Source: Prevotella communis (lineage in GTDB: Bacteria > Bacteroidota > Bacteroidia > Bacteroidales > Bacteroidaceae). Taken from it: a stretch of 64,000 nt of DNA. How positions within the stretch are numbered: position 1 is the stretch's first letter; the number at the start of each line of letters is the position of its first letter. Where the stretch lies: positions 2,356,001 through 2,420,000 of the forward strand of contig NZ_CP091792.1 in NCBI RefSeq assembly GCF_022024115.1, written 5' to 3'. The notes beneath the pieces were generated by a model, which saw nothing but the letters and a program-made list of their open reading frames with translations, was not told where the DNA came from and did not search any database. Below are positions 1-64,000 of this stretch, piece by piece. The translations under genes and the position numbers were made by a program.

Positions 1-274
1 TGTTTGTACCCGATAGAACATAGGACATTGTATCTTGGTTGCAGACCCAAGAATCTACAACTTGTTGTGTAATCAAATGTCCGTTTCGGAACTTAATATA
101 TAGATTCTCATATTTAAATGATGGGACAGATTCCAATTCAGCTTTAGTAATATCGCAATAAACTGGGGTGTTGTCTATCCTATCATCGTCACCGCACCCA
201 CTGATTAATGACATAAGCATCATTGGCAATGCCAAAAGGAGGAACCTCTTCATAATAAGTTGTAGATTTTTCAT
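1..274 (-). CDS. Putative lipoprotein, truncated by the window edge
   Basis: Reading the minus strand from an ATG at 274 gives 91 open codons that run off the left edge. The N-terminus is MKNLQLIMKRFLLLALPMML, then a lipobox-like SLISGC followed by GDDD, so the protein is probably exported and lipid-anchored at Cys27. A second ATG at 253 (MKRFLLL) would give a more usual signal peptide length and may be the true start. A -7 box (TACCTTTGC, 312-304) lies about 30 bases upstream. The visible mature part has no domain I recognise. Confidence 0.6.
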   Translation of the reverse strand, partial: MKNLQLIMKRFLLLALPMMLMSLISGCGDDDRIDNTPVYCDITKAELESVPSFKYENLYIKFRNGHLITQQVVDSWVCNQDTMSYVLSGTN

Positions 275-303
275 ATTATCGGTATCAAATACTTATATTT
301 TTT

Positions 304-312
304 GCAAAGGTA
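304..312 (-). promoter_or_regulatory. Promoter -7 box of the truncated lipoprotein gene
   Basis: TACCTTTGC on the minus strand fits the Bacteroidetes TAnnTTTG -7 consensus. It sits just after a terminator-like hairpin, an arrangement copied almost exactly at 46059-46100. Confidence 0.6.
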
Positions 313-324
313 CAAAAAATCCCG

Positions 325-350
325 CTCTATTTGTGGTAGAACGGGAAAAA
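325..350 (-). terminator. Terminator-like hairpin
   Basis: CCCGCTCTA and TAGAACGGG form an imperfect stem around a 7-base loop. On the minus strand the stem is followed by ATTTTTT. No minus-strand gene lies close upstream, so it may be part of a dispersed promoter-hairpin element (second copy at 46076-46100). Confidence 0.5.
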
Positions 351-420
351 AATTTAAAAAATGTTTTTGCAGTTATGAATCATAGGACGCCTAGTGGCTT
401 TTTATCATTTTACAATCTGT

Positions 421-570
421 GGTCATTTGGTCAAGGTCATTTGGTCAAAATCAATTTCGGGAACGCGGTCATTGCTCACTATATATAAATATAAATATTT
501 ATATTATAGTGGCGGATTTTGACAGTCAGTTTTCGATTTTGACAAATGACCAAATGACCAAATGACCGCG
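421..570. repeat. Iteron and AT-rich palindrome block, copy 1
   Basis: The left arm (421-452) carries GGTCATTTGGTCA units. The right arm (535-570) carries three tandem copies of the 8-mer CAAATGAC in the opposite sense, so the two arms form an imperfect inverted repeat. Between them lies an AT-rich near-palindrome (478-511, ACTATATATAAATA and its mirror). The block precedes the HU gene, recurs at 50519-50668, and one arm recurs just after the primase-like gene (38084-38117). Iterons beside an AT-rich dyad resemble replication or partition sites, but that role is inference. Confidence 0.7.
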
Positions 571-633
571 CAAGACACAAAAATAGACAAAATAATCTTG
601 GATATGTATTCGTAGACCGCAATGGAAATGTAG

Positions 634-642
634 TACCTTTGC
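634..642 (+). promoter_or_regulatory. Promoter -7 box of HU cassette 1
   Basis: TACCTTTGC matches the Bacteroidetes -7 consensus. The expected transcript start is near 646, giving a leader of about 130 bases before the HU start codon. The same box is at 50730-50738 in the second cassette. Confidence 0.65.
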
Positions 643-652
643 ATTGTCAAAA

Positions 653-676
653 ATGAGCAACACGCCGTATCGCTGA
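653..676 (+). CDS. Seven-codon upstream ORF in the HU leader, copy 1
   Basis: ATG at 653 opens a 7-codon frame (MSNTPYR, stop TGA 674-676) about 12 bases after the -7 box. It is identical in the second HU leader (50749-50772). It overlaps the first unit of a 22-base tandem repeat (659-724). Translation is unproven; it could be a leader peptide or a by-product of conserved untranslated sequence. Confidence 0.3.
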   Translation: MSNTPYR

Positions 677-724
677 CAGCAAAACGCCGGCTCGCTGAAA
701 GCAACACGCCGTTTCTCTCAAAAC
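659..724 (+). repeat. Three 22-base tandem repeats in the HU leader
   Basis: Three imperfect 22-base units, each containing ACGCCG and the first two followed by TCGCTG, fill the mRNA leader. The second cassette has the same three units at 50755-50820, with the third diverging. They may be a site for translational control of HU. Confidence 0.6.
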
Positions 725-774
725 GACACAAATAAATCTCAAATCTCAAACCTTAAACCTCAAAATTAAAAACT

Positions 775-1326
775 ATGGGAACAATTGAAATTAAGAAGGT
801 GGAACGCAAGGTGACTGTGGGCAAGAAGGGCGAGCAGCGCCAGCAGGTGAAGAAGACCTACGGTAAGATTATCTATCGCGGCACGCTGCGACTCACCGAC
901 ATGGCCGAGCACATCATGAAGCACGGCAGTATCTATACCGAGGACGTGGTCATCGGTGTGATCACCAAGCTGAAGAGCTGCATGCAGGAGATGCTGGCCG
1001 ACGGCTACAAGGTGAAGCTCGACGGCATCGGAACCCTCTACCCTGTCCTCACCTCCAAGGGCGTCAGCGACGCGAAGGACTTCAGCGCATCCGAGAATGT
1101 CACCCGCTTGGGCATCGCCTTCCTGGCCGACCAGAGCAAGAAGTCTGCCTACAAGGCTTCCGCCATGCGTCAGGGCGCTACGCTGAGCACCCAGCTCTAC
1201 AGCGAACTGACGGGTGAGGAGACGGAGAACGGAAACACGGAGTCAGGGAATAACGGAGGCACGGAGAACGGCGGCGGCAGTTCTAGCTCCGAATCCGGCA
1301 ACGGCGGCGGTCCCGTCAATCCTTAA
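775..1326 (+). CDS. HU-like DNA-binding protein with Gly/Ser/Asn-rich tail, copy 1
   Basis: A 183-residue protein of the Bacteroidales HU-like family. About 140 residues form the IHF/HU-like core (GTLRLTDMAEHIMKHGSIYT, then VKLDGIGTLYPVL). The C-terminal 40 residues are low-complexity Gly, Asn, Ser and Glu (GNNGGTENGGGSSSSESG). The role inferred from the family is DNA bending or nucleoid architecture. The start follows a leader of A-rich heptads ending right at the ATG. It is followed by a smalltalk peptide gene, a pairing typical of this family. A near-identical copy lies at 50899-51432; the two differ mainly in the tail, and six residues in length. Confidence 0.9.
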   Translation: MGTIEIKKVERKVTVGKKGEQRQQVKKTYGKIIYRGTLRLTDMAEHIMKHGSIYTEDVVIGVITKLKSCMQEMLADGYKVKLDGIGTLYPVLTSKGVSDAKDFSASENVTRLGIAFLADQSKKSAYKASAMRQGATLSTQLYSELTGEETENGNTESGNNGGTENGGGSSSSESGNGGGPVNP

Positions 1327-1349
1327 GCCTCGCACAGAGGTGATAATCT

Positions 1350-1507
1350 CACACAGAAATCACGGAAATCACAGAAATGAGAATCGCCAGCGATTCTTTA
1401 TCCGCTGAATCCGATTAATCCGTGGTCGAAAGATTTCCGTGATTTCTATTTGCTTTGCAAATACTGGAGGCGCAGCCAATTTCTGTGATTTCTGTGATTT
1501 CTGTGTG
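1350..1507. repeat. REP-like inverted repeat
   Basis: A 29-base arm (1350-1378), itself built of ACAGAAATCAC-type units, is repeated inverted at 1479-1507 with one mismatch. Between the arms are further partial copies. It lies between HU copy 1 and its smalltalk gene and is absent from the second cassette, so it looks like a later insertion of an intergenic palindromic element. Confidence 0.65.
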
Positions 1508-1565
1508 AACTTAAAATAATCAGCGTGAAATATTAATCAATCAGTGTGAAACCTAACCATTTAAA

Positions 1566-1667
1566 ATGATGAAGAACAAGACATTTTGGAAATTCGCAAT
1601 CCAGACAGCCATTAGTGTGCTGTCGGCCATCGCAACGGCACTGGGAGTGACCAGCTGCATGGCATGA
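1566..1667 (+). CDS. Smalltalk protein, copy 1
   Basis: A 33-residue peptide beginning MMKNKTFWKFAIQTAISVLS and ending GVTSCMA. I recognise it as the small Bacteroidetes protein named smalltalk, usually next to HU-like genes. It has one hydrophobic segment and a lipobox-like TSC near the end. Function is unknown. The second ATG (1569) may be the real start, since the other copy begins MKNKTF. A strong terminator follows. Confidence 0.8.
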   Translation: MMKNKTFWKFAIQTAISVLSAIATALGVTSCMA

Positions 1668-1696
1668 GATTCATGACCGATGAATCGTGATGAGAA

Positions 1697-1738
1697 GGGG
1701 GAGCACCGCAGCAACGGTACTCCCCTCTCTCTGTTTTT
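1697..1738 (+). terminator. Terminator after smalltalk copy 1
   Basis: GGGGAG...ACCG pairs with CGGT...CTCCCC and is followed by a T-rich tail ending TTTTTT. Confidence 0.8.
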
Positions 1739-1740
1739 TA

Positions 1741-3213
1741 TTACTGATAGAGCGTGATATTCACGTTTTTCTTGGTGATATTCCTGCTATACTGGAAGGT
1801 GGCATCATGACGGGCGGAGATGTGGATATTCTCCAGGTGGATGCCGTCTATGGGCATCTCGGGCAGCCCGTTGAACTCCATAGCATAGCCGGCATGATAG
1901 CAGTTCACGTTGCGGATGTCTATATGGCGGAATACGGGCGTCTCGTCGGTCACGGGCATCGCAGCCACACTGGTGCTGCTGGTGCCGCCCTCGGCCAGCA
2001 CCTCGGCCACCGACTTGCCACCATAGTACATATTGAAGGTCACGGCATAGGTGGCGATATTGGTCATAGAGATGCCGTCGATGAAGATATTCTCCACGAT
2101 GCCGCCGCGACCGCGGGTGGACTTGAAGCGCAGGCCCACATCGGTGCCCACAAACTGGCAGTTGCGCACGGAGATATTCCTGACGCCACCACTCATCTCT
2201 GAGCCCACCACAAAGCCGCCGTGACCGGCAAAGACGGTGCAGCCGTCGACCACCACATTCTGGCAGGGCATACCGCGTCGGCGGCCGTCGGCATCCTTGC
2301 CGCTCTTGATGCAGATACCATCGTCGCCGGCATCGAAGCGCGAGTTGACGATGAGGGCGTTCTTGCACGACTCTAAGTCGAGCGCGTCGCCATTCTGCGC
2401 ATAGGCAGGATTTCGAGCCAATATACGGTCGATGATGATATTCTCGCACATCAGGGGGTGGATGTTCCATGCGGGCGAGTTTTGGAAGATGACGCCCTGC
2501 AGCAGCACGTTTCTGCAATCCACCAAACTTACCATCACGGGGCGCAGAAAGCGCTTCACGGCCTGCCAGTCGGCCTCTGTCTGAACGTCGGGCACATTCA
2601 TGTTGGCGCCCTTTTCGCCCTTGGCATAGCCCTCTGAAGGCACCCAGTAGTCTTTTCTTATGGCCACGCTGCCGGGGACGGCCAGCAGGCGCTTCCAGTG
2701 GCTGTCGGTGACCTTGGCCCGCTTCACGGGGCGCCAGTACTGTCCGTTGCCGTCGATGACGCCATCTCCCGTGATGCTGATATTCTCGGCACCGCTGGCA
2801 CTGAGGGGCGACTGGCAGCGGCGGGTGTCGAGCCCCTCGAACGAGGTGCTGACGAGGGGATAGAGCGACTCGTCGGGGGCGAAGAGCACCACGGCCCCTT
2901 TCTCCAGGTGGAAATCAATGTTTGACCGGAGCACGATAGGTCCGGTGAGCCACACGCCGCGGGGCACGATGAGGTGTCCGCCACCCTGCAGGCTCAGTGT
3001 CTTGATGGCCTTTGCAAAGGCGTCGGTGCAGAGCTTGGTGCCTGTGGGGTCGGCACCGAAATCGGTCAGCACCACCCGTCGCCCGGGTATCTTGGGAGCC
3101 TTGAATTCCGGCAGGGCAAAGGGCAGGTTGGCTGTGTACTGTTTGTAAGGATTCTTGGCCGCGGCACACACAGCCACAGCAACGAGCATAGCAGAAATTA
3201 GTTTTCTAAGCAT
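1741..3213 (-). CDS. Glycoside hydrolase family 28 (polygalacturonase-like), exported
   Basis: A 490-residue protein with a signal peptide (MLRKLISAMLVAVAVCAAA) and a right-handed beta-helix enzyme sequence. The GH28 motifs are in order: NGDALD (about 274-279, replacing the usual NTDG), the Asp pair in GDDGIC (about 297), GHGG (about 330) and RFK (about 362). It would hydrolyse polygalacturonic acid or rhamnogalacturonan in the periplasm or at the cell surface; the exact substrate cannot be read. It stands alone, with its own -7 box (3257-3249) and no SusC/D pair in the window. Confidence 0.92.
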   Translation of the reverse strand: MLRKLISAMLVAVAVCAAAKNPYKQYTANLPFALPEFKAPKIPGRRVVLTDFGADPTGTKLCTDAFAKAIKTLSLQGGGHLIVPRGVWLTGPIVLRSNIDFHLEKGAVVLFAPDESLYPLVSTSFEGLDTRRCQSPLSASGAENISITGDGVIDGNGQYWRPVKRAKVTDSHWKRLLAVPGSVAIRKDYWVPSEGYAKGEKGANMNVPDVQTEADWQAVKRFLRPVMVSLVDCRNVLLQGVIFQNSPAWNIHPLMCENIIIDRILARNPAYAQNGDALDLESCKNALIVNSRFDAGDDGICIKSGKDADGRRRGMPCQNVVVDGCTVFAGHGGFVVGSEMSGGVRNISVRNCQFVGTDVGLRFKSTRGRGGIVENIFIDGISMTNIATYAVTFNMYYGGKSVAEVLAEGGTSSTSVAAMPVTDETPVFRHIDIRNVNCYHAGYAMEFNGLPEMPIDGIHLENIHISARHDATFQYSRNITKKNVNITLYQ

Positions 3214-3283
3214 AGTTAGTATTTTGTTTTGAGTATTTTAGTTTGGCGCCAAAGGTACGAAAAAAAAGCGATACAAGCAAAAG

Positions 3284-3318
3284 AAAAAGCGAGAAACCTA
3301 AAGATTCTCGCTTTTTTT
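3284..3318 (-). terminator. Terminator after yebC
   Basis: AAAAAGCGAGAA and TTCTCGCTTTTT form a symmetric stem with a 9-base loop. It can work on both strands and sits 3' of yebC and upstream of the GH28 promoter. Confidence 0.8.
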
Positions 3319-3339
3319 TATACGAAACGCGGCAAGGCC

Positions 3340-4071
3340 TTACGCCTCCTCGGGCTTCATGTTGGTATAGACGGTCTGCACGTCGTCGAAGTCCTCGAGC
3401 TTCTCCACCATCTTGTCGATGGTCTCGCGCTGCTCGGCCGTCACGTCCTTCAGGTCGTTAGGAATACGAGTGAACTCGGCACCGGTCACCTCGAAACCGT
3501 TCTCCTCCAGATGCTTCTGCACTGCGCTGAAGCTTGAAGGGTCGGCATAGATAGTGATGCTGTTCTCCTCCTCGTCCTCGTCGTACTCGTCCTCCACGCC
3601 GTAGTCAATCAGGTCGAGAATCATCTCGTCCATATCCAGTCCGTCCTTCTTCTTGAAGGTGAACACTGCCTTGTGGTCGAAGAGGAACGACAGTGAGCCC
3701 TGTGTGCCCAGGTTGCCATTAAACTTGTTGAACACGGAGCGCACGTCGCCCACGGTGCGGGTGGTGTTGTCGGTCAGCGTCTCCACGAAGATAGCGATGC
3801 CGTGAGGACCGTATCCCTCGTAGTTCACCTCCTTATAGTCGCTCTGGTCCTTACCCATAGCGTTCTTGATAGCACGCTCAATGTTGTCCTTTGGCATGTT
3901 CTCGCGCTTGGCGTTGGCAATGATAGCACGCAGCGCAGGGTTGTTCTCGGGCTCAGGACCACCAGCCTTCACGGCGATGGCAATCTGCTTGCCGATTTTT
4001 GTAAATGTCTTGGCCATGTGGCCCCATCTCTTCAGCTTTGTAGCTTTACGATATTCAAATGCTCTTCCCAT
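3340..4071 (-). CDS. yebC: YebC/PmpR family protein
   Basis: A 243-residue protein with the family start (MGRAFEYRKATKLKRWGHMA, then GKQIAIAVKAGGPEPENNP) and the motif KRENMPKDNIERAI. The family includes transcriptional regulators and, as shown for some members, ribosome-associated factors that relieve stalling. Length and motifs are typical. It lies 37 bases after pheT on the same strand, and tandem A-rich heptads fill the gap before its ATG, so it is probably co-transcribed with pheT. Confidence 0.93.
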   Translation of the reverse strand: MGRAFEYRKATKLKRWGHMAKTFTKIGKQIAIAVKAGGPEPENNPALRAIIANAKRENMPKDNIERAIKNAMGKDQSDYKEVNYEGYGPHGIAIFVETLTDNTTRTVGDVRSVFNKFNGNLGTQGSLSFLFDHKAVFTFKKKDGLDMDEMILDLIDYGVEDEYDEDEEENSITIYADPSSFSAVQKHLEENGFEVTGAEFTRIPNDLKDVTAEQRETIDKMVEKLEDFDDVQTVYTNMKPEEA

Positions 4072-4108
4072 TGTATTTAATTCTTAATTCTAAATTCTTA
4101 ATTCTAAA

Positions 4109-6556
4109 TTAACGAAGTTCAGCATTTAGCTGCTTCTTCAGGTTGGCAATCAGCTTCTGCATGATGGCATCAATCTGCTTGTCGTTCATGGTCTTCTCTG
4201 TGTCCTGCAGGATGAAGTTCACTGCATACGACTTCTTGCCCTCAGGCAGGTTCTTACCCTCATAGACGTCGAAGAGCTCTACCTTCTTCAGCAGTTTCTT
4301 CTCCGTCTGACGGGCAATCTGCTCTATCTGGGCAAACTCCACGGCATTGTCAACAAGCAGAGCCAGGTCGCGACTCACGGCAGGATGCTTGGAAATCTCG
4401 GTGAAGGTCACCTCGTTCTTCTTCGTGGCCTTCATCAGTTGCGTCCAGTTGAGTTCGGCGAAATAGACGGGTTGCTGCAGGTCGAACTGCTTCAGCAGCT
4501 TCTTTGACAGGATACCCATCTCGATGAGTTTCTTGCCGCCGCGGTTCTCGATGACGATGCCGGCAGAGAAATCAGGATTCTCGCTCTTCTTCTGCACCAT
4601 CAGGCCCTGCTTCATGCCTATGCGACTCAGGATATTCTGCACATAAGCGGCCAGTTCGTAGTAGGTAGAGTCCTCGTTGGGATGAGCCCAAGAGCCCTCT
4701 ACACGCTTACCGGTGACCCAGATGCCCATGAAGTTCTCTTCCTTGTAGGCCTGAATAGGATTCTCCTCGTTCAGCTTCTCGGGGTCGAAGAAATAGCAGT
4801 TGCCAAACTCGAAGAAACGCAGGTTGGCCTGCTTGCGCTTCACATTGTGCTCCACGCTCTCAAGACCGCCGTAGAGCAGCGTCTGACGCATCACGCCAAG
4901 GTCGCTCGACAGGGGGTTCATAATCTTCACCACGGTGTCGCTCTCACCATAGTAGGCAGTCTTGGTGAGCGAGTTGTTCAGTATCTCGTTGAAGCCAGCA
5001 CCCACCAGCTGCTCAGACACCAGGTTCTGCAACTTGTGCTTGCGGTCTTCCTCGCCCTTGATGACGAGGCTCGACTTCAGCTGTGTGGGTATCTCCACAT
5101 TATTATAGCCATAGATACGCAGGATATCCTCTACCACGTCGCAGGGGCGAGTGACGTCCACGCGATAGGCGGGAATCTCCAGTTTCAAGCCCTCGGCCGT
5201 CTCCTGGAGCACCTTCATCTCCAGCGTCTGACAGATATTCTTGATGGTTTCTACGGGGATATCCTTGCCCACGAGGTTGTGCACGTAGCTGTACTGCAAA
5301 TCGACGACGGCATTCTCCATCTTCTCTGGATAGACGTCGCAAATCTCCATAGACACCTTTCCGCCAGCCAACTCCTTGCAGAGCAGGGCGGCCTGCTTCA
5401 GGGCGTAGATCACGCCATTGGGGTCGATGCCACGCTCAAAGCGGAACGAGGCGTCGGTGCTCAAGCCGTGACGGCGGGCCGACTTGCGAATCCACGTGGG
5501 ATGGAAGTAGGCGCTCTCGAGCACCACGTTTGTCGTGGTCTCGTAGGTGCCGCTACCCTTGCCACCGAATACGCCGGCTATACACATGGGCTCCTCTGCA
5601 TTGCAGATAGCCAGGTCGCGCTCAGAGAGCTTGTGCTCCTCGCCGTCGAGGGTCACGAAGGGTGTGCCCTCGGGCATCGTCTTCACCACAATCTTGCGAC
5701 CCTTCACCATATCGGCATCAAAGGTGTGCAGGGGTTGGCCGTAGGCCATCATCACATAGTTGGTGATGTCCACGATATTATTGATAGGACGCAAACCGAT
5801 GGTGGTCAGCTTGTTCTTCAGCCAGTCGGGCGACTCCTTCACCTGGCAACCACTGACGCTCACGCAGGCATAGCGCTTGCAGGCCTCTGTGTTCTGAATC
5901 TCCACCTCGATGGGGAGGTCGTGATTGTCGACAGCGAAAGCGTCGTCGGAGGGGCGGTGCAGACTTGTCTCGTAGCCGTTTTGCTTGAGCCAGGCGTAGA
6001 GGTCGCGCGCCACGCCCCAATGAGACAGGGCATCGGCACGGTTGGCAGTGATGTCCACCTCGATGAGCCAGTCGCTCTCCAGATTGTAATACTCGGCAGC
6101 GGGCGTACCTACCACGGCGTCGTCGGGCAGCACGATGATACCATCATGACTGGTGCCCACGCCTATCTCGTCCTCGGCACAGATCATACCGTTAGACTCG
6201 ACGCCACGCAGTTTGGATTTCTTGATAACAAATTCCTGGTCGCCGTCGTAGAGCACGCAACCCAGGTCGGCCACGATAACTTTCTGACCAGCAGCCACAT
6301 TGGGTGCACCACACACAATCTGTGAGGGTTCGCCCTTGCCCAGGTCAACTGTGGTCACGTGCAGGTGATCAGAGTTGGGATGCACTTCGCAAGTGAGCAC
6401 CTTGCCCACGTAGAGTCCTTTCAGCCCACCACGAATGGACTGCACTTCTTCCAGAGCGTCAACTTCAAGTCCCGTAGAGGTCAGCGCATCACATACCTGC
6501 TGCGGCGAAAGGTCGAAATCAACGTATTCTTTCAGCCATTTATAAGAAATATTCAT
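4109..6556 (-). CDS. pheT: Phenylalanine--tRNA ligase beta subunit
   Basis: An 815-residue subunit of the full-length bacterial type. Domains in order: N-terminal tRNA-binding OB domain (about 40-150), B3/B4 editing domain (about 205-375), B5 domain (about 405-475), catalytic-like core, and C-terminal anticodon-binding FDX-ACB domain (about 722-814, with FTEISKHPAVSRDLALLVD). It charges tRNA-Phe with PheS, which is not in the window. The -7 box is at 6598-6590. The 5' leader of about 35 bases is too short for an attenuator. Confidence 0.97.
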   Translation of the reverse strand: MNISYKWLKEYVDFDLSPQQVCDALTSTGLEVDALEEVQSIRGGLKGLYVGKVLTCEVHPNSDHLHVTTVDLGKGEPSQIVCGAPNVAAGQKVIVADLGCVLYDGDQEFVIKKSKLRGVESNGMICAEDEIGVGTSHDGIIVLPDDAVVGTPAAEYYNLESDWLIEVDITANRADALSHWGVARDLYAWLKQNGYETSLHRPSDDAFAVDNHDLPIEVEIQNTEACKRYACVSVSGCQVKESPDWLKNKLTTIGLRPINNIVDITNYVMMAYGQPLHTFDADMVKGRKIVVKTMPEGTPFVTLDGEEHKLSERDLAICNAEEPMCIAGVFGGKGSGTYETTTNVVLESAYFHPTWIRKSARRHGLSTDASFRFERGIDPNGVIYALKQAALLCKELAGGKVSMEICDVYPEKMENAVVDLQYSYVHNLVGKDIPVETIKNICQTLEMKVLQETAEGLKLEIPAYRVDVTRPCDVVEDILRIYGYNNVEIPTQLKSSLVIKGEEDRKHKLQNLVSEQLVGAGFNEILNNSLTKTAYYGESDTVVKIMNPLSSDLGVMRQTLLYGGLESVEHNVKRKQANLRFFEFGNCYFFDPEKLNEENPIQAYKEENFMGIWVTGKRVEGSWAHPNEDSTYYELAAYVQNILSRIGMKQGLMVQKKSENPDFSAGIVIENRGGKKLIEMGILSKKLLKQFDLQQPVYFAELNWTQLMKATKKNEVTFTEISKHPAVSRDLALLVDNAVEFAQIEQIARQTEKKLLKKVELFDVYEGKNLPEGKKSYAVNFILQDTEKTMNDKQIDAIMQKLIANLKKQLNAELR

Positions 6557-6589
6557 TCCTAAAACAATTGTTTAAATTCGAATTCGGCT

Positions 6590-6598
6590 GCAAAGGTA
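6590..6598 (-). promoter_or_regulatory. Promoter -7 box of pheT-yebC
   Basis: TACCTTTGC on the minus strand, about 34 bases upstream of the pheT start. Confidence 0.6.
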
Positions 6599-6621
6599 CA
6601 AAATAAATTGCAATTAACGCC

Positions 6622-6665
6622 AAAAAAAATCTGATTATCCATTGCGAATAACCAGATTTTCTCGT
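6622..6665 (-). terminator. Terminator of the aromatic amino acid operon
   Basis: On the minus strand, AAAATCTG.TTAT pairs with ATAA.CAGATTTT and runs into a U tract, a few bases after the tyrA stop. Confidence 0.8.
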
Positions 6666-6669
6666 TTTT

Positions 6670-7464
6670 CTATCGCTTTATTTCAATGTCGCGGCGCACA
6701 TTGTCGCGAATCTTGGTGAGATAGCGCTTCATGGCGGCAGCATCTTTTGTGTCGATAATCTCGAGCAGCTCCTTTAATTCTGTACGGATTTGCGACACCT
6801 GATCGTGGGTGTAGGGGTTGAACAGGATTTCCTGCAACAGGTAGTCGTCCTCATTGAGCACGCCCTTGGCAATGCGCATGTGGCGCTTGAAGGTGGTGCC
6901 GGGCGCATCCTGATGTTTCATCACGGCCGCAAAGACAAAGGTGGAGACGAAGGGGATACTCAGCGAGTAGGCCACCGTCTTATCGTGCTCCTCGAAGGTG
7001 TACTCGTAGATGTTGAGCCCCAGCTTCTGGTAGAGGTCCTTGAAGAAGCAGCGCCCCATGCAGTCGCCCTCCTGGATGATGATGGCGTTCTCCTCTGACA
7101 GTTGCTGCAGGTTGGCAAACGTGGGTCCAAACATGGGGTGCGTGGACACGTAGCGCATGCCCGTCTGCTCGTAGAAGTCCTTCAGGTCGGTCTTCACGGA
7201 GGCTATGTCGCTGATGATGCACTCCTTGGGCAGATAGGGTATCACCTCCTGGAACACGGGGATGGTGTATTTCAGCGTCACGGCATTAATCAGCAGCTCG
7301 GGCTTGAAGGCCTGAATCTCTTCGTAAGTAGTAAACCGCTGGCAGTTGTAGGTGAAACGCATGCGCTTGGCATCGCGCTCGAACACAGCCACCTCGTGGT
7401 CAAAACTCAGCAGGTCGATGAAGAAACTTCCCATCTTGCCTGCTCCCATCACTAATATTCGCAT
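6670..7464 (-). CDS. tyrA: Prephenate dehydrogenase
   Basis: A 264-residue NAD(P)-dependent enzyme with an N-terminal Rossmann motif (MRILVMGAGKMG) and the TyrA motif STHPMFGP. It converts prephenate to 4-hydroxyphenylpyruvate, the committed step to tyrosine. It is the last gene of a four-gene operon and begins 3 bases after the DAHP synthase/chorismate mutase stop. No ACT domain is attached, so feedback control must act elsewhere in the pathway or through the operon attenuator. Confidence 0.92.
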   Translation of the reverse strand: MRILVMGAGKMGSFFIDLLSFDHEVAVFERDAKRMRFTYNCQRFTTYEEIQAFKPELLINAVTLKYTIPVFQEVIPYLPKECIISDIASVKTDLKDFYEQTGMRYVSTHPMFGPTFANLQQLSEENAIIIQEGDCMGRCFFKDLYQKLGLNIYEYTFEEHDKTVAYSLSIPFVSTFVFAAVMKHQDAPGTTFKRHMRIAKGVLNEDDYLLQEILFNPYTHDQVSQIRTELKELLEIIDTKDAAAMKRYLTKIRDNVRRDIEIKR

Positions 7465-7467
7465 TTC

Positions 7468-8532
7468 TTATTTGTTGATAATTTCAATCTGTTGTCTTAC
7501 ACTCTCTTCGTGGATGCCCTCGAAGACTTTTGCCACAAACTCGGAACCCATGCCCAGAAGCGAACCCTGCGCGCCTCGCTTGGCCAGAATCTCGTTGTAG
7601 CGCGAGGTCTGCAGCACGGTCATATTATGCTCTTTCTTATACTGACCAATCTCACGGCACACACGCATACGCTTAGCCAGGAGGTCCATCAACTGGTTGT
7701 CCAGTTCGTCAATCTGCTTGCGCAACTGCTGGATGCCTTCTGTGGTGGCGTGCTCGTCGCGGATAACGAGCAGCGAGAGGATATAGTCGAGCACATCGGG
7801 CGTCACCTGCTGGGCGGCATCGCTCCAGGCTTTGTCGGGGTCACAGTGGCTCTCCACAATCAGGCCGTCGAAGCCCAGGTCCATAGCCTGCTGACACAGA
7901 GGTGCAATCAGCTCACGACGTCCACCGATATGACTGGGGTCACTGATGATGGGCAGCTCAGGAATACGACGATGCAACTCGATAGGAATCTGCCACATAG
8001 GCATGTTACGATAGATTTTCTTGTCGTAGGAAGAGAAACCACGATGGATGGCGCCCAGACGCTTCACGCCTGCCTGATTGAGGCGCTCCAACGCACCAAT
8101 CCACAGTTCCAGGTCGGGGTTCACGGGGTTTTTCACAAACACAGGGATGTCAACACCCTTCAGCGAGTCGGCCAAAGCCTGCATAGCAAAGGGGTTTGCT
8201 GATGTACGGGCACCAATCCAAAGGATATCAATGCCATACTTCAATGCCAGTTCCACGTGCTCAGGCGTTGCCACCTCGGTAGAAACCAACATCTTCGTTT
8301 CCTCTTTCACCTGCTTCAGCCATTGCAAGGCAGGTTCGCCGTGACCCTCAAAGCCGCCTGGCTTCGTACGAGGCTTCCACACACCAGCACGGAAGTTGTG
8401 GCATCCTTTCATTGCCAACTGCTTGGCAGTGGTCATCACTTGTTCCTCGGTCTCTGCAGAACAAGGGCCTGCAATCACAAAGGGACGTTCATTGTCACTC
8501 GGAAGGTTCAGTTTTTCTAGTTCCAGTTCCAT
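7468..8532 (-). CDS. Bifunctional DAHP synthase / chorismate mutase
   Basis: A 354-residue fusion. Residues 1 to about 260 are a KDO8P-synthase-like (type I-beta) DAHP synthase (RPFVIAGPCSAETEEQV, GVWKPRTKPGGFEG). Residues about 265-350 are an AroQ-class chorismate mutase (LRKQIDELDNQLMDLLAKRM). It makes the first shikimate-pathway intermediate from PEP and erythrose 4-phosphate and converts chorismate to prephenate. Third gene of the operon, with a 3-base gap on each side, so the flux from entry step to prephenate is under the same attenuator. Confidence 0.95.
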   Translation of the reverse strand: MELELEKLNLPSDNERPFVIAGPCSAETEEQVMTTAKQLAMKGCHNFRAGVWKPRTKPGGFEGHGEPALQWLKQVKEETKMLVSTEVATPEHVELALKYGIDILWIGARTSANPFAMQALADSLKGVDIPVFVKNPVNPDLELWIGALERLNQAGVKRLGAIHRGFSSYDKKIYRNMPMWQIPIELHRRIPELPIISDPSHIGGRRELIAPLCQQAMDLGFDGLIVESHCDPDKAWSDAAQQVTPDVLDYILSLLVIRDEHATTEGIQQLRKQIDELDNQLMDLLAKRMRVCREIGQYKKEHNMTVLQTSRYNEILAKRGAQGSLLGMGSEFVAKVFEGIHEESVRQQIEIINK

Positions 8533-8535
8533 ATC

Positions 8536-9705
8536 TTATAATGCTTTTTTGATTCTTTCTAATGCTTCTTGTATCTTTTCCTCCTTGGCACACAGCGAGA
8601 TGCGGATATAACGCTCACCATTTGAACCAAAGATAAAGCCTGGGGTGATGAAGACGCGAGCCTCATGGAGCACACGCTCCGTCAGGTCTTCCACGTTCTG
8701 AATTTCAGCAGGTATCTTGCCCCAGAGGAACATGCCCACCTGATTCTTATCGTACGTACAGCCCAGCACATCCATAATCATCTCGGCCCACTGGCGACGA
8801 CGGGCATAGGTCTCGATGTTATATTCGCGATGCCAAGCCTCATCATTCTTATAGGCCTCGGCAGCTGCCAATTGGATGCCACGGAATGTACCACTCTCAA
8901 TATTGGACTGTACCTTCAGTATCCACTGGATGAACTGTGGATTTGAGGCACAGAGGCCCACACGCCAGCCTGGCATATTATGGCTCTTCGACATCGAGTT
9001 GAACTCAATACAGCAGTCCTTAGCGCCTGGTACCTGCAGGATGCTCAGGTGCTCCTCGCTCAGGATGAAGCTGTAGGGATTGTCGTTGACCACTACAATG
9101 TCGTGGTCCTTGGCAAATTTCACCAGGCGCTCATAGGTCTTCATCTGGGCACGACCACCCGTTGGCATATTGGGATAGTTGGTCCACATCAGCTTAACCT
9201 TCGAGAGATCCATCTTCTCCAGCTCATCGAAGTCAGGCTGCCAGCCATTATCCTCACGCAGGTTGTAGTTCACAATCTTTGCACCCAGAATCTTTGAGAG
9301 CGAGGTGTATGTGGGATAGCCAGGATTAGGCACCAGTACCTCATCGCCAGGATTCACGAAGGCCAGCGTCACGTGCAGGATACCCTCTTTGGAACCTATC
9401 AGGGGCAGCACCTCGGTCTTGGCGTCGATATCTACGTTATACCAGCGCTTATAGAACTGTGCCATAGCCTCGCGCAACTCAGGTGTACCCTGTGTAGGCT
9501 GATAGCCGTGTGCATTGGGCTGGTTGGCCACCTCACACAGTTTGTCGATGGTCTGCTTTGAAGGAGGCATATCCGGACTGCCGATGGCCAGTGAGATAAT
9601 ATCCTTACCTTCGGCATTGAGTTGTGCCACCTCCTTCAGTTTCCTGCTGAAGTAGTACTCCTGTACTAAACTTAATCTGTCTGCTGGTTGTATCATAATT
9701 ATCAA
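8536..9705 (-). CDS. Class I/II aminotransferase, probably aromatic
   Basis: A 389-residue PLP enzyme of fold type I. The Schiff-base Lys lies in SMSKSHNMPGWRVG (about 240), with YNVDID, NPGYPTY and the C-terminal Arg in RYIRISL. Its place between prephenate dehydratase and DAHP synthase suggests it transaminates phenylpyruvate and 4-hydroxyphenylpyruvate, or prephenate. The family also includes LL-diaminopimelate and aspartate aminotransferases, so substrate rests on context. Tandem GATTTGA heptads precede the ATG. Confidence 0.88.
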   Translation of the reverse strand: MIIMIQPADRLSLVQEYYFSRKLKEVAQLNAEGKDIISLAIGSPDMPPSKQTIDKLCEVANQPNAHGYQPTQGTPELREAMAQFYKRWYNVDIDAKTEVLPLIGSKEGILHVTLAFVNPGDEVLVPNPGYPTYTSLSKILGAKIVNYNLREDNGWQPDFDELEKMDLSKVKLMWTNYPNMPTGGRAQMKTYERLVKFAKDHDIVVVNDNPYSFILSEEHLSILQVPGAKDCCIEFNSMSKSHNMPGWRVGLCASNPQFIQWILKVQSNIESGTFRGIQLAAAEAYKNDEAWHREYNIETYARRRQWAEMIMDVLGCTYDKNQVGMFLWGKIPAEIQNVEDLTERVLHEARVFITPGFIFGSNGERYIRISLCAKEEKIQEALERIKKAL

Positions 9706-9728
9706 ATCAAAATCTTAAATCTCAAATC

Positions 9729-10559
9729 TCAAATCGCCCTATACTCTCCCAGGATTTTCAAATCACGTGTCAGGGGGATAATGGCATCCACCGCCTGACG
9801 GTAACGGGTCAGGTCGTTATAGGTCACATCCACATAGAACAGGTACTCCCACTCCTTGCCGATGATGGGCAATGACTGAATCTTTGTCAGGTTAATCTTA
9901 TAGAACGACAGGATAGCAAGTACTGCTGAGAGCGAACCCTCTTCGTGAGGCAGGGAGAAGACGATGCTAGCCTTGTTTGACTCCACGAGCGGACGCAGCA
10001 TGTCGGCTTTCTGAGGTGCCGAGCACACCAGGAAACGTGTATAGTTGTGCTTATTATCCTCGATACCGTTCTCCAGCACCTTCAGTCCATAGAGCTTTGC
10101 AGCCTCGGCATGACAGATAGCAGCCCATCCCTTATGGTGACCCTCGGCTATCATCTTGGCCGAACCTGCCGTATCGTCCCCTTCCACAATACGCAGATTG
10201 GGATGATGCTCTAGGTAGTGACGCGTCTGCATCAGGGCCACAGGATGAGAGTGCACCTCTGAGATGGTGTCCCAGTCGTCCTCTGGCAGACAACAGATGC
10301 AATGGGTGATGTGCAACTTATGCTCGCCCACCACCGTTGTACCACTGTCGCGCAGCAGTTCGTAGTTGTGCAACAGGCTGCCGGCTATCGTATTCTCGAT
10401 GGCGGCCATACCTATCACCGTTGGGTCCTGACGCATACTCTCATACACCTGTTCAAAGGTGTTGCAGCAAATCAACTGCAACTGTTCTCCCTCGAAATAC
10501 TGATGGGCGGCAATGTCGTGGAACGACCCGATCTCTCCTTGTATTGCTATTCTCTTCAT
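9729..10559 (-). CDS. pheA: Prephenate dehydratase
   Basis: A 276-residue monofunctional enzyme: dehydratase domain (1 to about 185, with AIENTIAGSLLHNYELL and the catalytic Thr in NYTRFLV), then an ACT domain (about 195-270, SIVFSLPHEEGSLSAVL) that normally binds phenylalanine for feedback inhibition. It makes phenylpyruvate. First gene of the operon. Its ATG lies only 5 bases after the U tract of a strong terminator (10565-10605), so expression depends on read-through of that attenuator. Confidence 0.95.
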   Translation of the reverse strand: MKRIAIQGEIGSFHDIAAHQYFEGEQLQLICCNTFEQVYESMRQDPTVIGMAAIENTIAGSLLHNYELLRDSGTTVVGEHKLHITHCICCLPEDDWDTISEVHSHPVALMQTRHYLEHHPNLRIVEGDDTAGSAKMIAEGHHKGWAAICHAEAAKLYGLKVLENGIEDNKHNYTRFLVCSAPQKADMLRPLVESNKASIVFSLPHEEGSLSAVLAILSFYKINLTKIQSLPIIGKEWEYLFYVDVTYNDLTRYRQAVDAIIPLTRDLKILGEYRAI

Positions 10560-10564
10560 ACTCT

Positions 10565-10605
10565 AAAAAGAAGCCCCACTTTCACTCTTCGTGAAGCGGG
10601 GCCTT
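10565..10605 (-). terminator. Attenuator (intrinsic terminator) before pheA
   Basis: On the minus strand, AGGCCCCGCTTCAC pairs with GTGAAAGTGGGGCTT around a 5-base loop, followed by CTTTTT and then, 5 bases on, the pheA start codon. The 5' arm CCCGCTTCAC (10600-10591) is also exactly complementary to GTGAAGCGGG inside the leader peptide gene (10661-10652), which gives a mutually exclusive antiterminator. Confidence 0.88.
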
Positions 10606-10638
10606 ATTTAATTTTTTCAATGTTACAACTCATCATTT

Positions 10639-10713
10639 TTACATACGACTACCCGCTTCACAATTGCTTGTAAAGTAATAATAAAAATAGAAGTATGCAT
10701 TAAATTTTATCAT
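10639..10713 (-). CDS. Attenuation leader peptide of the pheA operon
   Basis: A 24-codon frame starting MIKFNAYFYFYYYF and ending TSNCEAGSRM. Nine of the 24 codons are Phe or Tyr, seven of them in an eight-codon run (positions 7-14). It starts about 28 bases after a -7 box (10749-10741). The codons after the Phe/Tyr run contain the antiterminator strand. Ribosome stalling at Phe/Tyr codons would free that strand to block the terminator. This is the design of the E. coli pheL leader, here on an operon covering both the Phe and Tyr branches. Too short for standard gene calling. Confidence 0.85.
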   Translation of the reverse strand: MIKFNAYFYFYYYFTSNCEAGSRM

Positions 10714-10740
10714 TTTTGTTACTATTTGTTATTTTCGAGT

Positions 10741-10749
10741 GCAAAAGTA
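10741..10749 (-). promoter_or_regulatory. Promoter -7 box of the aromatic amino acid operon
   Basis: TACTTTTGC on the minus strand. The predicted transcript start, near 10738, places the leader ATG about 25 bases downstream. Confidence 0.7.
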
Positions 10750-10789
10750 TAACAATTCTTTCAAATCACCAAACTTTTTCTTGTTTTTT

Positions 10790-11668
10790 TTACAATCCAA
10801 ATGGATTAATGGCAGAATAGACGCGTTTCATAGCCTGTTCTACGCCTTCGGCCGAGTAATCACCACTCACATCGGCCAGTTCGTTGGGGTTCATCTCCAG
10901 CAGTTTCTGCATATCTTCCTCCGCACCTTTCTTGTCGCCCTGCTCGTAGCGTATCTGGCCACGCTCACGATAGGCATCCATCTGGAATGGATTCAGGTCT
11001 ATCACCTTATTATAAATATTAAGGGCATCATCATTCTGTCCCTTGACATGAGCCACGCGTGCAGCCATCAGCAGCACCTCCTCTTCATCTTCGGTATGCG
11101 CCATCAACCAGTTGACATCCTCTTCCGCACCATTCACGTCGCCCAGTTTCAGAAGTGTCTTGGCACGAAGCAGACGGGCATCGTCCAGTTGTTCATTCAA
11201 TACGATAGCTTTGGTCAAACGGGCAATACCGTTAATCAGATCACCCTGACCCAAAGCGGCCTGCGCCACCATATAGTTAGCCATGCCGTTTTCAGCATCC
11301 ACACCCAGTGCCTGTTCACAGAAATTTTTCATCTGTTCATAATCCTCCTGCATATAAGCCACATGGGCTGCATGCAACATGATAGCAATATTATCCGGTT
11401 CGGCCTTGATGATGATGTTCAACTCCTCCAGGGCCTCATCCAGACGATTCAGGCGAATCAGTGTCTGAGAGAGATAATCATGCACTTCCAAGTCTTCCTG
11501 GATTTTCAGCGCCTCACGAAAACATTTCTCCGCATAATCAAACTGTCCCATGCGCATGGCTTTCACGCCATCATATTTAAACACGTCAAAGTTTTTAGCC
11601 TCGGCATTCTTTTTCTCTTCTTCAGGGTTACTCTCCTCCCCTCCGAAAAACGATTTCCAAAATCCCAT
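10790..11668 (-). CDS. Tetratricopeptide repeat protein
   Basis: A 292-residue protein with about six to seven TPR-like helical pairs (for example YAEKCFREALKIQEDLEVHD and DALNIYNKVIDLNPFQMDAY) after a short acidic, Lys-rich N-terminus. No signal peptide or membrane segment is visible, so it is probably cytoplasmic. TPR proteins scaffold protein complexes; no partner can be inferred. It has its own -7 box (TAACTTTGC) near 11692-11700. Confidence 0.8.
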   Translation of the reverse strand: MGFWKSFFGGEESNPEEEKKNAEAKNFDVFKYDGVKAMRMGQFDYAEKCFREALKIQEDLEVHDYLSQTLIRLNRLDEALEELNIIIKAEPDNIAIMLHAAHVAYMQEDYEQMKNFCEQALGVDAENGMANYMVAQAALGQGDLINGIARLTKAIVLNEQLDDARLLRAKTLLKLGDVNGAEEDVNWLMAHTEDEEEVLLMAARVAHVKGQNDDALNIYNKVIDLNPFQMDAYRERGQIRYEQGDKKGAEEDMQKLLEMNPNELADVSGDYSAEGVEQAMKRVYSAINPFGL

Positions 11669-11744
11669 AATTACAAATTATTTAAATTTTGGCGCAAAGT
11701 TACGAAAAAGTCGAGAGAAATGCAAAAGGAAAACTTGTTTTTCT

Positions 11745-11933
11745 TTATGATTTAAACAGATCTCCTTCCACCATTCTGCTTTCTATACGGGCACGCTCAC
11801 GTCTCTGGTCAAGAGAGGGCACGTCGCACTTCTCTTGCGAGGGTGCAGGCTTATCCTCTGCCATCTCTTTAAAATCACCCATCAGGGCTACTGCTACTAC
11901 TGAAATGATGTAAATCCAAAATAATGCATCCAT
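11745..11933 (-). CDS. Small single-pass membrane protein, hypothetical
   Basis: A 62-residue protein: one hydrophobic segment (FWIYIISVVAVALMG) followed by a charged tail rich in Arg, Glu and Asp. It lies upstream of the TPR gene on the same strand, but that gene has its own promoter. I do not recognise a family. The clean membrane-then-charged-tail pattern makes it likelier to be real than a chance frame. Confidence 0.5.
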   Translation of the reverse strand: MDALFWIYIISVVAVALMGDFKEMAEDKPAPSQEKCDVPSLDQRRERARIESRMVEGDLFKS

Positions 11934-12081
11934 AATCTTAATTGTTTTTTGAGTTATACATATTAATTTCTGGTTGCAAATTAAAGCGGAGGTCGTCCCA
12001 AAACGCAGGACACCCTACCCTGAATTAACTTCATTTAAGAAAATAATTCGATTCTGGCGTCCAATTTCACAGTTTTTTAGG

Positions 12082-12090
12082 TATCTTTGC
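12082..12090 (+). promoter_or_regulatory. Promoter -7 box almost abutting the start codon
   Basis: TATCTTTGC ends only 3 bases before the ATG at 12094, so transcription would begin at or within a few bases of the start codon. The mRNA is probably leaderless or nearly so. Confidence 0.6.
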
Positions 12091-12093
12091 CGC

Positions 12094-13332
12094 ATGAAGA
12101 AGAAAATAATACTGGCCTTGCTCATGCTGGCACCGTTGTCGCTGAGCGCATGGCATAGCATAAAGGCACCAAATATCAAGAGTCTGCAGGTCATCAAGAA
12201 CGATGACTTTGAGGCGCTCCCTGTATTGCAACTACATGGGCGAGACGTGCTGAGCATCAGCTTTGATGAACTGTCGCACAACTACCACCGCTTTATTTAC
12301 CGCGTGGAACCCTGCAATCCCGACTGGACACCTGCAGAGGGACTCTTTGAGAGCGACTGGCTGGAAGGGCTTAACGACCAGCCTATAGAGCAGTATGATA
12401 ACTCTATCAACACCACAGTCCTCTACACCCACTACGAGCTGCAGTTTCCCAACGAGCACACCAACCTGCGCATGAGTGGTAACTACAGGCTGCACATCAT
12501 TGATGATGACAGCGAAGAGGAAGTCCTTGTGGTGGAATTGCGCGTTGCAGAACCCATCATGCTGGTAGGATTGGGCATCACCACAAACACAGACCTGGAC
12601 CTGAACGGCCGATACCAGCAGGTAGGGATGACGGTGAAACTCAACGGACTCAGGGTGACAAGACCCAACGAGGAGATACAGACGTTTGTGATGCAAAACG
12701 GACGGGAGGACAACATGAAGGTGAACGTCACGCCAAATTATATCACCAACCAGAGTCTGCAATGGGAACACAACAAGCATCTGATATTCGATGCGGGTAA
12801 TGAATACCATAAGTTCGAGATACTGGATCCGCGTCACACCACCATGGGACTGGCAGGCGTCAGATGGGACGAAACGACGAAGACCTGGCATGCAATGCCC
12901 ATGCCCTGCGAACCCAGAAGGAGCTACCTCTATGATGAGGACACCAATGGTGCTTTCCTGCTGCGCAACAGCGACAACTATGACGCAGAACGAACATCAG
13001 ACTATGTCTATGTACACTACGTTCTTCAGCCCTATCGTCCATACACAGATGCAAACATCATTGTAAACGGCAGATGGACCACAGACGCCTCGGACAACTA
13101 CGTTATGACTTACAACGAGGAAAGCAAGACATATGACCTCACCGTGATGCAGAAACTAGGCTACTACAACTACCAACTGCTCCTGACGGATTATGACGGC
13201 ACCACACATACGCTACCAGAGGAAGGCAGTTTCTTCCAGACAGAGAACACCTACCAGGCATTCGTGTATTATAAAGCCACAGGGGCACGAGCCTGGCGAC
13301 TGGTGGGATATCAGGAGGTGACGTACAAATAA
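12094..13332 (+). CDS. Type IX secretion plug-like protein (DUF5103)
   Basis: A 412-residue exported protein with a signal peptide (MKKKIILALLMLAPLSLSAW). The sequence matches the Bacteroidetes DUF5103 family, now described as type IX secretion system plug domains: VLQLHGRDVLSISFDEL, ending in repeated Tyr-rich beta segments. The family is linked to the plug of the SprA translocon in the outer membrane; the role here is inferred. The frame is open upstream to 11974, but the signal peptide fixes the start at 12094. Its 3' end overlaps the convergent radical SAM gene by 22 bases. Confidence 0.82.
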   Translation: MKKKIILALLMLAPLSLSAWHSIKAPNIKSLQVIKNDDFEALPVLQLHGRDVLSISFDELSHNYHRFIYRVEPCNPDWTPAEGLFESDWLEGLNDQPIEQYDNSINTTVLYTHYELQFPNEHTNLRMSGNYRLHIIDDDSEEEVLVVELRVAEPIMLVGLGITTNTDLDLNGRYQQVGMTVKLNGLRVTRPNEEIQTFVMQNGREDNMKVNVTPNYITNQSLQWEHNKHLIFDAGNEYHKFEILDPRHTTMGLAGVRWDETTKTWHAMPMPCEPRRSYLYDEDTNGAFLLRNSDNYDAERTSDYVYVHYVLQPYRPYTDANIIVNGRWTTDASDNYVMTYNEESKTYDLTVMQKLGYYNYQLLLTDYDGTTHTLPEEGSFFQTENTYQAFVYYKATGARAWRLVGYQEVTYK

Positions 13333-13928
13333 TCAAAACAGTCAAAATCGCAGAAGCCCATTGTCTGCAGCACTTCCATACTCTTTTGTCTATCCTCCTC
13401 GGTGTTGTAATCAGGAATATGGGGCAATCGGATGGTTACTTTCTGACAATAGTCGTGACTAGCCAACCACGACAGATTCTCCTGTACAAGCCGGTTATCC
13501 CTTGAGGTATATCGCCGATAGATATCGGGATTCATGTCCTTCACATCAATATAATAATGGTCAATAAAGGGAGCCACGGCTTCAACAGCCTGCAGGGGTA
13601 CATTCAGGGATGTCTCTATATAGATATGCCATTCCGCAGGACACAGTTGACAGAACGCAACTATCTCACGACTTCTGAGCAACGGTTCACCACCGCCAAA
13701 AGTGATGCCGCCGCCAGTAGCCTGGAAATACAGATTATCAACCATCACCTCATCTAGGATCTCCTGCACACTCATCTTTTTCCAAATGCCGTCAGCCTGC
13801 AAGCATTGCATATTCAGACAATATTTGCAGCGGAGCGGACAGTCGTGAAAAGCCACGAGCGTTGTCACGCCCTGTCCATCGGTAACCAGTCGGTGACGAC
13901 AAAGACCGATAAGAGGGATGCTATTCAT
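13311..13928 (-). CDS. Radical SAM protein, glycyl-radical-enzyme activase type
   Basis: A 205-residue protein with the radical SAM cluster motif CPLRCKYC near residue 30 (C-x3-C-x2-C) and GGGITFGGGEPLL, as in pyruvate formate-lyase and class III ribonucleotide reductase activases. It would bind a 4Fe-4S cluster and SAM to generate a glycyl radical on a partner, but no glycyl-radical enzyme is in the window. Its start overlaps the stop of the TonB-like gene (8 bases), so the two are translationally coupled. Short for the family, and it lacks extra ferredoxin clusters. Confidence 0.8.
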   Translation of the reverse strand: MNSIPLIGLCRHRLVTDGQGVTTLVAFHDCPLRCKYCLNMQCLQADGIWKKMSVQEILDEVMVDNLYFQATGGGITFGGGEPLLRSREIVAFCQLCPAEWHIYIETSLNVPLQAVEAVAPFIDHYYIDVKDMNPDIYRRYTSRDNRLVQENLSWLASHDYCQKVTIRLPHIPDYNTEEDRQKSMEVLQTMGFCDFDCFDYLYVTS

Positions 13929-14775
13929 TCAGGCGAAATCTTACTGGAAGGGTAAAACCTACTCTTCTCGAAATCCCATTCTCCTTGCCTGGAAACCATT
14001 TAGGCATTGACTCCACCACCCTCAATGCTTCTTTATCCAGCAACGGATGAACGCTTTTAATAACCTTCGCATTAGTGATGGTGCCGTCTCTCTCCACAAT
14101 AAAAGTAACTACTACCCGTCCCTCGATGCCTTTCAACATACATTCTGACGGATAACGTATATTCTCATCAAGAAAAGCCATTAATGCGGCATCACCTCCA
14201 CGGAACATTGGCATCTGCTCTACAATGCCAAACACTTTGTTTAGATCTGGCTGTGGGGGACATTCGTCAACGACTACTTCCCCTACTCTCAGCACATGTT
14301 CCTCTTCCACTATGGCTGAATCCTTCATTTCCGTCGTGGTTTGGGATGCTGGGGCTTCAAACGGCGCAGTACGCTTCTTGATTGTTGCAGGGTCTTTCTT
14401 TATAATGACAGAATCAACAGGCGAGCGATATGCCACGTCGCCATCAACATGCTCCATCGTATCAATAACAGATTTGCAATGGCTGAGCGAATCCTGTCCC
14501 TCATCTATTTTATTCTCCGGCTTTACCTTATTATTACAGCCCGTCAATGCCGCAAGTCCTGCCGATATGCCAATGATAGCAACAGCCTTACCCAACTGCC
14601 GACGCATATCCAACTGCTGTTCCAGATATCTGACCTCAGCCTCACAAGCCGGACATGTACCAAGACACTCACCCTGATAATGACACACGCGTGGTTCATA
14701 CTTGATGCCATTAGCATCGGCCACCTGCTTGCGGATGGTCTTCAGTACGCTGCAAATTGATTTTCCTTTTGACAT
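13921..14775 (-). CDS. TonB-like protein with Cys-rich N-terminus
   Basis: A 284-residue protein. The first 50 residues carry a Cys cluster (CHYQGECLGTCPACEAE), then a predicted membrane segment (AVAIIGISAGLAALTGC), an acidic and Pro-containing linker, and a C-terminal TonB domain (about 190-284: GRVVVTFIVERDGTITNAKV, ending in PVRFRLNE). TonB domains pass inner-membrane energy to outer-membrane transporters. I placed the start at MSKGKSICSV (14775); the frame is open up to 15009 but that part overlaps the next gene's end and a terminator. Helically phased heptamers lie upstream (14856-14907). Confidence 0.8.
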   Translation of the reverse strand: MSKGKSICSVLKTIRKQVADANGIKYEPRVCHYQGECLGTCPACEAEVRYLEQQLDMRRQLGKAVAIIGISAGLAALTGCNNKVKPENKIDEGQDSLSHCKSVIDTMEHVDGDVAYRSPVDSVIIKKDPATIKKRTAPFEAPASQTTTEMKDSAIVEEEHVLRVGEVVVDECPPQPDLNKVFGIVEQMPMFRGGDAALMAFLDENIRYPSECMLKGIEGRVVVTFIVERDGTITNAKVIKSVHPLLDKEALRVVESMPKWFPGKENGISRRVGFTLPVRFRLNE

Positions 14776-14805
14776 AGATACTTTCAGGTTTTTATTGTTG
14801 ATGCT

Positions 14806-14814
14806 GCAAAAGTA
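14806..14814 (-). promoter_or_regulatory. Promoter -7 box of the TonB-like gene
   Basis: TACTTTTGC on the minus strand, about 31 bases upstream of the start codon. Confidence 0.6.
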
Positions 14815-14855
14815 GTAATTAAACTTATTTCTGCAAAAGAAATGGCAGAAAAAGA

Positions 14856-14907
14856 ATAAACAAGTAGTAAACAACCAGTAAACAAGGTTGTAAATAGCCG
14901 GTAAACA
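14856..14907 (-). promoter_or_regulatory. Five helically phased TGTTTAC heptamers
   Basis: On the minus strand the heptamer TGTTTAC (variants TATTTAC and TGTTTAT) occurs five times, with starts at 14856, 14867, 14878, 14890 and 14901 on the plus map (11, 11, 12, 11 base spacing). The array sits about 42-93 bases upstream of the -7 box. The one-turn spacing suggests cooperative binding of a regulator on one DNA face. Confidence 0.5.
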
Positions 14908-14918
14908 GGGACAAAAAA

Positions 14919-14952
14919 AGGGGAATGTGTCGTCATAAACACATTCCCCTTT
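14919..14952 (-). terminator. Terminator after the PPIase gene
   Basis: AAAGGGGAATGTGT pairs with ACACATTCCCCTTT. On the minus strand it is followed by a U-rich run, right after the PPIase stop. Confidence 0.85.
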
Positions 14953-14974
14953 GTATTTTATTTCGTCCCTTCTA

Positions 14975-17122
14975 TTAGAAGAAGATGTAACGATTATCCT
15001 TGATGTCAAGGTTGTTGTACAGCTCCTGCATAGCCATGCGAACAGTCTGCTGCATGCCCTGCTGGCTCAGCATCTGCTGCTGTTGAGCGGCGTTGAACTG
15101 TACACCTGCACGAGCAGCACGATCCAGAACCTGGAAGAAGTAAGCGCCAGAACGACCCTTGACAGGAGCCTTAGAAACGGCACCCTTCTCAACACCTGCC
15201 ACAGCACCACTCAGGGCAACCTCAGGTGACATTGCACCAGGAACATAAGCGGGAGAAGCGAAAGTGATGTGAGAAACGGTGTCAACACGAGCACCCTGAG
15301 CCTTAGCCTCAGCGATAGTCTTCACATTAGCCAGCTTCTCGGCCAACTTAGCATATTTCTTGTCGATGAGAACCTCCTGCTTCAGAGTCTCCTCAACAGA
15401 AGCCATTGACTCGTAGCCCTTAGGATTAACCTTGCTCAAACCTACAACCAACAGGCGGTCGTTATCGCCACAACGGTCATATACCTGTGAAATCTGGTTC
15501 TCCTCTGCCTCACTGAACACCCACTTCAAAGCATCGTGAGTAGAACGGATGTTGGCAATGGTGTGGTCAGTATTTCTGATGGTACGATCCAGAACGGTAT
15601 AGCCATACTCAGCAGCCTTCTCCTGAAGACCTGCCAAATCCTGACTCTCGCTCACAAACTGACTGAACTTGTTGTAAGCCTCGTTATAAGTCTCGTTAGA
15701 GAAATCGATAGTACGCTTAACGATAGCTACGTCATACTTTTCTACAGAACCACGACGCTGAGTAACCTGCAACACAACGTTACCCTGAGCAAAGGTGAGA
15801 TTCTTCACCTCGTTAACAGGTGCATTCAGAAGTGTTGTGAAATACTGCTTATCATCAGCGCTCAGTGTAGAAGCCTGCTCATAATCCGTAGAACGCATCC
15901 ATGTCTTCTCAGCACGCTGACCATAGTTCTTTGCAATTGAATCGAAAGGAGCACCAGCGTTGACAGCTTTCACAATGCTATCAGCAGAAACTGCAGCACC
16001 ATTCATACCCACCAAGGAGATGAAACGGTACTCGATAGAGTCGGCTACGCTGGTCTTACCCAGGAACTTCACTACATTGAAGGTGTTATCACGGCTCTCG
16101 AAAGGAGCTGTTACCTGACCTACGCTCATCTTCGTGATGCTATCAGCCAAATCTGTGGGCAGGGCAGCACGTGAAACGGGGAGACCCAGATAAGAAACAT
16201 TACTCTGAGAAGTACGGATAACCTCTGTCACAGCAAGGCTGTCACCCTTGAGTTCAGCATAAGCCTTGTTCATCACCTTCATCAGTTCATCACGGTCTTT
16301 CTGAGAAGCAGCAACCTGAACGCTTACAAACTTGATGTCACGAGAATCCTGATAGTTCTTGAAACCTTCCTTCAGTTCCTCGTACTTAGCCTTCAGATCA
16401 GCCTCAGACACCTCAACGTCGTTATCGTTAATCTGGCTGTAAGACATTGAAGCAACGAGAGCCTGACTCTCAATGTTCTGATTGTCGAAAGCTGCCTTAG
16501 CAGAAACAGGGTTTGACAGAACGCAACCAGCGAGCAGCATCTGATACTTGTTGGTCAGCAGGTTCTGAGCCAGCATCTTCTCTGCAAGAGCCCAGCTATG
16601 AGTGAAAGCCTCATACTCCTCAGCTGCCTGAGCGTTGGTCTGAGCCTGAGCCTTCATATTCTCACGATACACATTCACCTTGTTAATGTCCAGCGTACGA
16701 GTCTGAGGATCAACAAGTCTTGAAAGCAGAGGATTCTGCATAATAGCAGGGTGTGTACCTTCCTGGAGCACCTTCACAACCTCGTCATCGGTAACGGTGA
16801 GGCCCAGTTCCTTTGCTTCTTTCTCAACCATCTTGTTCAGCACGCAGGTATTCCAAACCTCGTCACGCAAGCTGTTAAGCTGCTCTTCGTCAAAATTACC
16901 CTGACCCAAGAACTTCAACAGTTCCTGATACTCTCCGACGAGGGTCTGATACTCCTGAATGTCGATCTTATCGCCATCGATAGAACCAGCGATGCTGCTG
17001 TCCATCTGAGCGCGACCTCTACAAGTGCTAAAACCATCTTGTGCAATGAAGCCTACGAGACCCAAGGCCAAAATACCGACCAAGGCAGGTCCCCAGCTTC
17101 TGATTTTTCCAATTGCTGCCAT
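14975..17122 (-). CDS. Periplasmic peptidyl-prolyl isomerase / chaperone, PpiD-SurA type
   Basis: A 715-residue protein anchored by one N-terminal membrane helix (MAAIGKIRSWGPALVGILAL). It has a long SurA-N-like helical chaperone region and at least one parvulin-type rotamase domain in the middle (about 340-440). It would help outer-membrane and secreted proteins fold at the periplasmic face. Size fits Bacteroidetes PpiD-like proteins. The -7 box near 17180 gives it its own promoter, 95 bases after the CNNM gene. The rotamase region looks diverged, so catalysis may be weak. Confidence 0.88.
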   Translation of the reverse strand: MAAIGKIRSWGPALVGILALGLVGFIAQDGFSTCRGRAQMDSSIAGSIDGDKIDIQEYQTLVGEYQELLKFLGQGNFDEEQLNSLRDEVWNTCVLNKMVEKEAKELGLTVTDDEVVKVLQEGTHPAIMQNPLLSRLVDPQTRTLDINKVNVYRENMKAQAQTNAQAAEEYEAFTHSWALAEKMLAQNLLTNKYQMLLAGCVLSNPVSAKAAFDNQNIESQALVASMSYSQINDNDVEVSEADLKAKYEELKEGFKNYQDSRDIKFVSVQVAASQKDRDELMKVMNKAYAELKGDSLAVTEVIRTSQSNVSYLGLPVSRAALPTDLADSITKMSVGQVTAPFESRDNTFNVVKFLGKTSVADSIEYRFISLVGMNGAAVSADSIVKAVNAGAPFDSIAKNYGQRAEKTWMRSTDYEQASTLSADDKQYFTTLLNAPVNEVKNLTFAQGNVVLQVTQRRGSVEKYDVAIVKRTIDFSNETYNEAYNKFSQFVSESQDLAGLQEKAAEYGYTVLDRTIRNTDHTIANIRSTHDALKWVFSEAEENQISQVYDRCGDNDRLLVVGLSKVNPKGYESMASVEETLKQEVLIDKKYAKLAEKLANVKTIAEAKAQGARVDTVSHITFASPAYVPGAMSPEVALSGAVAGVEKGAVSKAPVKGRSGAYFFQVLDRAARAGVQFNAAQQQQMLSQQGMQQTVRMAMQELYNNLDIKDNRYIFF

Positions 17123-17217
17123 TTTTTCGTTTTTAGTTTTTATTTATTTTTTATTTATAATTTTCTTGATTTACAGCCCGCAAAGTTACTAAGTTTTCTT
17201 GAATTATCGGCATTTTT

Positions 17218-18492
17218 TTACAAAAAATTGGTGTCTTCAACCACTTTTAGCCTGACAAGTTCTATTTTTGTAGCTGTATTTTTAATGATTTTGAATTCAA
17301 AACGACCAATTTTCACGACTTCATTCAGTTTGGGGAAGCTCTGATACTCATGGAGAATCAGTCCGCCAACAGTCATGTAATCATCATTTTCCGGCAAATC
17401 CAGGTCAAACATCTCATTGACCTTCTCAATCTCCAGACGGGCGGAAAGCAGATATTCACCATGTTCCAACTGCTTGGCCACATAGTGAGTAGAATCGTGC
17501 TCATCCTCAATATCTCCAAAAATCTCTTCCACGATATCCTCAAGTGCCACAAGACCACTCGTGCCGCCAAACTCATCAACCACCACGCCCAGCGATTTCT
17601 TCTGAGCCAGCAGCGTCTGCATCATCTTACTGGCGGCCATCGTCTCGGGCACAAATATCATTGTGCGCAGGCTCTTGGTCCAGTCCAGCGGGTTACGGAA
17701 CATCTCCGACGAGTGGATATAGCCGATGATATGGTCGATATCCTCGTGATAGACCACAATCTTGGAATGTCCGCTCTCTATGAATTTCTGTTTCAGTTGT
17801 TCTATATCACACGTATCCTCAATCGCATCTATCTCCGTACGCGGCACCATACAGTCGCGCACCTTTGTCTCCGAGAAATCCAGGGCATTCTGGAAGATAC
17901 GTACCTCCTCCTCGATATCCTCCTCGTTCTTGGCATTATCGATACTGCTCTGCACCAGATAGTCCAGATCCACCTTAGTAAACTCCTTGTCTTCCGTCGT
18001 AGAGTGCCATTTGATGCCAAACATGCCCAGCAACTCCTTCGAGAGCATCGTGGCAAAACGGGAAATGGGATAGAGCACCACATAGCACAGCCACGCAGGA
18101 AGCGCGAAAAAGGTCAGCATCATGTTGGCATTGCTCTTGAAGATAGTCTTAGGCAGGAACTCTCCCGTAAAAAGCACTATCAGCGTAGAGAGGAGCGTAT
18201 CTGCCGTCACACGGGGAGCACCCTCCGGCAGTGGTGCAAAAAGGGTCTTGTCAAAGATATCAGCAAAGAGGATACCATAGACCACCAGGGCAATATTATT
18301 TCCAACGAGCATCGTGGACACAAAAGTATTGGGATGCTTATAGAACAGCGCGATGGCCTTCTGTGTCAGCCCGTTTTTCTCGCGTCCCATCTCCACCAGC
18401 ATCCTATTGCTCGATACGAACGCTATCTCCATCCCTGAGAAGAAGGCGGAGAATATCATTGCAATTAGTAGTCCTATAATCAGTGGTGTCAT
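17218..18492 (-). CDS. CNNM/CorC (HlyC) family membrane protein
   Basis: A 424-residue protein: N-terminal DUF21 membrane domain (about 1-190, with FFSGMEIAFVSSNRM), two CBS domains (about 210-335, with VPRTEIDAIEDTCDI and GVVVDEFGGTSGLV) and a C-terminal CorC-type domain (about 345-424, YMTVGGLILH). The family covers magnesium/cobalt efflux proteins and, in Bacteroidetes, GldE, so 'hemolysin' is a historical name. Its start overlaps the lptC stop by one base (TAATG), so the two are translationally coupled. Confidence 0.88.
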   Translation of the reverse strand: MTPLIIGLLIAMIFSAFFSGMEIAFVSSNRMLVEMGREKNGLTQKAIALFYKHPNTFVSTMLVGNNIALVVYGILFADIFDKTLFAPLPEGAPRVTADTLLSTLIVLFTGEFLPKTIFKSNANMMLTFFALPAWLCYVVLYPISRFATMLSKELLGMFGIKWHSTTEDKEFTKVDLDYLVQSSIDNAKNEEDIEEEVRIFQNALDFSETKVRDCMVPRTEIDAIEDTCDIEQLKQKFIESGHSKIVVYHEDIDHIIGYIHSSEMFRNPLDWTKSLRTMIFVPETMAASKMMQTLLAQKKSLGVVVDEFGGTSGLVALEDIVEEIFGDIEDEHDSTHYVAKQLEHGEYLLSARLEIEKVNEMFDLDLPENDDYMTVGGLILHEYQSFPKLNEVVKIGRFEFKIIKNTATKIELVRLKVVEDTNFL

Positions 18493-19094
18493 TATTTCTT
18501 GTTTTCTGTGGAATCAGCCTTTTCCTCCTCCAGGTCATTGGGCAGGAATGAGCCTTTCGAATTAGTCACCATGTAATGCGTCATCTGCTCATCACTACGG
18601 AAATAGGTGCCCTCTATCGTACGTTCCGGCGTAACCAGGCGCGAGAAGACGGTGCTATAGAACTCATGTCTCAAACCGTCCCAATACAACTCCTCGCTCG
18701 TATAGATGAGTCCGTTGGTATTGCGCACATTCACGCGCCCACGCAATTTCCACAGACGCTGCTGGTCGAAATACCAGGCCGTATCAGCCTGGATATAGCC
18801 CTGGACACGGAATTTCTCGTCAAACTGTTCGAAGAAGATACCCTTCATAAACTCCCATCGCGAGGGCTGTCGCACCGTATTCACGTCCCACTGTTCCGTC
18901 ACAATACGATATTTGATAACACCAGAGTCACTAATCAGCGTATTGACGCCATATGTCGTCATCATAGACACAGAGTCCTCCGGATTCACAGCAGGAGCCG
19001 TATGCTCGTGCGCCTCACTACAGGCCATCAACAGCGTAAGGGCAAGGACACTCCCCACCCCACACAGTCGTTTTATATAATTTTCAATTACCAA
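18492..19094 (-). CDS. lptC: LPS export protein LptC
   Basis: A 200-residue lipoprotein-like protein (lipobox LLMACS at about residue 25) with the LptC beta-jellyroll pattern (YGVNTLISDSGVIKYRIVTE, GYIQADTAWYFDQQRLWKLR, then TNGLIYTSEELYWDG). It would bridge LptB2FG and LptA in the periplasm. It lies 12 bases after the outer-membrane protein gene and overlaps the CNNM gene by one base. Confidence 0.85.
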   Translation of the reverse strand: MVIENYIKRLCGVGSVLALTLLMACSEAHEHTAPAVNPEDSVSMMTTYGVNTLISDSGVIKYRIVTEQWDVNTVRQPSRWEFMKGIFFEQFDEKFRVQGYIQADTAWYFDQQRLWKLRGRVNVRNTNGLIYTSEELYWDGLRHEFYSTVFSRLVTPERTIEGTYFRSDEQMTHYMVTNSKGSFLPNDLEEEKADSTENKK

Positions 19095-19106
19095 TTGTCA
19101 ATCAGT

Positions 19107-20369
19107 TTAGTCCACCTTCCACTTAGCAAACCAACGCTCATTAAACGTCAGACCGAGGTTGATGCGGAAAGTATTCTCAGTAATCAGGTCTTTGGCTGAA
19201 GTATGTGCCCACTGTGCGCTGATATTCAGGATAGACCTGTTGTTGTAGCTATTCTGCAAGGGTATGCCAAAACCGGCGCTGACACTCATCTCCTTGGGCC
19301 CCTCTTTGCCATTTATATAATAATAAGGTGTAGCATAGCCTGCTCCAATACGATAATGAACGCGGGACAGCAGGTTACGACTTGTGCTGTTAGGCACATA
19401 GTCAGCACCTACATTCACCTTGTATGAATCCTTCAGCAAACCGCTACGCAAGGCATAAACCGTATTGGCACCGCTCTGTACAGAACCAGGAAAATCAACA
19501 CTGCCCCACTTCTGCATCATCACATCAGCACCAACAAACCATTTCGTACCATGTGTCCATCCCAGGCCAACGCCATAGGTCATAGGCACGCTCAACACAT
19601 TCGTTGCGTCGTAAACGGTAGAGTCACCATTCTCAATGGTATAGCTGGAACGCAACTTATGTCCCAGGCCTACTGTCACACCCAGCGTCAGGTTATCCTT
19701 TCTTGACAAGGGCTGTTCCCACTGGGCACCCAACGTCACCAGATAGCTGTTCACATTACCAGAATACTTCCTTGAGAAGTCATTCACATACGTGGTACTG
19801 CTGGAAGAGATAGAACGTTCGAAAGTGCCCCAGAAATATGCCACATTAGCACCTATTGACAAAGGTTTCACCACATTCCATCCGATACCGACAAAAGCCT
19901 GATGCAGGCCACCAGAACCCTTTGTGGTCACAGGAACAGAACCAAAGGTCTCGTTGAGCGTGGCAGTAGAGGAATACTCGTAACCAATATTTGAATAAGG
20001 CAGGATACCGAAACTGGCACCAACCTTCGGCAGCAGCCTGAACGACCCTACCACATATTCAAAATCAGCATTATTGGCGTTTTTCTTACCATTACCTTCT
20101 TTGAAATTGGTAACCTGACCCGACAAGCCAATATCAAAGATCATGGTCAGCGAATCAACTGCAGAATAAGAAGCAGGGTTCAGGGAGTTGACCACATTAC
20201 CCCTTCTAAGGGCCAGTCCGACTCCGTTCATGCCTCTGCTGGTACCCTGTGACTGATCTGTAAGAACACCCAAACCATACTGGCTATAGGGGGAATTCGT
20301 ACCACTTTGGGCATTGGCAGACAAAGCGCCAACGCCAAAGGCAATAGCTAAGATTATATTTCTTTTCAT
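19107..20369 (-). CDS. Outer-membrane beta-barrel protein
   Basis: A 420-residue protein with signal peptide MKRNIILAIAFGVGALSANA and then SGTNSPYSQYGLGVL and many alternating amphipathic strands. It ends in an aromatic-rich barrel terminus (LGLTFNERWFAKWKVD). It resembles FadL/OmpP1-type Bacteroidetes barrels; the substrate is unknown. A start 4 codons upstream (20381) is possible, but the signal peptide is better from 20369. It heads the unit barrel protein - lptC - CNNM. Confidence 0.75.
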   Translation of the reverse strand: MKRNIILAIAFGVGALSANAQSGTNSPYSQYGLGVLTDQSQGTSRGMNGVGLALRRGNVVNSLNPASYSAVDSLTMIFDIGLSGQVTNFKEGNGKKNANNADFEYVVGSFRLLPKVGASFGILPYSNIGYEYSSTATLNETFGSVPVTTKGSGGLHQAFVGIGWNVVKPLSIGANVAYFWGTFERSISSSSTTYVNDFSRKYSGNVNSYLVTLGAQWEQPLSRKDNLTLGVTVGLGHKLRSSYTIENGDSTVYDATNVLSVPMTYGVGLGWTHGTKWFVGADVMMQKWGSVDFPGSVQSGANTVYALRSGLLKDSYKVNVGADYVPNSTSRNLLSRVHYRIGAGYATPYYYINGKEGPKEMSVSAGFGIPLQNSYNNRSILNISAQWAHTSAKDLITENTFRINLGLTFNERWFAKWKVD

Positions 20370-20444
20370 ATACGTTTTCAATATCAGGGTGCAAAATTAT
20401 TAAAAAAAATCGAACTAAAAGCACTGAAAGTAAAAAATATAGAT

Positions 20445-20453
20445 TAATTTTGC
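20445..20453 (+). promoter_or_regulatory. Promoter -7 box abutting a GTG start
   Basis: TAATTTTGC ends 3 bases before a GTG start codon at 20457. The spacing is the same as at 12082-12094, which again predicts a leaderless mRNA. Confidence 0.6.
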
Positions 20454-20456
20454 ATC

Positions 20457-21629
20457 GTGAAACAATTCGAAAACATTTTTAGGACTCTTTTAATAGCCAT
20501 TTTTGGTTTTATAGTACCCACGACAGCCTCGGCACAAGACGAGGTAAGACATCCCATGGACAGTGTGGAGATAGGACTTCTCACCTGTTCGCCTCATGAA
20601 GAGATCTACAGCCTCTATGGCCATACAGCCCTTCGCGTTCATGACTTAAGGAATAATGCCGACTGGGTATTCAATTACGGTGTCTTCAATTTCAAGACCC
20701 CAAATTTTGCGTTAAGGTTTGTTTTTGGACTGACAGACTACGAACTGGGCATCGCGCCCACCAGACCTTTTCTGGATTATTATGAAGAATGGGGCAGTCA
20801 GGTAACGGAGCAGGTGCTCAACCTCACGCCTGAGGACAAGCAGCGCATTATGGATGCGCTCGCCATCAACTACAAGCCCGAGAACCGCATCTATCGCTAC
20901 AACTTCCTTTACGACAACTGTTCTACACGTCCCAGGGATATCATCGAGCACAACATCGAAGGGAAAATCGCCTACAACCCCAGAAAAGACTATGCACCGT
21001 CGTTCAGGGAGATGATCCGTGACCATACCGCGCGCCATCCATGGGCCACCTTCGGCAACGACCTCTTGCTGGGTGTGAAGGCCGATCACAAGACGGATAT
21101 CCGCGAGCAGGAGTTCCTGCCTGAGAACCTGAGATACGACTTCGACCACGCCACCATTGAGCGGAATGGCGAGATCGTACCGTTAGTAAAGGAACGCAGG
21201 GAACTGGTTCGCCCTGGCGTACAGGTTATCGAGGAAGACTTCCCGCTCTCTCCCACCCTGTGCTGCATCCTGCTTCTTGTATTATCCATAGTCATCTTTG
21301 CCTACGAGTATATCAAGAAAAAGACGTTACGCTGGTTTGACATCCTCCTCATGACGTTGTCAGGACTGGCTGGTCTGGCGCTCTTCATCATGATATTCTC
21401 AGAGCATCCCACTACCAGTATCAACTTACAAATACTTATACTCAACCCACTCTCACTGTTCTTTATCTGGCCTGTACTGAAAGGCAGACGGACTGCGTGG
21501 TTCACCCTAAGCATGCTATGCACAATGGCCTTCCTCCTTGGCAGTTTCTGGCAAGACTACGCAGAAGGTATGGAAATTGTGGCATTATGTTTGCTGCTAA
21601 GATATTGGAGACATTATCATGACAAATAG
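20457..21629 (+). CDS. Lnb N-terminal/DUF4105 membrane protein
   Basis: A 390-residue protein starting at GTG, as the signal peptide (MKQFENIFRTLLIAIFGFIV) requires. The DUF4105 (Lnb N-terminal periplasmic) domain spans about 30-250 (HEEIYSLYGHTALRVHD, FNFKTPNFALRFVFG, RYNFLYDNCSTRPRDIIE: the His and Cys of a NlpC/P60-like active site). Four to five membrane helices follow. It may act as a periplasmic thiol hydrolase or acyltransferase; function is unknown. It overlaps the next gene by 11 bases. Confidence 0.8.
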   Translation: MKQFENIFRTLLIAIFGFIVPTTASAQDEVRHPMDSVEIGLLTCSPHEEIYSLYGHTALRVHDLRNNADWVFNYGVFNFKTPNFALRFVFGLTDYELGIAPTRPFLDYYEEWGSQVTEQVLNLTPEDKQRIMDALAINYKPENRIYRYNFLYDNCSTRPRDIIEHNIEGKIAYNPRKDYAPSFREMIRDHTARHPWATFGNDLLLGVKADHKTDIREQEFLPENLRYDFDHATIERNGEIVPLVKERRELVRPGVQVIEEDFPLSPTLCCILLLVLSIVIFAYEYIKKKTLRWFDILLMTLSGLAGLALFIMIFSEHPTTSINLQILILNPLSLFFIWPVLKGRRTAWFTLSMLCTMAFLLGSFWQDYAEGMEIVALCLLLRYWRHYHDK

Positions 21630-23205
21630 ATATCTGTACATCACGCTGCTGGCCGTACTCGGCTTCCACGCAGAGACCATGACAGCCCAGGTACAAGGGC
21701 AAGTCAAGGATGCACCACGTATCGTGGTGAGCATCACTATTGACCAGTTGCGTAGTGACTATCTGGAAGCTTTCATGCCACTTTATTCCGACAAGGGTTT
21801 CCAGAAGTTGCTTAATGATGGCAGAATCTATACCAATGCTACCTATCCCTTCACGCCTATCGACAGGGCATCGGCAACGGCAGCAATCTATTCAGGTACC
21901 ACACCTTATTATAATAATATTATAGGGCAGCGCTGGCTGAACAGAAAGACGCTGAGACCTGTGGGATGTGTGGACGACGCCAAATACACGGGTGTCAGTA
22001 CCACGGAGAAAACATCGCCCAACCAGCTGCTCACGTCGACGCTGGGTGACGAACTGAAGATTGCCTCTGGTGGCAAGGCACTGGTCTATGCCATAGCACC
22101 CTTCCGTGATGCAGCAGTACTGTCTGCAGGCCATGCTGCCAATAGCGCTATCTGGATTGACGACCAACAAGGCACCTGGTGCTCTACCTCCTACTATTCA
22201 CAAGCACTTCCGCTCTGGGTGCAGGCCTACAACAGGCTCAGCGCTCCCCGCAACAAGATAGAGTCAACGGAATGGGAGCCTTATTCCTTGTTGGGCAGCA
22301 ACTACTCATACCTGACTCAGGGTGGCGAGGTGAAGCCCTTCAAGCATAAGTTCAACGGCACGCATCAGTTCCAGCTCTACAAGACCAGCGCGCTGGTCAA
22401 TTCCGATATCACGGACATGGCCATGCAATGCGTCACCAGCAGTGGCATGGGAAATGACAAAGTTACAGACTTGCTTTGCCTGACCTACTACGCTGGCACT
22501 TACGACCAGAAGACCGTGACAGATTGTCAGTTGGAGTTGCAGGACACCTATATCCGCCTGGACAACGAGTTGGGTCGCCTCATGGCATTCCTTGAGGAGA
22601 AGATGGGACGTGACAATGTACTCTATATCATCACCAGCACAGGACATTTCGATGAAGAGATACCTGACTACAGCGCCTATAAGATTCCTTCAGGAACGTT
22701 CTACATGGCTCGCACGGCGAACCTGATGAACATGTACCTGGGTGCAGTCTGGGGACAGGGCAACTATATCGAGACCACCTATCGCAACCATATCTTCCTG
22801 AACCGCCAATTGCTGGAAACCAAGAAGATAAGCATGGGTGACGCCCTCAGTCGTTCGCAGGAATTCCTGGCCATGATGTCAGGTGTGCGTAATGTCTATA
22901 CATCCCTGCAACTGCTGACCAGCCAGAACGAGCAGACCTTAAAGGTACGCAATGGCTATACACCAGACAACTGTGGCGATATCGTTATCGAGACGGCTCC
23001 TGGTTGGACGATTACCAACGAGGAGACAAAAGAAAACGAGATTTCAAGAGCTTCGTTTACACAATTCCCTATTATATTCTTTGGCTCTGGCATTCATGCT
23101 GAGCGCATTCAGACACCCGTTACCGTAGACCAGATTGCGCCTACAGTAGCCCGCAGTATCCGTATCAGGGCCCCGAATGCGTGTTTCTCAAAGCCCTTAT
23201 TCTGA
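21619..23205 (+). CDS. Alkaline-phosphatase-superfamily protein, possibly inactive
   Basis: A 528-residue exported protein resembling PafA-type alkaline phosphatases and phosphodiesterases (DAPRIVVSITIDQLRSDYL; LRLDNELGRLMAFLEEK-like helix; GSGIHAERIQTPV). The first metal Asp (ITIDQ) is present. Other expected ligands look replaced: the D-x3-H site reads TYYAGTYD, the DH pair reads TSTGH, and the late His site reads SFTQFP. It may be a pseudoenzyme or use a different metal site. It follows the DUF4105 gene with an 11-base overlap, so the two probably act together. Confidence 0.75.
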   Translation: MTNRYLYITLLAVLGFHAETMTAQVQGQVKDAPRIVVSITIDQLRSDYLEAFMPLYSDKGFQKLLNDGRIYTNATYPFTPIDRASATAAIYSGTTPYYNNIIGQRWLNRKTLRPVGCVDDAKYTGVSTTEKTSPNQLLTSTLGDELKIASGGKALVYAIAPFRDAAVLSAGHAANSAIWIDDQQGTWCSTSYYSQALPLWVQAYNRLSAPRNKIESTEWEPYSLLGSNYSYLTQGGEVKPFKHKFNGTHQFQLYKTSALVNSDITDMAMQCVTSSGMGNDKVTDLLCLTYYAGTYDQKTVTDCQLELQDTYIRLDNELGRLMAFLEEKMGRDNVLYIITSTGHFDEEIPDYSAYKIPSGTFYMARTANLMNMYLGAVWGQGNYIETTYRNHIFLNRQLLETKKISMGDALSRSQEFLAMMSGVRNVYTSLQLLTSQNEQTLKVRNGYTPDNCGDIVIETAPGWTITNEETKENEISRASFTQFPIIFFGSGIHAERIQTPVTVDQIAPTVARSIRIRAPNACFSKPLF

Positions 23206-23225
23206 GGTGTAAGAAACAAATAATA

Positions 23226-23267
23226 AGCGATTTATGCTAATAATTAGTAAAAAATCGCTAACTTTGC
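23226..23267 (+). promoter_or_regulatory. secA promoter with flanking inverted repeat
   Basis: The -7 box TAACTTTGC (23259-23267) is immediately preceded by AAATCGCT, which pairs with AGCGATTT at 23226-23233. The repeat may be an operator or the end of a weak hairpin from the preceding gene. Confidence 0.45.
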
Positions 23268-23309
23268 ACGCAATTTTTTAATAAACGAAACAATATTACA
23301 ATACAACAT

Positions 23310-26300
23310 ATGAATTTAAATAGTATTCTGAAGGCTCTGTTCGGCGACAAATCATCGCGCGACATGAAGAAGATTCAGCCTTTCGTAGAATTAGTAAAAG
23401 CAGCATCTCCAAAGATTGAAGCATTGGATAACGACGCACTTCGTGCCCGTACGCAGGAGATTCGTCAACAGGTGCAGGCTGCAGCAAAAGCACAGAAAGA
23501 AGAAATTGAGAAGTTGAAGGCCACTATCGAGGAGACTCCCCTGGATGAGCGTGCCGATATCTTCGCCAAGATTGATAAGAAGGAGAAAGAGGCCCTCGAG
23601 GAATACGAGAAAGCCCTCAACGAGGTGATGCCCGAGGTCTATGCCATCGTGAAAGAGACGGCCCGCCGCTTCGCACAGAACGAGGAGACCATCGTGACAG
23701 CCAACGACTTTGACCGTGAACTGGCTGGCGACCCACGCAAGGACTTCGTCACCATCGATGGCGACAAGGCTATCTATCATAACCACTGGACAGCTGGTGG
23801 CAATGACCTGAAATGGGAGATGATCCACTATGACGTACAGCTCTTCGGTGGCGTCGTACTGCATCAGGGAAAGATTGCCGAGATGGCCACTGGTGAAGGT
23901 AAGACCCTCGTTGCTACCCTCCCTGTATTCCTGAACGCCCTGACAGGTAACGGCGTACACGTTGTAACCGTGAACGACTACCTGGCTAAGCGTGACTCTG
24001 AATGGATGGGCCCGCTCTATATGTTCCATGGACTGAGCGTCGACTGTATCGACAAGCACCAGCCCAACTCTCCCGAGCGTCGCAAGGCCTATCAGGCAGA
24101 TATCACCTTTGGTACCAACAACGAGTTTGGTTTCGACTATCTGCGTGACAATATGGCCATCTCACCTGCCGACCTCGTACAGCGCGCCCACAACTACGCC
24201 ATCGTCGACGAGGTTGACTCCGTGCTGATTGACGATGCCCGTACGCCTCTGATCATCAGCGGTCCCGTGCCCAAGGGCGAGGTACAGATGTTCGAGGAAT
24301 ACCAGCCTCTGGTAGAAAAGCTCTTCGGTGTACAGAAGCAGTTGGCCACACAGTTCCTTGCTGATGCCAAGCAGAAGATTACCGAGGGTCAGAAGACCAA
24401 TAATAAGGAAATGATTGAAGAGGGCTTCCTCTCACTCTACCGTTCTCATAAGTCACTCCCCAAGAACAAGCCCCTTATCAAATACCTCTCAGAAGAGGGT
24501 ATCAAGGCCGGCATGCTGAAGACTGAGGAGAAGTATATGGAGAACAACAACCGCAAGATGCCCGAGGCCGTAGAGCCCCTGTATTTCGTGGTTGACGAGA
24601 AGTTGAACTCTTGCGACCTCACAGACAAGGGTACTGCCTGGCTGGCTAAGCAGGTCAACGATGCAGAACTCTTCGTATTGCCCGATATCGCCGGACAGCT
24701 GTCTGCCCTGGAAGCAGAAAAGGGTCTCTCTGACGAGGAGCGCCTGAACAAGAAGGACGAGCTGATGAACCACTACGCCATCCAGAGTGAGCGCGTGCAC
24801 ACCCTGCAGCAGTTGCTCAAGGCTTACACCATGTTCAACAAGGATGATGAATACGTGGTCATCGATGGTGAGGTGAAGATTGTGGACGAGCAGACAGGCC
24901 GTATCATGGAAGGCCGCCGCTGGAGCGATGGTCTGCACCAGGCCGTAGAGGCTAAGGAGCACGTGAAGGTAGAGGCTGCCACACAGACCTTTGCCACCAT
25001 CACCCTGCAGAACTACTTCCGTATGTACCACAAGCTGGCTGGTATGACAGGTACGGCATCTACTGAGGCTGGTGAGTTCTGGGATATCTACAAACTGGAT
25101 GTTGTGGAGATTCCTACCAACAAGCCCATTGCCCGTAATGATATGGATGATCGCGTGTATAAGACAGCACGCGAGAAGTACAAGGCTGTGATTGAAGAAG
25201 TTGTCAAGATGCGTAAGGCTGGTCGTCCTACGCTGATTGGTACTACGAGCGTCGAGATTTCAGAGTTGCTGAGCCGTATGCTCGATATGTATGTTGATCC
25301 TGAGACAGGCAAGCGCGAGGGTATCCCCCACCAGGTGCTCAACGCCAAGTTGCACCAGAAGGAGGCCGATATTGTGGCTCTGGCAGGTCAGCAGGACAGC
25401 AACGGTATGGGTGCCGTTACCATTGCCACCAACATGGCCGGTCGTGGTACCGATATCAAGCTTTCACCAGAAGTAAAGGCTGCCGGTGGTCTGGCCATCA
25501 TCGGTACCGAGCGTCACGAGAGCCGTCGTGTAGACCGTCAGTTGCGTGGTCGTGCCGGACGTCAGGGTGACCCGGGTTCTTCTGTATTCTACGTATCATT
25601 GGAAGACAAGCTGATGCGTCTGTTTGCCTCTGAGCGTATCGCCTCTGTGATGGACCGTCTGGGCTTCAAGGAGGGCGAGATGATTGAGAGTCCTATGATT
25701 TCACGCAGTATCGAACGTGCACAGAAGAAGGTTGAGGAGAACAACTTCGGTATCCGTAAGCGCCTGCTGGAATATGATGACGTGATGAACAAGCAGCGTA
25801 CGGTTATCTACGAGAAGCGTCGTCACGCCCTGATGGGTGAGCGTATCGGCATGGATATCGCCAACACCATCTGGGACCGTGTGTCTACGATTATTGAGCG
25901 CAACGACTACGAAGGCTGCAAGGAGGAATTCCTGCATCTCTTCGCTATGGAGGTGCCCTTCACCGAACAGCAGTTCATCAACGAGAAGCCCGAGAAACTG
26001 GCCGAGGATGCCTTCCAGGCTGCATTGGCCAACTTCAACCGCAAGACCGAGCATATCCGTGAGGTAGCATGGCCCGTTATCCAGCGTGTTTACGAGGAGC
26101 AGGGTCATATGTACGAGCGTATCATGGTGCCCATCACCGATGGCCGTCGTGTCTACAACATCGCCTGCAACCTGAAGGAAGCCTACGAGACTGAGTGTAA
26201 GGTTGTGGTCAAGGAGTTCGAGAAGCAGATGCTGCTGCATATCATTGACGAATCATGGAAGGAGAATCTGCGTGAGCTCGACGAACTGCGTCACTCTGTA

Positions 26301-26684
26301 CAGAACGCCAGCTACGAGCAGAAAGACCCATTGCTTATCTTCAAGCTGGAGAGTGCAAAGGTATGGGACAACATGATTAACGAGATGAACAACCGCACGA
26401 TGGCTGTGCTGAACCGCGGACAGATTCCTGAGATGCAACAGCAGGAGGTTCGCGAGGCTGCCCCCGAGGAACACACCAATCGTCAGCAATACACAGAGAA
26501 CAAGCAGAGCGTTCAGGAAGAAGAGCTCGTTGACAGAGGTCAGCAGGCTGCAGCACAGAACGATACCCGTGCCCAGCAGCCCCGCACACCTATTGTCAGG
26601 GACAAGATGCCAGGACGTAACGATCCCTGTCCCTGTGGAAGCGGTAAGAAATTCAAGAATTGTCACGGAAAAGGTCTCGTATGA
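23310..26684 (+). CDS. secA: Preprotein translocase ATPase SecA
   Basis: A 1124-residue SecA with the Walker A region ([14 protein letters not shown]), a DEVD-type Walker B ([15 protein letters not shown]), helicase motifs (GTSSVEIS-like, [13 protein letters not shown]) and the C-terminal zinc SEC-C motif [14 protein letters not shown]. The Bacteroidetes form is longer than E. coli SecA (901 residues), with an extra segment in the nucleotide-binding region around residues 330-420. The stop overlaps the ABC ATPase start (ATGA). Confidence 0.97.
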
Positions 26685-27385
26685 TAACGATCTCGAATCT
26701 TAAGAAACAATTTGGAGAAACAAGAGCATGTGATATCCCCGCGTTTACTATTAACGACGGGGATATCCTTGGCTTAGTTGGTAACAACGGAGCGGGAAAG
26801 ACAACCCTTTTCCGCATGATACTCGACCTGCTGAAGCCCGATGAGGGAGAGGTGGGTATCAATGGCATCAATCCGGCCTTATCGGAAGAGTGGAAACAAC
26901 AGGTCAGCGCCTATATCGACGAAGGTTTCCTGATTGACTACCTGACGCCTGAGGAGTATTTCTCTTTCCTTGGGAAAATATGCGGAACGCCACAGGAGAT
27001 TATCAATGAGCGCCTGAAGAAGTTCGAGCATTTCGCCGGTGGCGAGATCTTCGGTCAGAAGAAACTGATCCGCAACCTCTCTGCAGGTAACAAGCAGAAG
27101 GTTGGCATCATCTCTGCCCTTATCAGGGAGACACCTATCGTCATCCTGGACGAGCCCTTCAATTTCCTGGACCCCACCAGTCAGAATATCCTGAAGCGTG
27201 CATTGAAGGAGTATGCCGCAGAGACACATGCCACCATCCTTGTCAGCAGTCATAACCTGCAGCATACCGTAGAGATCTCCACACGCATAGCCCTATTGGA
27301 AAAAGGAACCATCATTCGCGACCTATCTAACAATGATTCAGAGGCTAAGCAGGAATTAGAGGACTATTTCAAGGACTCAGAATAA
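26681..27385 (+). CDS. ABC transporter ATP-binding protein, no permease nearby
   Basis: A 234-residue nucleotide-binding domain with Walker [10 protein letters not shown], signature LSAGNKQK, Walker [13 protein letters not shown] and the H-loop SSHNL. The pattern is that of ABC-2-type exporter ATPases. I chose the ATG overlapping the secA stop (26681), because the family starts MITISNLKK; a start at 26660 would add seven Arg/Lys/Ser-rich residues. No permease gene is adjacent; it may partner with a distant ABC-2 protein. Confidence 0.88.
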
Positions 27386-27503
27386 GTCTTTTTGCGAGTT
27401 TTTTTTCAAAAAAAAGCAAAAAAGTTTTCATATCTGACTGAAAATGAGTATCTTTGCAGTCCGAAATTAGAAACATCATAAAAATCTTAAAGAAAATACA
27501 AAG

Positions 27504-27785
27504 ATGACCAAAGCAGAAATTGTCAAAACAATTGCTATGCAAACAGGTGTCAATGCCAAGGAGGTATCTACTGTGGTAGAAGCTTTTATGGAAGAAATTC
27601 GCACCAGTTTGGCCAATAATAAAGAGAATGTATACTTGCGCGGATTTGGCAGCTTTATCGTAAAGCATCGTGCTCAGAAGACTGCCCGCAATATTTCCAA
27701 GAACACAACACTCGTCATTGAAGCTCACGACCTGCCCGCTTTCAAGCCCTGCAAGAGCTTTATCGAGCGCATGGATAACAAATAA
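27504..27785 (+). CDS. HU/IHF family DNA-binding protein
   Basis: A 93-residue HU of standard length (MTKAEIVKTIAMQTGVNAKE, GFGSFIVKHRAQKTARN). It bends DNA and helps organise the nucleoid. It is distinct from the two long HU-like proteins elsewhere in the window, which have different sequences and tails. A -7 box (TATCTTTGC) lies near 27450. It precedes the small basic ribosomal-type protein and RNase E/G. Confidence 0.93.
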   Translation: MTKAEIVKTIAMQTGVNAKEVSTVVEAFMEEIRTSLANNKENVYLRGFGSFIVKHRAQKTARNISKNTTLVIEAHDLPAFKPCKSFIERMDNK

Positions 27786-27839
27786 GAATTGGATTGACAA
27801 GCGATTTTAATTTAAATAACAAATAATATTTTTACAACT

Positions 27840-27929
27840 ATGCCAAACGGAAAGAAAAAGAAGGGCCACAAGATGGCAACTCACAAGCGTAAGAAGAGAC
27901 TGCGCAAGAATCGTCATAAGAGCAAATAA
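27840..27929 (+). CDS. 29-residue basic protein, COX24/AURKAIP1 (mS38)-like
   Basis: MPNGKKKKGHKMATHKRKKR, then LRKNRHKSK: 29 residues, over half Lys, Arg or His. It matches the bacterial DUF1713 / AURKAIP1-COX24 family, homologous to mitochondrial ribosomal protein mS38, so a role as a small ribosomal subunit protein is likely but inferred. It lies between HU and RNase E/G, a common position in Bacteroidetes. Too short for standard gene calling. Confidence 0.8.
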   Translation: MPNGKKKKGHKMATHKRKKRLRKNRHKSK

Positions 27930-27954
27930 ATCAGCTTAGACGTAAAAGAAAGAT

Positions 27955-28007
27955 GAAAGGAGTGTACCAACCATTATTAAATGTTTGGTGCGCCCTTTTC
28001 AGTTTTT
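27955..28007 (+). terminator. Hairpin with U tract between the COX24-like gene and RNase E/G
   Basis: GAAAGG.GTGTACCAA pairs with TTGGTGCGC.CCTTTTC (with G-U pairs and one mismatch) and is followed by TTTTT. It ends about 30 bases before the RNase start, so it may terminate or attenuate transcription into rng. Confidence 0.6.
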
Positions 28008-28037
28008 ATGAGTAACAAATCAAGTTAAGACAAACAC

Positions 28038-29615
28038 ATGACAAGCGAAGTTATCATTGATGCGCGCCCCAAAGAAATCTCCATCGCATTGTTGGAAGAC
28101 AAATGCCTGGTGGAGTATCAGAACGAGCCCCGCGAGGCCTCGTATGCTGTGGGCAACATTTATGTTGGCAAGGTTCGGAAACTGATGCCAGGACTCAACG
28201 CTTGCTTCGTTGATGTTGGTTCTGAGAAAGATGCTTTTCTGCATTATCTTGATTTAGGACTTCAATTCAGCTCTTACGAGAAATACCTGAAACAGGTAGC
28301 AAGTGACAGAAAGAAACTCTATCCCATTCAGAAAGCCACTATCCAGCCTACCCTTCCCAAGGAAGGAAGTATTCAAAATATTCTGAAGGTTGGACAGGAA
28401 ATCATGGTTCAAGTAGTCAAGGAGCCCATCAATACCAAGGGTCCCCGACTCACCTGCGAACTAAGTTTTGCCGGGCGCTACATGGTATTGATACCTTTTG
28501 GAGATAAGGTTTCTGTATCTAGTAAAATTAAACGTGGAGAAGAGCGTAGCCGACTGAAGCAGCTGGTACAAAGCATGAAGCCCAAGAATTTTGGCGTCAT
28601 CGTAAGAACCGTTGCAGAAGGAAAGAAAGCTGCTGAACTCGACCAGGAACTGAAAGTACTCTTGAAACGATGGGAAGACGCCATCACCAAGGTACAGAAG
28701 ACGACAGAACGTCCACAGCTGGTCTTTGAAGAGCAGACAAGAGCCGTTGCATTGCTGCGCGATTTGTTCAACCCCACCTATGACGGCATCCATGTTAACG
28801 ATCCTGAGATCTACAACCAGATCCATGATTACGTCTCTTTGATTGCCCCAGAAAAAGCAAGCATTGTCAAGTTGTACAAAGGCAATGTGCCCATTTTCGA
28901 CAATTTCGACGTAACCAAGCAGATTAAGTCTGGTTTTGGACGTACCGTTAACTACAAGCGCGGCGCATACCTCATTATTGAACACACAGAGGCTATGCAC
29001 GTGGTCGACGTCAACAGTGGTACACGTATCAAGAAAGAAAACGGACAGGAAGCCAACGCCCTGGAGACCAACCTCGGTGCAGCCGACGAGCTGGCACGCC
29101 AGTTGCGACTCCGCGATATGGGTGGTATCATTGTCGTAGACTTTATCGACATGAACCTGGCAGAGGACCGTCAGCTGCTCTACGAACGTATGTGCGAGAA
29201 CATGAAGAAAGACCGTGCTCGCCATAACATCCTGCCATTATCAAAGTTCGGGCTGATGCAGATTACGCGTCAACGCGTGCGTCCGGCCATGGATGTTGCC
29301 GTAGAGGAGAGTTGTCCCACCTGTCATGGCACTGGAAAGATTAAATCCAGCATTCTGTTCACAGACCAGTTAGAGAGCAAAATTGACCGTCTTGTCAACA
29401 AGATAGGCATCAAGCGTTTCACACTCCATGTCCATCCTTATGTTGCCGCATTCATCAATAAAGGCGTATTCTCATTGAAACGCCGCTGGCAACTGAAATA
29501 CGGATTGGGCATTCGCATCATTCCTAACCAGAAGATGGCCTTCCTGCAGTACGAGTTCTACGATGCAAACCGGCAGTTCATCGATATGCAGGAGGAAAAC
29601 GAAGTGAGCAAGTAA
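28038..29615 (+). CDS. rng: Ribonuclease E/G family
   Basis: A 525-residue protein of RNase G size. The S1-like domain is in residues 35-130, followed by the catalytic core (VVDVNSGTRI, LRLRDMGGIIVVDFIDM with the metal-binding Asp) and the zinc-link motif CPTCHGTGK. It processes rRNA and decays mRNA. No long C-terminal degradosome tail is present, so it is RNase G-like rather than RNase E-like. Confidence 0.94.
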   Translation: MTSEVIIDARPKEISIALLEDKCLVEYQNEPREASYAVGNIYVGKVRKLMPGLNACFVDVGSEKDAFLHYLDLGLQFSSYEKYLKQVASDRKKLYPIQKATIQPTLPKEGSIQNILKVGQEIMVQVVKEPINTKGPRLTCELSFAGRYMVLIPFGDKVSVSSKIKRGEERSRLKQLVQSMKPKNFGVIVRTVAEGKKAAELDQELKVLLKRWEDAITKVQKTTERPQLVFEEQTRAVALLRDLFNPTYDGIHVNDPEIYNQIHDYVSLIAPEKASIVKLYKGNVPIFDNFDVTKQIKSGFGRTVNYKRGAYLIIEHTEAMHVVDVNSGTRIKKENGQEANALETNLGAADELARQLRLRDMGGIIVVDFIDMNLAEDRQLLYERMCENMKKDRARHNILPLSKFGLMQITRQRVRPAMDVAVEESCPTCHGTGKIKSSILFTDQLESKIDRLVNKIGIKRFTLHVHPYVAAFINKGVFSLKRRWQLKYGLGIRIIPNQKMAFLQYEFYDANRQFIDMQEENEVSK

Positions 29616-29618
29616 GAA

Positions 29619-29661
29619 AAAGATGCAACTTTCAAAAAAAAGAGAGTTGCATCTTTTTTTT
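29619..29661 (+). terminator. Terminator after rng
   Basis: AAAGATGCAACT pairs with AGTTGCATCTTT and runs into a U tract. Confidence 0.88.
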
Positions 29662-29697
29662 ATGGATTGATAATTTTGCCATTTCAAAAAAAATTCA

Positions 29698-29706
29698 TAC
29701 TTTTGC
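29698..29706 (+). promoter_or_regulatory. Promoter -7 box of the secreted zincin-like gene
   Basis: TACTTTTGC, about 30 bases upstream of the start codon. Confidence 0.6.
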
Positions 29707-29736
29707 AGAGTATTACTCACTGAAACTACAAATATC

Positions 29737-32064
29737 ATGGAACTAAAGAAGTTATTCTCCACGATCCTACTACTCACAGCTATACCTTGTACGTTATTTG
29801 CACAGCCGTCTGTGACAGGCGACACACGATTTGCCCGTGGTGCCACCATGGCTTTTGGTCGTATTAAGTCCATTTCGGCTAATGGCGGTCCTGCCATCGC
29901 AAAGCGTGGTTTCTGTATTGCTGAGAACCCCAACCCTACTGTTGACGATAGCGTCAGCACAAAAATGCTATCAAGTAATGGCACCATCTATTATTTCGTG
30001 AATCTGAAACCATCCACAAAATACTATATGCGCGCCTATGCCACCAATCAGAGTGGTGTAACAGGCTACGGAGATGTTATCAAGTTCTATACCCTGCCCA
30101 AGGGAAATGTGACCTACTGGTATAACAACGGAGGTGACGATGCTGCCAACACCCGCATCAACAATGCACTTACCGATGCCTGCAACATTTTCAGTAACCT
30201 CACCAGTATCCAGAAGAAGTTCAATGTTGGCTATAGCGCAGGCACTCCCACAGCCGACTGCTATTACGACGATGAGCCCTGGATGAACATGGGTGCCAAC
30301 TCATCCTATCAGCGCACAGGTACCATCATGCACGAGATGCAGCACGGACTGGGCGTTATCCCCTACACCACCCAATGGAACAAGAACATCCTGCGTTCAG
30401 GTCTTAACGGAGACGGCAACGGCACAGGCTACTGGCTGGGCGACCGTGTTTCGGCCTTCCTCGATTTCTGGGACAATACCACAGGCTCCCGTCTGAATGG
30501 CGACTACCAGCATATGTGGCCCTATGGCATCAATGGTGCCCACGAGGACGACGGTACGCTGAAGACCTATTACGCCAACGCCATGATTGGTCAGGCCCTT
30601 GGCGAGGATGGTCTGGAGCACCGTTCCAACACCTTTGCAGAGCCCTGCTACCTCTTCGATCAGGAAGACAACGTGAAATACTACCTGAAGAACGAGTCAG
30701 ACGAACGTGGTCTCTATACCTCTTACCTCACCCTGACTAATACGGGTGCACTGAAATGGAAGACTATGTCGAGCGCAGAGGTCCAGCAAAACGACAGTGC
30801 TGCCTGGTATATCACCTTTACGCCTGATAACCAGTACTATCAGTTCCGCAACGTAGCCACAGGCAAGTACCTCACCTATAGCGGCGCCTTCATGCTCATG
30901 AACCGTGAGACCATCACCAATGCCGATAATTTCCATCTGATGAAAGGACGCGTTGACGTAGGTTCCGGTAGCCAGGCAAAGCGCGGCTACTGGCTGATTC
31001 ACCCCACGGGCAACCTCACGCCCAACTGTCTGCAGGCTAATGCCAACGGTGCTATTGGCAGCGCTACCTTCAATATTGCCAACACGGCTACTGCCCAGCG
31101 CTGGCTCATCCTTACCGCCAGCGAGGCCGAGCAGATTGAGGCTAATCTGGTGGAAGGCATCAAACAGAAGACTACTGATGTTCTCTCACATATCAAGCCA
31201 TTGGCAGAAGTGCCTCATACCGAACGCGTTGAGGGTGCCAACCAGGCCTTTGCCGATGCCATCAGCAGCATCGAGAGCCGTATTGCCAGCAGCAATAATA
31301 TCACAGAGTTAGGCACACTCACAGACGAGGCAACAGCTGCAGCGCTGAACTTCCTCAGCGGCGTGTCACCCACAGACCTGTCGAAACCCTTCGACCTGTC
31401 ATACCTGCTGACCAATGCCACCCTCGACTCCAACAGTGACGGATGGTCAGTAGCAGCCACCATCAATTACGGTTGCGCAGAATTCTACCAGAAGAAATTC
31501 GACTTCAACCAGACAGTCAAGAATCTGCCAGCCGGCAACTATCAGGTCGGCGTACAGGCCTTCCAGCGTCCTGGTTCTGCAGCCGATGCCTATACCGCCT
31601 ACAACAGTGACAACGACAACGTGACCGTCTTCTTGTATGGCGCTACCAAGGCTAAGAAGATCAAGCAGATATGCGCAGAGATGCAGACCAGGAAACTGGG
31701 CGGCAACGAGTCTACCATTGGCGGCAATAAGTACGTGCCCAACAATATGGAGGCTGCCAGCATCTACTTCAAGAAAGGTCTCTACCAGAACCGTGTCACC
31801 ACCAGCGTGGCAACCAAGGGAGGCCAGTTGAAGATGGGTCTCCGCACCACAAAGATGGATAATAGCTACTGGGCTATCTTCGATAACTTCCAGCTGTACT
31901 ACTTCGGAGATGTTGATCCCGACAACCCCACAGGCATTGTGGAACACCAGGTAAAACAGCAGACTGCCGACACCTGGTTTGACATGCAGGGACGACGGAT
32001 ACAGCAGTTGCCCACCCGTAGCGGCCTTTACATCATTGGCGGACGGAAAGTCATCATCAAATAA
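29737..32064 (+). CDS. Secreted multidomain protein with HExxHxxG zincin motif
   Basis: A 775-residue protein with signal peptide (MELKKLFSTILLLTAIP) and a fibronectin-III-like strand region (about 25-125). Next comes a central region with a metallopeptidase-type motif HEMQHGLG (about 203-210), the pattern HExxHxxG. A ricin/lectin-like part (about 300-460) follows, with a C-terminal carbohydrate-binding-like module (about 550-735). The end (WFDMQGRRIQQLPTRSGLYI, then KVIIK) resembles a type IX sorting tail. It may be a surface protease or glycan-binding protein; substrate unknown. The C-terminal module recurs twice in the CotH protein at 58635. Confidence 0.65.
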   Translation: MELKKLFSTILLLTAIPCTLFAQPSVTGDTRFARGATMAFGRIKSISANGGPAIAKRGFCIAENPNPTVDDSVSTKMLSSNGTIYYFVNLKPSTKYYMRAYATNQSGVTGYGDVIKFYTLPKGNVTYWYNNGGDDAANTRINNALTDACNIFSNLTSIQKKFNVGYSAGTPTADCYYDDEPWMNMGANSSYQRTGTIMHEMQHGLGVIPYTTQWNKNILRSGLNGDGNGTGYWLGDRVSAFLDFWDNTTGSRLNGDYQHMWPYGINGAHEDDGTLKTYYANAMIGQALGEDGLEHRSNTFAEPCYLFDQEDNVKYYLKNESDERGLYTSYLTLTNTGALKWKTMSSAEVQQNDSAAWYITFTPDNQYYQFRNVATGKYLTYSGAFMLMNRETITNADNFHLMKGRVDVGSGSQAKRGYWLIHPTGNLTPNCLQANANGAIGSATFNIANTATAQRWLILTASEAEQIEANLVEGIKQKTTDVLSHIKPLAEVPHTERVEGANQAFADAISSIESRIASSNNITELGTLTDEATAAALNFLSGVSPTDLSKPFDLSYLLTNATLDSNSDGWSVAATINYGCAEFYQKKFDFNQTVKNLPAGNYQVGVQAFQRPGSAADAYTAYNSDNDNVTVFLYGATKAKKIKQICAEMQTRKLGGNESTIGGNKYVPNNMEAASIYFKKGLYQNRVTTSVATKGGQLKMGLRTTKMDNSYWAIFDNFQLYYFGDVDPDNPTGIVEHQVKQQTADTWFDMQGRRIQQLPTRSGLYIIGGRKVIIK

Positions 32065-32117
32065 CAACTAACCTGTCAGACCACTAACCGCGCTCTAGTA
32101 TATATCTAATATATAAT

Positions 32118-33308
32118 ATGGTGATAACGTTGAAAATCATATTCTGGCTCTGCCTGGCCCTCGTAGTCTACACCTATGTAGGCTACGGAGCCGTGCTATA
32201 TATCATCCTGAAAGTCAAGAACATCTTCTTCCGGAGGGAAACAACCCCCATCCTACCCCTTGACCCTCAGCTGCTGCCCGATGTCACGCTGATGATCTGC
32301 GCCTACAACGAGGCCGACGTCATCGAGGAGAAGATGCAGAATATCCGGGCACTCAACTATCCCCAGGATAAGCTATGCGTGATGTGGGTTACCGATGGCA
32401 GCAACGACAACTCCAACGAGCTGCTGCAGGCCTATCCCGAGGTCAAGCTCGTTTATTCACCCGAACGCAAGGGAAAGGCAGCTGCCATGCAACACGGTCT
32501 GCAGGAGAACAAAGCCGAATACGTGATCTTCACCGATGCCAACACCATGCTGAATGCCGATGCCATCCGCGAGATAGTGCGTCAGTTCATGAAAAAGAAC
32601 GTCAGTTGTGTATCTGGCGAGAAGCGCGTGGCAGCCCGTCATGCCGGTCAGGCTACTGCCGAGGGCGAAGGTGTCTACTGGAAATATGAGAGCATGCTGA
32701 AGCGTTGGGACAGCGAACTCTATTCTGCCATGGGCGCTGCCGGCGAACTCTTTGCCGTGCGCATGAGTCATTATCTCCCTGCTCCCAGCAATGCCCTGCT
32801 CGACGACTTCATGATGTCCATGCTCATCTTGAAGGACGGCCATCGCATAGCCTATACCAACGAGGCCTATGCTACTGAATACGGTTCTGCCAGCACTGCC
32901 GAGGAGTCCAAGCGCAAGCGCCGCATTGCAGCAGGAGGCCTGCAGAGCATCTGGTGGCTGCGCAGCATGATGAATCCCTTTGCCTACCCCAAGGTAGCCT
33001 TCCAGTACGTATCCCATCGCGTGCTGCGCTGGAGCATCACCCCCCTGGCCCTGTTTGCCCTGTTCCCCCTGAACCTCCTGTTGCTTTTCGCAAGCGGTTC
33101 ACTCATCTACCAGTTATTGTTCCTCCTGCAGCTCTTCTTCTACCTGTCAGCTCTCACGGGTCATATCCTGAAAGTCTCAGGTCGCAGAAACAAGTTGCTC
33201 TACATACCCTGCTACTTCCTTTTTATGAATCTGAACGTCTTCCTTGGAATAGGCTATCTGATGTCACATAAGGACAGTGGAACATGGGAAAAAGCACGAA
33301 GAGGGTAA
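32118..33308 (+). CDS. Family 2 glycosyltransferase, membrane-bound
   Basis: A 396-residue protein. One N-terminal membrane helix (LKIIFWLCLALVVYTYVGYG), then a GT2 domain (about 50-280) with MICAYNEADVIEEK, the DxD-like FTDANTM, and DDFMMSM. Three to four C-terminal membrane helices follow (about 305-385). The layout is that of processive or surface-glycan synthases; the product is unknown. Confidence 0.85.
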   Translation: MVITLKIIFWLCLALVVYTYVGYGAVLYIILKVKNIFFRRETTPILPLDPQLLPDVTLMICAYNEADVIEEKMQNIRALNYPQDKLCVMWVTDGSNDNSNELLQAYPEVKLVYSPERKGKAAAMQHGLQENKAEYVIFTDANTMLNADAIREIVRQFMKKNVSCVSGEKRVAARHAGQATAEGEGVYWKYESMLKRWDSELYSAMGAAGELFAVRMSHYLPAPSNALLDDFMMSMLILKDGHRIAYTNEAYATEYGSASTAEESKRKRRIAAGGLQSIWWLRSMMNPFAYPKVAFQYVSHRVLRWSITPLALFALFPLNLLLLFASGSLIYQLLFLLQLFFYLSALTGHILKVSGRRNKLLYIPCYFLFMNLNVFLGIGYLMSHKDSGTWEKARRG

Positions 33309-33367
33309 AAAAACGCAAAAATAAGTAACAATTTCGTGTTTTTCTTTCGTATTTAGAAAAAAATGAT

Positions 33368-33376
33368 TACTTTTGC
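33368..33376 (+). promoter_or_regulatory. Promoter -7 box of the hybrid kinase
   Basis: TACTTTTGC, about 25 bases before the ATG at 33401. Confidence 0.6.
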
Positions 33377-33400
33377 ACATTGAATGTGAATGTTCATGCG

Positions 33401-34648
33401 ATGAATTCAGAAGAAATAACAGCACTTCAGCAAAAAAATTCCGAACTAGCCGAACAACTAGAGTTAGTAAAAATGCAGTTGGACAAAGCCAACCGCAAGC
33501 TCAAGGAATATGAAGAAAAGGCCGAAAAGGCCGAAAAAGCGAGCAAGATGAAATCCTTGTTCCTTGCCAACATGTCGCATGAAATTCGCACACCCCTCAA
33601 CGCTATCGAAGGTTTCTCCCGTGTCATGGTAGAGACAGACTCTCAAGAAGACCGCATGAACTATATGGAGATTATTGAGAGCAATAACAACCGTCTTCTT
33701 AGTCTTGTCAACGAGATCCTTGATCTCTCACGCGTTGAGAATGGTGAGATAACCATCAAGAAAGAACCTACGGATTTGAACTATCTGATGAAGAGTATCA
33801 AGCAGTTATTCAAATTCCGTTGTCCCGAGACAGTCAGCCTGACGTGGAACAAGCCCGCAAGTCCAGTAAGCATGGAGACCGATGCCAACCGTATCACGCA
33901 GGTATTCTCAAACCTTATCTCCAACGCCCTCAAGCACACACCTAAAGGTGTTATCTCCTTTGGCTATGAGTTGCTGAGCGACACGCAGGAGATCCGTTTC
34001 TTCGTCAAGGACACAGGTACCGGTATCGACCCCAAGTTTATCGAACATATCTTTGATGCCTACGCTTCTCAGGATGCCGAGCAGCAGCGCGGTTTCGGCC
34101 TTGGTCTGGCCCTCTGCCGTATCATTGTAGAGAAGATGGGAGGCACCATTGAAGTAGACTCAACCTTGGGCAAAGGCTCCATCTTCACATTCACCCTGCC
34201 TTTCTCAGGTTCTATCAGTGGCGTCGCCGTTACCACCCGTTCAAACAACATGCGCACTCTGCGTGTAAACAACCCCGTCAACCAGGAAGCCCTGAAGACC
34301 GTGTTGGTTGTTGAGGATGAGGAGAGCAACTACGAGCTGATACGTATTGTGCTGCAGAAGCGCTATAACCTGATACATGCCCGCAATGGTATTGAAGCCG
34401 TGACGATGAACGAGGAAGAGCATCCCGACATCATTCTGATGGACGTCAGAATGCCCGAGATGGACGGTCTCGATGCCACCCGTATCATCAAGGAGGTCAA
34501 CAACAAGGTGCCCATTATCATCCTCAGTGCCTATGCTTTCCCAGAGAATATCCGTGAGGCAAAAGCAGCCGGTTGCGATGAGTTTATGGCAAAGCCGTTC
34601 AATGTAGAAGACCTCATTGAGAAGATTAATCACTTCATTGGATCATAA
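33401..34648 (+). CDS. Cytoplasmic hybrid histidine kinase without sensor domain
   Basis: A 415-residue kinase: coiled coil (about 1-45, heptads rich in Glu/Lys), HisKA with the H-box NMSHEIRTPLNA (about 55-65), HATPase (about 165-270, N-box NLISNALKH, G-boxes GTGIDP and GFGLGLALC), then a receiver domain (about 300-415: VVEDEE, phospho-Asp in LMDVRMPEMDG, Lys in MAKPF). There is no signal peptide, membrane segment or sensor domain. The frame opens at TTG (33380), but the ATG at 33401 fits the promoter better. Confidence 0.88.
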   Translation: MNSEEITALQQKNSELAEQLELVKMQLDKANRKLKEYEEKAEKAEKASKMKSLFLANMSHEIRTPLNAIEGFSRVMVETDSQEDRMNYMEIIESNNNRLLSLVNEILDLSRVENGEITIKKEPTDLNYLMKSIKQLFKFRCPETVSLTWNKPASPVSMETDANRITQVFSNLISNALKHTPKGVISFGYELLSDTQEIRFFVKDTGTGIDPKFIEHIFDAYASQDAEQQRGFGLGLALCRIIVEKMGGTIEVDSTLGKGSIFTFTLPFSGSISGVAVTTRSNNMRTLRVNNPVNQEALKTVLVVEDEESNYELIRIVLQKRYNLIHARNGIEAVTMNEEEHPDIILMDVRMPEMDGLDATRIIKEVNNKVPIIILSAYAFPENIREAKAAGCDEFMAKPFNVEDLIEKINHFIGS

Positions 34649-34671
34649 ATTCACCCCCACCAATACATATT

Positions 34672-35730
34672 ATGGGTAAACTGGGCGTTTACAAATACAT
34701 CTCTTTCATGTTGCTGCTCATCAGCACGCTGATGGCCGTTTTCACACTCTTTGGACTTTTCGGAGGCTCTTCCGACCCTGCCTCAGGTACTGCAATCGCC
34801 ATGCTGGTCTATGCCCTTCCATATCTGTTGGGGGGTAATGTCATCATGCTGATATACTGGCTCATACGCCGTCACTGGCAGTGGCTGGCCATTCCCGCCG
34901 TTCCCCTGCTGTGCGGCATCCCCTATATTGGCACCGTCTATCAGCCAGGCCTGTTCAATGATGGCGAGACAAGTCGTTCCGGAGTCAAGATAGCCACATA
35001 CAACGTGGCCATGTTTGGCCGAGAGACATCAGGCTTCAAGGCGCTGGATATCCTGGCCGAGATGAAACGTCAGAATGTAGATATCCTCTGTATCCAGGAA
35101 TATGAGAATGTGAGTGGCGACAAACTCAACTCCGACAGCTACAAAGGCTACTTCCCCTATTCCGCCACAGGTCGCGGCGATATGATCATCTATAGCCGCT
35201 ATCCCGTAGAGCGTCACGAGACCATCGATTTCGGTCCTACCAACAATAGTGCCATGTGGGCCGACATCAATATCAACAGTCGTATTGTGCGTGTGTTCAA
35301 CGTCCACTTGGAGACCACCGGTTTCAACAGCGCCCTCCATAACATGGCCAAGAACGAGCTCCAGGGCCGTTCTATCGAGGACAATGCCTTCATCCGCCTT
35401 GTCTATGGCAACTATACACGCGGCATGGCTGTACGCGCTCGTCAGGCTGATTTGGTAGCCGACCTCATCCGCACATCCGATTATCCCTGTATTGTCTGTG
35501 GTGACTTCAACGACGTGCCCTACTCCTATGTTTATAAGACGATGCTTGGCGACCTGGTGGATGGTTTCAAGGAGTGTGGCGAAGGCATTATGTACACCTA
35601 TAATGGCGGCAGGAAAAAAGTGCGCATCGACTATATTTTCCACGACCCCAGCTTAGAGGGTGAATCGTACTACACAAAGGAAATCAATTATTCCGACCAC
35701 TTCCCCGTATTCATGAAGATAGCCTTTTAA
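34672..35730 (+). CDS. Endonuclease/exonuclease/phosphatase family protein with membrane helices
   Basis: A 352-residue protein: three N-terminal membrane helices (about 10-90), then an EEP domain (about 105-352) with the metal and catalytic motifs ATYNVAMF, IQEYE, HLETTGF, GDFNDVP and the terminal SDHFPV. EEP enzymes cleave phosphodiesters in DNA, RNA, sphingomyelin or inositol phosphates; the membrane anchoring suggests an envelope substrate. It follows the kinase by 23 bases. Confidence 0.85.
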   Translation: MGKLGVYKYISFMLLLISTLMAVFTLFGLFGGSSDPASGTAIAMLVYALPYLLGGNVIMLIYWLIRRHWQWLAIPAVPLLCGIPYIGTVYQPGLFNDGETSRSGVKIATYNVAMFGRETSGFKALDILAEMKRQNVDILCIQEYENVSGDKLNSDSYKGYFPYSATGRGDMIIYSRYPVERHETIDFGPTNNSAMWADININSRIVRVFNVHLETTGFNSALHNMAKNELQGRSIEDNAFIRLVYGNYTRGMAVRARQADLVADLIRTSDYPCIVCGDFNDVPYSYVYKTMLGDLVDGFKECGEGIMYTYNGGRKKVRIDYIFHDPSLEGESYYTKEINYSDHFPVFMKIAF

Positions 35731-35738
35731 AGGAATCA

Positions 35739-35776
35739 AGGAGTTAAGACCTCTAGACTATCGTCTTAACTCCTTA
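35739..35776. terminator. Symmetric hairpin with 8-base tandem repeats between convergent genes
   Basis: AAGGAGTTAAGAC and GTCTTAACTCCTT form a 13-base-pair stem. Further copies of the octamer AACTCCTT continue past the 3' arm, so the array could slip and vary. It separates two convergent genes and could terminate both. Confidence 0.55.
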
Positions 35777-35797
35777 ACTCCTTAACTCCTTAACTAC

Positions 35798-36262
35798 TTA
35801 TACTATTTTGAACCTCACCCTGAACGAGCGTTCCTGTTCGTCCCAGTTAGTGCCCAGCATCTCAAACCGTCCTATCTGACTCGTTGAGCGTACGTGTTTA
35901 CCAATGCACGGACACACATCATAATCGCCTATACGCACCAGTCGGATAGTCTCGCTGGCATCCTCTGGCAATCGGTCCAGCACCACCCCCTCAGGAATAC
36001 TATCACGCGTGACAAACTCGAACCTCACAGGCAAATCCTCTGCTATCAGCTCGTTCATCCTGCGTTCAATCTCTTTTTCCTCTTGTCGCGAGGGCTTATG
36101 ATCCAGGTGAAAACTCATCTTGCTCTTCTTTCTCTCCACGTGCGCATTATAGCTGCGCCCGCATCCAAAGAGCCTTATCATCGTCTGGTTCAACAGATGC
36201 TCCGCCGTATGCGCAGGCGGAAACTCCTCCTTGTTATGCTCGTTCAGAATATAATCTTCCAT
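35798..36262 (-). CDS. Alanyl-tRNA editing (AlaX-like) protein
   Basis: A 154-residue protein with the editing-site zinc motifs HTAEHLL (HxxxH, about residues 20-24) and CIGKH (about 120-124), as in the editing domain of AlaRS and free AlaX. It would deacylate mischarged tRNA-Ala (Ser or Gly). A compact AlaX without the N-terminal extension. It lies 6 bases after the inositol phosphatase stop. Confidence 0.85.
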   Translation of the reverse strand: MEDYILNEHNKEEFPPAHTAEHLLNQTMIRLFGCGRSYNAHVERKKSKMSFHLDHKPSRQEEKEIERRMNELIAEDLPVRFEFVTRDSIPEGVVLDRLPEDASETIRLVRIGDYDVCPCIGKHVRSTSQIGRFEMLGTNWDEQERSFRVRFKIV

Positions 36263-36268
36263 CGTTAT

Positions 36269-37126
36269 TCACGCCGTTTTAATCACATCAAGCAAGTCCT
36301 TCTGTATCACCCCGTTAGTAGCCACCACATTATTGCCCTGCGTAAAATCCTCAGAGCCTTCATAGTTGGTCACCATGCCGCCAGCCTCCTTCACTATCAG
36401 CGCACCCGCCATAAAGTCCCACTGGCCAATATATTTCTCCGCATAGCCATCATATCGTCCGGAAGCCACATAGCAGAGCGCCATTGCGGCAGAGCCACAC
36501 ATACGGATGCTGCCCACGTTGCCATACAACTTGTCTATCAGATGCTTAATCACGGGCTTATAGGCATCACTGTTGTAAGGCAACTGCAAGCACAGCAGCG
36601 CATCCTGAATCTTCTGGTTGCTGACTTTCAACTTTAAACTTTCACCTTTCAACTCTACATACGCTCCTCCCCCTTTCCAGGCACAGTAGCACTCATCGTG
36701 ACACACCTCATAGACCACGCCAATCAGTATCTCCTTGCCTTGCAATAAGGCGATGCTCACGGCGTATGGCGCATACTGATGGATAAAGTTCGTGGTGCCG
36801 TCCAGCGGATCTACCACCCAGGTGAGGGCTGAAGACTGAGGGCTGATGGCAGAATCCTCTTCCATCTTACATCTTCCTTCTTCCATCTTCGTCGTTCCCT
36901 CCTCAGTAATAAATCCTGCCTCGGGCAACAGCTGTCGCAAAGCACTCACAATCTGCTTTTCCGACCCTTTATCCACATACGACACATAGTCGTGCGCATG
37001 CTTACGCTCCACGCTTTCCAAGGAGAATTTTCTTCTCTCCTCCCTGATATAAGCACCCGCCTGCTTCGCTATCTCGCAGACGCCGCGCGTCAATTCCTCT
37101 AACATAAAATCTTTATCTTCATCCAT
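36269..37126 (-). CDS. Inositol monophosphatase family protein with repeat insertions
   Basis: A 285-residue protein with the family motifs: acidic metal site ITEEG, WVVDPLDGTTNF, and WDFMAGALI. It dephosphorylates inositol monophosphate or a related sugar phosphate. Two stretches look like inserted intergenic repeats: about 20 residues between ITEEG and WVVDP (DNA 36822-36893, built of TCTTCCATCTT and GGGCTGAAG units), and LKGESLKLKVSNQ (DNA 36621-36655, AACTTTAAACTTTC). I placed the start at 37126 (MDEDKDFML), because the upstream ATG at 37144 touches the -7 box. Confidence 0.85.
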   Translation of the reverse strand: MDEDKDFMLEELTRGVCEIAKQAGAYIREERRKFSLESVERKHAHDYVSYVDKGSEKQIVSALRQLLPEAGFITEEGTTKMEEGRCKMEEDSAISPQSSALTWVVDPLDGTTNFIHQYAPYAVSIALLQGKEILIGVVYEVCHDECYCAWKGGGAYVELKGESLKLKVSNQKIQDALLCLQLPYNSDAYKPVIKHLIDKLYGNVGSIRMCGSAAMALCYVASGRYDGYAEKYIGQWDFMAGALIVKEAGGMVTNYEGSEDFTQGNNVVATNGVIQKDLLDVIKTA

Positions 37127-37144
37127 TAATCTTCCGATTTTCAT

Positions 37145-37153
37145 GCAAAGGTA
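37145..37153 (-). promoter_or_regulatory. Promoter -7 box of the inositol phosphatase / AlaX pair
   Basis: TACCTTTGC directly followed by ATG. The transcript would start at or in that ATG, which argues for the later start at 37126. Confidence 0.6.
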
Positions 37154-37256
37154 CAAAAAATCCCACATCTTCCCTCGCTTCTTTCAAAAAAAATGCAAGT
37201 TTAAAAGAACATCAGGAACAAGACGCTCGTCTGTTCCTGATGTCCTATCAAATTAT

Positions 37257-37673
37257 CTACTCTCTCGCCAAGGCCCAGCCATCGAGCAAGGCTATCCAAT
37301 CCAGTCCTTCCGAGCCACATTCCTGGACGCACATTGCGGCACCCAACTTCATCCAGCGGGCGGGCTTATCACTGGGGATACCCAAGGGCTCGTCGGGACC
37401 GATGCCCGTGAACCTGCATACATTCTCGATATACGCCCGGGTGTTGTTCTCATTTGGCGGCGCCCACCGGTTGATTATCGCCCTGATGGTATAGAGACGG
37501 TACGTGTGGTAGTACGTGCGTGTCAGCATCACGAAGGCTGCACGCCAGCCATACGCCATGGTTTCAAACTGACAGAACTGAGGGTCTGTCTGCAAGGCCT
37601 TCATGCCCTGCCATTTATCCTTTGAACGTCTTATATTCAGCGGATTATTATTACGAATTCCTCTTGCAATCAT
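37257..37673 (-). CDS. Phage P5-like lysozyme-type structural protein
   Basis: A 138-residue protein beginning MIARGIRNNNPLNIR, a motif shared with the PRD1 P5-like 'structural protein' and lytic transglycosylase-like families of phages and Bacteroides elements. It probably binds or cleaves peptidoglycan. Last gene of a minus-strand phage-like module; its start overlaps the previous gene by 23 bases. No signal peptide is visible. Confidence 0.7.
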   Translation of the reverse strand: MIARGIRNNNPLNIRRSKDKWQGMKALQTDPQFCQFETMAYGWRAAFVMLTRTYYHTYRLYTIRAIINRWAPPNENNTRAYIENVCRFTGIGPDEPLGIPSDKPARWMKLGAAMCVQECGSEGLDWIALLDGWALARE

Positions 37674-38055
37674 TTCGTTTCTTCTTGTTTACGTTTATTG
37701 GTGTACTATTTGGAAAGGCTTCACTATAAGCCTTATCGAGCGCTTTCAGATTGACTTTCCGATAGCTGACGCCCGTTTTTACAGCCACGATAGCACGCAA
37801 CAGTTCACGGTGCTTGCGCGGATAAAGACTCGGTATCGGCAGCTCGTTCCAGCCTTCCTGAGGCTCGTCGTCAACCACAGCCATGTGACACACCTCCCAG
37901 ATAAAATCGTCGGTGGCTTCGCTGCCAAACCATGCCTTCAACACATTGCGGATGCAATACCGCTTACACTGACCTCCGAGGAGGCGCCTCGTGCGCTCCA
38001 GCCTGCGCCAGAGCAACACAAAGCATTCCTGCGAATTATTTAATTCTAAATTCAT
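37651..38055 (-). CDS. Hypothetical protein of the phage-like module
   Basis: A 134-residue basic protein with no family I recognise; features are RLERTRRLLGGQCKRYC and a Lys/Arg-rich C-terminus (KKKRNDCKRNS). The frame is open from 38070, but its first codons are a translation of AATTTAG/AATTATG heptads, so I placed the start at MNLELNNSQ. It lies between the iteron block after the primase gene and the P5-like gene. Confidence 0.55.
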   Translation of the reverse strand: MNLELNNSQECFVLLWRRLERTRRLLGGQCKRYCIRNVLKAWFGSEATDDFIWEVCHMAVVDDEPQEGWNELPIPSLYPRKHRELLRAIVAVKTGVSYRKVNLKALDKAYSEAFPNSTPINVNKKKRNDCKRNS

Positions 38056-38083
38056 AATTCTAAATTTCAATATTCATAAAATC

Positions 38084-38117
38084 GATTTTGACCAAATGAC
38101 CTTGACCAAATGACCAC
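38084..38117 (-). repeat. Iteron arm at the 3' end of the primase-like gene
   Basis: GGTCATTTGGTCAAGGTCAT and the following TTGGTCAAAATC (minus strand) match the left arm of both HU iteron blocks nearly exactly. The block starts right after the primase stop codon (38119). Confidence 0.75.
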
Positions 38118-38118
38118 G

Positions 38119-40545
38119 TTACAACTTACGATAATTACCATCCTCTTCCAGTACCACGAGCTTTTGTTTGCGCCAATTCTTCAGCATCTGCCGCACGGTG
38201 TTATGGTTCACGTTGGCCCCCTTCACCGCCACCGATTGCTGCATAGCCTGCTCGAAAGAGAACTGGATGTCCAGTCGCTCAAAGATGGAGTCGTTCTTGC
38301 CGCGCTTGGTGCGCTCACCGTTCATATTGCCGGCGTAGTCGCGACTCTGGAAGGCGTTCTCTATGCGGTCGCGGAAGAAGTAGAGCGCGTTCTCCAGCAG
38401 CGAGTCGGCTATCACGTCGTAGACCTCCAGCATCGTGGGCGTCTGCGCCTTCAGCAGCATCTCCTTCCATAGTCCCGGCTGCTGCTTCAACTGTGCCTCT
38501 GCTCCGGTCAGCCCGTGCTTCTGAATAAGGCTTTCGCACACCTTGCATAGCATCAGACAGCAGGTCATTCGCTGGGCTGTGACGCAGACGCGGAAGCGCT
38601 GACGGGCCCGGGTGCGGTCGTCGTTCTTCATCGTCTCCAGTCGGATGCGCTCCACCCATTCACGGCCCTTGGCCTCCAGTTTGGGCAGCACCACCTCGCC
38701 ATACATCAGCGGCAACAGATGGGCTATCTGCTGGATGCGGTCGCGCTGGCGGTCGGTCAGCACAGGCGGCTTGTCCTGCAGCGGTGCAAAGGTGTTATCG
38801 GGCGTGCGGGCCACGGCGATACGGCTCTGAAAACCGTCGGTATAGTTGTTCACCACGCGATACAGCGCATCGGGCGTGCCGCACATGCACACGTTCCACA
38901 GCAGTTTGTCGATATGCACGTTCACCGCGTCAGCACTGCGGGCCTCACGCTCGTACTTCGTACCGTCGTAGCTCTGGCGCAGCATCACGGAGAAGTCGCT
39001 CATCGTGGATTTCCATTTCTGCGCCACGGTATCGGCCTCGGGGGTAAACGAGAAGGCGTGCTTGCCCTCCGTGTTGGCCAGACGCTCGGCCAGGTTGGCC
39101 ACCGTATTGTTCAGCGTCAGACAGCGCACGGGCAGTTTCGGTTCCTCGGGCTGCTCCTTCTTATTCTTCGCCGCCCGCTTCTTGGCACGCCACTCGTCCT
39201 CCTGCACCTGGTACATCTTGTCGAGCGCCTGCACCTCACTCATCCACGCCTCCACCACGGGGTCGATGCCACCCTTGCCGCTGGCAAAGTCGCCGGCGAT
39301 ATAGGCAATCAGGTTCAGCCCTCGCTTCTGCCCGTGCACATCTAGCGTCACGCCTGTGGCCAGCGTGCCGATACAGGGGCAGATGGCGGTGATAACGGGC
39401 ATGGAGAGCTGAGGACCGACGGCATCGATGGAGTCGCGGATGCCCATCGGCATTCGCTTAAGGGAAGAGGGAAGAGTGAAAAGTGAAGAATTTGCTACCG
39501 CATCATCATTGTCATCCTCATCCGCTAGGCCCTCCTCCCCTTTGGGGAGGTCGGGAGAGGTTAAGGCATTCAGTGTGTTGCGCAGCCTCTGCGGAAATCC
39601 GTTGTACTCCGAACTCAGTGCACTCTTAATCTTCGCCCGTTTCTCCTCTTCGGGGAACCCGTTGTAGCAGGGAATCACCTGATCCAGCCAGTCGGCATTC
39701 TTGCCACAGATATGCCTCAGGTCGCAGGCCAACTGATAGGTCAGCGTGTCGCGGTCGCCAATGGTCGGTTCAAACCCGTGGTTGTTCAGCTCCCAGTACT
39801 TCCGGATGATATCCGTGAAGGGGATGCCGTGGTAAGAAGAGGGGAAAAGAAGAAGACTCTCCCCCAGCAGACTCTCCCCCATCCCCTCCCTGTGAGGGAG
39901 GGGCGTAGATAGAAGACTCTCCCCCATCCCCTCTCTGTGAGAGAGGGGCGTAGATAGTTCAGCTACTTGTGATTGTCCTTGAGTCTGACCACTCCCCTCT
40001 CTGAGCAGAGAGGGGCTGGGGGTGAGTCTGAATATCTCATCATCCAGAAATAAAAGATCCTCGGCGCTCCCCGTTGTCGTGAAAAACACCCTCGTGATGT
40101 CCTTAGCACCATCGTCGTATTTGACCTCCAGCAGTTCACTCGCCCACTTCAGGTTCTCCTCCTGCGATAGCTCCGGACGGCGACGGAACACCAGGTGATA
40201 ACCACCGCCGCGGGCACTCTCCTCCAGCATCAGCAGACCCAGTTCCTCCTTCTTCTGCAAGATGCGCTCACGCACCGCGGGCATCTCCTCCTTGGTCAGG
40301 TGGTCTATATCCATGCCCACCGTGGTGCTCATCGTCTTTGAGCCCTTCAGCGAGCCGTCTTCATTGGGCAGGCACGAGTAGTTCATCTGCACCAGCTTCG
40401 ATTTCAGACCTTCCTCGCCTGCTCGGATACGCTCCACCAACCGCCGCTGCTCGCCGCCATTCCTCAGACTCAGATACTCCTCTCTCGTGAGGACAGGGCG
40501 CATCCTCTTCGCCCCATCCTTATAATAAATCATGTGTACGCTCAT
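38119..40545 (-). CDS. VirE/DUF3987 primase-like protein with inserted repeats
   Basis: An 808-residue protein. Residues about 1-170 are the BT4734-like/VirE N-terminal region (SARGGGYHLVFRR, a primase-like fold). Residues about 400-790 are DUF3987, a helicase-like domain (IAYIAGDFASGKGGIDPVV). Three repeat families are inserted in frame: palindromic CTCCCCTCTCTGTGAGAG-type units (39868-40029, read as REGMGESLLSTPL), a CTCCCCTTTGGGGAGG unit (39528-39566, read as SPDLPKGEEGL) and a TTTGCTACCGC unit (39471-39501). The product may remain functional or be decaying. It overlaps the upstream gene by 4 bases (ATGA). Confidence 0.78.
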   Translation of the reverse strand: MSVHMIYYKDGAKRMRPVLTREEYLSLRNGGEQRRLVERIRAGEEGLKSKLVQMNYSCLPNEDGSLKGSKTMSTTVGMDIDHLTKEEMPAVRERILQKKEELGLLMLEESARGGGYHLVFRRRPELSQEENLKWASELLEVKYDDGAKDITRVFFTTTGSAEDLLFLDDEIFRLTPSPSLLREGSGQTQGQSQVAELSTPLSHREGMGESLLSTPLPHREGMGESLLGESLLLFPSSYHGIPFTDIIRKYWELNNHGFEPTIGDRDTLTYQLACDLRHICGKNADWLDQVIPCYNGFPEEEKRAKIKSALSSEYNGFPQRLRNTLNALTSPDLPKGEEGLADEDDNDDAVANSSLFTLPSSLKRMPMGIRDSIDAVGPQLSMPVITAICPCIGTLATGVTLDVHGQKRGLNLIAYIAGDFASGKGGIDPVVEAWMSEVQALDKMYQVQEDEWRAKKRAAKNKKEQPEEPKLPVRCLTLNNTVANLAERLANTEGKHAFSFTPEADTVAQKWKSTMSDFSVMLRQSYDGTKYEREARSADAVNVHIDKLLWNVCMCGTPDALYRVVNNYTDGFQSRIAVARTPDNTFAPLQDKPPVLTDRQRDRIQQIAHLLPLMYGEVVLPKLEAKGREWVERIRLETMKNDDRTRARQRFRVCVTAQRMTCCLMLCKVCESLIQKHGLTGAEAQLKQQPGLWKEMLLKAQTPTMLEVYDVIADSLLENALYFFRDRIENAFQSRDYAGNMNGERTKRGKNDSIFERLDIQFSFEQAMQQSVAVKGANVNHNTVRQMLKNWRKQKLVVLEEDGNYRKL
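39868..40029. repeat. Palindromic repeats inside the primase-like gene
   Basis: Two direct units of about 43 bases (from 39870 and 39914) contain CCCCTCYCTGTGAGRGAGGGG, each followed by CGTAGATAG. A third, inverted unit (39991-40029) contains CCCCTCTCTGAGCAGAGAGG. All keep the reading frame. Confidence 0.75.
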
Positions 40546-40928
40546 CGCAGTTCGCCTCCTTTCATCATCTCCCTTATTATCTTTCTGGCTATCGCACTGG
40601 CCTGACTCACCAGTTTCTGTGGCAGATTGCCTACCTCCTCGTCGTCCAGCGAGAAAACGAAATAGTAGCGGCCGTTACGTCCGTGCGACAGCGAACAGTT
40701 GTCTTCGCGGAATATCGGTTTGTTTTTGTGTCGTTTAGGTTTCTCAGTCATATACACGTTGCCGTCGCGCATCCCCTGCACGTGGAAATCGCCATGAAAG
40801 GCTTCTGCTGCCACATCCTCGCAGCACTCAAAATCAAGTGTACGCAGTCCTGATTCCTGCTTGCCGAAGGTCATCAGACCCTCGACCATTACCTGTTGTC
40901 CTAAAATAGGTGTTCTTCTAGTTTTCAT
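40542..40928 (-). CDS. Hypothetical protein of the phage-like module
   Basis: A 128-residue protein from MKTRRTPILGQQVMVEGLMT; no family recognised. The frame is open to 41003 with a Lys/Arg-rich extension, but the ATG at 40928 gives a globular start. Its stop overlaps the primase start (ATGA), so it probably works with it. Confidence 0.5.
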   Translation of the reverse strand: MKTRRTPILGQQVMVEGLMTFGKQESGLRTLDFECCEDVAAEAFHGDFHVQGMRDGNVYMTEKPKRHKNKPIFREDNCSLSHGRNGRYYFVFSLDDEEVGNLPQKLVSQASAIARKIIREMMKGGELR

Positions 40929-41016
40929 TTTACTTAAGTTTTTGCGAGCAGAAGTTTCAGAAATCCGATGGCCATCTTCACGTGAAGACTTCTTTCGCCT
41001 CAACTCAAGTTAGTTC

Positions 41017-41712
41017 TTAGTGAAACAATGATTTGATGAATTCCTTGCCCTGCGGTGTCCACACCATGTATGGGCGCTGCTTCTTGTCACCATTCAGAGC
41101 GTAGTAGTGAAACATGCGTTCTTCCGTATAGCCGCATTCAGTATATTGGGCCTTGAGCTTGTAGCGCGAACCGTTCCAATACTGTATGCCCTTGTCCACC
41201 AGAAAGTGGTTCAGCGCGTTCGCCGTTGTTTCCAGGCTCTCGGCCACCTCTGATGCAGTGAAACAGTCATCGGCAGGCAGGTTGGCACGCGATATGGTGC
41301 GAGCTATAATCTTGTTGGCCTCCTCAACCATCTCGCCCTCAGTCAGTGCCTCGCCAGTGCGCAGGTTCCTTGTTGGCAGATAACCGCCCGTCTGACGAAT
41401 CTGCGGCAGCACCTCAGCCGTTACCCAGCGCTTAAATTCCTTAGCCTGCGGCAGTTTGGAGCTGAGTACCAGGGAGTAGAGACCAGACTCGTTGATGATA
41501 ATCGTTTTCTGAGTTCCACCAAGGGGGCCCTGAATCAGGGCGTCCTTTTTGTCCTCATCATCAACATGAGCCGCTAAAGCATTACGACTTTTAGCATATC
41601 CCAGCGCCTGTGCCACATCCTTACCCACAAAGAAAGTCTCACCTTTCTCATTTGTCATTGTTCGAACCTCGCCGAACATATCATTCTTAAAAATCTGAAT
41701 ATTTGTTGTCAT
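41017..41712 (-). CDS. BRO-N antirepressor
   Basis: A 231-residue protein: N-terminal BRO domain (1 to about 110; FVGKDVAQALGYAKSRNALA and RWVTAEVLPQIRQTGGY) plus a C-terminal antirepressor-type (ANT/KilA-C-like) domain (about 130-231). Phage antirepressors of this type counter CI-like repressors. It supports a phage origin for the module; no repressor or integrase gene is seen beside it. Confidence 0.85.
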   Translation of the reverse strand: MTTNIQIFKNDMFGEVRTMTNEKGETFFVGKDVAQALGYAKSRNALAAHVDDEDKKDALIQGPLGGTQKTIIINESGLYSLVLSSKLPQAKEFKRWVTAEVLPQIRQTGGYLPTRNLRTGEALTEGEMVEEANKIIARTISRANLPADDCFTASEVAESLETTANALNHFLVDKGIQYWNGSRYKLKAQYTECGYTEERMFHYYALNGDKKQRPYMVWTPQGKEFIKSLFH

Positions 41713-41735
41713 TGTTGTTTTTACCTTTTTATTTT

Positions 41736-42017
41736 TTACCTATTTACCTTTATCAGGTCTGTCGCTAAGATTTCCTGGAACGTCTGTCCCTGATATTCAT
41801 GTGTAGAGAATCGGAGGGTGGCGATGACGATGTCACCCTCGTAGAACCTGCACGCCGCCAGATTACCCAGCATGGCGCACACATATTCATTTTCAAACTT
41901 TGAGCCCAGCTCCTTCAGCACAATGTTGCACTTCTGGATAACGCCCGACTCCTGTTTACTTGACTGTACGCTGAAGGCCTCGCCCTGGCGTACTACTTTC
42001 AAAATCTTTGTTTCCAT
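41736..42017 (-). CDS. Small OB-fold-like protein (DUF3127-like)
   Basis: A 93-residue protein. Strands such as QKCNIVLKELGSKFENEYVC and GDIVIATLRFSTHEYQGQTF resemble the DUF3127 OB-fold family, possibly ssDNA-binding. The resemblance is by eye only. First gene of the phage-like module. Confidence 0.5.
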   Translation of the reverse strand: METKILKVVRQGEAFSVQSSKQESGVIQKCNIVLKELGSKFENEYVCAMLGNLAACRFYEGDIVIATLRFSTHEYQGQTFQEILATDLIKVNR

Positions 42018-42305
42018 AATTAATTTGTTATTTGTTAATATGTTATTGTGTTAATGTGTCTTTTAAAAAACCCATTACTCTGTCTTTAAATCGTTACTGT
42101 GTATCAACATGTCAAAGATCGCCTTGTCGTTGTTCGACGATGCAAAGGAACGTAATCTGACAATCTGGACAAATCTGAGCGAAAAATATCAGATTATTTT
42201 CTGTCGGACAACGTAAAACACTAAAAATCAGCACAAAACAAAAAGTGCCCGATTCTCAAATTTGAGAACCGAGCACTCTTAATTTATCGCTCAGATTATG
42301 TCAGC
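42018..42305. other. Intergenic region between the phage-like module and the ATPase cassette
   Basis: 288 bases with no gene. A possible -7-like sequence (GTTCCTTTGC, minus strand, near 42152) could serve the module. The right part holds the terminator at 42244-42277. Nothing else is seen. Confidence 0.4.
42244..42277 (-). terminator. Terminator of the ATPase-nuclease cassette
   Basis: AGTGC.CG.TTCTCAAA pairs with TTTGAGAA.CG.GCACT, and the minus strand then runs into TTTTTG, 29 bases after the stop at 42306. Confidence 0.8.
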
Positions 42306-42899
42306 TTACTTCTCCGGCTTTTCCCAAAAAGTTTCGGAGTCAAAACTCAGATAAACTCCTGTTTCTAAAGCAAATGCCATCTGATAGTCTTGTATGGTAG
42401 ACTGAGTTGCAGGAAAGTTTCTCGATAGTACCACATGACAACTCAATACAACAGCATTTTCAAAATCAACATTAATAGATTTCTCGCTTTCACCAAAGAT
42501 GCGAATTGTGTTCTTTAGTTGTCGTTCTGCCTTCTCAATTGCATTATTTGCAGCAGCCAGTGACCTGCCTTCCGCATTCATCTTGAACTCAACAAACCGA
42601 AACTGTTTGTCGTCGAACAAAGCACAGTCTGCAATACCTCCTTGAACGCCCTTCAACAACTGATTATCTATCGATAATAATATTATTTCACGCTTTTGCT
42701 CGTTGAACACCAAGAGACCCTTTTCTACATCTTCGCTAGCAGTTCCGAAGCGTGATGCCTTAGATTCCTCATCATCCACCACTAGCAGCAACTCATCGCA
42801 CTTCATCGACCAGCACTCATCAAATGCCCTATGAAGCATCTTTTTTGTAAATGCCTCATCCAATTGCAATCTGTCGATTGCTACATGATTTACCGCCAT
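42306..42899 (-). CDS. Putative PD-(D/E)XK nuclease-like protein of a two-gene cassette
   Basis: A 197-residue protein without a family I recognise. GIADCALF, then FRFVEFK, then AIEKAERQL match the D...ExK...Q pattern of PD-(D/E)XK nucleases, by eye. It starts 3 bases after the ATPase gene, with a terminator of its own behind, so the two form a closed operon. The pairing of an OLD-like ATPase and a small nuclease is common in phage-defence systems; the role here is inference. Confidence 0.5.
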   Translation of the reverse strand: MAVNHVAIDRLQLDEAFTKKMLHRAFDECWSMKCDELLLVVDDEESKASRFGTASEDVEKGLLVFNEQKREIILLSIDNQLLKGVQGGIADCALFDDKQFRFVEFKMNAEGRSLAAANNAIEKAERQLKNTIRIFGESEKSINVDFENAVVLSCHVVLSRNFPATQSTIQDYQMAFALETGVYLSFDSETFWEKPEK

Positions 42900-42902
42900 A
42901 AC

Positions 42903-43988
42903 CTAACTGTTCTTGCTTTTGATGGATTTTACAAACATGCGATATAGTTTATCAAAATCCTCGCCTATAAACATTGAGGCTGTATCAAGTTCGTTTACTG
43001 ACACCATCCCTGTCTTCTCTGAAATCAGACTCTTGCAGTATATACCTTCCTCGTCGTTAGGATTCAGCGAATAAGCGGCAACGTCTGTTGGATTCACCAT
43101 AAAGTCTGGATTGACGATCTCCTCTACCTTTTCACGGAACTCCTCTTTAAGATGCATTTTATAGGCCAGCATCAGCACGTTCAGACACGACAACAAATAG
43201 GGACTATGGGTTGTTAATACCGCCCGTCTGTCATCCTTGCCTGCCATGCGTGATGAGATAAAGTTCAATATCTCACGCTGATTCTCGGGGAACAAGTTCT
43301 GCTCTGGCTCCTCAATGACAAATGAACTAAAAGCATCGGTCTTTATGGCGTAATCTACAATCACCAACATGGGTATAGCCGACTGCAGACCTGATGAAGA
43401 TGCACTTAGTGGCAACAGTTTATCCTTGCCATTCAGACTAATCATATTACGGTTGTCCTGCTTCACGTAACTCACGTCAAAGAAGGGGATATCATAGACA
43501 GGCAGTTCCTTTGTGGCCCTCTCAAACTGACTCATATAATTCAGCAGCAGCGAGGAAATAGGTATCTGCGCACTCCACATCGAAGCGATAGCCTCCGACA
43601 TATTACCTATCAGATTGCGTTCGGCAGGCACATAAAGGAAGCGCTGTATATCTGCTGGCTGATTGTCGCCCATCTTTACGATGAAATGTCCGTCTTCGTA
43701 TATCACCTCGCAAGGCATTGTCGCCTCATCGTATTTCAAGTTGTATGAGATATAGCTATCCTCCTGCAGGTAATCGTTTATTCCAAAGTCCTGCAGACGT
43801 TTTGTATTATTCAGCCTATCTAAAATATCTGCTTTTAACGATTCTCTGCAAAAAGTCAGCAACTTGGCAATGGTACTCTTTCCACTACCCTGTGTGCCGA
43901 TGAACAACGTCATCGGGCGTATAATGATGTCGAGATTGCTGATAGGGCCAAAATGGCGGACGGTTAATTTCTCGTATACAACCTTCAT
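42903..43988 (-). CDS. OLD/AAA_15-like ATPase of a two-gene cassette
   Basis: A 361-residue ABC-class ATPase: Walker A GTQGSGKST (about 31-39), signature-like SASSSGLQSA, Walker B FVIEEPEQNLF and H-loop TTHSPYLLS. There is no coiled-coil SMC arm and no TOPRIM domain, so it is smaller than OLD or Gabija GajA proteins. ATPases of this type sit with a nuclease in Septu, Gabija, PARIS and related defence systems. Own -7 box at 44020-44012. Confidence 0.85.
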   Translation of the reverse strand: MKVVYEKLTVRHFGPISNLDIIIRPMTLFIGTQGSGKSTIAKLLTFCRESLKADILDRLNNTKRLQDFGINDYLQEDSYISYNLKYDEATMPCEVIYEDGHFIVKMGDNQPADIQRFLYVPAERNLIGNMSEAIASMWSAQIPISSLLLNYMSQFERATKELPVYDIPFFDVSYVKQDNRNMISLNGKDKLLPLSASSSGLQSAIPMLVIVDYAIKTDAFSSFVIEEPEQNLFPENQREILNFISSRMAGKDDRRAVLTTHSPYLLSCLNVLMLAYKMHLKEEFREKVEEIVNPDFMVNPTDVAAYSLNPNDEEGIYCKSLISEKTGMVSVNELDTASMFIGEDFDKLYRMFVKSIKSKNS

Positions 43989-44011
43989 AACTCAAGAGTC
44001 TTTATTTTGAT

Positions 44012-44020
44012 GCAAAAATA
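44012..44020 (-). promoter_or_regulatory. Promoter -7 box of the ATPase cassette
   Basis: TATTTTTGC on the minus strand, about 24 bases upstream of the ATPase ATG. Confidence 0.6.
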
Positions 44021-44071
44021 CTAAATTCTCTTTTATTATATATCATTTATTGTTATTTTTTACGCTTTTTG

Positions 44072-45058
44072 TCAATTTTTTGGCACGTAAGCATCCAACA
44101 ATGGTATGATATGCTCAAAGTCGGCAGTCATCAATCCCCTGCTTGGCCGACCTTTGTCGATATTGGTATATCCCTTGTCATCGCCAAAGAAATCCTTGTT
44201 CAATGCCGGTGACCCCTTCAGCCGGAACAGCTTCCTGTCGTCCAGATAGCCCACCATATTCTGCCACACTATCTTTACACGGTCACCGCGGCCGCTTTCC
44301 AATAGATGCCACAGCGTTTCCGACAAGTCCTCTTCGTCGTCAGATAGCGGATTTTCGCCCTGTCCCAGGACCGTTTGCAGCATCTGCTTCACCTTACCTT
44401 CTATTTCATCATACCTCCAGTCGCCTTTACCAACCAATGTCAATAATTGATTGAGGATACCCTGACGATTAGACGTCAGCGTATCTTTTACTTCAGTTTC
44501 GTCCTCTTGGGATGATATAAAGTTGCTATAGTCTACATCAACACCATACTCCTCCGCATGTCCTTGCAGAATGTCGGTTAGGATACATATCTTGTCGAGT
44601 AAAATAAAGAAGCTTTCTATTTCTTCCTCTCTATCAGCATCATTAAATGGAATATTGTAAGCAAACTTGCGCCACCACAGGTTGTCATCCTTCATCTGAT
44701 ACCACCGGCTTGCTAATTTCTTTTGCGTAAAATCCTCTATTAGATTTTGTCGCCATCCCATCACTTCATCAAGCAGATACTCGTCCGCACATCCATTGGC
44801 CCATTTTACTATTTCATTCTTTGTTGATAAGTATGTCATCGTGAGGGTCTGTGCAAAGCGAAGAACCACATTGTTGGATAGTTGCTCCCCCCAGTTTGCA
44901 TATGGTGAGGGCTGTTGTGACGTATAGAATGCTACGAGTGTCTGCTGACATTGCTTACGTATATTCCCTAATGAAAATAAACAGTCAGCATTATTCAGTA
45001 AGCGGTCTATTCGTGCCTGTAAGGCCGGAGATTTCCCATTCTGTGTCATCATTGCCAT
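44072..45058 (-). CDS. Unknown protein, second gene of a two-gene cassette
   Basis: A 328-residue soluble protein with no family I recognise. It is mainly helical by appearance, with Trp-rich stretches (KLASRWYQMKDDNLWWRKF) and an acidic segment (GENPLSDDEEDLSE). Its ATG follows the previous stop directly (TAAATG), so translation is coupled and both products are probably made together. There is no membrane segment. Confidence 0.7.
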   Translation of the reverse strand: MAMMTQNGKSPALQARIDRLLNNADCLFSLGNIRKQCQQTLVAFYTSQQPSPYANWGEQLSNNVVLRFAQTLTMTYLSTKNEIVKWANGCADEYLLDEVMGWRQNLIEDFTQKKLASRWYQMKDDNLWWRKFAYNIPFNDADREEEIESFFILLDKICILTDILQGHAEEYGVDVDYSNFISSQEDETEVKDTLTSNRQGILNQLLTLVGKGDWRYDEIEGKVKQMLQTVLGQGENPLSDDEEDLSETLWHLLESGRGDRVKIVWQNMVGYLDDRKLFRLKGSPALNKDFFGDDKGYTNIDKGRPSRGLMTADFEHIIPLLDAYVPKN

Positions 45059-46036
45059 TTATCCAAATATTGGGTCATTGCCATAGTATATCCCCAGGAG
45101 CCAGTTTTTGACATATTCCAATGGCAGACTATGTTCATCGTCCAGTTCCATATCTACACCATGTTTCTCTGCTATCGGCAGAATGATTTCTAACATATCC
45201 TTTGTGAAACTATCACAATCTTCCTTGGTTTTTCGTCCGTCACCAAAACCTTCCCTAATGGGCTTGATTTTCTGCCATACCTCGCGGGCTGCCACGACAT
45301 AATTCTCTGGATAGTGATGGGGTATCTCACTCCAAAGCGAATCCACCAAAGCGATTTCCTCCGTCGTTAGGTCTAATTTTTCGCCCTTTATCAAATGAAC
45401 ATCTGCATCACTAATAGCATCTTTCAGGCAGTCGATATATCCAAAGCAGTTTCCTGTGTCAGTAAAATCAAGCTGGCGCTGATGCGAATGACACTTGGTT
45501 ACATACATATCATACAAGGCGAGATCCATTTTCTCAGCCTCTTCACAAGCCACAGCGTACACCATATTAGCAAGAAGAGCCCCCACACGTGTATAGGCAG
45601 TAAGAAACTTCAATAGTTCACCGTTGTTTGGTGAGAACTGTCCTCTTCCATTATCACCCATATGAGGAAACCTGTCATCCATCATATTCAAATCAAAGAA
45701 ATTTGTGAATGGATCGTTCTGCAGCAGGTAAGCCAGCAGACGCATAAGCTCTACAAGCCACCCTGCCAATCCTTCTTGTGGTCCCTGCATCAAGGGATTC
45801 TCCTTAATGGGATAAATCGTAAAAATGGTGTGACCAAAGAAATTTGAAACGTGCTCACGGGCAAAATCGCCTTTGGCATCCATGCCAAGCATTTGGTCAG
45901 CCACGCTGACTCTTGCCCATTTCTGATAGGCTGCATCTTTATTTTGCAGCCCCTCTATCTCGATGCCCATCTTGCCGAACACCTCTGTCTTATAATATTC
46001 CAGCATTTCTGCTGCTGTCTTTTTTAGTTCTGCCAT
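45059..46036 (-). CDS. Unknown protein, first gene of a two-gene cassette
   Basis: A 325-residue soluble protein, not recognised. Cys/His residues are clustered in KCHSHQRQLDF and there are aromatic segments (NFFGHTIFTIYP, LLGIYYGNDPIFG). It is not an obvious paralogue of its partner. The operon is led by a -7 box and terminator-like hairpin (46059-46100) that copy the element upstream of the lipoprotein gene at the window start. It lies between a type III R-M operon and the ATPase cassette. Confidence 0.7.
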   Translation of the reverse strand: MAELKKTAAEMLEYYKTEVFGKMGIEIEGLQNKDAAYQKWARVSVADQMLGMDAKGDFAREHVSNFFGHTIFTIYPIKENPLMQGPQEGLAGWLVELMRLLAYLLQNDPFTNFFDLNMMDDRFPHMGDNGRGQFSPNNGELLKFLTAYTRVGALLANMVYAVACEEAEKMDLALYDMYVTKCHSHQRQLDFTDTGNCFGYIDCLKDAISDADVHLIKGEKLDLTTEEIALVDSLWSEIPHHYPENYVVAAREVWQKIKPIREGFGDGRKTKEDCDSFTKDMLEIILPIAEKHGVDMELDDEHSLPLEYVKNWLLGIYYGNDPIFG

Positions 46037-46058
46037 CTTTCTATTTTCAATTTGGTTT

Positions 46059-46067
46059 GCAAAGGTA
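46059..46067 (-). promoter_or_regulatory. Promoter -7 box of the unknown two-gene cassette
   Basis: TACCTTTGC on the minus strand; the surrounding 50 bases match 303-350. Confidence 0.65.
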
Positions 46068-46075
46068 CAAAAAAT

Positions 46076-46100
46076 CCCGCTCTAATTGGGATAGAACGGG
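46076..46100 (-). terminator. Terminator-like hairpin after the res gene
   Basis: CCCGCTCTA and TAGAACGGG around a 7-base loop, followed on the minus strand by ATTTTTT and the promoter of the next operon. Same stem as 325-350, with a different loop. Confidence 0.6.
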
Positions 46101-46194
46101 AAAAATATTTATAAAAAATTATATCATGTCAAATCATTGAGCAAAGCAGAGTGATTCGTCATGAGAAACAAGGGCTGTAACCATTTTTTACTTC

Positions 46195-48249
46195 TTACAA
46201 ATCTTGTTCTTTTAATGACTTCCGAAATTCCTCGTAGCTGATTTCCCTGAAAACACCTGAGTAATATCTCCTTATGCGCCAATCATCATCTTTCATTATA
46301 GGCAGATAGAATCGATAATCTGGCAATTTCTTGGAACATGCTATATAGAGGTCATGCAGCTCTTTTACCTTCTTCTCATACTCTTCCTTACTGATAGTAG
46401 TACCTACTGCCACATTTACGCTCTTTACTTCAAAGATATGAATCCTGCCCAGTTTGTCTTTCATGACAAAATCTGGATAAGAGGCATGGATACCATTGGA
46501 ATAGTACTCGTATTTGATTTCGGAATTCAGAGGATAATTCTTACCCCAGAGGAAGAGTTCATCGTCTTCATCCATTCCTGGCATTTCAAGTTCTGATATG
46601 TATTTACGTTTAGATGCCAGCTGCCTGAGTTTGGCAGCCCACTCTTTCTCAGCATAACTATCAAAAGCAAACTTGTCTTTTCCATCCTTACGACTCCATA
46701 CCCAGTTCAAGCCCTGCTCTTCATGGCTTGTCTCAGTAAATGAAGATGTAACAGGGAACGTTACTTCTTTATCAACGACTACACTCTTGTCGTAATCACA
46801 AATGTAGTTGTCATATTTTTCTTTTACCTTATCTATGTTCTCGGCAAACTTATACCATCTTTGAATATCTTCCCTCGAATAGTCGTAACACAAAGACTGC
46901 AAATCGTTGGGGACTCTCGACAGTTTTTTGTGCAGTTCGAAGATACTGGTAGATTCAAGTTTATCTAGTTGCCCCTCGATGAATCCCTCGATGTCGAAAT
47001 CTGCCTTTTGTGTTAGATTCTCAAGTCGTGTTGACTTTACTTTGAAATTATCTTGAATCTCAGTACCTCCACCAAATAATGATACCTGACGTCTTGCCAT
47101 CATTGTATCAGGTCGTATACCCCATACCCAAGCAGTTGTAGCCAGTCGCTTTTGTTCGTCATTAAGCGTCTCAAAATCAAGTAAGCGTGGATTTCTCCTC
47201 ACTCTGCCAAGCACCTGTTCGTCTAATTGTTTACTTTTGCTATCGCGGACTTGATAAAGCATGCAAGCACGAGGAATGTCCCAACCCTCGGAAATGACCA
47301 TTTTAAAGATAATCACATCAATACCACGGTTTCTTGCGTAGTCTTTCCATTGGCTTACAGGTAATTTACCTTTTATGATATCGTTAGTATCGCAAAGGCT
47401 ATCCTCCCCTTTCTTTCCTTTCAAGTCTACCATCACCATCCACTTCAATCCTTGATTTTCTACCTGGTCAAGAACAGGACGGATGTTGACATTCCATTCC
47501 TGTTCTGCTTTACCTTTATTCGATATCTGGATAATTAGGCATGGCTCGACATCGAGTGAGATATATTGCTGCTTTACCTCCTTAAACTTTCTGATTGCAT
47601 CCTCAACGGTGTCATCCAAACTACCAAATTCAACCCTCTTAATCAAGCATGCTTTCTCTGCCTCACTATCGGTAATCATCACATCTGGTATTTGTCCCTT
47701 TTTCTTGTCGGGTGTAGCAGAGAAGTTGATTACCTTGCGAAAGAAGCCTTTAAGTTTTGTGTCGATATTTGATGTTGCCTGATGGCACTCGTCCTTTACC
47801 AAATAGATAATTTTATTCTTGCCTTCACCGAAAATGTCTCCTGTCATAGTACGCAGGAAGTTGATCATTGGACCGCGCATCAGCAGACTATCTTCTTTGA
47901 ACAGGTCACGAGGCAGAACATACACATTGTATCCATCAGGAATCTGTAGACCTTCTTCTCCTGAGATATCGGTTGAAATAAGATAAGGATTCAACTGAGG
48001 AAATGTACCATCATCTGCTGTCTCTTTAAATGACTCATAGTCTTGCTTAGCCAAGTCACCTTTAGACAGCGAAGAAACCAAGAATATGACATTCTCGTTG
48101 GCTTCAATGATGCGGTTCATCATATCAGCCATCATGCGAGTCTTGCCGCTTCCAGTTGGTGCACGAAAAGTGGTCTCATCCTTCTTGGAAACCTTTTCAA
48201 CCAGACGGCTAACAGCATTATCTTGTAAGTCTTTTACTTCTTGTAGCAT
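46195..48249 (-). CDS. Type III restriction enzyme, Res subunit
   Basis: A 684-residue protein: superfamily 2 helicase motor (Walker A APTGSGKTRMM about residue 30, DEAD-box-like DECHQ about 155, FSATPDK) and a C-terminal nuclease domain of PD-(D/E)XK type (YPDFVMKD then IFEVKSV). It would cut DNA after translocation, with the Mod subunit giving site recognition. Shorter than EcoP15I Res (about 970). Its start overlaps the mod stop by one base (TAATG). Confidence 0.9.
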   Translation of the reverse strand: MLQEVKDLQDNAVSRLVEKVSKKDETTFRAPTGSGKTRMMADMMNRIIEANENVIFLVSSLSKGDLAKQDYESFKETADDGTFPQLNPYLISTDISGEEGLQIPDGYNVYVLPRDLFKEDSLLMRGPMINFLRTMTGDIFGEGKNKIIYLVKDECHQATSNIDTKLKGFFRKVINFSATPDKKKGQIPDVMITDSEAEKACLIKRVEFGSLDDTVEDAIRKFKEVKQQYISLDVEPCLIIQISNKGKAEQEWNVNIRPVLDQVENQGLKWMVMVDLKGKKGEDSLCDTNDIIKGKLPVSQWKDYARNRGIDVIIFKMVISEGWDIPRACMLYQVRDSKSKQLDEQVLGRVRRNPRLLDFETLNDEQKRLATTAWVWGIRPDTMMARRQVSLFGGGTEIQDNFKVKSTRLENLTQKADFDIEGFIEGQLDKLESTSIFELHKKLSRVPNDLQSLCYDYSREDIQRWYKFAENIDKVKEKYDNYICDYDKSVVVDKEVTFPVTSSFTETSHEEQGLNWVWSRKDGKDKFAFDSYAEKEWAAKLRQLASKRKYISELEMPGMDEDDELFLWGKNYPLNSEIKYEYYSNGIHASYPDFVMKDKLGRIHIFEVKSVNVAVGTTISKEEYEKKVKELHDLYIACSKKLPDYRFYLPIMKDDDWRIRRYYSGVFREISYEEFRKSLKEQDL

Positions 48250-49919
48250 TATCTTCCACCTTTTCTTACTACTCCCTCCCAGTCTTCATCACTCTCAACA
48301 TACCATTGTGTGTTGGCAAAGTTCTGACATACCCAGTCTATCTTCTCTTTCAGCGTCTTGAACTTTTCTTTTCCGTACAACGTTTCATCAATTATCTCAA
48401 ATGGAGTCTTTCCATCCGCAGTCATGTGATTGGGGATTCTGTCTATTTCATAGACATCAAGATTGCCACCATAAGGTTCGTTGTCCTTCAGCCAAGAAAA
48501 ATTTTTGTTTCCATCATAACACTCACCAGTCATAATACGCTTAAGACGTTTTGCTGTAACATCGTATGCTATACCATTGGGATTTGCGTCGTTTACCTCA
48601 TTTAATTGGCAAAGGAGAAACTTTCTATTTCCACCATCTTTGTTAAGATTTAACACAGCATGCCCAGTTGTTCCGCTTCCTGCAAAAAAATCTAGTATGA
48701 CAGCGTTTTCTTCATCGCAAACCATCTTTATAAGTGTTTCTACCAATACAGAAGGCTTGGGGTTCCTGAATAGGATATTGCCATTCTCAAATATCGTATT
48801 TAGTTCCTTGTTTGCGTTGTCATTATTATATTTGTTGTCAAGATAGGATAGCGTTGTAAAAGCTTTGGTCGTATCAATCATTTCCAATTCACATTTCCCG
48901 TTTTTCTTTCTACAATACATATATGACTTAGTGTATATACGATTATTCTTTATAACCAAGAAATCATTATCTTTACCCCATTCTACAGCGTCTTTACCCC
49001 ATCGCCAAGTCCAATCCTTTATTCCGTGTTCACCGCGTAGTCTCTTCTTATGCAAGTATATGTCACCACCTGGTACAAATTTACGACCTTCAAAATCAAT
49101 CTCAAAATCCATTCCATTGCTGTATTCAAGGGAATTGTAATCCAATGTCTGCGTAAGAGCATATTTGCCTCGGGTTTCTACGTATTTGTCTTCATACTTA
49201 TACTTCGACAAGTCTGTCTTGTCTTCCTGACTAAACAAAATATCTTTGTTTAATGTATAAGCAATAATGTAGTCATTGTTCTTTTGAATTGTATTTGTAG
49301 TCTTCCCACCTTTTTTAGTTATTCTTGCAACATTGAACAGGAACCTGTTCTCACCGAACACCTCATCAAACAAGCATTTTACATATGCTTGGTTCTTGTC
49401 GTCTATGCTACAGAAAATAACCCCCGTATCTTTCAGCAGTTGCTTTGCCAACATTAATCGCGGATAGAGCATCGACAGCAAATTGTCGCGAGTAATACCG
49501 TTCTCATAGTTGGTTTTAGCAAAGTCCCCCATGCTGTCTTTGCCGTATGGAGGGTCGATATATATCACATCCACACCTTTTTTATACTGGATCAGCAAGT
49601 TCTGCAATGCTTCGTAGTTGTCGCCAATTATAAGTTTGTGCGTGGGTTTTGAGTCGTCTGTATGGAAGCTAAGCGCATCGTTCTTCCTATAGTAACGTAT
49701 GGTATTATCCATCTTTTCCAGCCTCTTCTCATAGTGGAGACCGGATTTCTTGTAGGTTGTTCCTAACGACATAATCTTGATAGCCTCATCATCGCTGTCA
49801 GCCTGCGTGATGAGTTTCTGTAGCAGTTCGGCATTGGAGCGTTCTAGAACCTTATCCTCCAACCGCTGCTCAATCTCAGCTATCATGTCTTGTTTTAGCT
49901 GTGATAGTTCCTGTTTCAT
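48249..49919 (-). CDS. Type III restriction system methyltransferase, Mod subunit
   Basis: A 556-residue beta-class adenine N6 methyltransferase: catalytic motif DPPYG (122-126) before the SAM-binding motif DFFAGSGTTG (about 405), with the recognition region between. It methylates the target and gives Res its specificity. There is no simple-sequence repeat at the start, so no sign of phase variation. The ATG is preceded by a rare Shine-Dalgarno-like AGGAA, which lies in the stem of a hairpin (49924-49977). Confidence 0.93.
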   Translation of the reverse strand: MKQELSQLKQDMIAEIEQRLEDKVLERSNAELLQKLITQADSDDEAIKIMSLGTTYKKSGLHYEKRLEKMDNTIRYYRKNDALSFHTDDSKPTHKLIIGDNYEALQNLLIQYKKGVDVIYIDPPYGKDSMGDFAKTNYENGITRDNLLSMLYPRLMLAKQLLKDTGVIFCSIDDKNQAYVKCLFDEVFGENRFLFNVARITKKGGKTTNTIQKNNDYIIAYTLNKDILFSQEDKTDLSKYKYEDKYVETRGKYALTQTLDYNSLEYSNGMDFEIDFEGRKFVPGGDIYLHKKRLRGEHGIKDWTWRWGKDAVEWGKDNDFLVIKNNRIYTKSYMYCRKKNGKCELEMIDTTKAFTTLSYLDNKYNNDNANKELNTIFENGNILFRNPKPSVLVETLIKMVCDEENAVILDFFAGSGTTGHAVLNLNKDGGNRKFLLCQLNEVNDANPNGIAYDVTAKRLKRIMTGECYDGNKNFSWLKDNEPYGGNLDVYEIDRIPNHMTADGKTPFEIIDETLYGKEKFKTLKEKIDWVCQNFANTQWYVESDEDWEGVVRKGGR

Positions 49920-49923
49920 AACA

Positions 49924-49977
49924 TTCCTGTGATATAGTTCTGCAATCAGACTATATCTCCAGGCTTGCTTACAGGAA
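49924..49977 (-). promoter_or_regulatory. Hairpin holding the mod ribosome-binding site
   Basis: On the minus strand TTCCTGT pairs with ACAGGAA, and inside it GATATAGT pairs with ACTATATC. The ACAGGAA arm contains the AGGAA site and lies 4 bases upstream of the mod ATG. In this fold translation of mod would be blocked. A change in the upstream RNA could open it. Confidence 0.6.
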
Positions 49978-49995
49978 CATTCTATCCAAACCTAA

Positions 49996-50275
49996 TGACA
50001 CGAAAAAAGCGCCGACTTGACTCTTCTCTCGCGTCATGAGGTCGTAGGAATGTACCCGAAATGCTAAGATACAAGTCATGCCTGCGCTATCGCACAGACA
50101 CCAACTTATTTACCCTTGAGCATTTCATCATTGAAATTTCCTACGTTTCATGACGCTCTGAATAAATAGCTGATGCTATTGTTATTTTCCCATAAAAACC
50201 GTACCGGCACCTCCACCGAGGCTCTTTACATTACCTTAAGGCAAGCGTCGTGTCACAACGATAAGCCGATACTTC
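49996..50275 (-). ncRNA. Large structured RNA upstream of the type III R-M operon
   Basis: The 260-base core is closed by TGACACGA/TCGTGTCA (plus-map 49996-50003 with 50248-50255). Within it lie a hairpin CCTC/GAGG (about 50210), a hairpin AATAGC/GCTATT (50165-50180) and a long rod. The rod pairs 50031-50039 with 50148-50156 (9 bp), 50043-50050 with 50138-50145 (8 bp), 50058-50068 with 50115-50126, and 50080-50087 with 50092-50099. A -7 box at 50287-50279 drives the minus strand. No open frame fits. It is not a family I recognise; it could be the leader of mod-res or a separate RNA. Confidence 0.7.
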
Positions 50276-50278
50276 GTT

Positions 50279-50287
50279 GCAAAAGTA
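50279..50287 (-). promoter_or_regulatory. Promoter -7 box of the structured RNA / mod-res leader
   Basis: TACTTTTGC on the minus strand, preceded upstream by an A/T-rich tract. Confidence 0.65.
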
Positions 50288-50348
50288 CAAAAAAATTATC
50301 GGATAAAGCTCGTATAATTCAAAAAACTTAAAATAATCGCGAAAATAC

Positions 50349-50380
50349 TTGGAACTTCCAGCATTAACACTTATCTTTGC
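50349..50380 (+). promoter_or_regulatory. Promoter of the small plus-strand RNA
   Basis: A -33-like TTG (50349-50351) and a -7 box TATCTTTGC (50372-50380), 23 bases apart, fit the Bacteroidetes promoter. Expected start near 50384. Confidence 0.65.
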
Positions 50381-50383
50381 AGC

Positions 50384-50502
50384 GTCAGAATTTATGTTCT
50401 GACTATCCGGTAAACATGTGAGGCCCTAGGGGCTGAGAATACCGAGAGGAGTAAGCCTTCATCGACCCTGCTCCGTTTAAAGTCACCTTCGGGTGGCTTT
50501 TA
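50384..50502 (+). ncRNA. Small structured RNA with a TPP-aptamer-like half
   Basis: About 119 bases from promoter to terminator, with no frame. A hairpin GTCAGAA/TTCTGAC lies at the 5' end. Then CGGTA (50408-50412) pairs with TACCG (50440-50444), enclosing GCCC/GGGC and the unpaired sequence CTGAGA (50433-50438). CTGAGA plus TACC is the pyrimidine-binding half of TPP riboswitches, but the second half (ACCTGATC and the following arm) is absent and no thiamine gene follows. A degenerate riboswitch, a relic or an unrelated sRNA are all possible. Confidence 0.45.
50481..50502 (+). terminator. Terminator of the small RNA
   Basis: AGTCACC, TTCG loop, GGTGGCT, then TTTT. The stem's 3' part is also the first part of the repeat shared with the first HU cassette. 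Confidence 0.75.
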
Positions 50503-50518
50503 TCATTTTAAAATCTGT

Positions 50519-50668
50519 GGTCATTTGGTCAAGGTCATTTGGTCAAAATCAATTTCGGGAACGCGGTCATTGCTCACTATATATAAATATAAATATTTAT
50601 ATTATAGTGGCGGATTTTGACAGTCAGTTTTCGATTTTGACAAATGACCAAATGACCAAATGACCGCG
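50519..50668. repeat. Iteron and AT-rich palindrome block, copy 2
   Basis: Near-identical to 421-570: the left arm with GGTCATTTGGTCA units (50519-50550), the AT-rich near-palindrome (about 50576-50609) and the right arm with three CAAATGAC units (50633-50668). Confidence 0.7.
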
Positions 50669-50729
50669 CAAGACAAAAATAGACAAAATAATCTTGGATA
50701 TGTATTCGTAGACCGCAATGGAAATGTAG

Positions 50730-50738
50730 TACCTTTGC
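50730..50738 (+). promoter_or_regulatory. Promoter -7 box of HU cassette 2
   Basis: TACCTTTGC, in the same context as 634-642. Confidence 0.65.
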
Positions 50739-50748
50739 ATTGTCAAAA

Positions 50749-50772
50749 ATGAGCAACACGCCGTATCGCTGA
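50749..50772 (+). CDS. Seven-codon upstream ORF in the HU leader, copy 2
   Basis: MSNTPYR with a TGA stop, identical to 653-676. It lies at the start of the 22-base tandem repeats (50755-50820). Translation is unproven. Confidence 0.3.
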   Translation: MSNTPYR

Positions 50773-50898
50773 CAGCAAAACGCCGGCTCGCTGTAAGAGA
50801 AACGCCGTTTCGCTCTGAGACATGAAACATTAAACATTCTTGGCGGAGCCAAGCGGCAAAGCCGAGCGAACCATTAAAAATTAAACATTAAAATCACT

Positions 50899-51432
50899 AT
50901 GGGAACAATTGAAATTAAGAAGGTAGAACGCAAGGTGACTGTGGGCAAGAAGGGCGAGCAGCGCCAGCAGGTGAAGAAGACCTACGGTAAGATTATCTAT
51001 CGCGGCACGCTGCGACTCACCGACATGGCCGAGCACATCATGAAGCACGGCAGTATCTATACCGAGGACGTGGTCATCGGTGTGATCACCAAGCTGAAGA
51101 GTTGCATGCAGGAGATGCTGGCCGACGGCTACAAGGTGAAGCTCGACGGCATCGGTACCCTCTACCCCGTGCTCACCTCCAAGGGCGTTGCCGACGCGAA
51201 GGACTTCAGCGCCACGGAGAACGTCACCCGCCTGGGCATCGCCTTCCTGGCCGACCAGAGCAAGAAGTCTGCCTACAAGGCTTCCGCCATGCGACAGGGC
51301 GCTACGCTGAGCACCCAGCTGTACAGCGAGCTGACAGGCGAAGACACTCCTGAGCCTAGCAACTCCGAGGAGAACGGTGGCGGCAGTTCAAGCTCTGAAT
51401 CTGGCAACGGCGGTGGTCCAGTAAATCCTTAA
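50899..51432 (+). CDS. HU-like DNA-binding protein with Gly/Ser/Asn-rich tail, copy 2
   Basis: A 177-residue near-copy of the protein at 775. The first 150 residues differ at only a few positions (for example GVADAKDFSATENV against GVSDAKDFSASENV). The acidic tail is shorter. The same cassette order is kept: iteron block, leader repeats, HU, smalltalk, terminator. The third leader repeat and the bases just before the ATG have diverged. Function as inferred for copy 1. Confidence 0.9.
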   Translation: MGTIEIKKVERKVTVGKKGEQRQQVKKTYGKIIYRGTLRLTDMAEHIMKHGSIYTEDVVIGVITKLKSCMQEMLADGYKVKLDGIGTLYPVLTSKGVADAKDFSATENVTRLGIAFLADQSKKSAYKASAMRQGATLSTQLYSELTGEDTPEPSNSEENGGGSSSSESGNGGGPVNP

Positions 51433-51502
51433 ACTAAGGGGGTCGCGAAACGCGACTCCCTAAATCCTAAGACAAACGTTAAACCATTAAAACCAAATCA
51501 TT

Positions 51503-51601
51503 ATGAAGAACAAGACATTTTGGAAATTTGCAATTCAAACAGCCATTAGTGTGCTGTCGGCCATCGCAACGGCACTGGGAGTGACCTCGTGCATGGCGTA
51601 A
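51503..51601 (+). CDS. Smalltalk protein, copy 2
   Basis: A 32-residue peptide, MKNKTFWKFAIQTAISVLSA and ending GVTSCMA, identical to copy 1 apart from the first Met. It is followed by a terminator. No amidase gene follows; in many Bacteroides elements one does. Confidence 0.8.
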   Translation: MKNKTFWKFAIQTAISVLSAIATALGVTSCMA

Positions 51602-51619
51602 AAGTAAAAAAGTAAAAAA

Positions 51620-51655
51620 AGTGAGCTCGGCAATTTGCCGGGCTCACTTCTTTTA
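51620..51655 (+). terminator. Terminator after smalltalk copy 2
   Basis: AGTGAGC.CGGC pairs with GCCG.GCTCACT and runs into TTCTTTT; A-rich on the other side, so it may also serve the convergent amylase gene. Confidence 0.8.
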
Positions 51656-51666
51656 TGACGTTTTTC

Positions 51667-53286
51667 CTAGAACTTATACACCACGGCACCTCGTGGAGGC
51701 AGTGCAATGGATACCTGCTGGTCGCGTATCAGGACCAGTGAGACCTGAGTGCCTGTGAGGAGATCCACAGCCTTGTAGGCCTTCTCCAAGAGGTTCAGAT
51801 AGTCGAAGGCGTGGCTGGGGATGGTGATGTCTGTCGTAACAGGCATGTCGGCAAAGTTGGCCACCACAAAGAGCGTCTCCTTGCCAGCCTTGCGCAGGAA
51901 GGCATACTGCTGGCGATACTGCTGATTGGCATACATCACATCAAACATCAGACCCTCGGAGACGGCTTTCTCAGAACGGGCGATATTCAACACCTTATTA
52001 TATATCTGCGTCAGCGCGTTATAGCGGGGCTGCAAAGACCAGTAGTCGAAGATGGTGGTGCGCCCGTCGCGTCCGCTGAAGCCCTCGGCATCCATGCCAC
52101 GCTCGCCCCACTCCTGTCCGAAATAGAGCATGAAGGGATTCTGCTGCATCAAGGCATTGACCACCAGAGCCGGTACGGCTTTCTCGCCAGAGCCTGCAAA
52201 GAAATCGCTGGCCACACGCTGCTCATCATGATTCTCAAGGAAATAGAGCATGTGGTCACGGATATCGTCGGTCTGCTGCCAAGCCCAAGTGATGGCATCC
52301 GTATCACGACGATGACAGATCACATCACGCATGGCATCATACATACCCACCTTGTCGTAGAGATAATCAAAACCAGAGGCGATGTAATGGCGATACTCAT
52401 TGGGATTATACACCTCGCCAATGAAACGGATATCGGGATACTGCTTGCGCACCTGCGCCGTAGCCCATGCCCAGAAATCGGCAGGCACCATCTCTGCCAT
52501 ATCGCAACGGAAGGCGTCAACACCCTTTCCAGCCCAGAAGAGCAGGATATCGAGCATCTTCTGCCACGTATTAGGTATGGGGGAGAAATAGCCCACGCCA
52601 CCAGCATAATAATCTACGCCATAGTTGAGCTTCACCGTCTCGTACCAGTCGTTCATGCCCGGCGCATTGTGGAAACAATCGTTACCCGTAGCACGGGCAG
52701 GCATCTCCTGATAAGGCTCTTTCTCGCCATGATAGAGGTCGAAATAAGGCATGAAGGCCTGACCGGGACAATAATAGAAATTATTGCGGGCAGGGTTGAA
52801 GCCCTCGTTGGGATTATCATCCTCGCCCAGGTCGCGCACGCCAGCAGGCTTACAGATACTCTTATACTGACGTGCCACATGGTTGGGCACGAAGTCGATA
52901 ATCATCTTCAGTCCGGCACGATGGGTGCGGGTGACAAGCCGTTCGAACTCCTCCATACGACGCTCCACATCCACAGCCAGGTCGGGGTCGATATCGTAAT
53001 AGTCGGTGATGGCATAAGGCGAACCTGCCCTACCCTTCACCACAGCAGGATGCTGGCGAGGGATACCATAGCGAGAGTAGTCGGTCATCGTGGCATGACG
53101 GATGACACCAGTGTACCAAATATGAGTCACGCCCAACTCCCTGATTTTCTTCAGGGCGCTGGGCGTGAAATCGTTCAGTTTTCCACATCCGTTCTCTTCT
53201 ATCGTACCATTAACCACAGGGGTATTGCTACGATGACCGAAAAGACGGGTGAAAACCTGATAGATGATAATCTTATGCAATGCCAT
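51667..53286 (-). CDS. GH13 alpha-amylase-family enzyme, cytoplasmic
   Basis: A 539-residue enzyme with the GH13 catalytic residues in order: nucleophile Asp in DAFRCDMAEM, acid Glu in FIGEVYNP and the third Asp in ENHDEQR, plus the conserved IIDFVPNH. It has no signal peptide, so it acts inside the cell, probably on glycogen or maltodextrins. The start (MALHKIIIYQ) lies within the last 14 bases of fabD, so the two are translationally coupled, although their functions are unrelated. Confidence 0.9.
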   Translation of the reverse strand: MALHKIIIYQVFTRLFGHRSNTPVVNGTIEENGCGKLNDFTPSALKKIRELGVTHIWYTGVIRHATMTDYSRYGIPRQHPAVVKGRAGSPYAITDYYDIDPDLAVDVERRMEEFERLVTRTHRAGLKMIIDFVPNHVARQYKSICKPAGVRDLGEDDNPNEGFNPARNNFYYCPGQAFMPYFDLYHGEKEPYQEMPARATGNDCFHNAPGMNDWYETVKLNYGVDYYAGGVGYFSPIPNTWQKMLDILLFWAGKGVDAFRCDMAEMVPADFWAWATAQVRKQYPDIRFIGEVYNPNEYRHYIASGFDYLYDKVGMYDAMRDVICHRRDTDAITWAWQQTDDIRDHMLYFLENHDEQRVASDFFAGSGEKAVPALVVNALMQQNPFMLYFGQEWGERGMDAEGFSGRDGRTTIFDYWSLQPRYNALTQIYNKVLNIARSEKAVSEGLMFDVMYANQQYRQQYAFLRKAGKETLFVVANFADMPVTTDITIPSHAFDYLNLLEKAYKAVDLLTGTQVSLVLIRDQQVSIALPPRGAVVYKF

Positions 53287-54160
53287 GAGCACTTACTTCC
53301 TTGTTAATCTTGGCAATCATGCCCTGCAGAGCCTTACCAGGACCGCACTCTGTGAAGTCGTCGGCACCGTCGGCAATCATATTCTGCACACACTGTGTCC
53401 AGCGTACAGAAGAGGTGAGCTGAGCGATGAGGTTCTGCTTGATCTCTGCTGGCTCTGTATGAGGCTTACCGTCCACATTCTGATAAACAGGGCACTTAGG
53501 AGTCTGGAACTCTGTTTTCTCGATAGCAGCCTGGAGCTCGTCCTTAGCGGGTTGCATCAGGGGGCTGTGGAAAGCACCACCCACCTTCAGGGGCAGGGCA
53601 CGCTTAGCACCGGCAGCCTTCAACTGCTCGCAAGCCTCGTTGACAGCGTCCACATTACCAGAGATAACCAGCTGGCCAGGGTTGTTGTAGTTAGCACAAA
53701 CCACGATATTGCCTTCGCGATTGATACCAGCACAAACCTCCTCAACTTTCTCGTCGGGCAAGCCGATGATAGCAGCCATCGTAGAGGGAGCTGCCTCACA
53801 AGCCTTCTGCATAGCCATAGCACGAGCGTAAACCAGACGCAAGCCGTCTTCGAAACTCAGGGCACCAGCAGCAACGAGTGCTGAGAACTCACCCAGAGAG
53901 TGACCAGCAGTCATAGCGGGCTGGAAGGCGTCGCCCATGCAGATAGCAGAGATAACTGAATGAAGGAATACGGCAGGCTGAGTGACCTTAGTCTGCTTCA
54001 GGTCGTCGTCCGTACCCTCGAACATAATATCTGTGATTCTGTAGCCCAGAATCTCGTTAGCCTTTTCAAAAAGTTCCTTTGCTGTTGCGTTGTTGTCGTA
54101 GAGGTCCTTACCCATTCCTACGAACTGTGCTCCCTGTCCAGGGAAAACAAATGCTTTCAT
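53273..54160 (-). CDS. fabD: Malonyl-CoA-ACP transacylase
   Basis: A 295-residue enzyme with GQGAQFVGMGKDLY at the N-terminus and the nucleophile Ser in AGHSLGEFSALVAAG (about residue 90). It loads malonyl groups onto acyl carrier protein for fatty acid synthesis. The -7 box TACCTTTGC (54210-54202) is about 42 bases upstream. Confidence 0.96.
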   Translation of the reverse strand: MKAFVFPGQGAQFVGMGKDLYDNNATAKELFEKANEILGYRITDIMFEGTDDDLKQTKVTQPAVFLHSVISAICMGDAFQPAMTAGHSLGEFSALVAAGALSFEDGLRLVYARAMAMQKACEAAPSTMAAIIGLPDEKVEEVCAGINREGNIVVCANYNNPGQLVISGNVDAVNEACEQLKAAGAKRALPLKVGGAFHSPLMQPAKDELQAAIEKTEFQTPKCPVYQNVDGKPHTEPAEIKQNLIAQLTSSVRWTQCVQNMIADGADDFTECGPGKALQGMIAKINKEVSAHGIA

Positions 54161-54317
54161 TTTTTTCTACTTAATTTATTGATGAATAAATGTTTGCGGC
54201 TGCAAAGGTAGTGCAAATCGAGCGAAAAACCAAATTTATTTGAATTTTTCCGAGATGCAGCCTACCTTCGTCGGTATTTTCCGACAGAATTAATAATAAA
54301 ATATTGAAAATCATTAA

Positions 54318-54380
54318 GCGGCAGCAAATTTTTCACTTTTCACTATTCACTTTTCACTTAAATTTCGTAACTTTGCAGCC
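54318..54380 (+). repeat. 63-base promoter-containing repeat upstream of pyrB
   Basis: 62 of 63 bases match 57150-57212. It runs from GCGGCAGCAAATTTTTCAC through TTCACT units to the -7 box TAACTTTGC (54368-54376) and the following AGCC. The same family recurs inside the primase-like gene and downstream of the CobW-type gene. Confidence 0.85.
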
Positions 54381-54403
54381 TGAATAAAACAATTCAGCCA
54401 TCT

Positions 54404-55351
54404 ATGGATAAACATAATTTCGTCACCATTGCCGATCTCACTCGTGAGAAAATCCTCTACATGATTGAGATGGCACAGGAGTTTGAAAAGCATCCCAACA
54501 GAGAATTGCTCAAAGGCAAAGTCGTTGCCACCTTGTTTTTTGAGCCCAGTACCAGAACCCGCCTTTCTTTCGAAACAGCAGCCAACCGACTTGGCGCACG
54601 TGTCATAGGCTTTGCTGACCCAAAGGTGACCAGTGGCACCAAGGGCGAGACACTGAAAGACACTATTCTGATGGTATCCAACTATGCCGATGTCATCGTG
54701 ATGCGCCACTATATCGAGGGGGCTGCACAATATGCCTCTGAGGTTGCTCCGGTACCCATTGTCAACGCTGGTGACGGTGCCCATCAGCATCCCTCACAGT
54801 GCATGCTCGACCTCTACTCCATCTACAAGACGCAGGGCACACTGGAGAACCTTAATATATATATGGTGGGCGACTTGAAATACGGACGTACCGTTCACTC
54901 ACTGCTCATGGCTATGCGCCACTTCAACCCCACATTCCATTTCGTGGCTCCCAAGGAATTGGCTATGCCCAAGGAGTACAAGCTCTACTGCGACGAGCAC
55001 GGCATTAAGTACCAGGAGCACACGGCATTCAACGAGAAGGTGATTGCCGATGCCGACATCCTTTATATGACGCGTGTACAGAAGGAGCGTTTCTCGGACC
55101 TCATGGAGTATGAGCGCGTGAAGAATGTGTATGTGCTGAACAACGAGTTGCTGAAGAATGCTAAGCCCAACATGAAAATCCTGCATCCGCTGCCACGCGT
55201 GAACGAGATTGCCTACGAGGTGGACGACAACCCACATGCTTACTATATCCAGCAGGCTGGTAACGGACTCTTTGCACGTGAGGCTATCTTCTGCGATGTG
55301 CTGGGCATCACACTCGATGATGTGAAAAACGATAAGACGATTATCAAGTAA
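54404..55351 (+). CDS. pyrB: Aspartate carbamoyltransferase, catalytic subunit
   Basis: A 315-residue enzyme with the carbamoyl-phosphate motif [12 protein letters not shown] (residues about 47-58) and HPLPRVNEI (about 265). It makes carbamoyl-aspartate in pyrimidine synthesis. pyrI follows 16 bases downstream, and both are led by the 63-base promoter repeat. Confidence 0.97.
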
Positions 55352-55367
55352 TTGAAAATTGACTATT

Positions 55368-55814
55368 ATGAATAAGAAGGAAAGATTAGTGGCTGCCATC
55401 CAACATGGTACCGTTATCGACCACATACCCACAGACAAGACTTATCAGGTAGCCTCCATTCTGGGCCTGTTCAGTCTGCAGACCCCTGTTACCATCGGTT
55501 TCAACTACCCTTCAAAGAAAGTGGGATGCAAGGGTATCATCAAGGTGTCGGACAAATTCTTTACCGACGACGAGATATCACGCCTGTCGGTGGTGGCCCC
55601 AAACGTGATACTGAGCATCATCCGCGACTATGAAGTAGTGGAGAAGAAAGCTGTGGTGACACCAGCTGAGATCAAGGGTATCGTGAAGTGCAACAACCCC
55701 AAGTGCATCACCAACAACGAACCCATGCAAACGCATTTTCACGTGCAGGACGGTATCCTGACTTGCCACTACTGCGAGAAGGAACAGGATATCAACAAGG
55801 TGGAACTGGTTTAA
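55368..55814 (+). CDS. pyrI: Aspartate carbamoyltransferase, regulatory subunit
   Basis: A 148-residue subunit: nucleotide-binding N-terminal domain ([19 protein letters not shown]) and a C-terminal zinc domain with Cys in CNNPKC and CHYC. It confers CTP/ATP allostery on PyrB. I placed the start at [11 protein letters not shown], as in other PyrI. It is followed at 55846 by the CobW-type gene after tandem AATTAAG heptads. Confidence 0.95.
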
Positions 55815-55845
55815 TTTAGAATTAAGAGTTAAGAATTAAGATAAG

Positions 55846-57045
55846 ATGAAAGAAACTCCCGTATTGCTGCTGACAGGTTATCTGGGTAGCGGCAAGACAA
55901 CATTACTGAATCGTATCCTTTCCAACGAGAAGGGTATTAAGTTTGCCGTTATCGTGAATGATATCGGTGAGGTAAATATCGACGCCACACTGATTCAACA
56001 AGGTGGCGTGGTGAACCAGCAGGACGACTCGCTGGTGGCACTGCAAAACGGATGCATCTGCTGCACACTGAAAATGGACCTCGTGAAGCAGTTGCAGGAC
56101 ATTATCCAGATGCAGCGCTTCGACTATATCGTCATCGAGGCCAGCGGTATCTGCGAACCTGGCCCCATTGCCCAGACCATCTGTTCTATCCCCTCGATGG
56201 ATCCGGAACTGACAAAGGACGGCTATCCCCGTTTGGACTGTATCGTCACCGTGGTAGATGCCCTGCGTATGCGCGACGAATTTGAGGGTGGTGCGCTGCT
56301 CACCCGTCCTGACATCGACGAAGAGGATATCGAAAACCTGGTGATTCAGCAGATTGAGTTCTGTAACATCGTGCTGCTCAACAAGGCCGCTGAGGTGACA
56401 CCCGAGGAACTGGGACGCATTCGCAGTATCGTGCGTACACTGCAACCCAAGGCCGAAATTATTGAGTGTAACTATGGTGACGTGGACTTTGATAAGATTC
56501 TGAATACCAATATGTTCGACTTTGATAAGGTGGCTACGTCTGCAGCCTGGATTCAAGAGGTTGAGCGTCATCATGAGGAGGACGAGGACGACGATGACGA
56601 CGATGAGCATCACCACGAGCATCACGATGAGCACGAGCACCACCATCACCACCATCATCACGATGAGGGCGAGGCTGAGGAATATGGTATCGGAACCTTC
56701 GTATATTATCGTCGCGGTCCCTTCAAACTGGGACTCTTTGATGATTTCGTGGCTCGCAAATGGCCAAAGGGCGTGATACGTGCCAAGGGTATCTGCTATT
56801 TCAACGACGAATTGGATATGTGCTACCTCTTTGAACAGGCAGGCAAGCAGGTAAGCATCCGCCAGGCAGGACAGTGGTTTGCCACAATGCCTAAAGACGA
56901 ACTGGCACAGATGATGGAACGCGACGCGGCCCTGCGTGCCGACTGGGACGAGCAGTATGGCGACCGCATGCAGAAGATTGTCTTCATAGGACAACATCTG
57001 GATAAAGAAGCTATCACCAAGGCACTCGATGAGTGCTTGGCATAA
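55846..57045 (+). CDS. CobW/COG0523-type GTPase metallochaperone
   Basis: A 399-residue G3E GTPase: P-loop GYLGSGKTT (about 10-18), the metal-binding CxCC motif GCICCTL (about 71-77), a His/Asp/Glu-rich stretch (about 243-285, with HHHHHHHH) and a C-terminal CobW_C domain. It delivers a metal, most often zinc, to client proteins. Being next to pyrI, a zinc protein, makes that a possible client, but this is only context. Confidence 0.9.
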   Translation: MKETPVLLLTGYLGSGKTTLLNRILSNEKGIKFAVIVNDIGEVNIDATLIQQGGVVNQQDDSLVALQNGCICCTLKMDLVKQLQDIIQMQRFDYIVIEASGICEPGPIAQTICSIPSMDPELTKDGYPRLDCIVTVVDALRMRDEFEGGALLTRPDIDEEDIENLVIQQIEFCNIVLLNKAAEVTPEELGRIRSIVRTLQPKAEIIECNYGDVDFDKILNTNMFDFDKVATSAAWIQEVERHHEEDEDDDDDDEHHHEHHDEHEHHHHHHHHDEGEAEEYGIGTFVYYRRGPFKLGLFDDFVARKWPKGVIRAKGICYFNDELDMCYLFEQAGKQVSIRQAGQWFATMPKDELAQMMERDAALRADWDEQYGDRMQKIVFIGQHLDKEAITKALDECLA

Positions 57046-57060
57046 GGTAAGGTAAGGTAA

Positions 57061-57122
57061 AAGTGAATAGTGAAAAGTGAAAAATTTGCTACCGCAAGAA
57101 ATAGTGAAAAATTTGCTACCGC
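57061..57122. repeat. Inverted and partial copies of the promoter repeat
   Basis: A 35-base segment (57061-57095) is the reverse complement, with one mismatch, of 57150-57184. A shorter direct copy follows at 57100-57122. With the next element they could form a long hairpin between cobW and glyA. Confidence 0.8.
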
Positions 57123-57149
57123 ACATCATAAAAAAGCAAAAAAACAACA

Positions 57150-57212
57150 GCGGCAGCAAATTTTTCACTTTTCACTATTCACTTTTCACTTTAATTTCGT
57201 AACTTTGCAGCC
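57150..57212 (+). repeat. 63-base promoter-containing repeat upstream of glyA
   Basis: Same element as 54318-54380, including the -7 box TAACTTTGC (57200-57208). Confidence 0.85.
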
Positions 57213-57266
57213 GCTAAAGTGTACAAAATACGGCAATTTTAAACCAACCCAACAAATAAAACAAAA

Positions 57267-58547
57267 ATGAAAAGAGACAACACCATTTTTGAGTTGATCG
57301 AGAAAGAGCATCAGCGCCAGTTGAAAGGCATTGAGCTGATTGCCAGTGAGAACTTTGTAAGCGACCAGGTAATGGAGGCTATGGGCTCGTACCTGACCAA
57401 CAAGTATGCTGAGGGTTATCCTGGTAAGCGCTACTACGGCGGATGTCAGGTAGTAGACGAGGTAGAGCAGCTGGCTATCGACCGCGTTTGCAAGCTCTTT
57501 GGTGCAGAATACGCTAACGTACAGCCCCACTCTGGCGCACAGGCAAATGCTGCCGTTCTGCTGGCAGTACTCAAGCCCGGCGACACCTTCATGGGTCTGA
57601 ACCTGGCACATGGTGGTCACCTGAGCCACGGCTCATTGGTCAACACAAGTGGTATCCTCTATAAGCCCGTAGGCTACAACCTCAACGAGAAGACGGGTCG
57701 AGTGGACTACGACGAGATGGAGGCACTGGCACTGGAGCACAAACCTAAGTTGATTATTGGTGGTGGTTCTGCTTACAGCCGTGAGTGGGACTACAAGCGC
57801 ATGCGTGAGATTGCCGACAAAGTAGGCGCTCTGCTGATGATTGACATGGCTCACCCTGCTGGTCTGATTGCTGCCGGTTTGCTGGAGAACCCCGTGAAGT
57901 ACGCTCACATCGTTACCTCTACAACCCACAAGACCCTGCGCGGTCCTCGTGGTGGTATCATCCTGATGGGTAAGGATTTCGACAATCCTTGGGGTCTGAA
58001 GACACCTAAGGGCGAGATTAAGAAGATGTCTGCTCTGCTGAACAGCGCCGTTTTCCCCGGACAGCAGGGTGGTCCTCTGGAGCACGTTATCGCTGCCAAG
58101 GCAGTAGCCTTCGGCGAGGCTCTGCAGCCCGAGTTCAAGGAGTGGGCTAAGCAAGTACAGAAAAATGCCAAGGTACTGGCTGAAGAGCTCATCAAGCGCG
58201 GCTTCACTATCGTTTCTGGTGGTACAGACAACCACTCTATGCTGGTTGACCTGCGCTCTAAGTATCCTGAGCTGACGGGTAAGGTGGCCGAGAACGCCCT
58301 GGTTGCTGCCGATATCACCGTAAACAAGAACATGGTGCCTTTCGATAGCCGTAGCGCTTTCCAGACTTCTGGTATCCGTCTGGGTACTCCCGCTATCACC
58401 ACACGTGGTGCTAAGGAAGACCTGATGATTCAGATTGCTGCTTGGATTGAGGAAGTGCTCAATGATCCTACCAACGAAGAAGTTATCGCAAGCGTTCGCG
58501 CTCGCGTCAATGAGAAGATGAAGGAATATCCTCTCTTCGCATATTAA
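57267..58547 (+). CDS. glyA: Serine hydroxymethyltransferase
   Basis: A 426-residue PLP enzyme with the Lys of the Schiff base in [13 protein letters not shown] (about residue 230) and YPGKRYYGG near the N-terminus. It interconverts serine and glycine with tetrahydrofolate. Its promoter lies in the repeat at 57150. Confidence 0.97.
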
Positions 58548-58634
58548 TTTTTCTACCCTATCACTGCGCTCACTTACCCATGAAAATAGGGAGAGTGGGC
58601 GCAGTTTCCTAACTAAAAGCCAACGAACAATAAA

Positions 58635-61600
58635 ATGAACCTAAAGCGAATTTCAATCTTAGCTATTAGTCTGCTGCTTGTCAGTACAAACATTGTTTCT
58701 GCCAACAATGACAACTGGACCGACGTCTCTAAACGATTCCTGACAAACACTGATTTCAATCAGGGTAATAGTGACGGATGGACTATAGAGAGTAATGCTG
58801 GTCAGAAAGCTGTCAGCGCAAACTTGATGCGTTTCTGGAACGGCACCTTCGATTTCTATCAGGAGCTGCCCCGTCTGCCAAAAGGTCATTATCGTCTGAC
58901 GGTACAGGGATTCTATCGCTCGCAGGGTGACTCCTACTCGCTCTACAAGAACGGCACGGAACAGCTGAAGGCCTTCCTCTATGCAGGTGAAGTCAGCACG
59001 CCGCTGATGAGTGTCTATTCACAGGCAATGACAAGTACGGCAGGCAATCGCCAGCAACATGACGGGAAATACTATCCCGACAACAGCACCAGTGCGGCTG
59101 CTGCCTTTGACGAGGGGCTATATACAGGCAACAGCGTAGAGTTTGATGCCGAGGGCAGCATCACGATTGGCGTGAGATGCCAGGAGGCTGGCACCAACAA
59201 CTACTGTGCCTTTGATAACTTCAAGCTGGAATATGCCAGTCCTATAGGCCCTGACGGGAAGTCGTGGATTGACATGACGGACATGCTCTTAAAGAACCCG
59301 GGATTCACCAATAACGACACAAATGGCTGGGAATGGGAGAGCAATGCCAGTTCGCAGACCGCCAATTACGACTGTATGGAATTCTGGAACGGCACATTCA
59401 ATATCTCACAGCTCATCAAGAACGGTCCTCAGGGCAAATACCGCCTCAGCGTACAGGCTTTCTACCGCTGTCAGGACAACCAGACCAACTGGGGAGGCGA
59501 CTATTCCGACCACAGGAATGGCACGCAGAACATCACGGCTTATCTGTATGGTGCCGATGATGCCCAGCAGATGATGAGCATCTACGACCAGCAGATGAGG
59601 AACTACGTGGACGGTTGCTGGTATGTGGAGGGAGACAACGGCTATGAATTCTATCCCAACAACATGGCAACGGCACGTGCTGCCTTTGATGATGAGATGT
59701 ACTGGAACACGCTGGAGTTTGAGGCCGGAGGCGATTTCCGCGTCGGACTGAAGTGTGAGAGCAACATGAGCAGCAACTGGTGTATCTTCGATAACTTCCA
59801 ACTGGAGTACTATGGTGACGTGGTGAAGGTAAGCAGTATCACCGTGGATGCCGACAAAAACGAGCTGATTATCGGTGAGACGGCTACGGCTACGGCTACG
59901 ACATCGCCTGCCAACGCCACATTCACGTGGGTAGAATGGTCATCTGACAATGAACAAGTGGCAACAATCAATCAGGAGGGACTCATCACAGCACATGCTG
60001 TTGGTACGGCTCATATCACCGCTACTGCCCTCGACGGATCGGGCACAAAAGGGAGGATGACAATCACCGTCACAAGAAATCCTGCCACGGCCAGTTCTCT
60101 GTTTATCAACGAGATAATGGCGGCAAATATAGACGAATACATCAGTCCGGCGTTCAACTTTGACGGTTGGATAGAGGTATTCAATCCTACTGACAGGCCT
60201 GTGGAACTAAATGGACTGAAAATCAGTGACCCCATGAACGGAGAGGGACCCTGGACAATGCCACAGATGATGGGCGTTGTCCCTGCTAATGGCTATCGCC
60301 TCATCTGGTTTGACTCAGCCACCCTTCGTCCGGACCAGGTTCCTTTCAAGTTGAATACTGATGGTGGTACCATCTGCATTACCGACGAAAACGACAATGT
60401 CATTGTTTCGCAAGACTATCCTGCTGCATTGGAACGTATCAGTTATGCACGTGCCACAGACCAAACGGGCGCATGGGGCTATACTGGAGTCTCTACGCCT
60501 GGCGCATCGAACAACGGCATCACGCTGCTGACACAACAACTGGCGGCTCCTGTGGTTGACCAACCCTCCCAGCTGTTTGATGGCAGCCTGACAATCAACG
60601 TCACCATTCCTGGCGGTTGCACGCTGCGCTACACTACAGACGGCACGCTGCCTACACTGCAGAACGGACAGATTAGCACATCGGGACAGTTTACTATCGA
60701 TAACACCTGCAATTTCCGCTTCCGCTTGTTTAGCAGCGACCTGTTGCCTTCGCGCGTCACCACACGTTCCTATATCCTGCGCGACAGGAACTATTACTTG
60801 CCCGTGGTGGCTGTTGTGACTGATCCCGACTTCCTTTACAACACGGAGATTGGTGTCTTCGAGAAAGGACCTAACGGACGTCCTGGCAACGGACAGGATG
60901 ATAAATGCAACTGGAACATGGACTGGGAGCGCCCTGTGAACTTCTCTTTCCTCGATGGTAATGGCAACATGGTACTCAATCAGGATGTTAATCTTGAGAT
61001 GTGTGGCGGATGGAGTCGTGCCTACACGCCTCATTCCTTCAAGCTGAAAGGCAACAAGGAGATGGGGGGCGAGAAGAACCTGCCCTACCCCTTCTTCAAA
61101 CAGAAGCCTTATATCCGCAACCGCACCTTACAGATTCGTAATGGTGGTAACGACACCTATGCGCGTTTCAAGGATCCTGCCATCCAAGTGATACTGGAAA
61201 GCTCTGGCATCGACATTGACTGTCAGGGGTATCAGCCCGTGCACGAGTTTATCAATGGTAACTATATAGGTGTGCTCAACATGCGCGAGCCCAACAACAA
61301 GCACTATGTCTATGCCAACTACGGATGGGATGAGGACGAGATAGACCAGTTTGAGATGTCGCCAGACTCTGGTTACGTGCAGAAATGTGGCACGCCTGAT
61401 AGTTTTAACGAGTTGGTTGATGTGCTCTCGCCAGACGCAGCAAATAATGACACCTACGAGGAAATCTGCAGGGTGCTGGATATTGATGAGTTCATCAACT
61501 ATATGGCAGCACAGATGTATCTGGGCGGCACCGACTATCCTCAGAACAACGTGAAAGCTTATCGCTATCGCGACGGCGGCCGTTTCCGCTTCGTCATCTT

Positions 61601-62999
61601 CGACCTCGATTTCGCTTTCAATACGTCTGATCAGTTTAACGTGTTCTTCAACAAGGAGGACTATTGGTTTGACCAGTTGCGCCCGGCATCATTAGGACGT
61701 ATCCACGACCGCATCCGACTGGTAACGCTCTTCAGGAACCTGCTGCAGAACGAGGATTTCCGCCGCCGCTTCATCGATGCCTATTGTATTATGGGGGGTA
61801 GCGTGTTTGAGTCGTCACGCTGCGACAGCATCATCGATGAGCTGCTGGACCGCGTGCAGCCTGCCATGCGTCTGAATGGAGGGTCGGCAAGTAGTAAGGC
61901 CAGCGAGATAAAGAATAATTTCCGCAATCGTCTCAGCTACGCTATCAATGCGTTGAAAAACTATTACGCCTTCAACCTCTCATCAACAACGGCCAGACAG
62001 GTGACACTGAACAGCGACGTGGAAGGTGCAAAACTCTATATCAACGGCATCGAAGTGCCTATGAGCACATTCAACGGTAAACTCTTCGCCCCAGCCAAAC
62101 TGAAAGCGGTGGCACCAGCCGGCTATGAATTCCACTCATGGAGAAAGGATGGCGCACTCTATAGTAATAAGGAGGAGATAGACCTGCCTGAAAGCAATAT
62201 CAACCTGACGGCTCACTTCACAGCTCTCACGGATGCTAAGAAGAAACAGGTTGGCATCACCCCCGTACGTATTAACGAGGTGAGCGGTTCTAATGACAGT
62301 TTTGTGGATGAATACTACAAAAAGGGTGACTGGGTGGAACTCTACAACACAACCGAACAGCCTATCGACGTAGAAGGTATGTACCTCTCTGACAACGCAT
62401 CGAAACCCACGAAATACCAGATTACCAAGGGTCATACCAAGGCGCAGACCATCATCCCTGCCAAGGGCCATCTACTGATATGGTGCGACAAGCGCGAAAC
62501 GACTGATAACGGCCTGCATGCCTCGTTCAAGATTGATGGCGACGGTGGCCAGCTCATTCTGACAGCAGCAGACAAGAGTTGGACGGATACCTTCATCTAT
62601 GGAGCCCATGATGCCAACACCACCATCGGGCGCTATCCCGACGGTGCCGCTGAGGTGTATGCAATGAATGTGGCTACGATAGCAAAGGCCAACAGACAGT
62701 CATCCTACATGATTCCTGTTGAACAGACTGTAACCAACAGTATCGAGACACCTCTCATCGCCTCGGCCAATGGGCTGCGTGTGATCTATGGCAACCAGCA
62801 GGTAATGGTGAAGAGCGACGAAGACGGCATCGCTACCATCAACATCTTCAATGCCAACGGTATGCTGATGGAGCAGACAACAATCAGCATCAAGGGCGGA
62901 CGTGCCCGTCTGGACATGAGTCATCTGACACCAGGCCTCTACATTGCCCGTGCGATCGATGCAGGTGGCACCAGCGTCAGTTGCAAGTTCAGGAAATAA
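58635..62999 (+). CDS. Large secreted CotH protein with LTD and carbohydrate-binding-like modules
   Basis: A 1454-residue protein with a signal peptide. Order: two carbohydrate-binding-like modules (about 25-200, 205-390; FLTNTDFNQGNSDGWT), a Big_2 domain (about 398-480), a lamin-tail domain (about 488-600; LFINEIMAANIDEY), a CHB_HEX_C-like domain (about 640-715), a CotH kinase-like domain (about 720-1100; VHEFINGNYIG, VIFDLDFAF), a second lamin-tail domain (about 1200-1340) and a type IX sorting tail (TPGLYIARAI). CotH domains are atypical protein kinases in some bacteria; target unknown. Confidence 0.82.
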   Translation: MNLKRISILAISLLLVSTNIVSANNDNWTDVSKRFLTNTDFNQGNSDGWTIESNAGQKAVSANLMRFWNGTFDFYQELPRLPKGHYRLTVQGFYRSQGDSYSLYKNGTEQLKAFLYAGEVSTPLMSVYSQAMTSTAGNRQQHDGKYYPDNSTSAAAAFDEGLYTGNSVEFDAEGSITIGVRCQEAGTNNYCAFDNFKLEYASPIGPDGKSWIDMTDMLLKNPGFTNNDTNGWEWESNASSQTANYDCMEFWNGTFNISQLIKNGPQGKYRLSVQAFYRCQDNQTNWGGDYSDHRNGTQNITAYLYGADDAQQMMSIYDQQMRNYVDGCWYVEGDNGYEFYPNNMATARAAFDDEMYWNTLEFEAGGDFRVGLKCESNMSSNWCIFDNFQLEYYGDVVKVSSITVDADKNELIIGETATATATTSPANATFTWVEWSSDNEQVATINQEGLITAHAVGTAHITATALDGSGTKGRMTITVTRNPATASSLFINEIMAANIDEYISPAFNFDGWIEVFNPTDRPVELNGLKISDPMNGEGPWTMPQMMGVVPANGYRLIWFDSATLRPDQVPFKLNTDGGTICITDENDNVIVSQDYPAALERISYARATDQTGAWGYTGVSTPGASNNGITLLTQQLAAPVVDQPSQLFDGSLTINVTIPGGCTLRYTTDGTLPTLQNGQISTSGQFTIDNTCNFRFRLFSSDLLPSRVTTRSYILRDRNYYLPVVAVVTDPDFLYNTEIGVFEKGPNGRPGNGQDDKCNWNMDWERPVNFSFLDGNGNMVLNQDVNLEMCGGWSRAYTPHSFKLKGNKEMGGEKNLPYPFFKQKPYIRNRTLQIRNGGNDTYARFKDPAIQVILESSGIDIDCQGYQPVHEFINGNYIGVLNMREPNNKHYVYANYGWDEDEIDQFEMSPDSGYVQKCGTPDSFNELVDVLSPDAANNDTYEEICRVLDIDEFINYMAAQMYLGGTDYPQNNVKAYRYRDGGRFRFVIFDLDFAFNTSDQFNVFFNKEDYWFDQLRPASLGRIHDRIRLVTLFRNLLQNEDFRRRFIDAYCIMGGSVFESSRCDSIIDELLDRVQPAMRLNGGSASSKASEIKNNFRNRLSYAINALKNYYAFNLSSTTARQVTLNSDVEGAKLYINGIEVPMSTFNGKLFAPAKLKAVAPAGYEFHSWRKDGALYSNKEEIDLPESNINLTAHFTALTDAKKKQVGITPVRINEVSGSNDSFVDEYYKKGDWVELYNTTEQPIDVEGMYLSDNASKPTKYQITKGHTKAQTIIPAKGHLLIWCDKRETTDNGLHASFKIDGDGGQLILTAADKSWTDTFIYGAHDANTTIGRYPDGAAEVYAMNVATIAKANRQSSYMIPVEQTVTNSIETPLIASANGLRVIYGNQQVMVKSDEDGIATINIFNANGMLMEQTTISIKGGRARLDMSHLTPGLYIARAIDAGGTSVSCKFRK

Positions 63000-63021
63000 G
63001 GCATCACCCTCATGACCTCAT

Positions 63022-63062
63022 AAAGAAGAGCAACCTGCGTGGGTTGCTCTTCCTCTTTTTTT
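63022..63062 (+). terminator. Terminator between the CotH gene and the convergent BspA-type gene
   Basis: AAGAAGAGCAACC pairs with GGTTGCTCTTC, followed by a run of eight T. Confidence 0.85.
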
Positions 63063-63068
63063 TGTGTG

Positions 63069-63884
63069 TTATATTTCCATAATATTAGAGAAATCCCGCC
63101 AGCCGGGAGCCGACGCATAGGCGTCGAGCGTGCCCCGTGGTACATAGAGTGTGGCATTGGTATTAAAGAATGCCACATAGCCGCATTGCGGTGGGGTGAT
63201 ACTTTCCACCCGGACCTCCGCCAGGTTCCCGCAATGCAGGAACGCGCCATCGCCAATGGAGCGTACACTTTGCGGAATAACGACAGACACCAGATCATGA
63301 CACTCCGAGAATGCCAGGTTACTGATCTGCTGCAGTCCGGCAGAAAGCACTACCGACGTCAGTCCGCTGCACTCATAGAAAGCACCATCGCCCAGCGCTT
63401 CCACATTGTCGGGAAGCACCAGCTGACCGAGTCCTTCACAGCCACAGAAGGCATAGTCAGCGAGAGCACGGACAGTCTGCGGTATCACGGTTGTCCGGCA
63501 CCCATAGACCAGCAGGTCCTCGCCGGTGCGGATAATCGCGTTACAGTTGTTGCGTGAGTCAAATACGGGGTTACGTCCATCCACCTGCAACGATGTGAGG
63601 TTAGGACAGAAATTGAAGGCACTGACGCCAATAAACGTTACCTCAGAAGGGATAACCACAGACGTGACGCTGGAACCAAAGAAGGCATAATCGCCTATCG
63701 CAACAAGGTCGAAGGGCAAATCCACGGCATCCAGGGAATCACACTGGTAATAGCAACGGTCCACTATTTCACGCGCCTCATCATTGGTGAGCGTCATTTC
63801 CTCATAGCCATCATCATAAGCGCAGGCCGTGAATAATGCCGTCAGCATCATTAGTGTTGGGTATAGTAGTCTCATTGTTTTCAT
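63069..63884 (-). CDS. BspA-type leucine-rich repeat lipoprotein
   Basis: A 271-residue protein with a lipobox (LLYPTLMMLTALFTACAY, Cys about 21). It has about six LRR_5 units of the form IGDYAFFGSSVTSVVIPSEV, VRALADYAFCGCEGLGQLVL and LQQISNLAFSECHDLVSVVI. BspA-type repeats mediate binding to host or other cell surfaces. A -7-like TATATTTGC lies near 63937-63945. Confidence 0.85.
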   Translation of the reverse strand: MKTMRLLYPTLMMLTALFTACAYDDGYEEMTLTNDEAREIVDRCYYQCDSLDAVDLPFDLVAIGDYAFFGSSVTSVVIPSEVTFIGVSAFNFCPNLTSLQVDGRNPVFDSRNNCNAIIRTGEDLLVYGCRTTVIPQTVRALADYAFCGCEGLGQLVLPDNVEALGDGAFYECSGLTSVVLSAGLQQISNLAFSECHDLVSVVIPQSVRSIGDGAFLHCGNLAEVRVESITPPQCGYVAFFNTNATLYVPRGTLDAYASAPGWRDFSNIMEI

Positions 63885-64000
63885 AAGCGGTATATTTAGA
63901 TTACAGGTCAGGTTAGGTCAATCATTAGATTCTCATTTGCAAATATATGAAAAACCGAACTGTTTTGCAAATAAATCGAACAAAAAAAACAGCTTTATTG
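63885..64000. other. Right window edge, intergenic
   Basis: 116 bases with no frame. They contain two TATTTGC-like sequences on the minus strand, the likely promoter of the BspA-type gene. Nothing else is seen. Confidence 0.4.

Follow-up and report, generated by a model that had tools for sequence, protein, structure and literature searches.

The pheL and trpL leaders of E. coli are ribosome-mediated attenuators that work through alternative 1:2, 2:3 and 3:4 folding of the leader transcript. Operons of the Bacteroidetes/Chlorobi group reportedly figured among the attenuation predictions made by Lopatovskaya, Seliverstov and Lyubetsky in 2010.

A conserved structured 5' element with no Rfam match lies before pheA in Flavobacterium psychrophilum and other Flavobacteriaceae, and strong clues for leader-peptide attenuation of amino acid operons were reported for F. 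psychrophilum in the same work (PMC9723704). The element shares phylum and gene with the locus described here but lies outside the Bacteroidales, and the portion of the article compared does not give its leader sequence, codon content or mechanism (PMC9723704). It is likely the same element as the Bacteroidales attenuator. Small open reading frames (ORFs) reminiscent of leader peptides have been described in B. thetaiotaomicron, with no hit for prephenate or phenylalanine in the main text (PMC7366714). PMC4833913 mentions Bacteroidetes in connection with how far a leader gene lies from its structural gene, and a term search of PMC2965389 returned no instance of "Bacteroid-". Our survey of literature titles and abstract openings, which mostly drew on sources other than subscription journals, found no described pheA attenuator in the Bacteroidales. 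The preliminary description of this DNA had known of no Phe/Tyr attenuator for a Bacteroidales aromatic operon; that survey agrees, but the claim to novelty is softened because the accessible text on the Flavobacteriaceae already reports the pheA element and the attenuation clues (PMC9723704). The attenuator is of a kind known from E. coli pheL and trpL, and in this phylum it has been partly anticipated.

We analysed a window of 64,000 nucleotides (the whole stretch of DNA under study) from a Prevotella genome that consists of one contig of 3.57 Mb. Inspection of the window placed the attenuator region on the minus strand, in the gap between a gene for a TPR protein and pheA. Compared with E. 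coli pheL-pheA (RF01859), the locus has the same pheA target, run of Phe codons and 1:2, 2:3 and 3:4 logic; unlike pheL, the Prevotella leader mixes Phe and Tyr, and the genes behind it add a DAHP synthase, an aminotransferase and a prephenate dehydrogenase. With E. coli trpL it shares three-way folding into protector, antiterminator and terminator, but it is directed at another amino acid, and the Prevotella genome has a separate candidate Trp leader. By far the best explanation of the sequence and comparative data is a ribosome-mediated transcription attenuator predicted to sense Phe and Tyr (probability roughly 0.92), as the preliminary description had proposed; the conserved leader, terminator, complementary arms and promoter all support this reading.

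Locus layout and parts of the predicted attenuator

Table 1. Features of the attenuator region and of the genes behind it, with positions in the window.
Feature	Position	Strand	Sequence or Pfam domain	Basis or remark
-33 element	10773-10770	-	TTTG	20 nt upstream of the -7 box
-7 promoter box	10742..10749	-	TACTTTTG	sequence inspection
Leader ORF	10639..10713	-	MIKFNAYFYFYYYFTSNCEAGSRM	ATG at 10713 to TAA; 24 codons, 9 Phe/Tyr
Regulatory codons 7-14	10672..10695	-	YFYFYYYF	inspection and base composition in relatives
1:2 protector structure	10641..10698	-		fold and comparative
Segment 2	10652..10661	-	GTGAAGCGGG	antiterminator 5' arm; exact complement of segment 3
Segment 3	10591..10600	-	CCCGCTTCAC	common to antiterminator (2:3) and terminator (3:4)
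Intrinsic terminator	10565..10604	-		hairpin 10604-10571, U tract to 10565; MFE
pheA, prephenate dehydratase (PDT)	9729..10559	-	PF00800	
Aminotransferase class I/II	8536..9699	-	PF00155	
DAHP synthase fused to chorismate mutase	7468..8532	-	PF00793 + PF01817	
Prephenate dehydrogenase	6670..7464	-	PF02153	

Base-by-base inspection found all of the anatomical elements claimed earlier on the minus strand (Table 1). The leader matches its preliminary description exactly in length and Phe/Tyr content, the 10 leader bases said to be complementary to the 5' arm of the terminator are so without exception, and the U tract ends 5 nt before the pheA ATG, base for base as claimed. Pfam domains bore out the assignment of the DAHP synthase entry enzyme, both branches and the aminotransferase to the genes downstream of the leader; the four genes would form a single transcript. 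The PDT protein has 276 residues and is identical in Prevotella communis E15-14 and in an uncultured Prevotella.

At the upstream end, only 16 nt lie between the stop codon of the TPR gene and the -33 element (window 10790-10773). No terminator was seen there by eye, and any readthrough out of the TPR gene would traverse the attenuator too. At the downstream end, a hairpin rich in T lies in the 113-nt gap between prephenate dehydrogenase and pheT (window 6557-6669), as does a TANNTTTG box; pheT was therefore set aside as a member of the attenuated operon and, in spite of where it lies, is probably a unit of its own.

Conservation of the Phe/Tyr leader and its promoter

At genus, family, order and class rank, samples were searched for PDT matches that had 250 nt or more of upstream sequence, each of the 37 order loci coming from a different family, and a leader was scored as an ATG ORF of 10-50 codons, within 450 nt, with at least six Phe/Tyr in 10 codons. 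Rows L088 (9 nt upstream), G187 and L133 (duplicate genome) were left out. A leader was present at 94/99 loci in the genus, 51/58 in the rest of the family, 33/37 in the rest of the order and 13/23 in the rest of the class, where the other 10 had none by this criterion; in other classes of the phylum it was found at none of 28 loci, which represent the best-scoring of 77 matching genomes. On a subset of 140 loci, dinucleotide shuffles scored 8 times in 2800 and the reverse strand 4 times in 140. The leader frame and its Phe/Tyr codons, on whose conservation the preliminary description had staked its case, are kept at 178 of the 194 PDT loci from Bacteroidales other than the host genome; terminator, complementary arms and promoter are conserved as well. 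A leader was also found at 75/80 loci of a named collection that includes Prevotella communis E15-14, Xylanibacter brevis ATCC 19188 and Prevotella ruminicola KHT3, which is no independent count because this collection overlaps the main set.

Within a subset of Bacteroidales loci, the leader was present at 70/71 with an aminotransferase gene on the same strand in the flank examined and at 10/18 without one, the latter including L088 with its short upstream stretch. One locus, L048, has the aminotransferase and no leader by our criterion. Of the seven loci without a leader at family level, four (L033, L035, L043 and L044) have a distant PDT of 28-30% identity that adjoins a stretch of 50-81 residues similar to the DAHP synthase/chorismate mutase protein; for this reason they probably represent another gene, perhaps a chorismate mutase-PDT fusion.

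Phe and Tyr occur together in every leader from the genus (94/94), family (51/51) and class (13/13) and in 31/33 from the order. A short predicted ORF with conserved codons for the products of the pathway stands where a trpL- or pheL-type attenuator would have it. Of the 1780 codons in tracts chosen for their Phe/Tyr content from the leaders of 178 relatives, 1514 begin with T, 1493 have A or T in the middle and 1652 end in T (957) or C (695). The same tracts hold 1450 Phe/Tyr codons in frame 0 and 441 and 242 in the other frames, a count that is biased because the tracts were picked for frame 0. Trp codons were seen in 5 genus, 3 family, 11/33 order and 3/13 class leaders (for example L063, L124 and L135), hinting that distant relatives might sense all three aromatic amino acids.

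A structured leader followed by a terminator would at first look much the same if the RNA itself bound a metabolite or tRNA, as a riboswitch or T-box, and the short ORF were incidental. Such a reading is barely credible here: the part that recurs is a reading frame of Phe/Tyr codons, no Rfam family was matched at gathering score anywhere in the window, and at a relaxed threshold none of the seven matches in the stretch was a riboswitch or T-box. Two of the sub-threshold matches lie over the attenuator (10564-10706, minus strand): Phe_leader, RF01859, which at 19.6 bits (E 0.48) against a gathering score of 55 does not take in this locus as a member, and the Bacteroides sRNA GibS, at 19.3 against 115 bits.

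The box before the leader, which we take to be an instance of the Bacteroidetes-type -7 promoter motif TANNTTTG, agrees with the promoter claimed earlier, and its position is kept in relatives. With rows of less than 260 nt upstream dropped, 85/90 loci of the genus, 48/50 of the family, 23/32 of the order and 6/13 of the class have the motif between -85 and -12 relative to the leader ATG; in a control stretch lying farther upstream the figures are 2/90, 2/50, 1/32 and 1/13. The idea that the terminator is a leftover of the upstream TPR gene was ruled out because this conserved box and the leader stand between them.

Similar leaders were looked for elsewhere in the host genome. No leader-like ATG ORF of 8-60 codons was seen upstream of hisG, ilvD or thrA; an Ile-rich ORF before thrA was rejected, as a TANNTTTG box follows it and it resembles the tail of some other gene. 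In the trp operon, trpB appears to come first; before it stands a candidate leader, MKQLFNAWWWRNSRFK (L258, C1:1321911-1321861, minus strand), with a TACTTTTG box upstream and a strong hairpin and T run behind it, which makes it a candidate Trp attenuator.

Mutually exclusive folds and their coevolution

The terminator between leader and first gene folds with an MFE of -22.6 kcal/mol (z -4.8) and the antiterminator that excludes it with -20.9 kcal/mol (z -4.2); in neither case did any of 200 shuffles fold as well. Behind the leader, a hairpin plus T run passing the cutoff of -12 kcal/mol was found at 84/94 loci of the genus, 50/51 of the family, 33/33 of the order and 11/13 of the class, compared with 8/282, 3/153, 5/99 and 3/39 shuffles. 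In the data set used for the arm swaps below, a hairpin with a T run follows 180/191 relatives' leaders (84/94, 50/51, 33/33 and 13/13 by rank), the criterion failing in 10 of the 94 genus and one of the 51 family leaders. Two close relatives, L261 and L265, keep the leader and the hairpin upstream of PDT, but their U tract has changed, and they may be losing attenuation.

Only 11 nt separate the end of the 3:4 hairpin from the start of pheA, and with the U tract so near the ATG in the host genome the hairpin might mainly block initiation of translation instead of terminating transcription, a role that mutually exclusive folds would serve equally well. Against this, the T run recurs with the hairpin in the 180 leaders just mentioned, and the distance from hairpin to ATG varies: the first ATG of L318 is 31 nt past the T run and L329 has none in the 27 nt inspected past it. 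We consider translational control of this kind very unlikely.

Antiterminator pairing was compared between each leader's own terminator arm and foreign arms, in windows unfitted to pairing and with the 10 genus and one family terminator-less leaders left out. Median energies for own and foreign arms were -15.1 and -9.7 kcal/mol in the order and -14.0 and -11.1 in the class; the differences in the genus (-20.5 versus -18.7) and family (-17.5 versus -16.0) are small because the arms are too alike. An alternative 2:3 swap, with windows fitted to the own arm, is biased.

Covariation was scored on an alignment of 64 sequences, hand-picked from 93 non-redundant ones at own, genus and family loci, against the structure of the window's own sequence. 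On that structure the 2:3 helix was paired in 89.4% of cells, with 23 double-changed cells against a shuffle mean of 8.8 (0/500), and 1:2 plus 3:4 in 84.9%, with 118 against 41.9 (0/500), of which 91 fell in 3:4 and 27 in 1:2. Other measures gave no excess for 1:2 plus 3:4, either in pairs changed on both sides (14 versus 13.4 in shuffles, 240/500) or in pair types (43 versus 44.7, 419/500), and no clear excess in pair types for 2:3 (11 versus 9.3, 71/500). When slid by -2 columns, 2:3 reached a covariation score of 0.144, compared with 0.131 in place, with 52% of cells paired. One position in segments 2, 3 and 4 reads A-U-A in 34/64 sequences and G-C-G in 12/64; this triple change shows the signature that mutually exclusive folds would leave.

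The preliminary description had held that every part of attenuation was present. The parts it named were there; it overlooked the 1:2 structure, which would complete the classic set of protector, antiterminator and terminator. The inner helix is an 8-bp hairpin, CUUUACAA-GCAA-UUGUGAAG (10675-10656), that spans the final Phe codon together with the 5' portion of segment 2; the outer helix, GCAUAC/GUAUGU (10698-10693 with 10646-10641), encloses the Phe/Tyr codons. In the window's own sequence the 1:2 region is unremarkable by energy (-16.9 kcal/mol, z -0.36, 69/200 shuffles as good), and it is on comparative grounds that we recognise a protector overlapping the regulatory codons. Each helix is paired in 70-88% of cells in the 64-sequence alignment. 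In a swap test that left out the terminator-less leaders (10 genus, one family) and four order and one family rows with a misplaced segment 2, the outer helix coevolved: own and foreign values in the order (n = 29 families) were -8.69 and -5.99 (p 7e-5), compared with p 0.41 and 0.25 for two negative-control regions. Coevolution of the inner helix was weak beyond the genus (family p 0.005, order p 0.034, class p 0.21).

The last Phe/Tyr codon lies a median of 10-12 nt from segment 2 at every rank, with interquartile ranges within 8-13, while the position of the stop codon ranges widely. Given the size of the ribosome's footprint, its leading edge would come to lie at about this distance when that codon occupies the A site. 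This near-constant gap is what an attenuation mechanism would need.

The leader peptide might instead act in trans or as a nascent-chain arrest peptide, and not as a passive sensor of tRNA. Its end, NCEAGS, recurs within the genus, and a trans role has been reported for a leader peptide (PMC7298713). The stop codon, however, comes no later than segment 2 in 3/84 leaders of the genus, 9/49 of the family, 9/29 of the order and 3/13 of the class, which for that reason lack the peptide end, whereas the RNA sequence GAGCGGG persists in family members such as L040, L055, L219, L220, L226 and L234. The order of the Phe/Tyr codons also varies among relatives. Conservation as a peptide was ruled out for the tail of the leader on account of the shifting stop codon, and we regard a function of the peptide itself as highly improbable.

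Proposed regulation and its significance

Since the arrangement recurs in most of the relatives sampled from the order, the leader very probably senses Phe and Tyr by means of a stalling ribosome. The signals would be charged tRNA-Phe and tRNA-Tyr, and the target the operon of pheA, aminotransferase, DAHP synthase/chorismate mutase and prephenate dehydrogenase. When either amino acid is scarce, the leading ribosome would stall within codons 7-14, cover the 5' side of 1:2 and halt just short of segment 2, which would then be free to pair with segment 3; no terminator would form and the polymerase would continue into pheA. When both are plentiful, the ribosome would reach the stop codon and either cover segment 2 or leave the 1:2 structure to sequester it. 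With segment 2 masked, the 3:4 terminator would form and transcription would end in vivo near 10565. Each of the two amino acids would elicit a response independently of the other.

On balance, we lean towards a broader view, in which attenuators of this type act as OR gates for Phe and Tyr, and occasionally Trp, throughout the class Bacteroidia, the spacing of 10-12 nt reflects ribosomes that closely follow RNA polymerase, in a phylum whose translation initiation leans little on Shine-Dalgarno pairing, and one leader governs the entry enzyme and both branches. Attenuation requires translation to match the pace of transcription, and the attenuator would therefore serve as a ready reporter of whether the two are coupled in Bacteroidota. 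Because every Rfam model stays below its gathering score at this locus, the 64-sequence alignment could seed a new RNA family. For Prevotella and its relatives, the locus offers a concrete candidate, conserved among them, for sensing aromatic amino acids.
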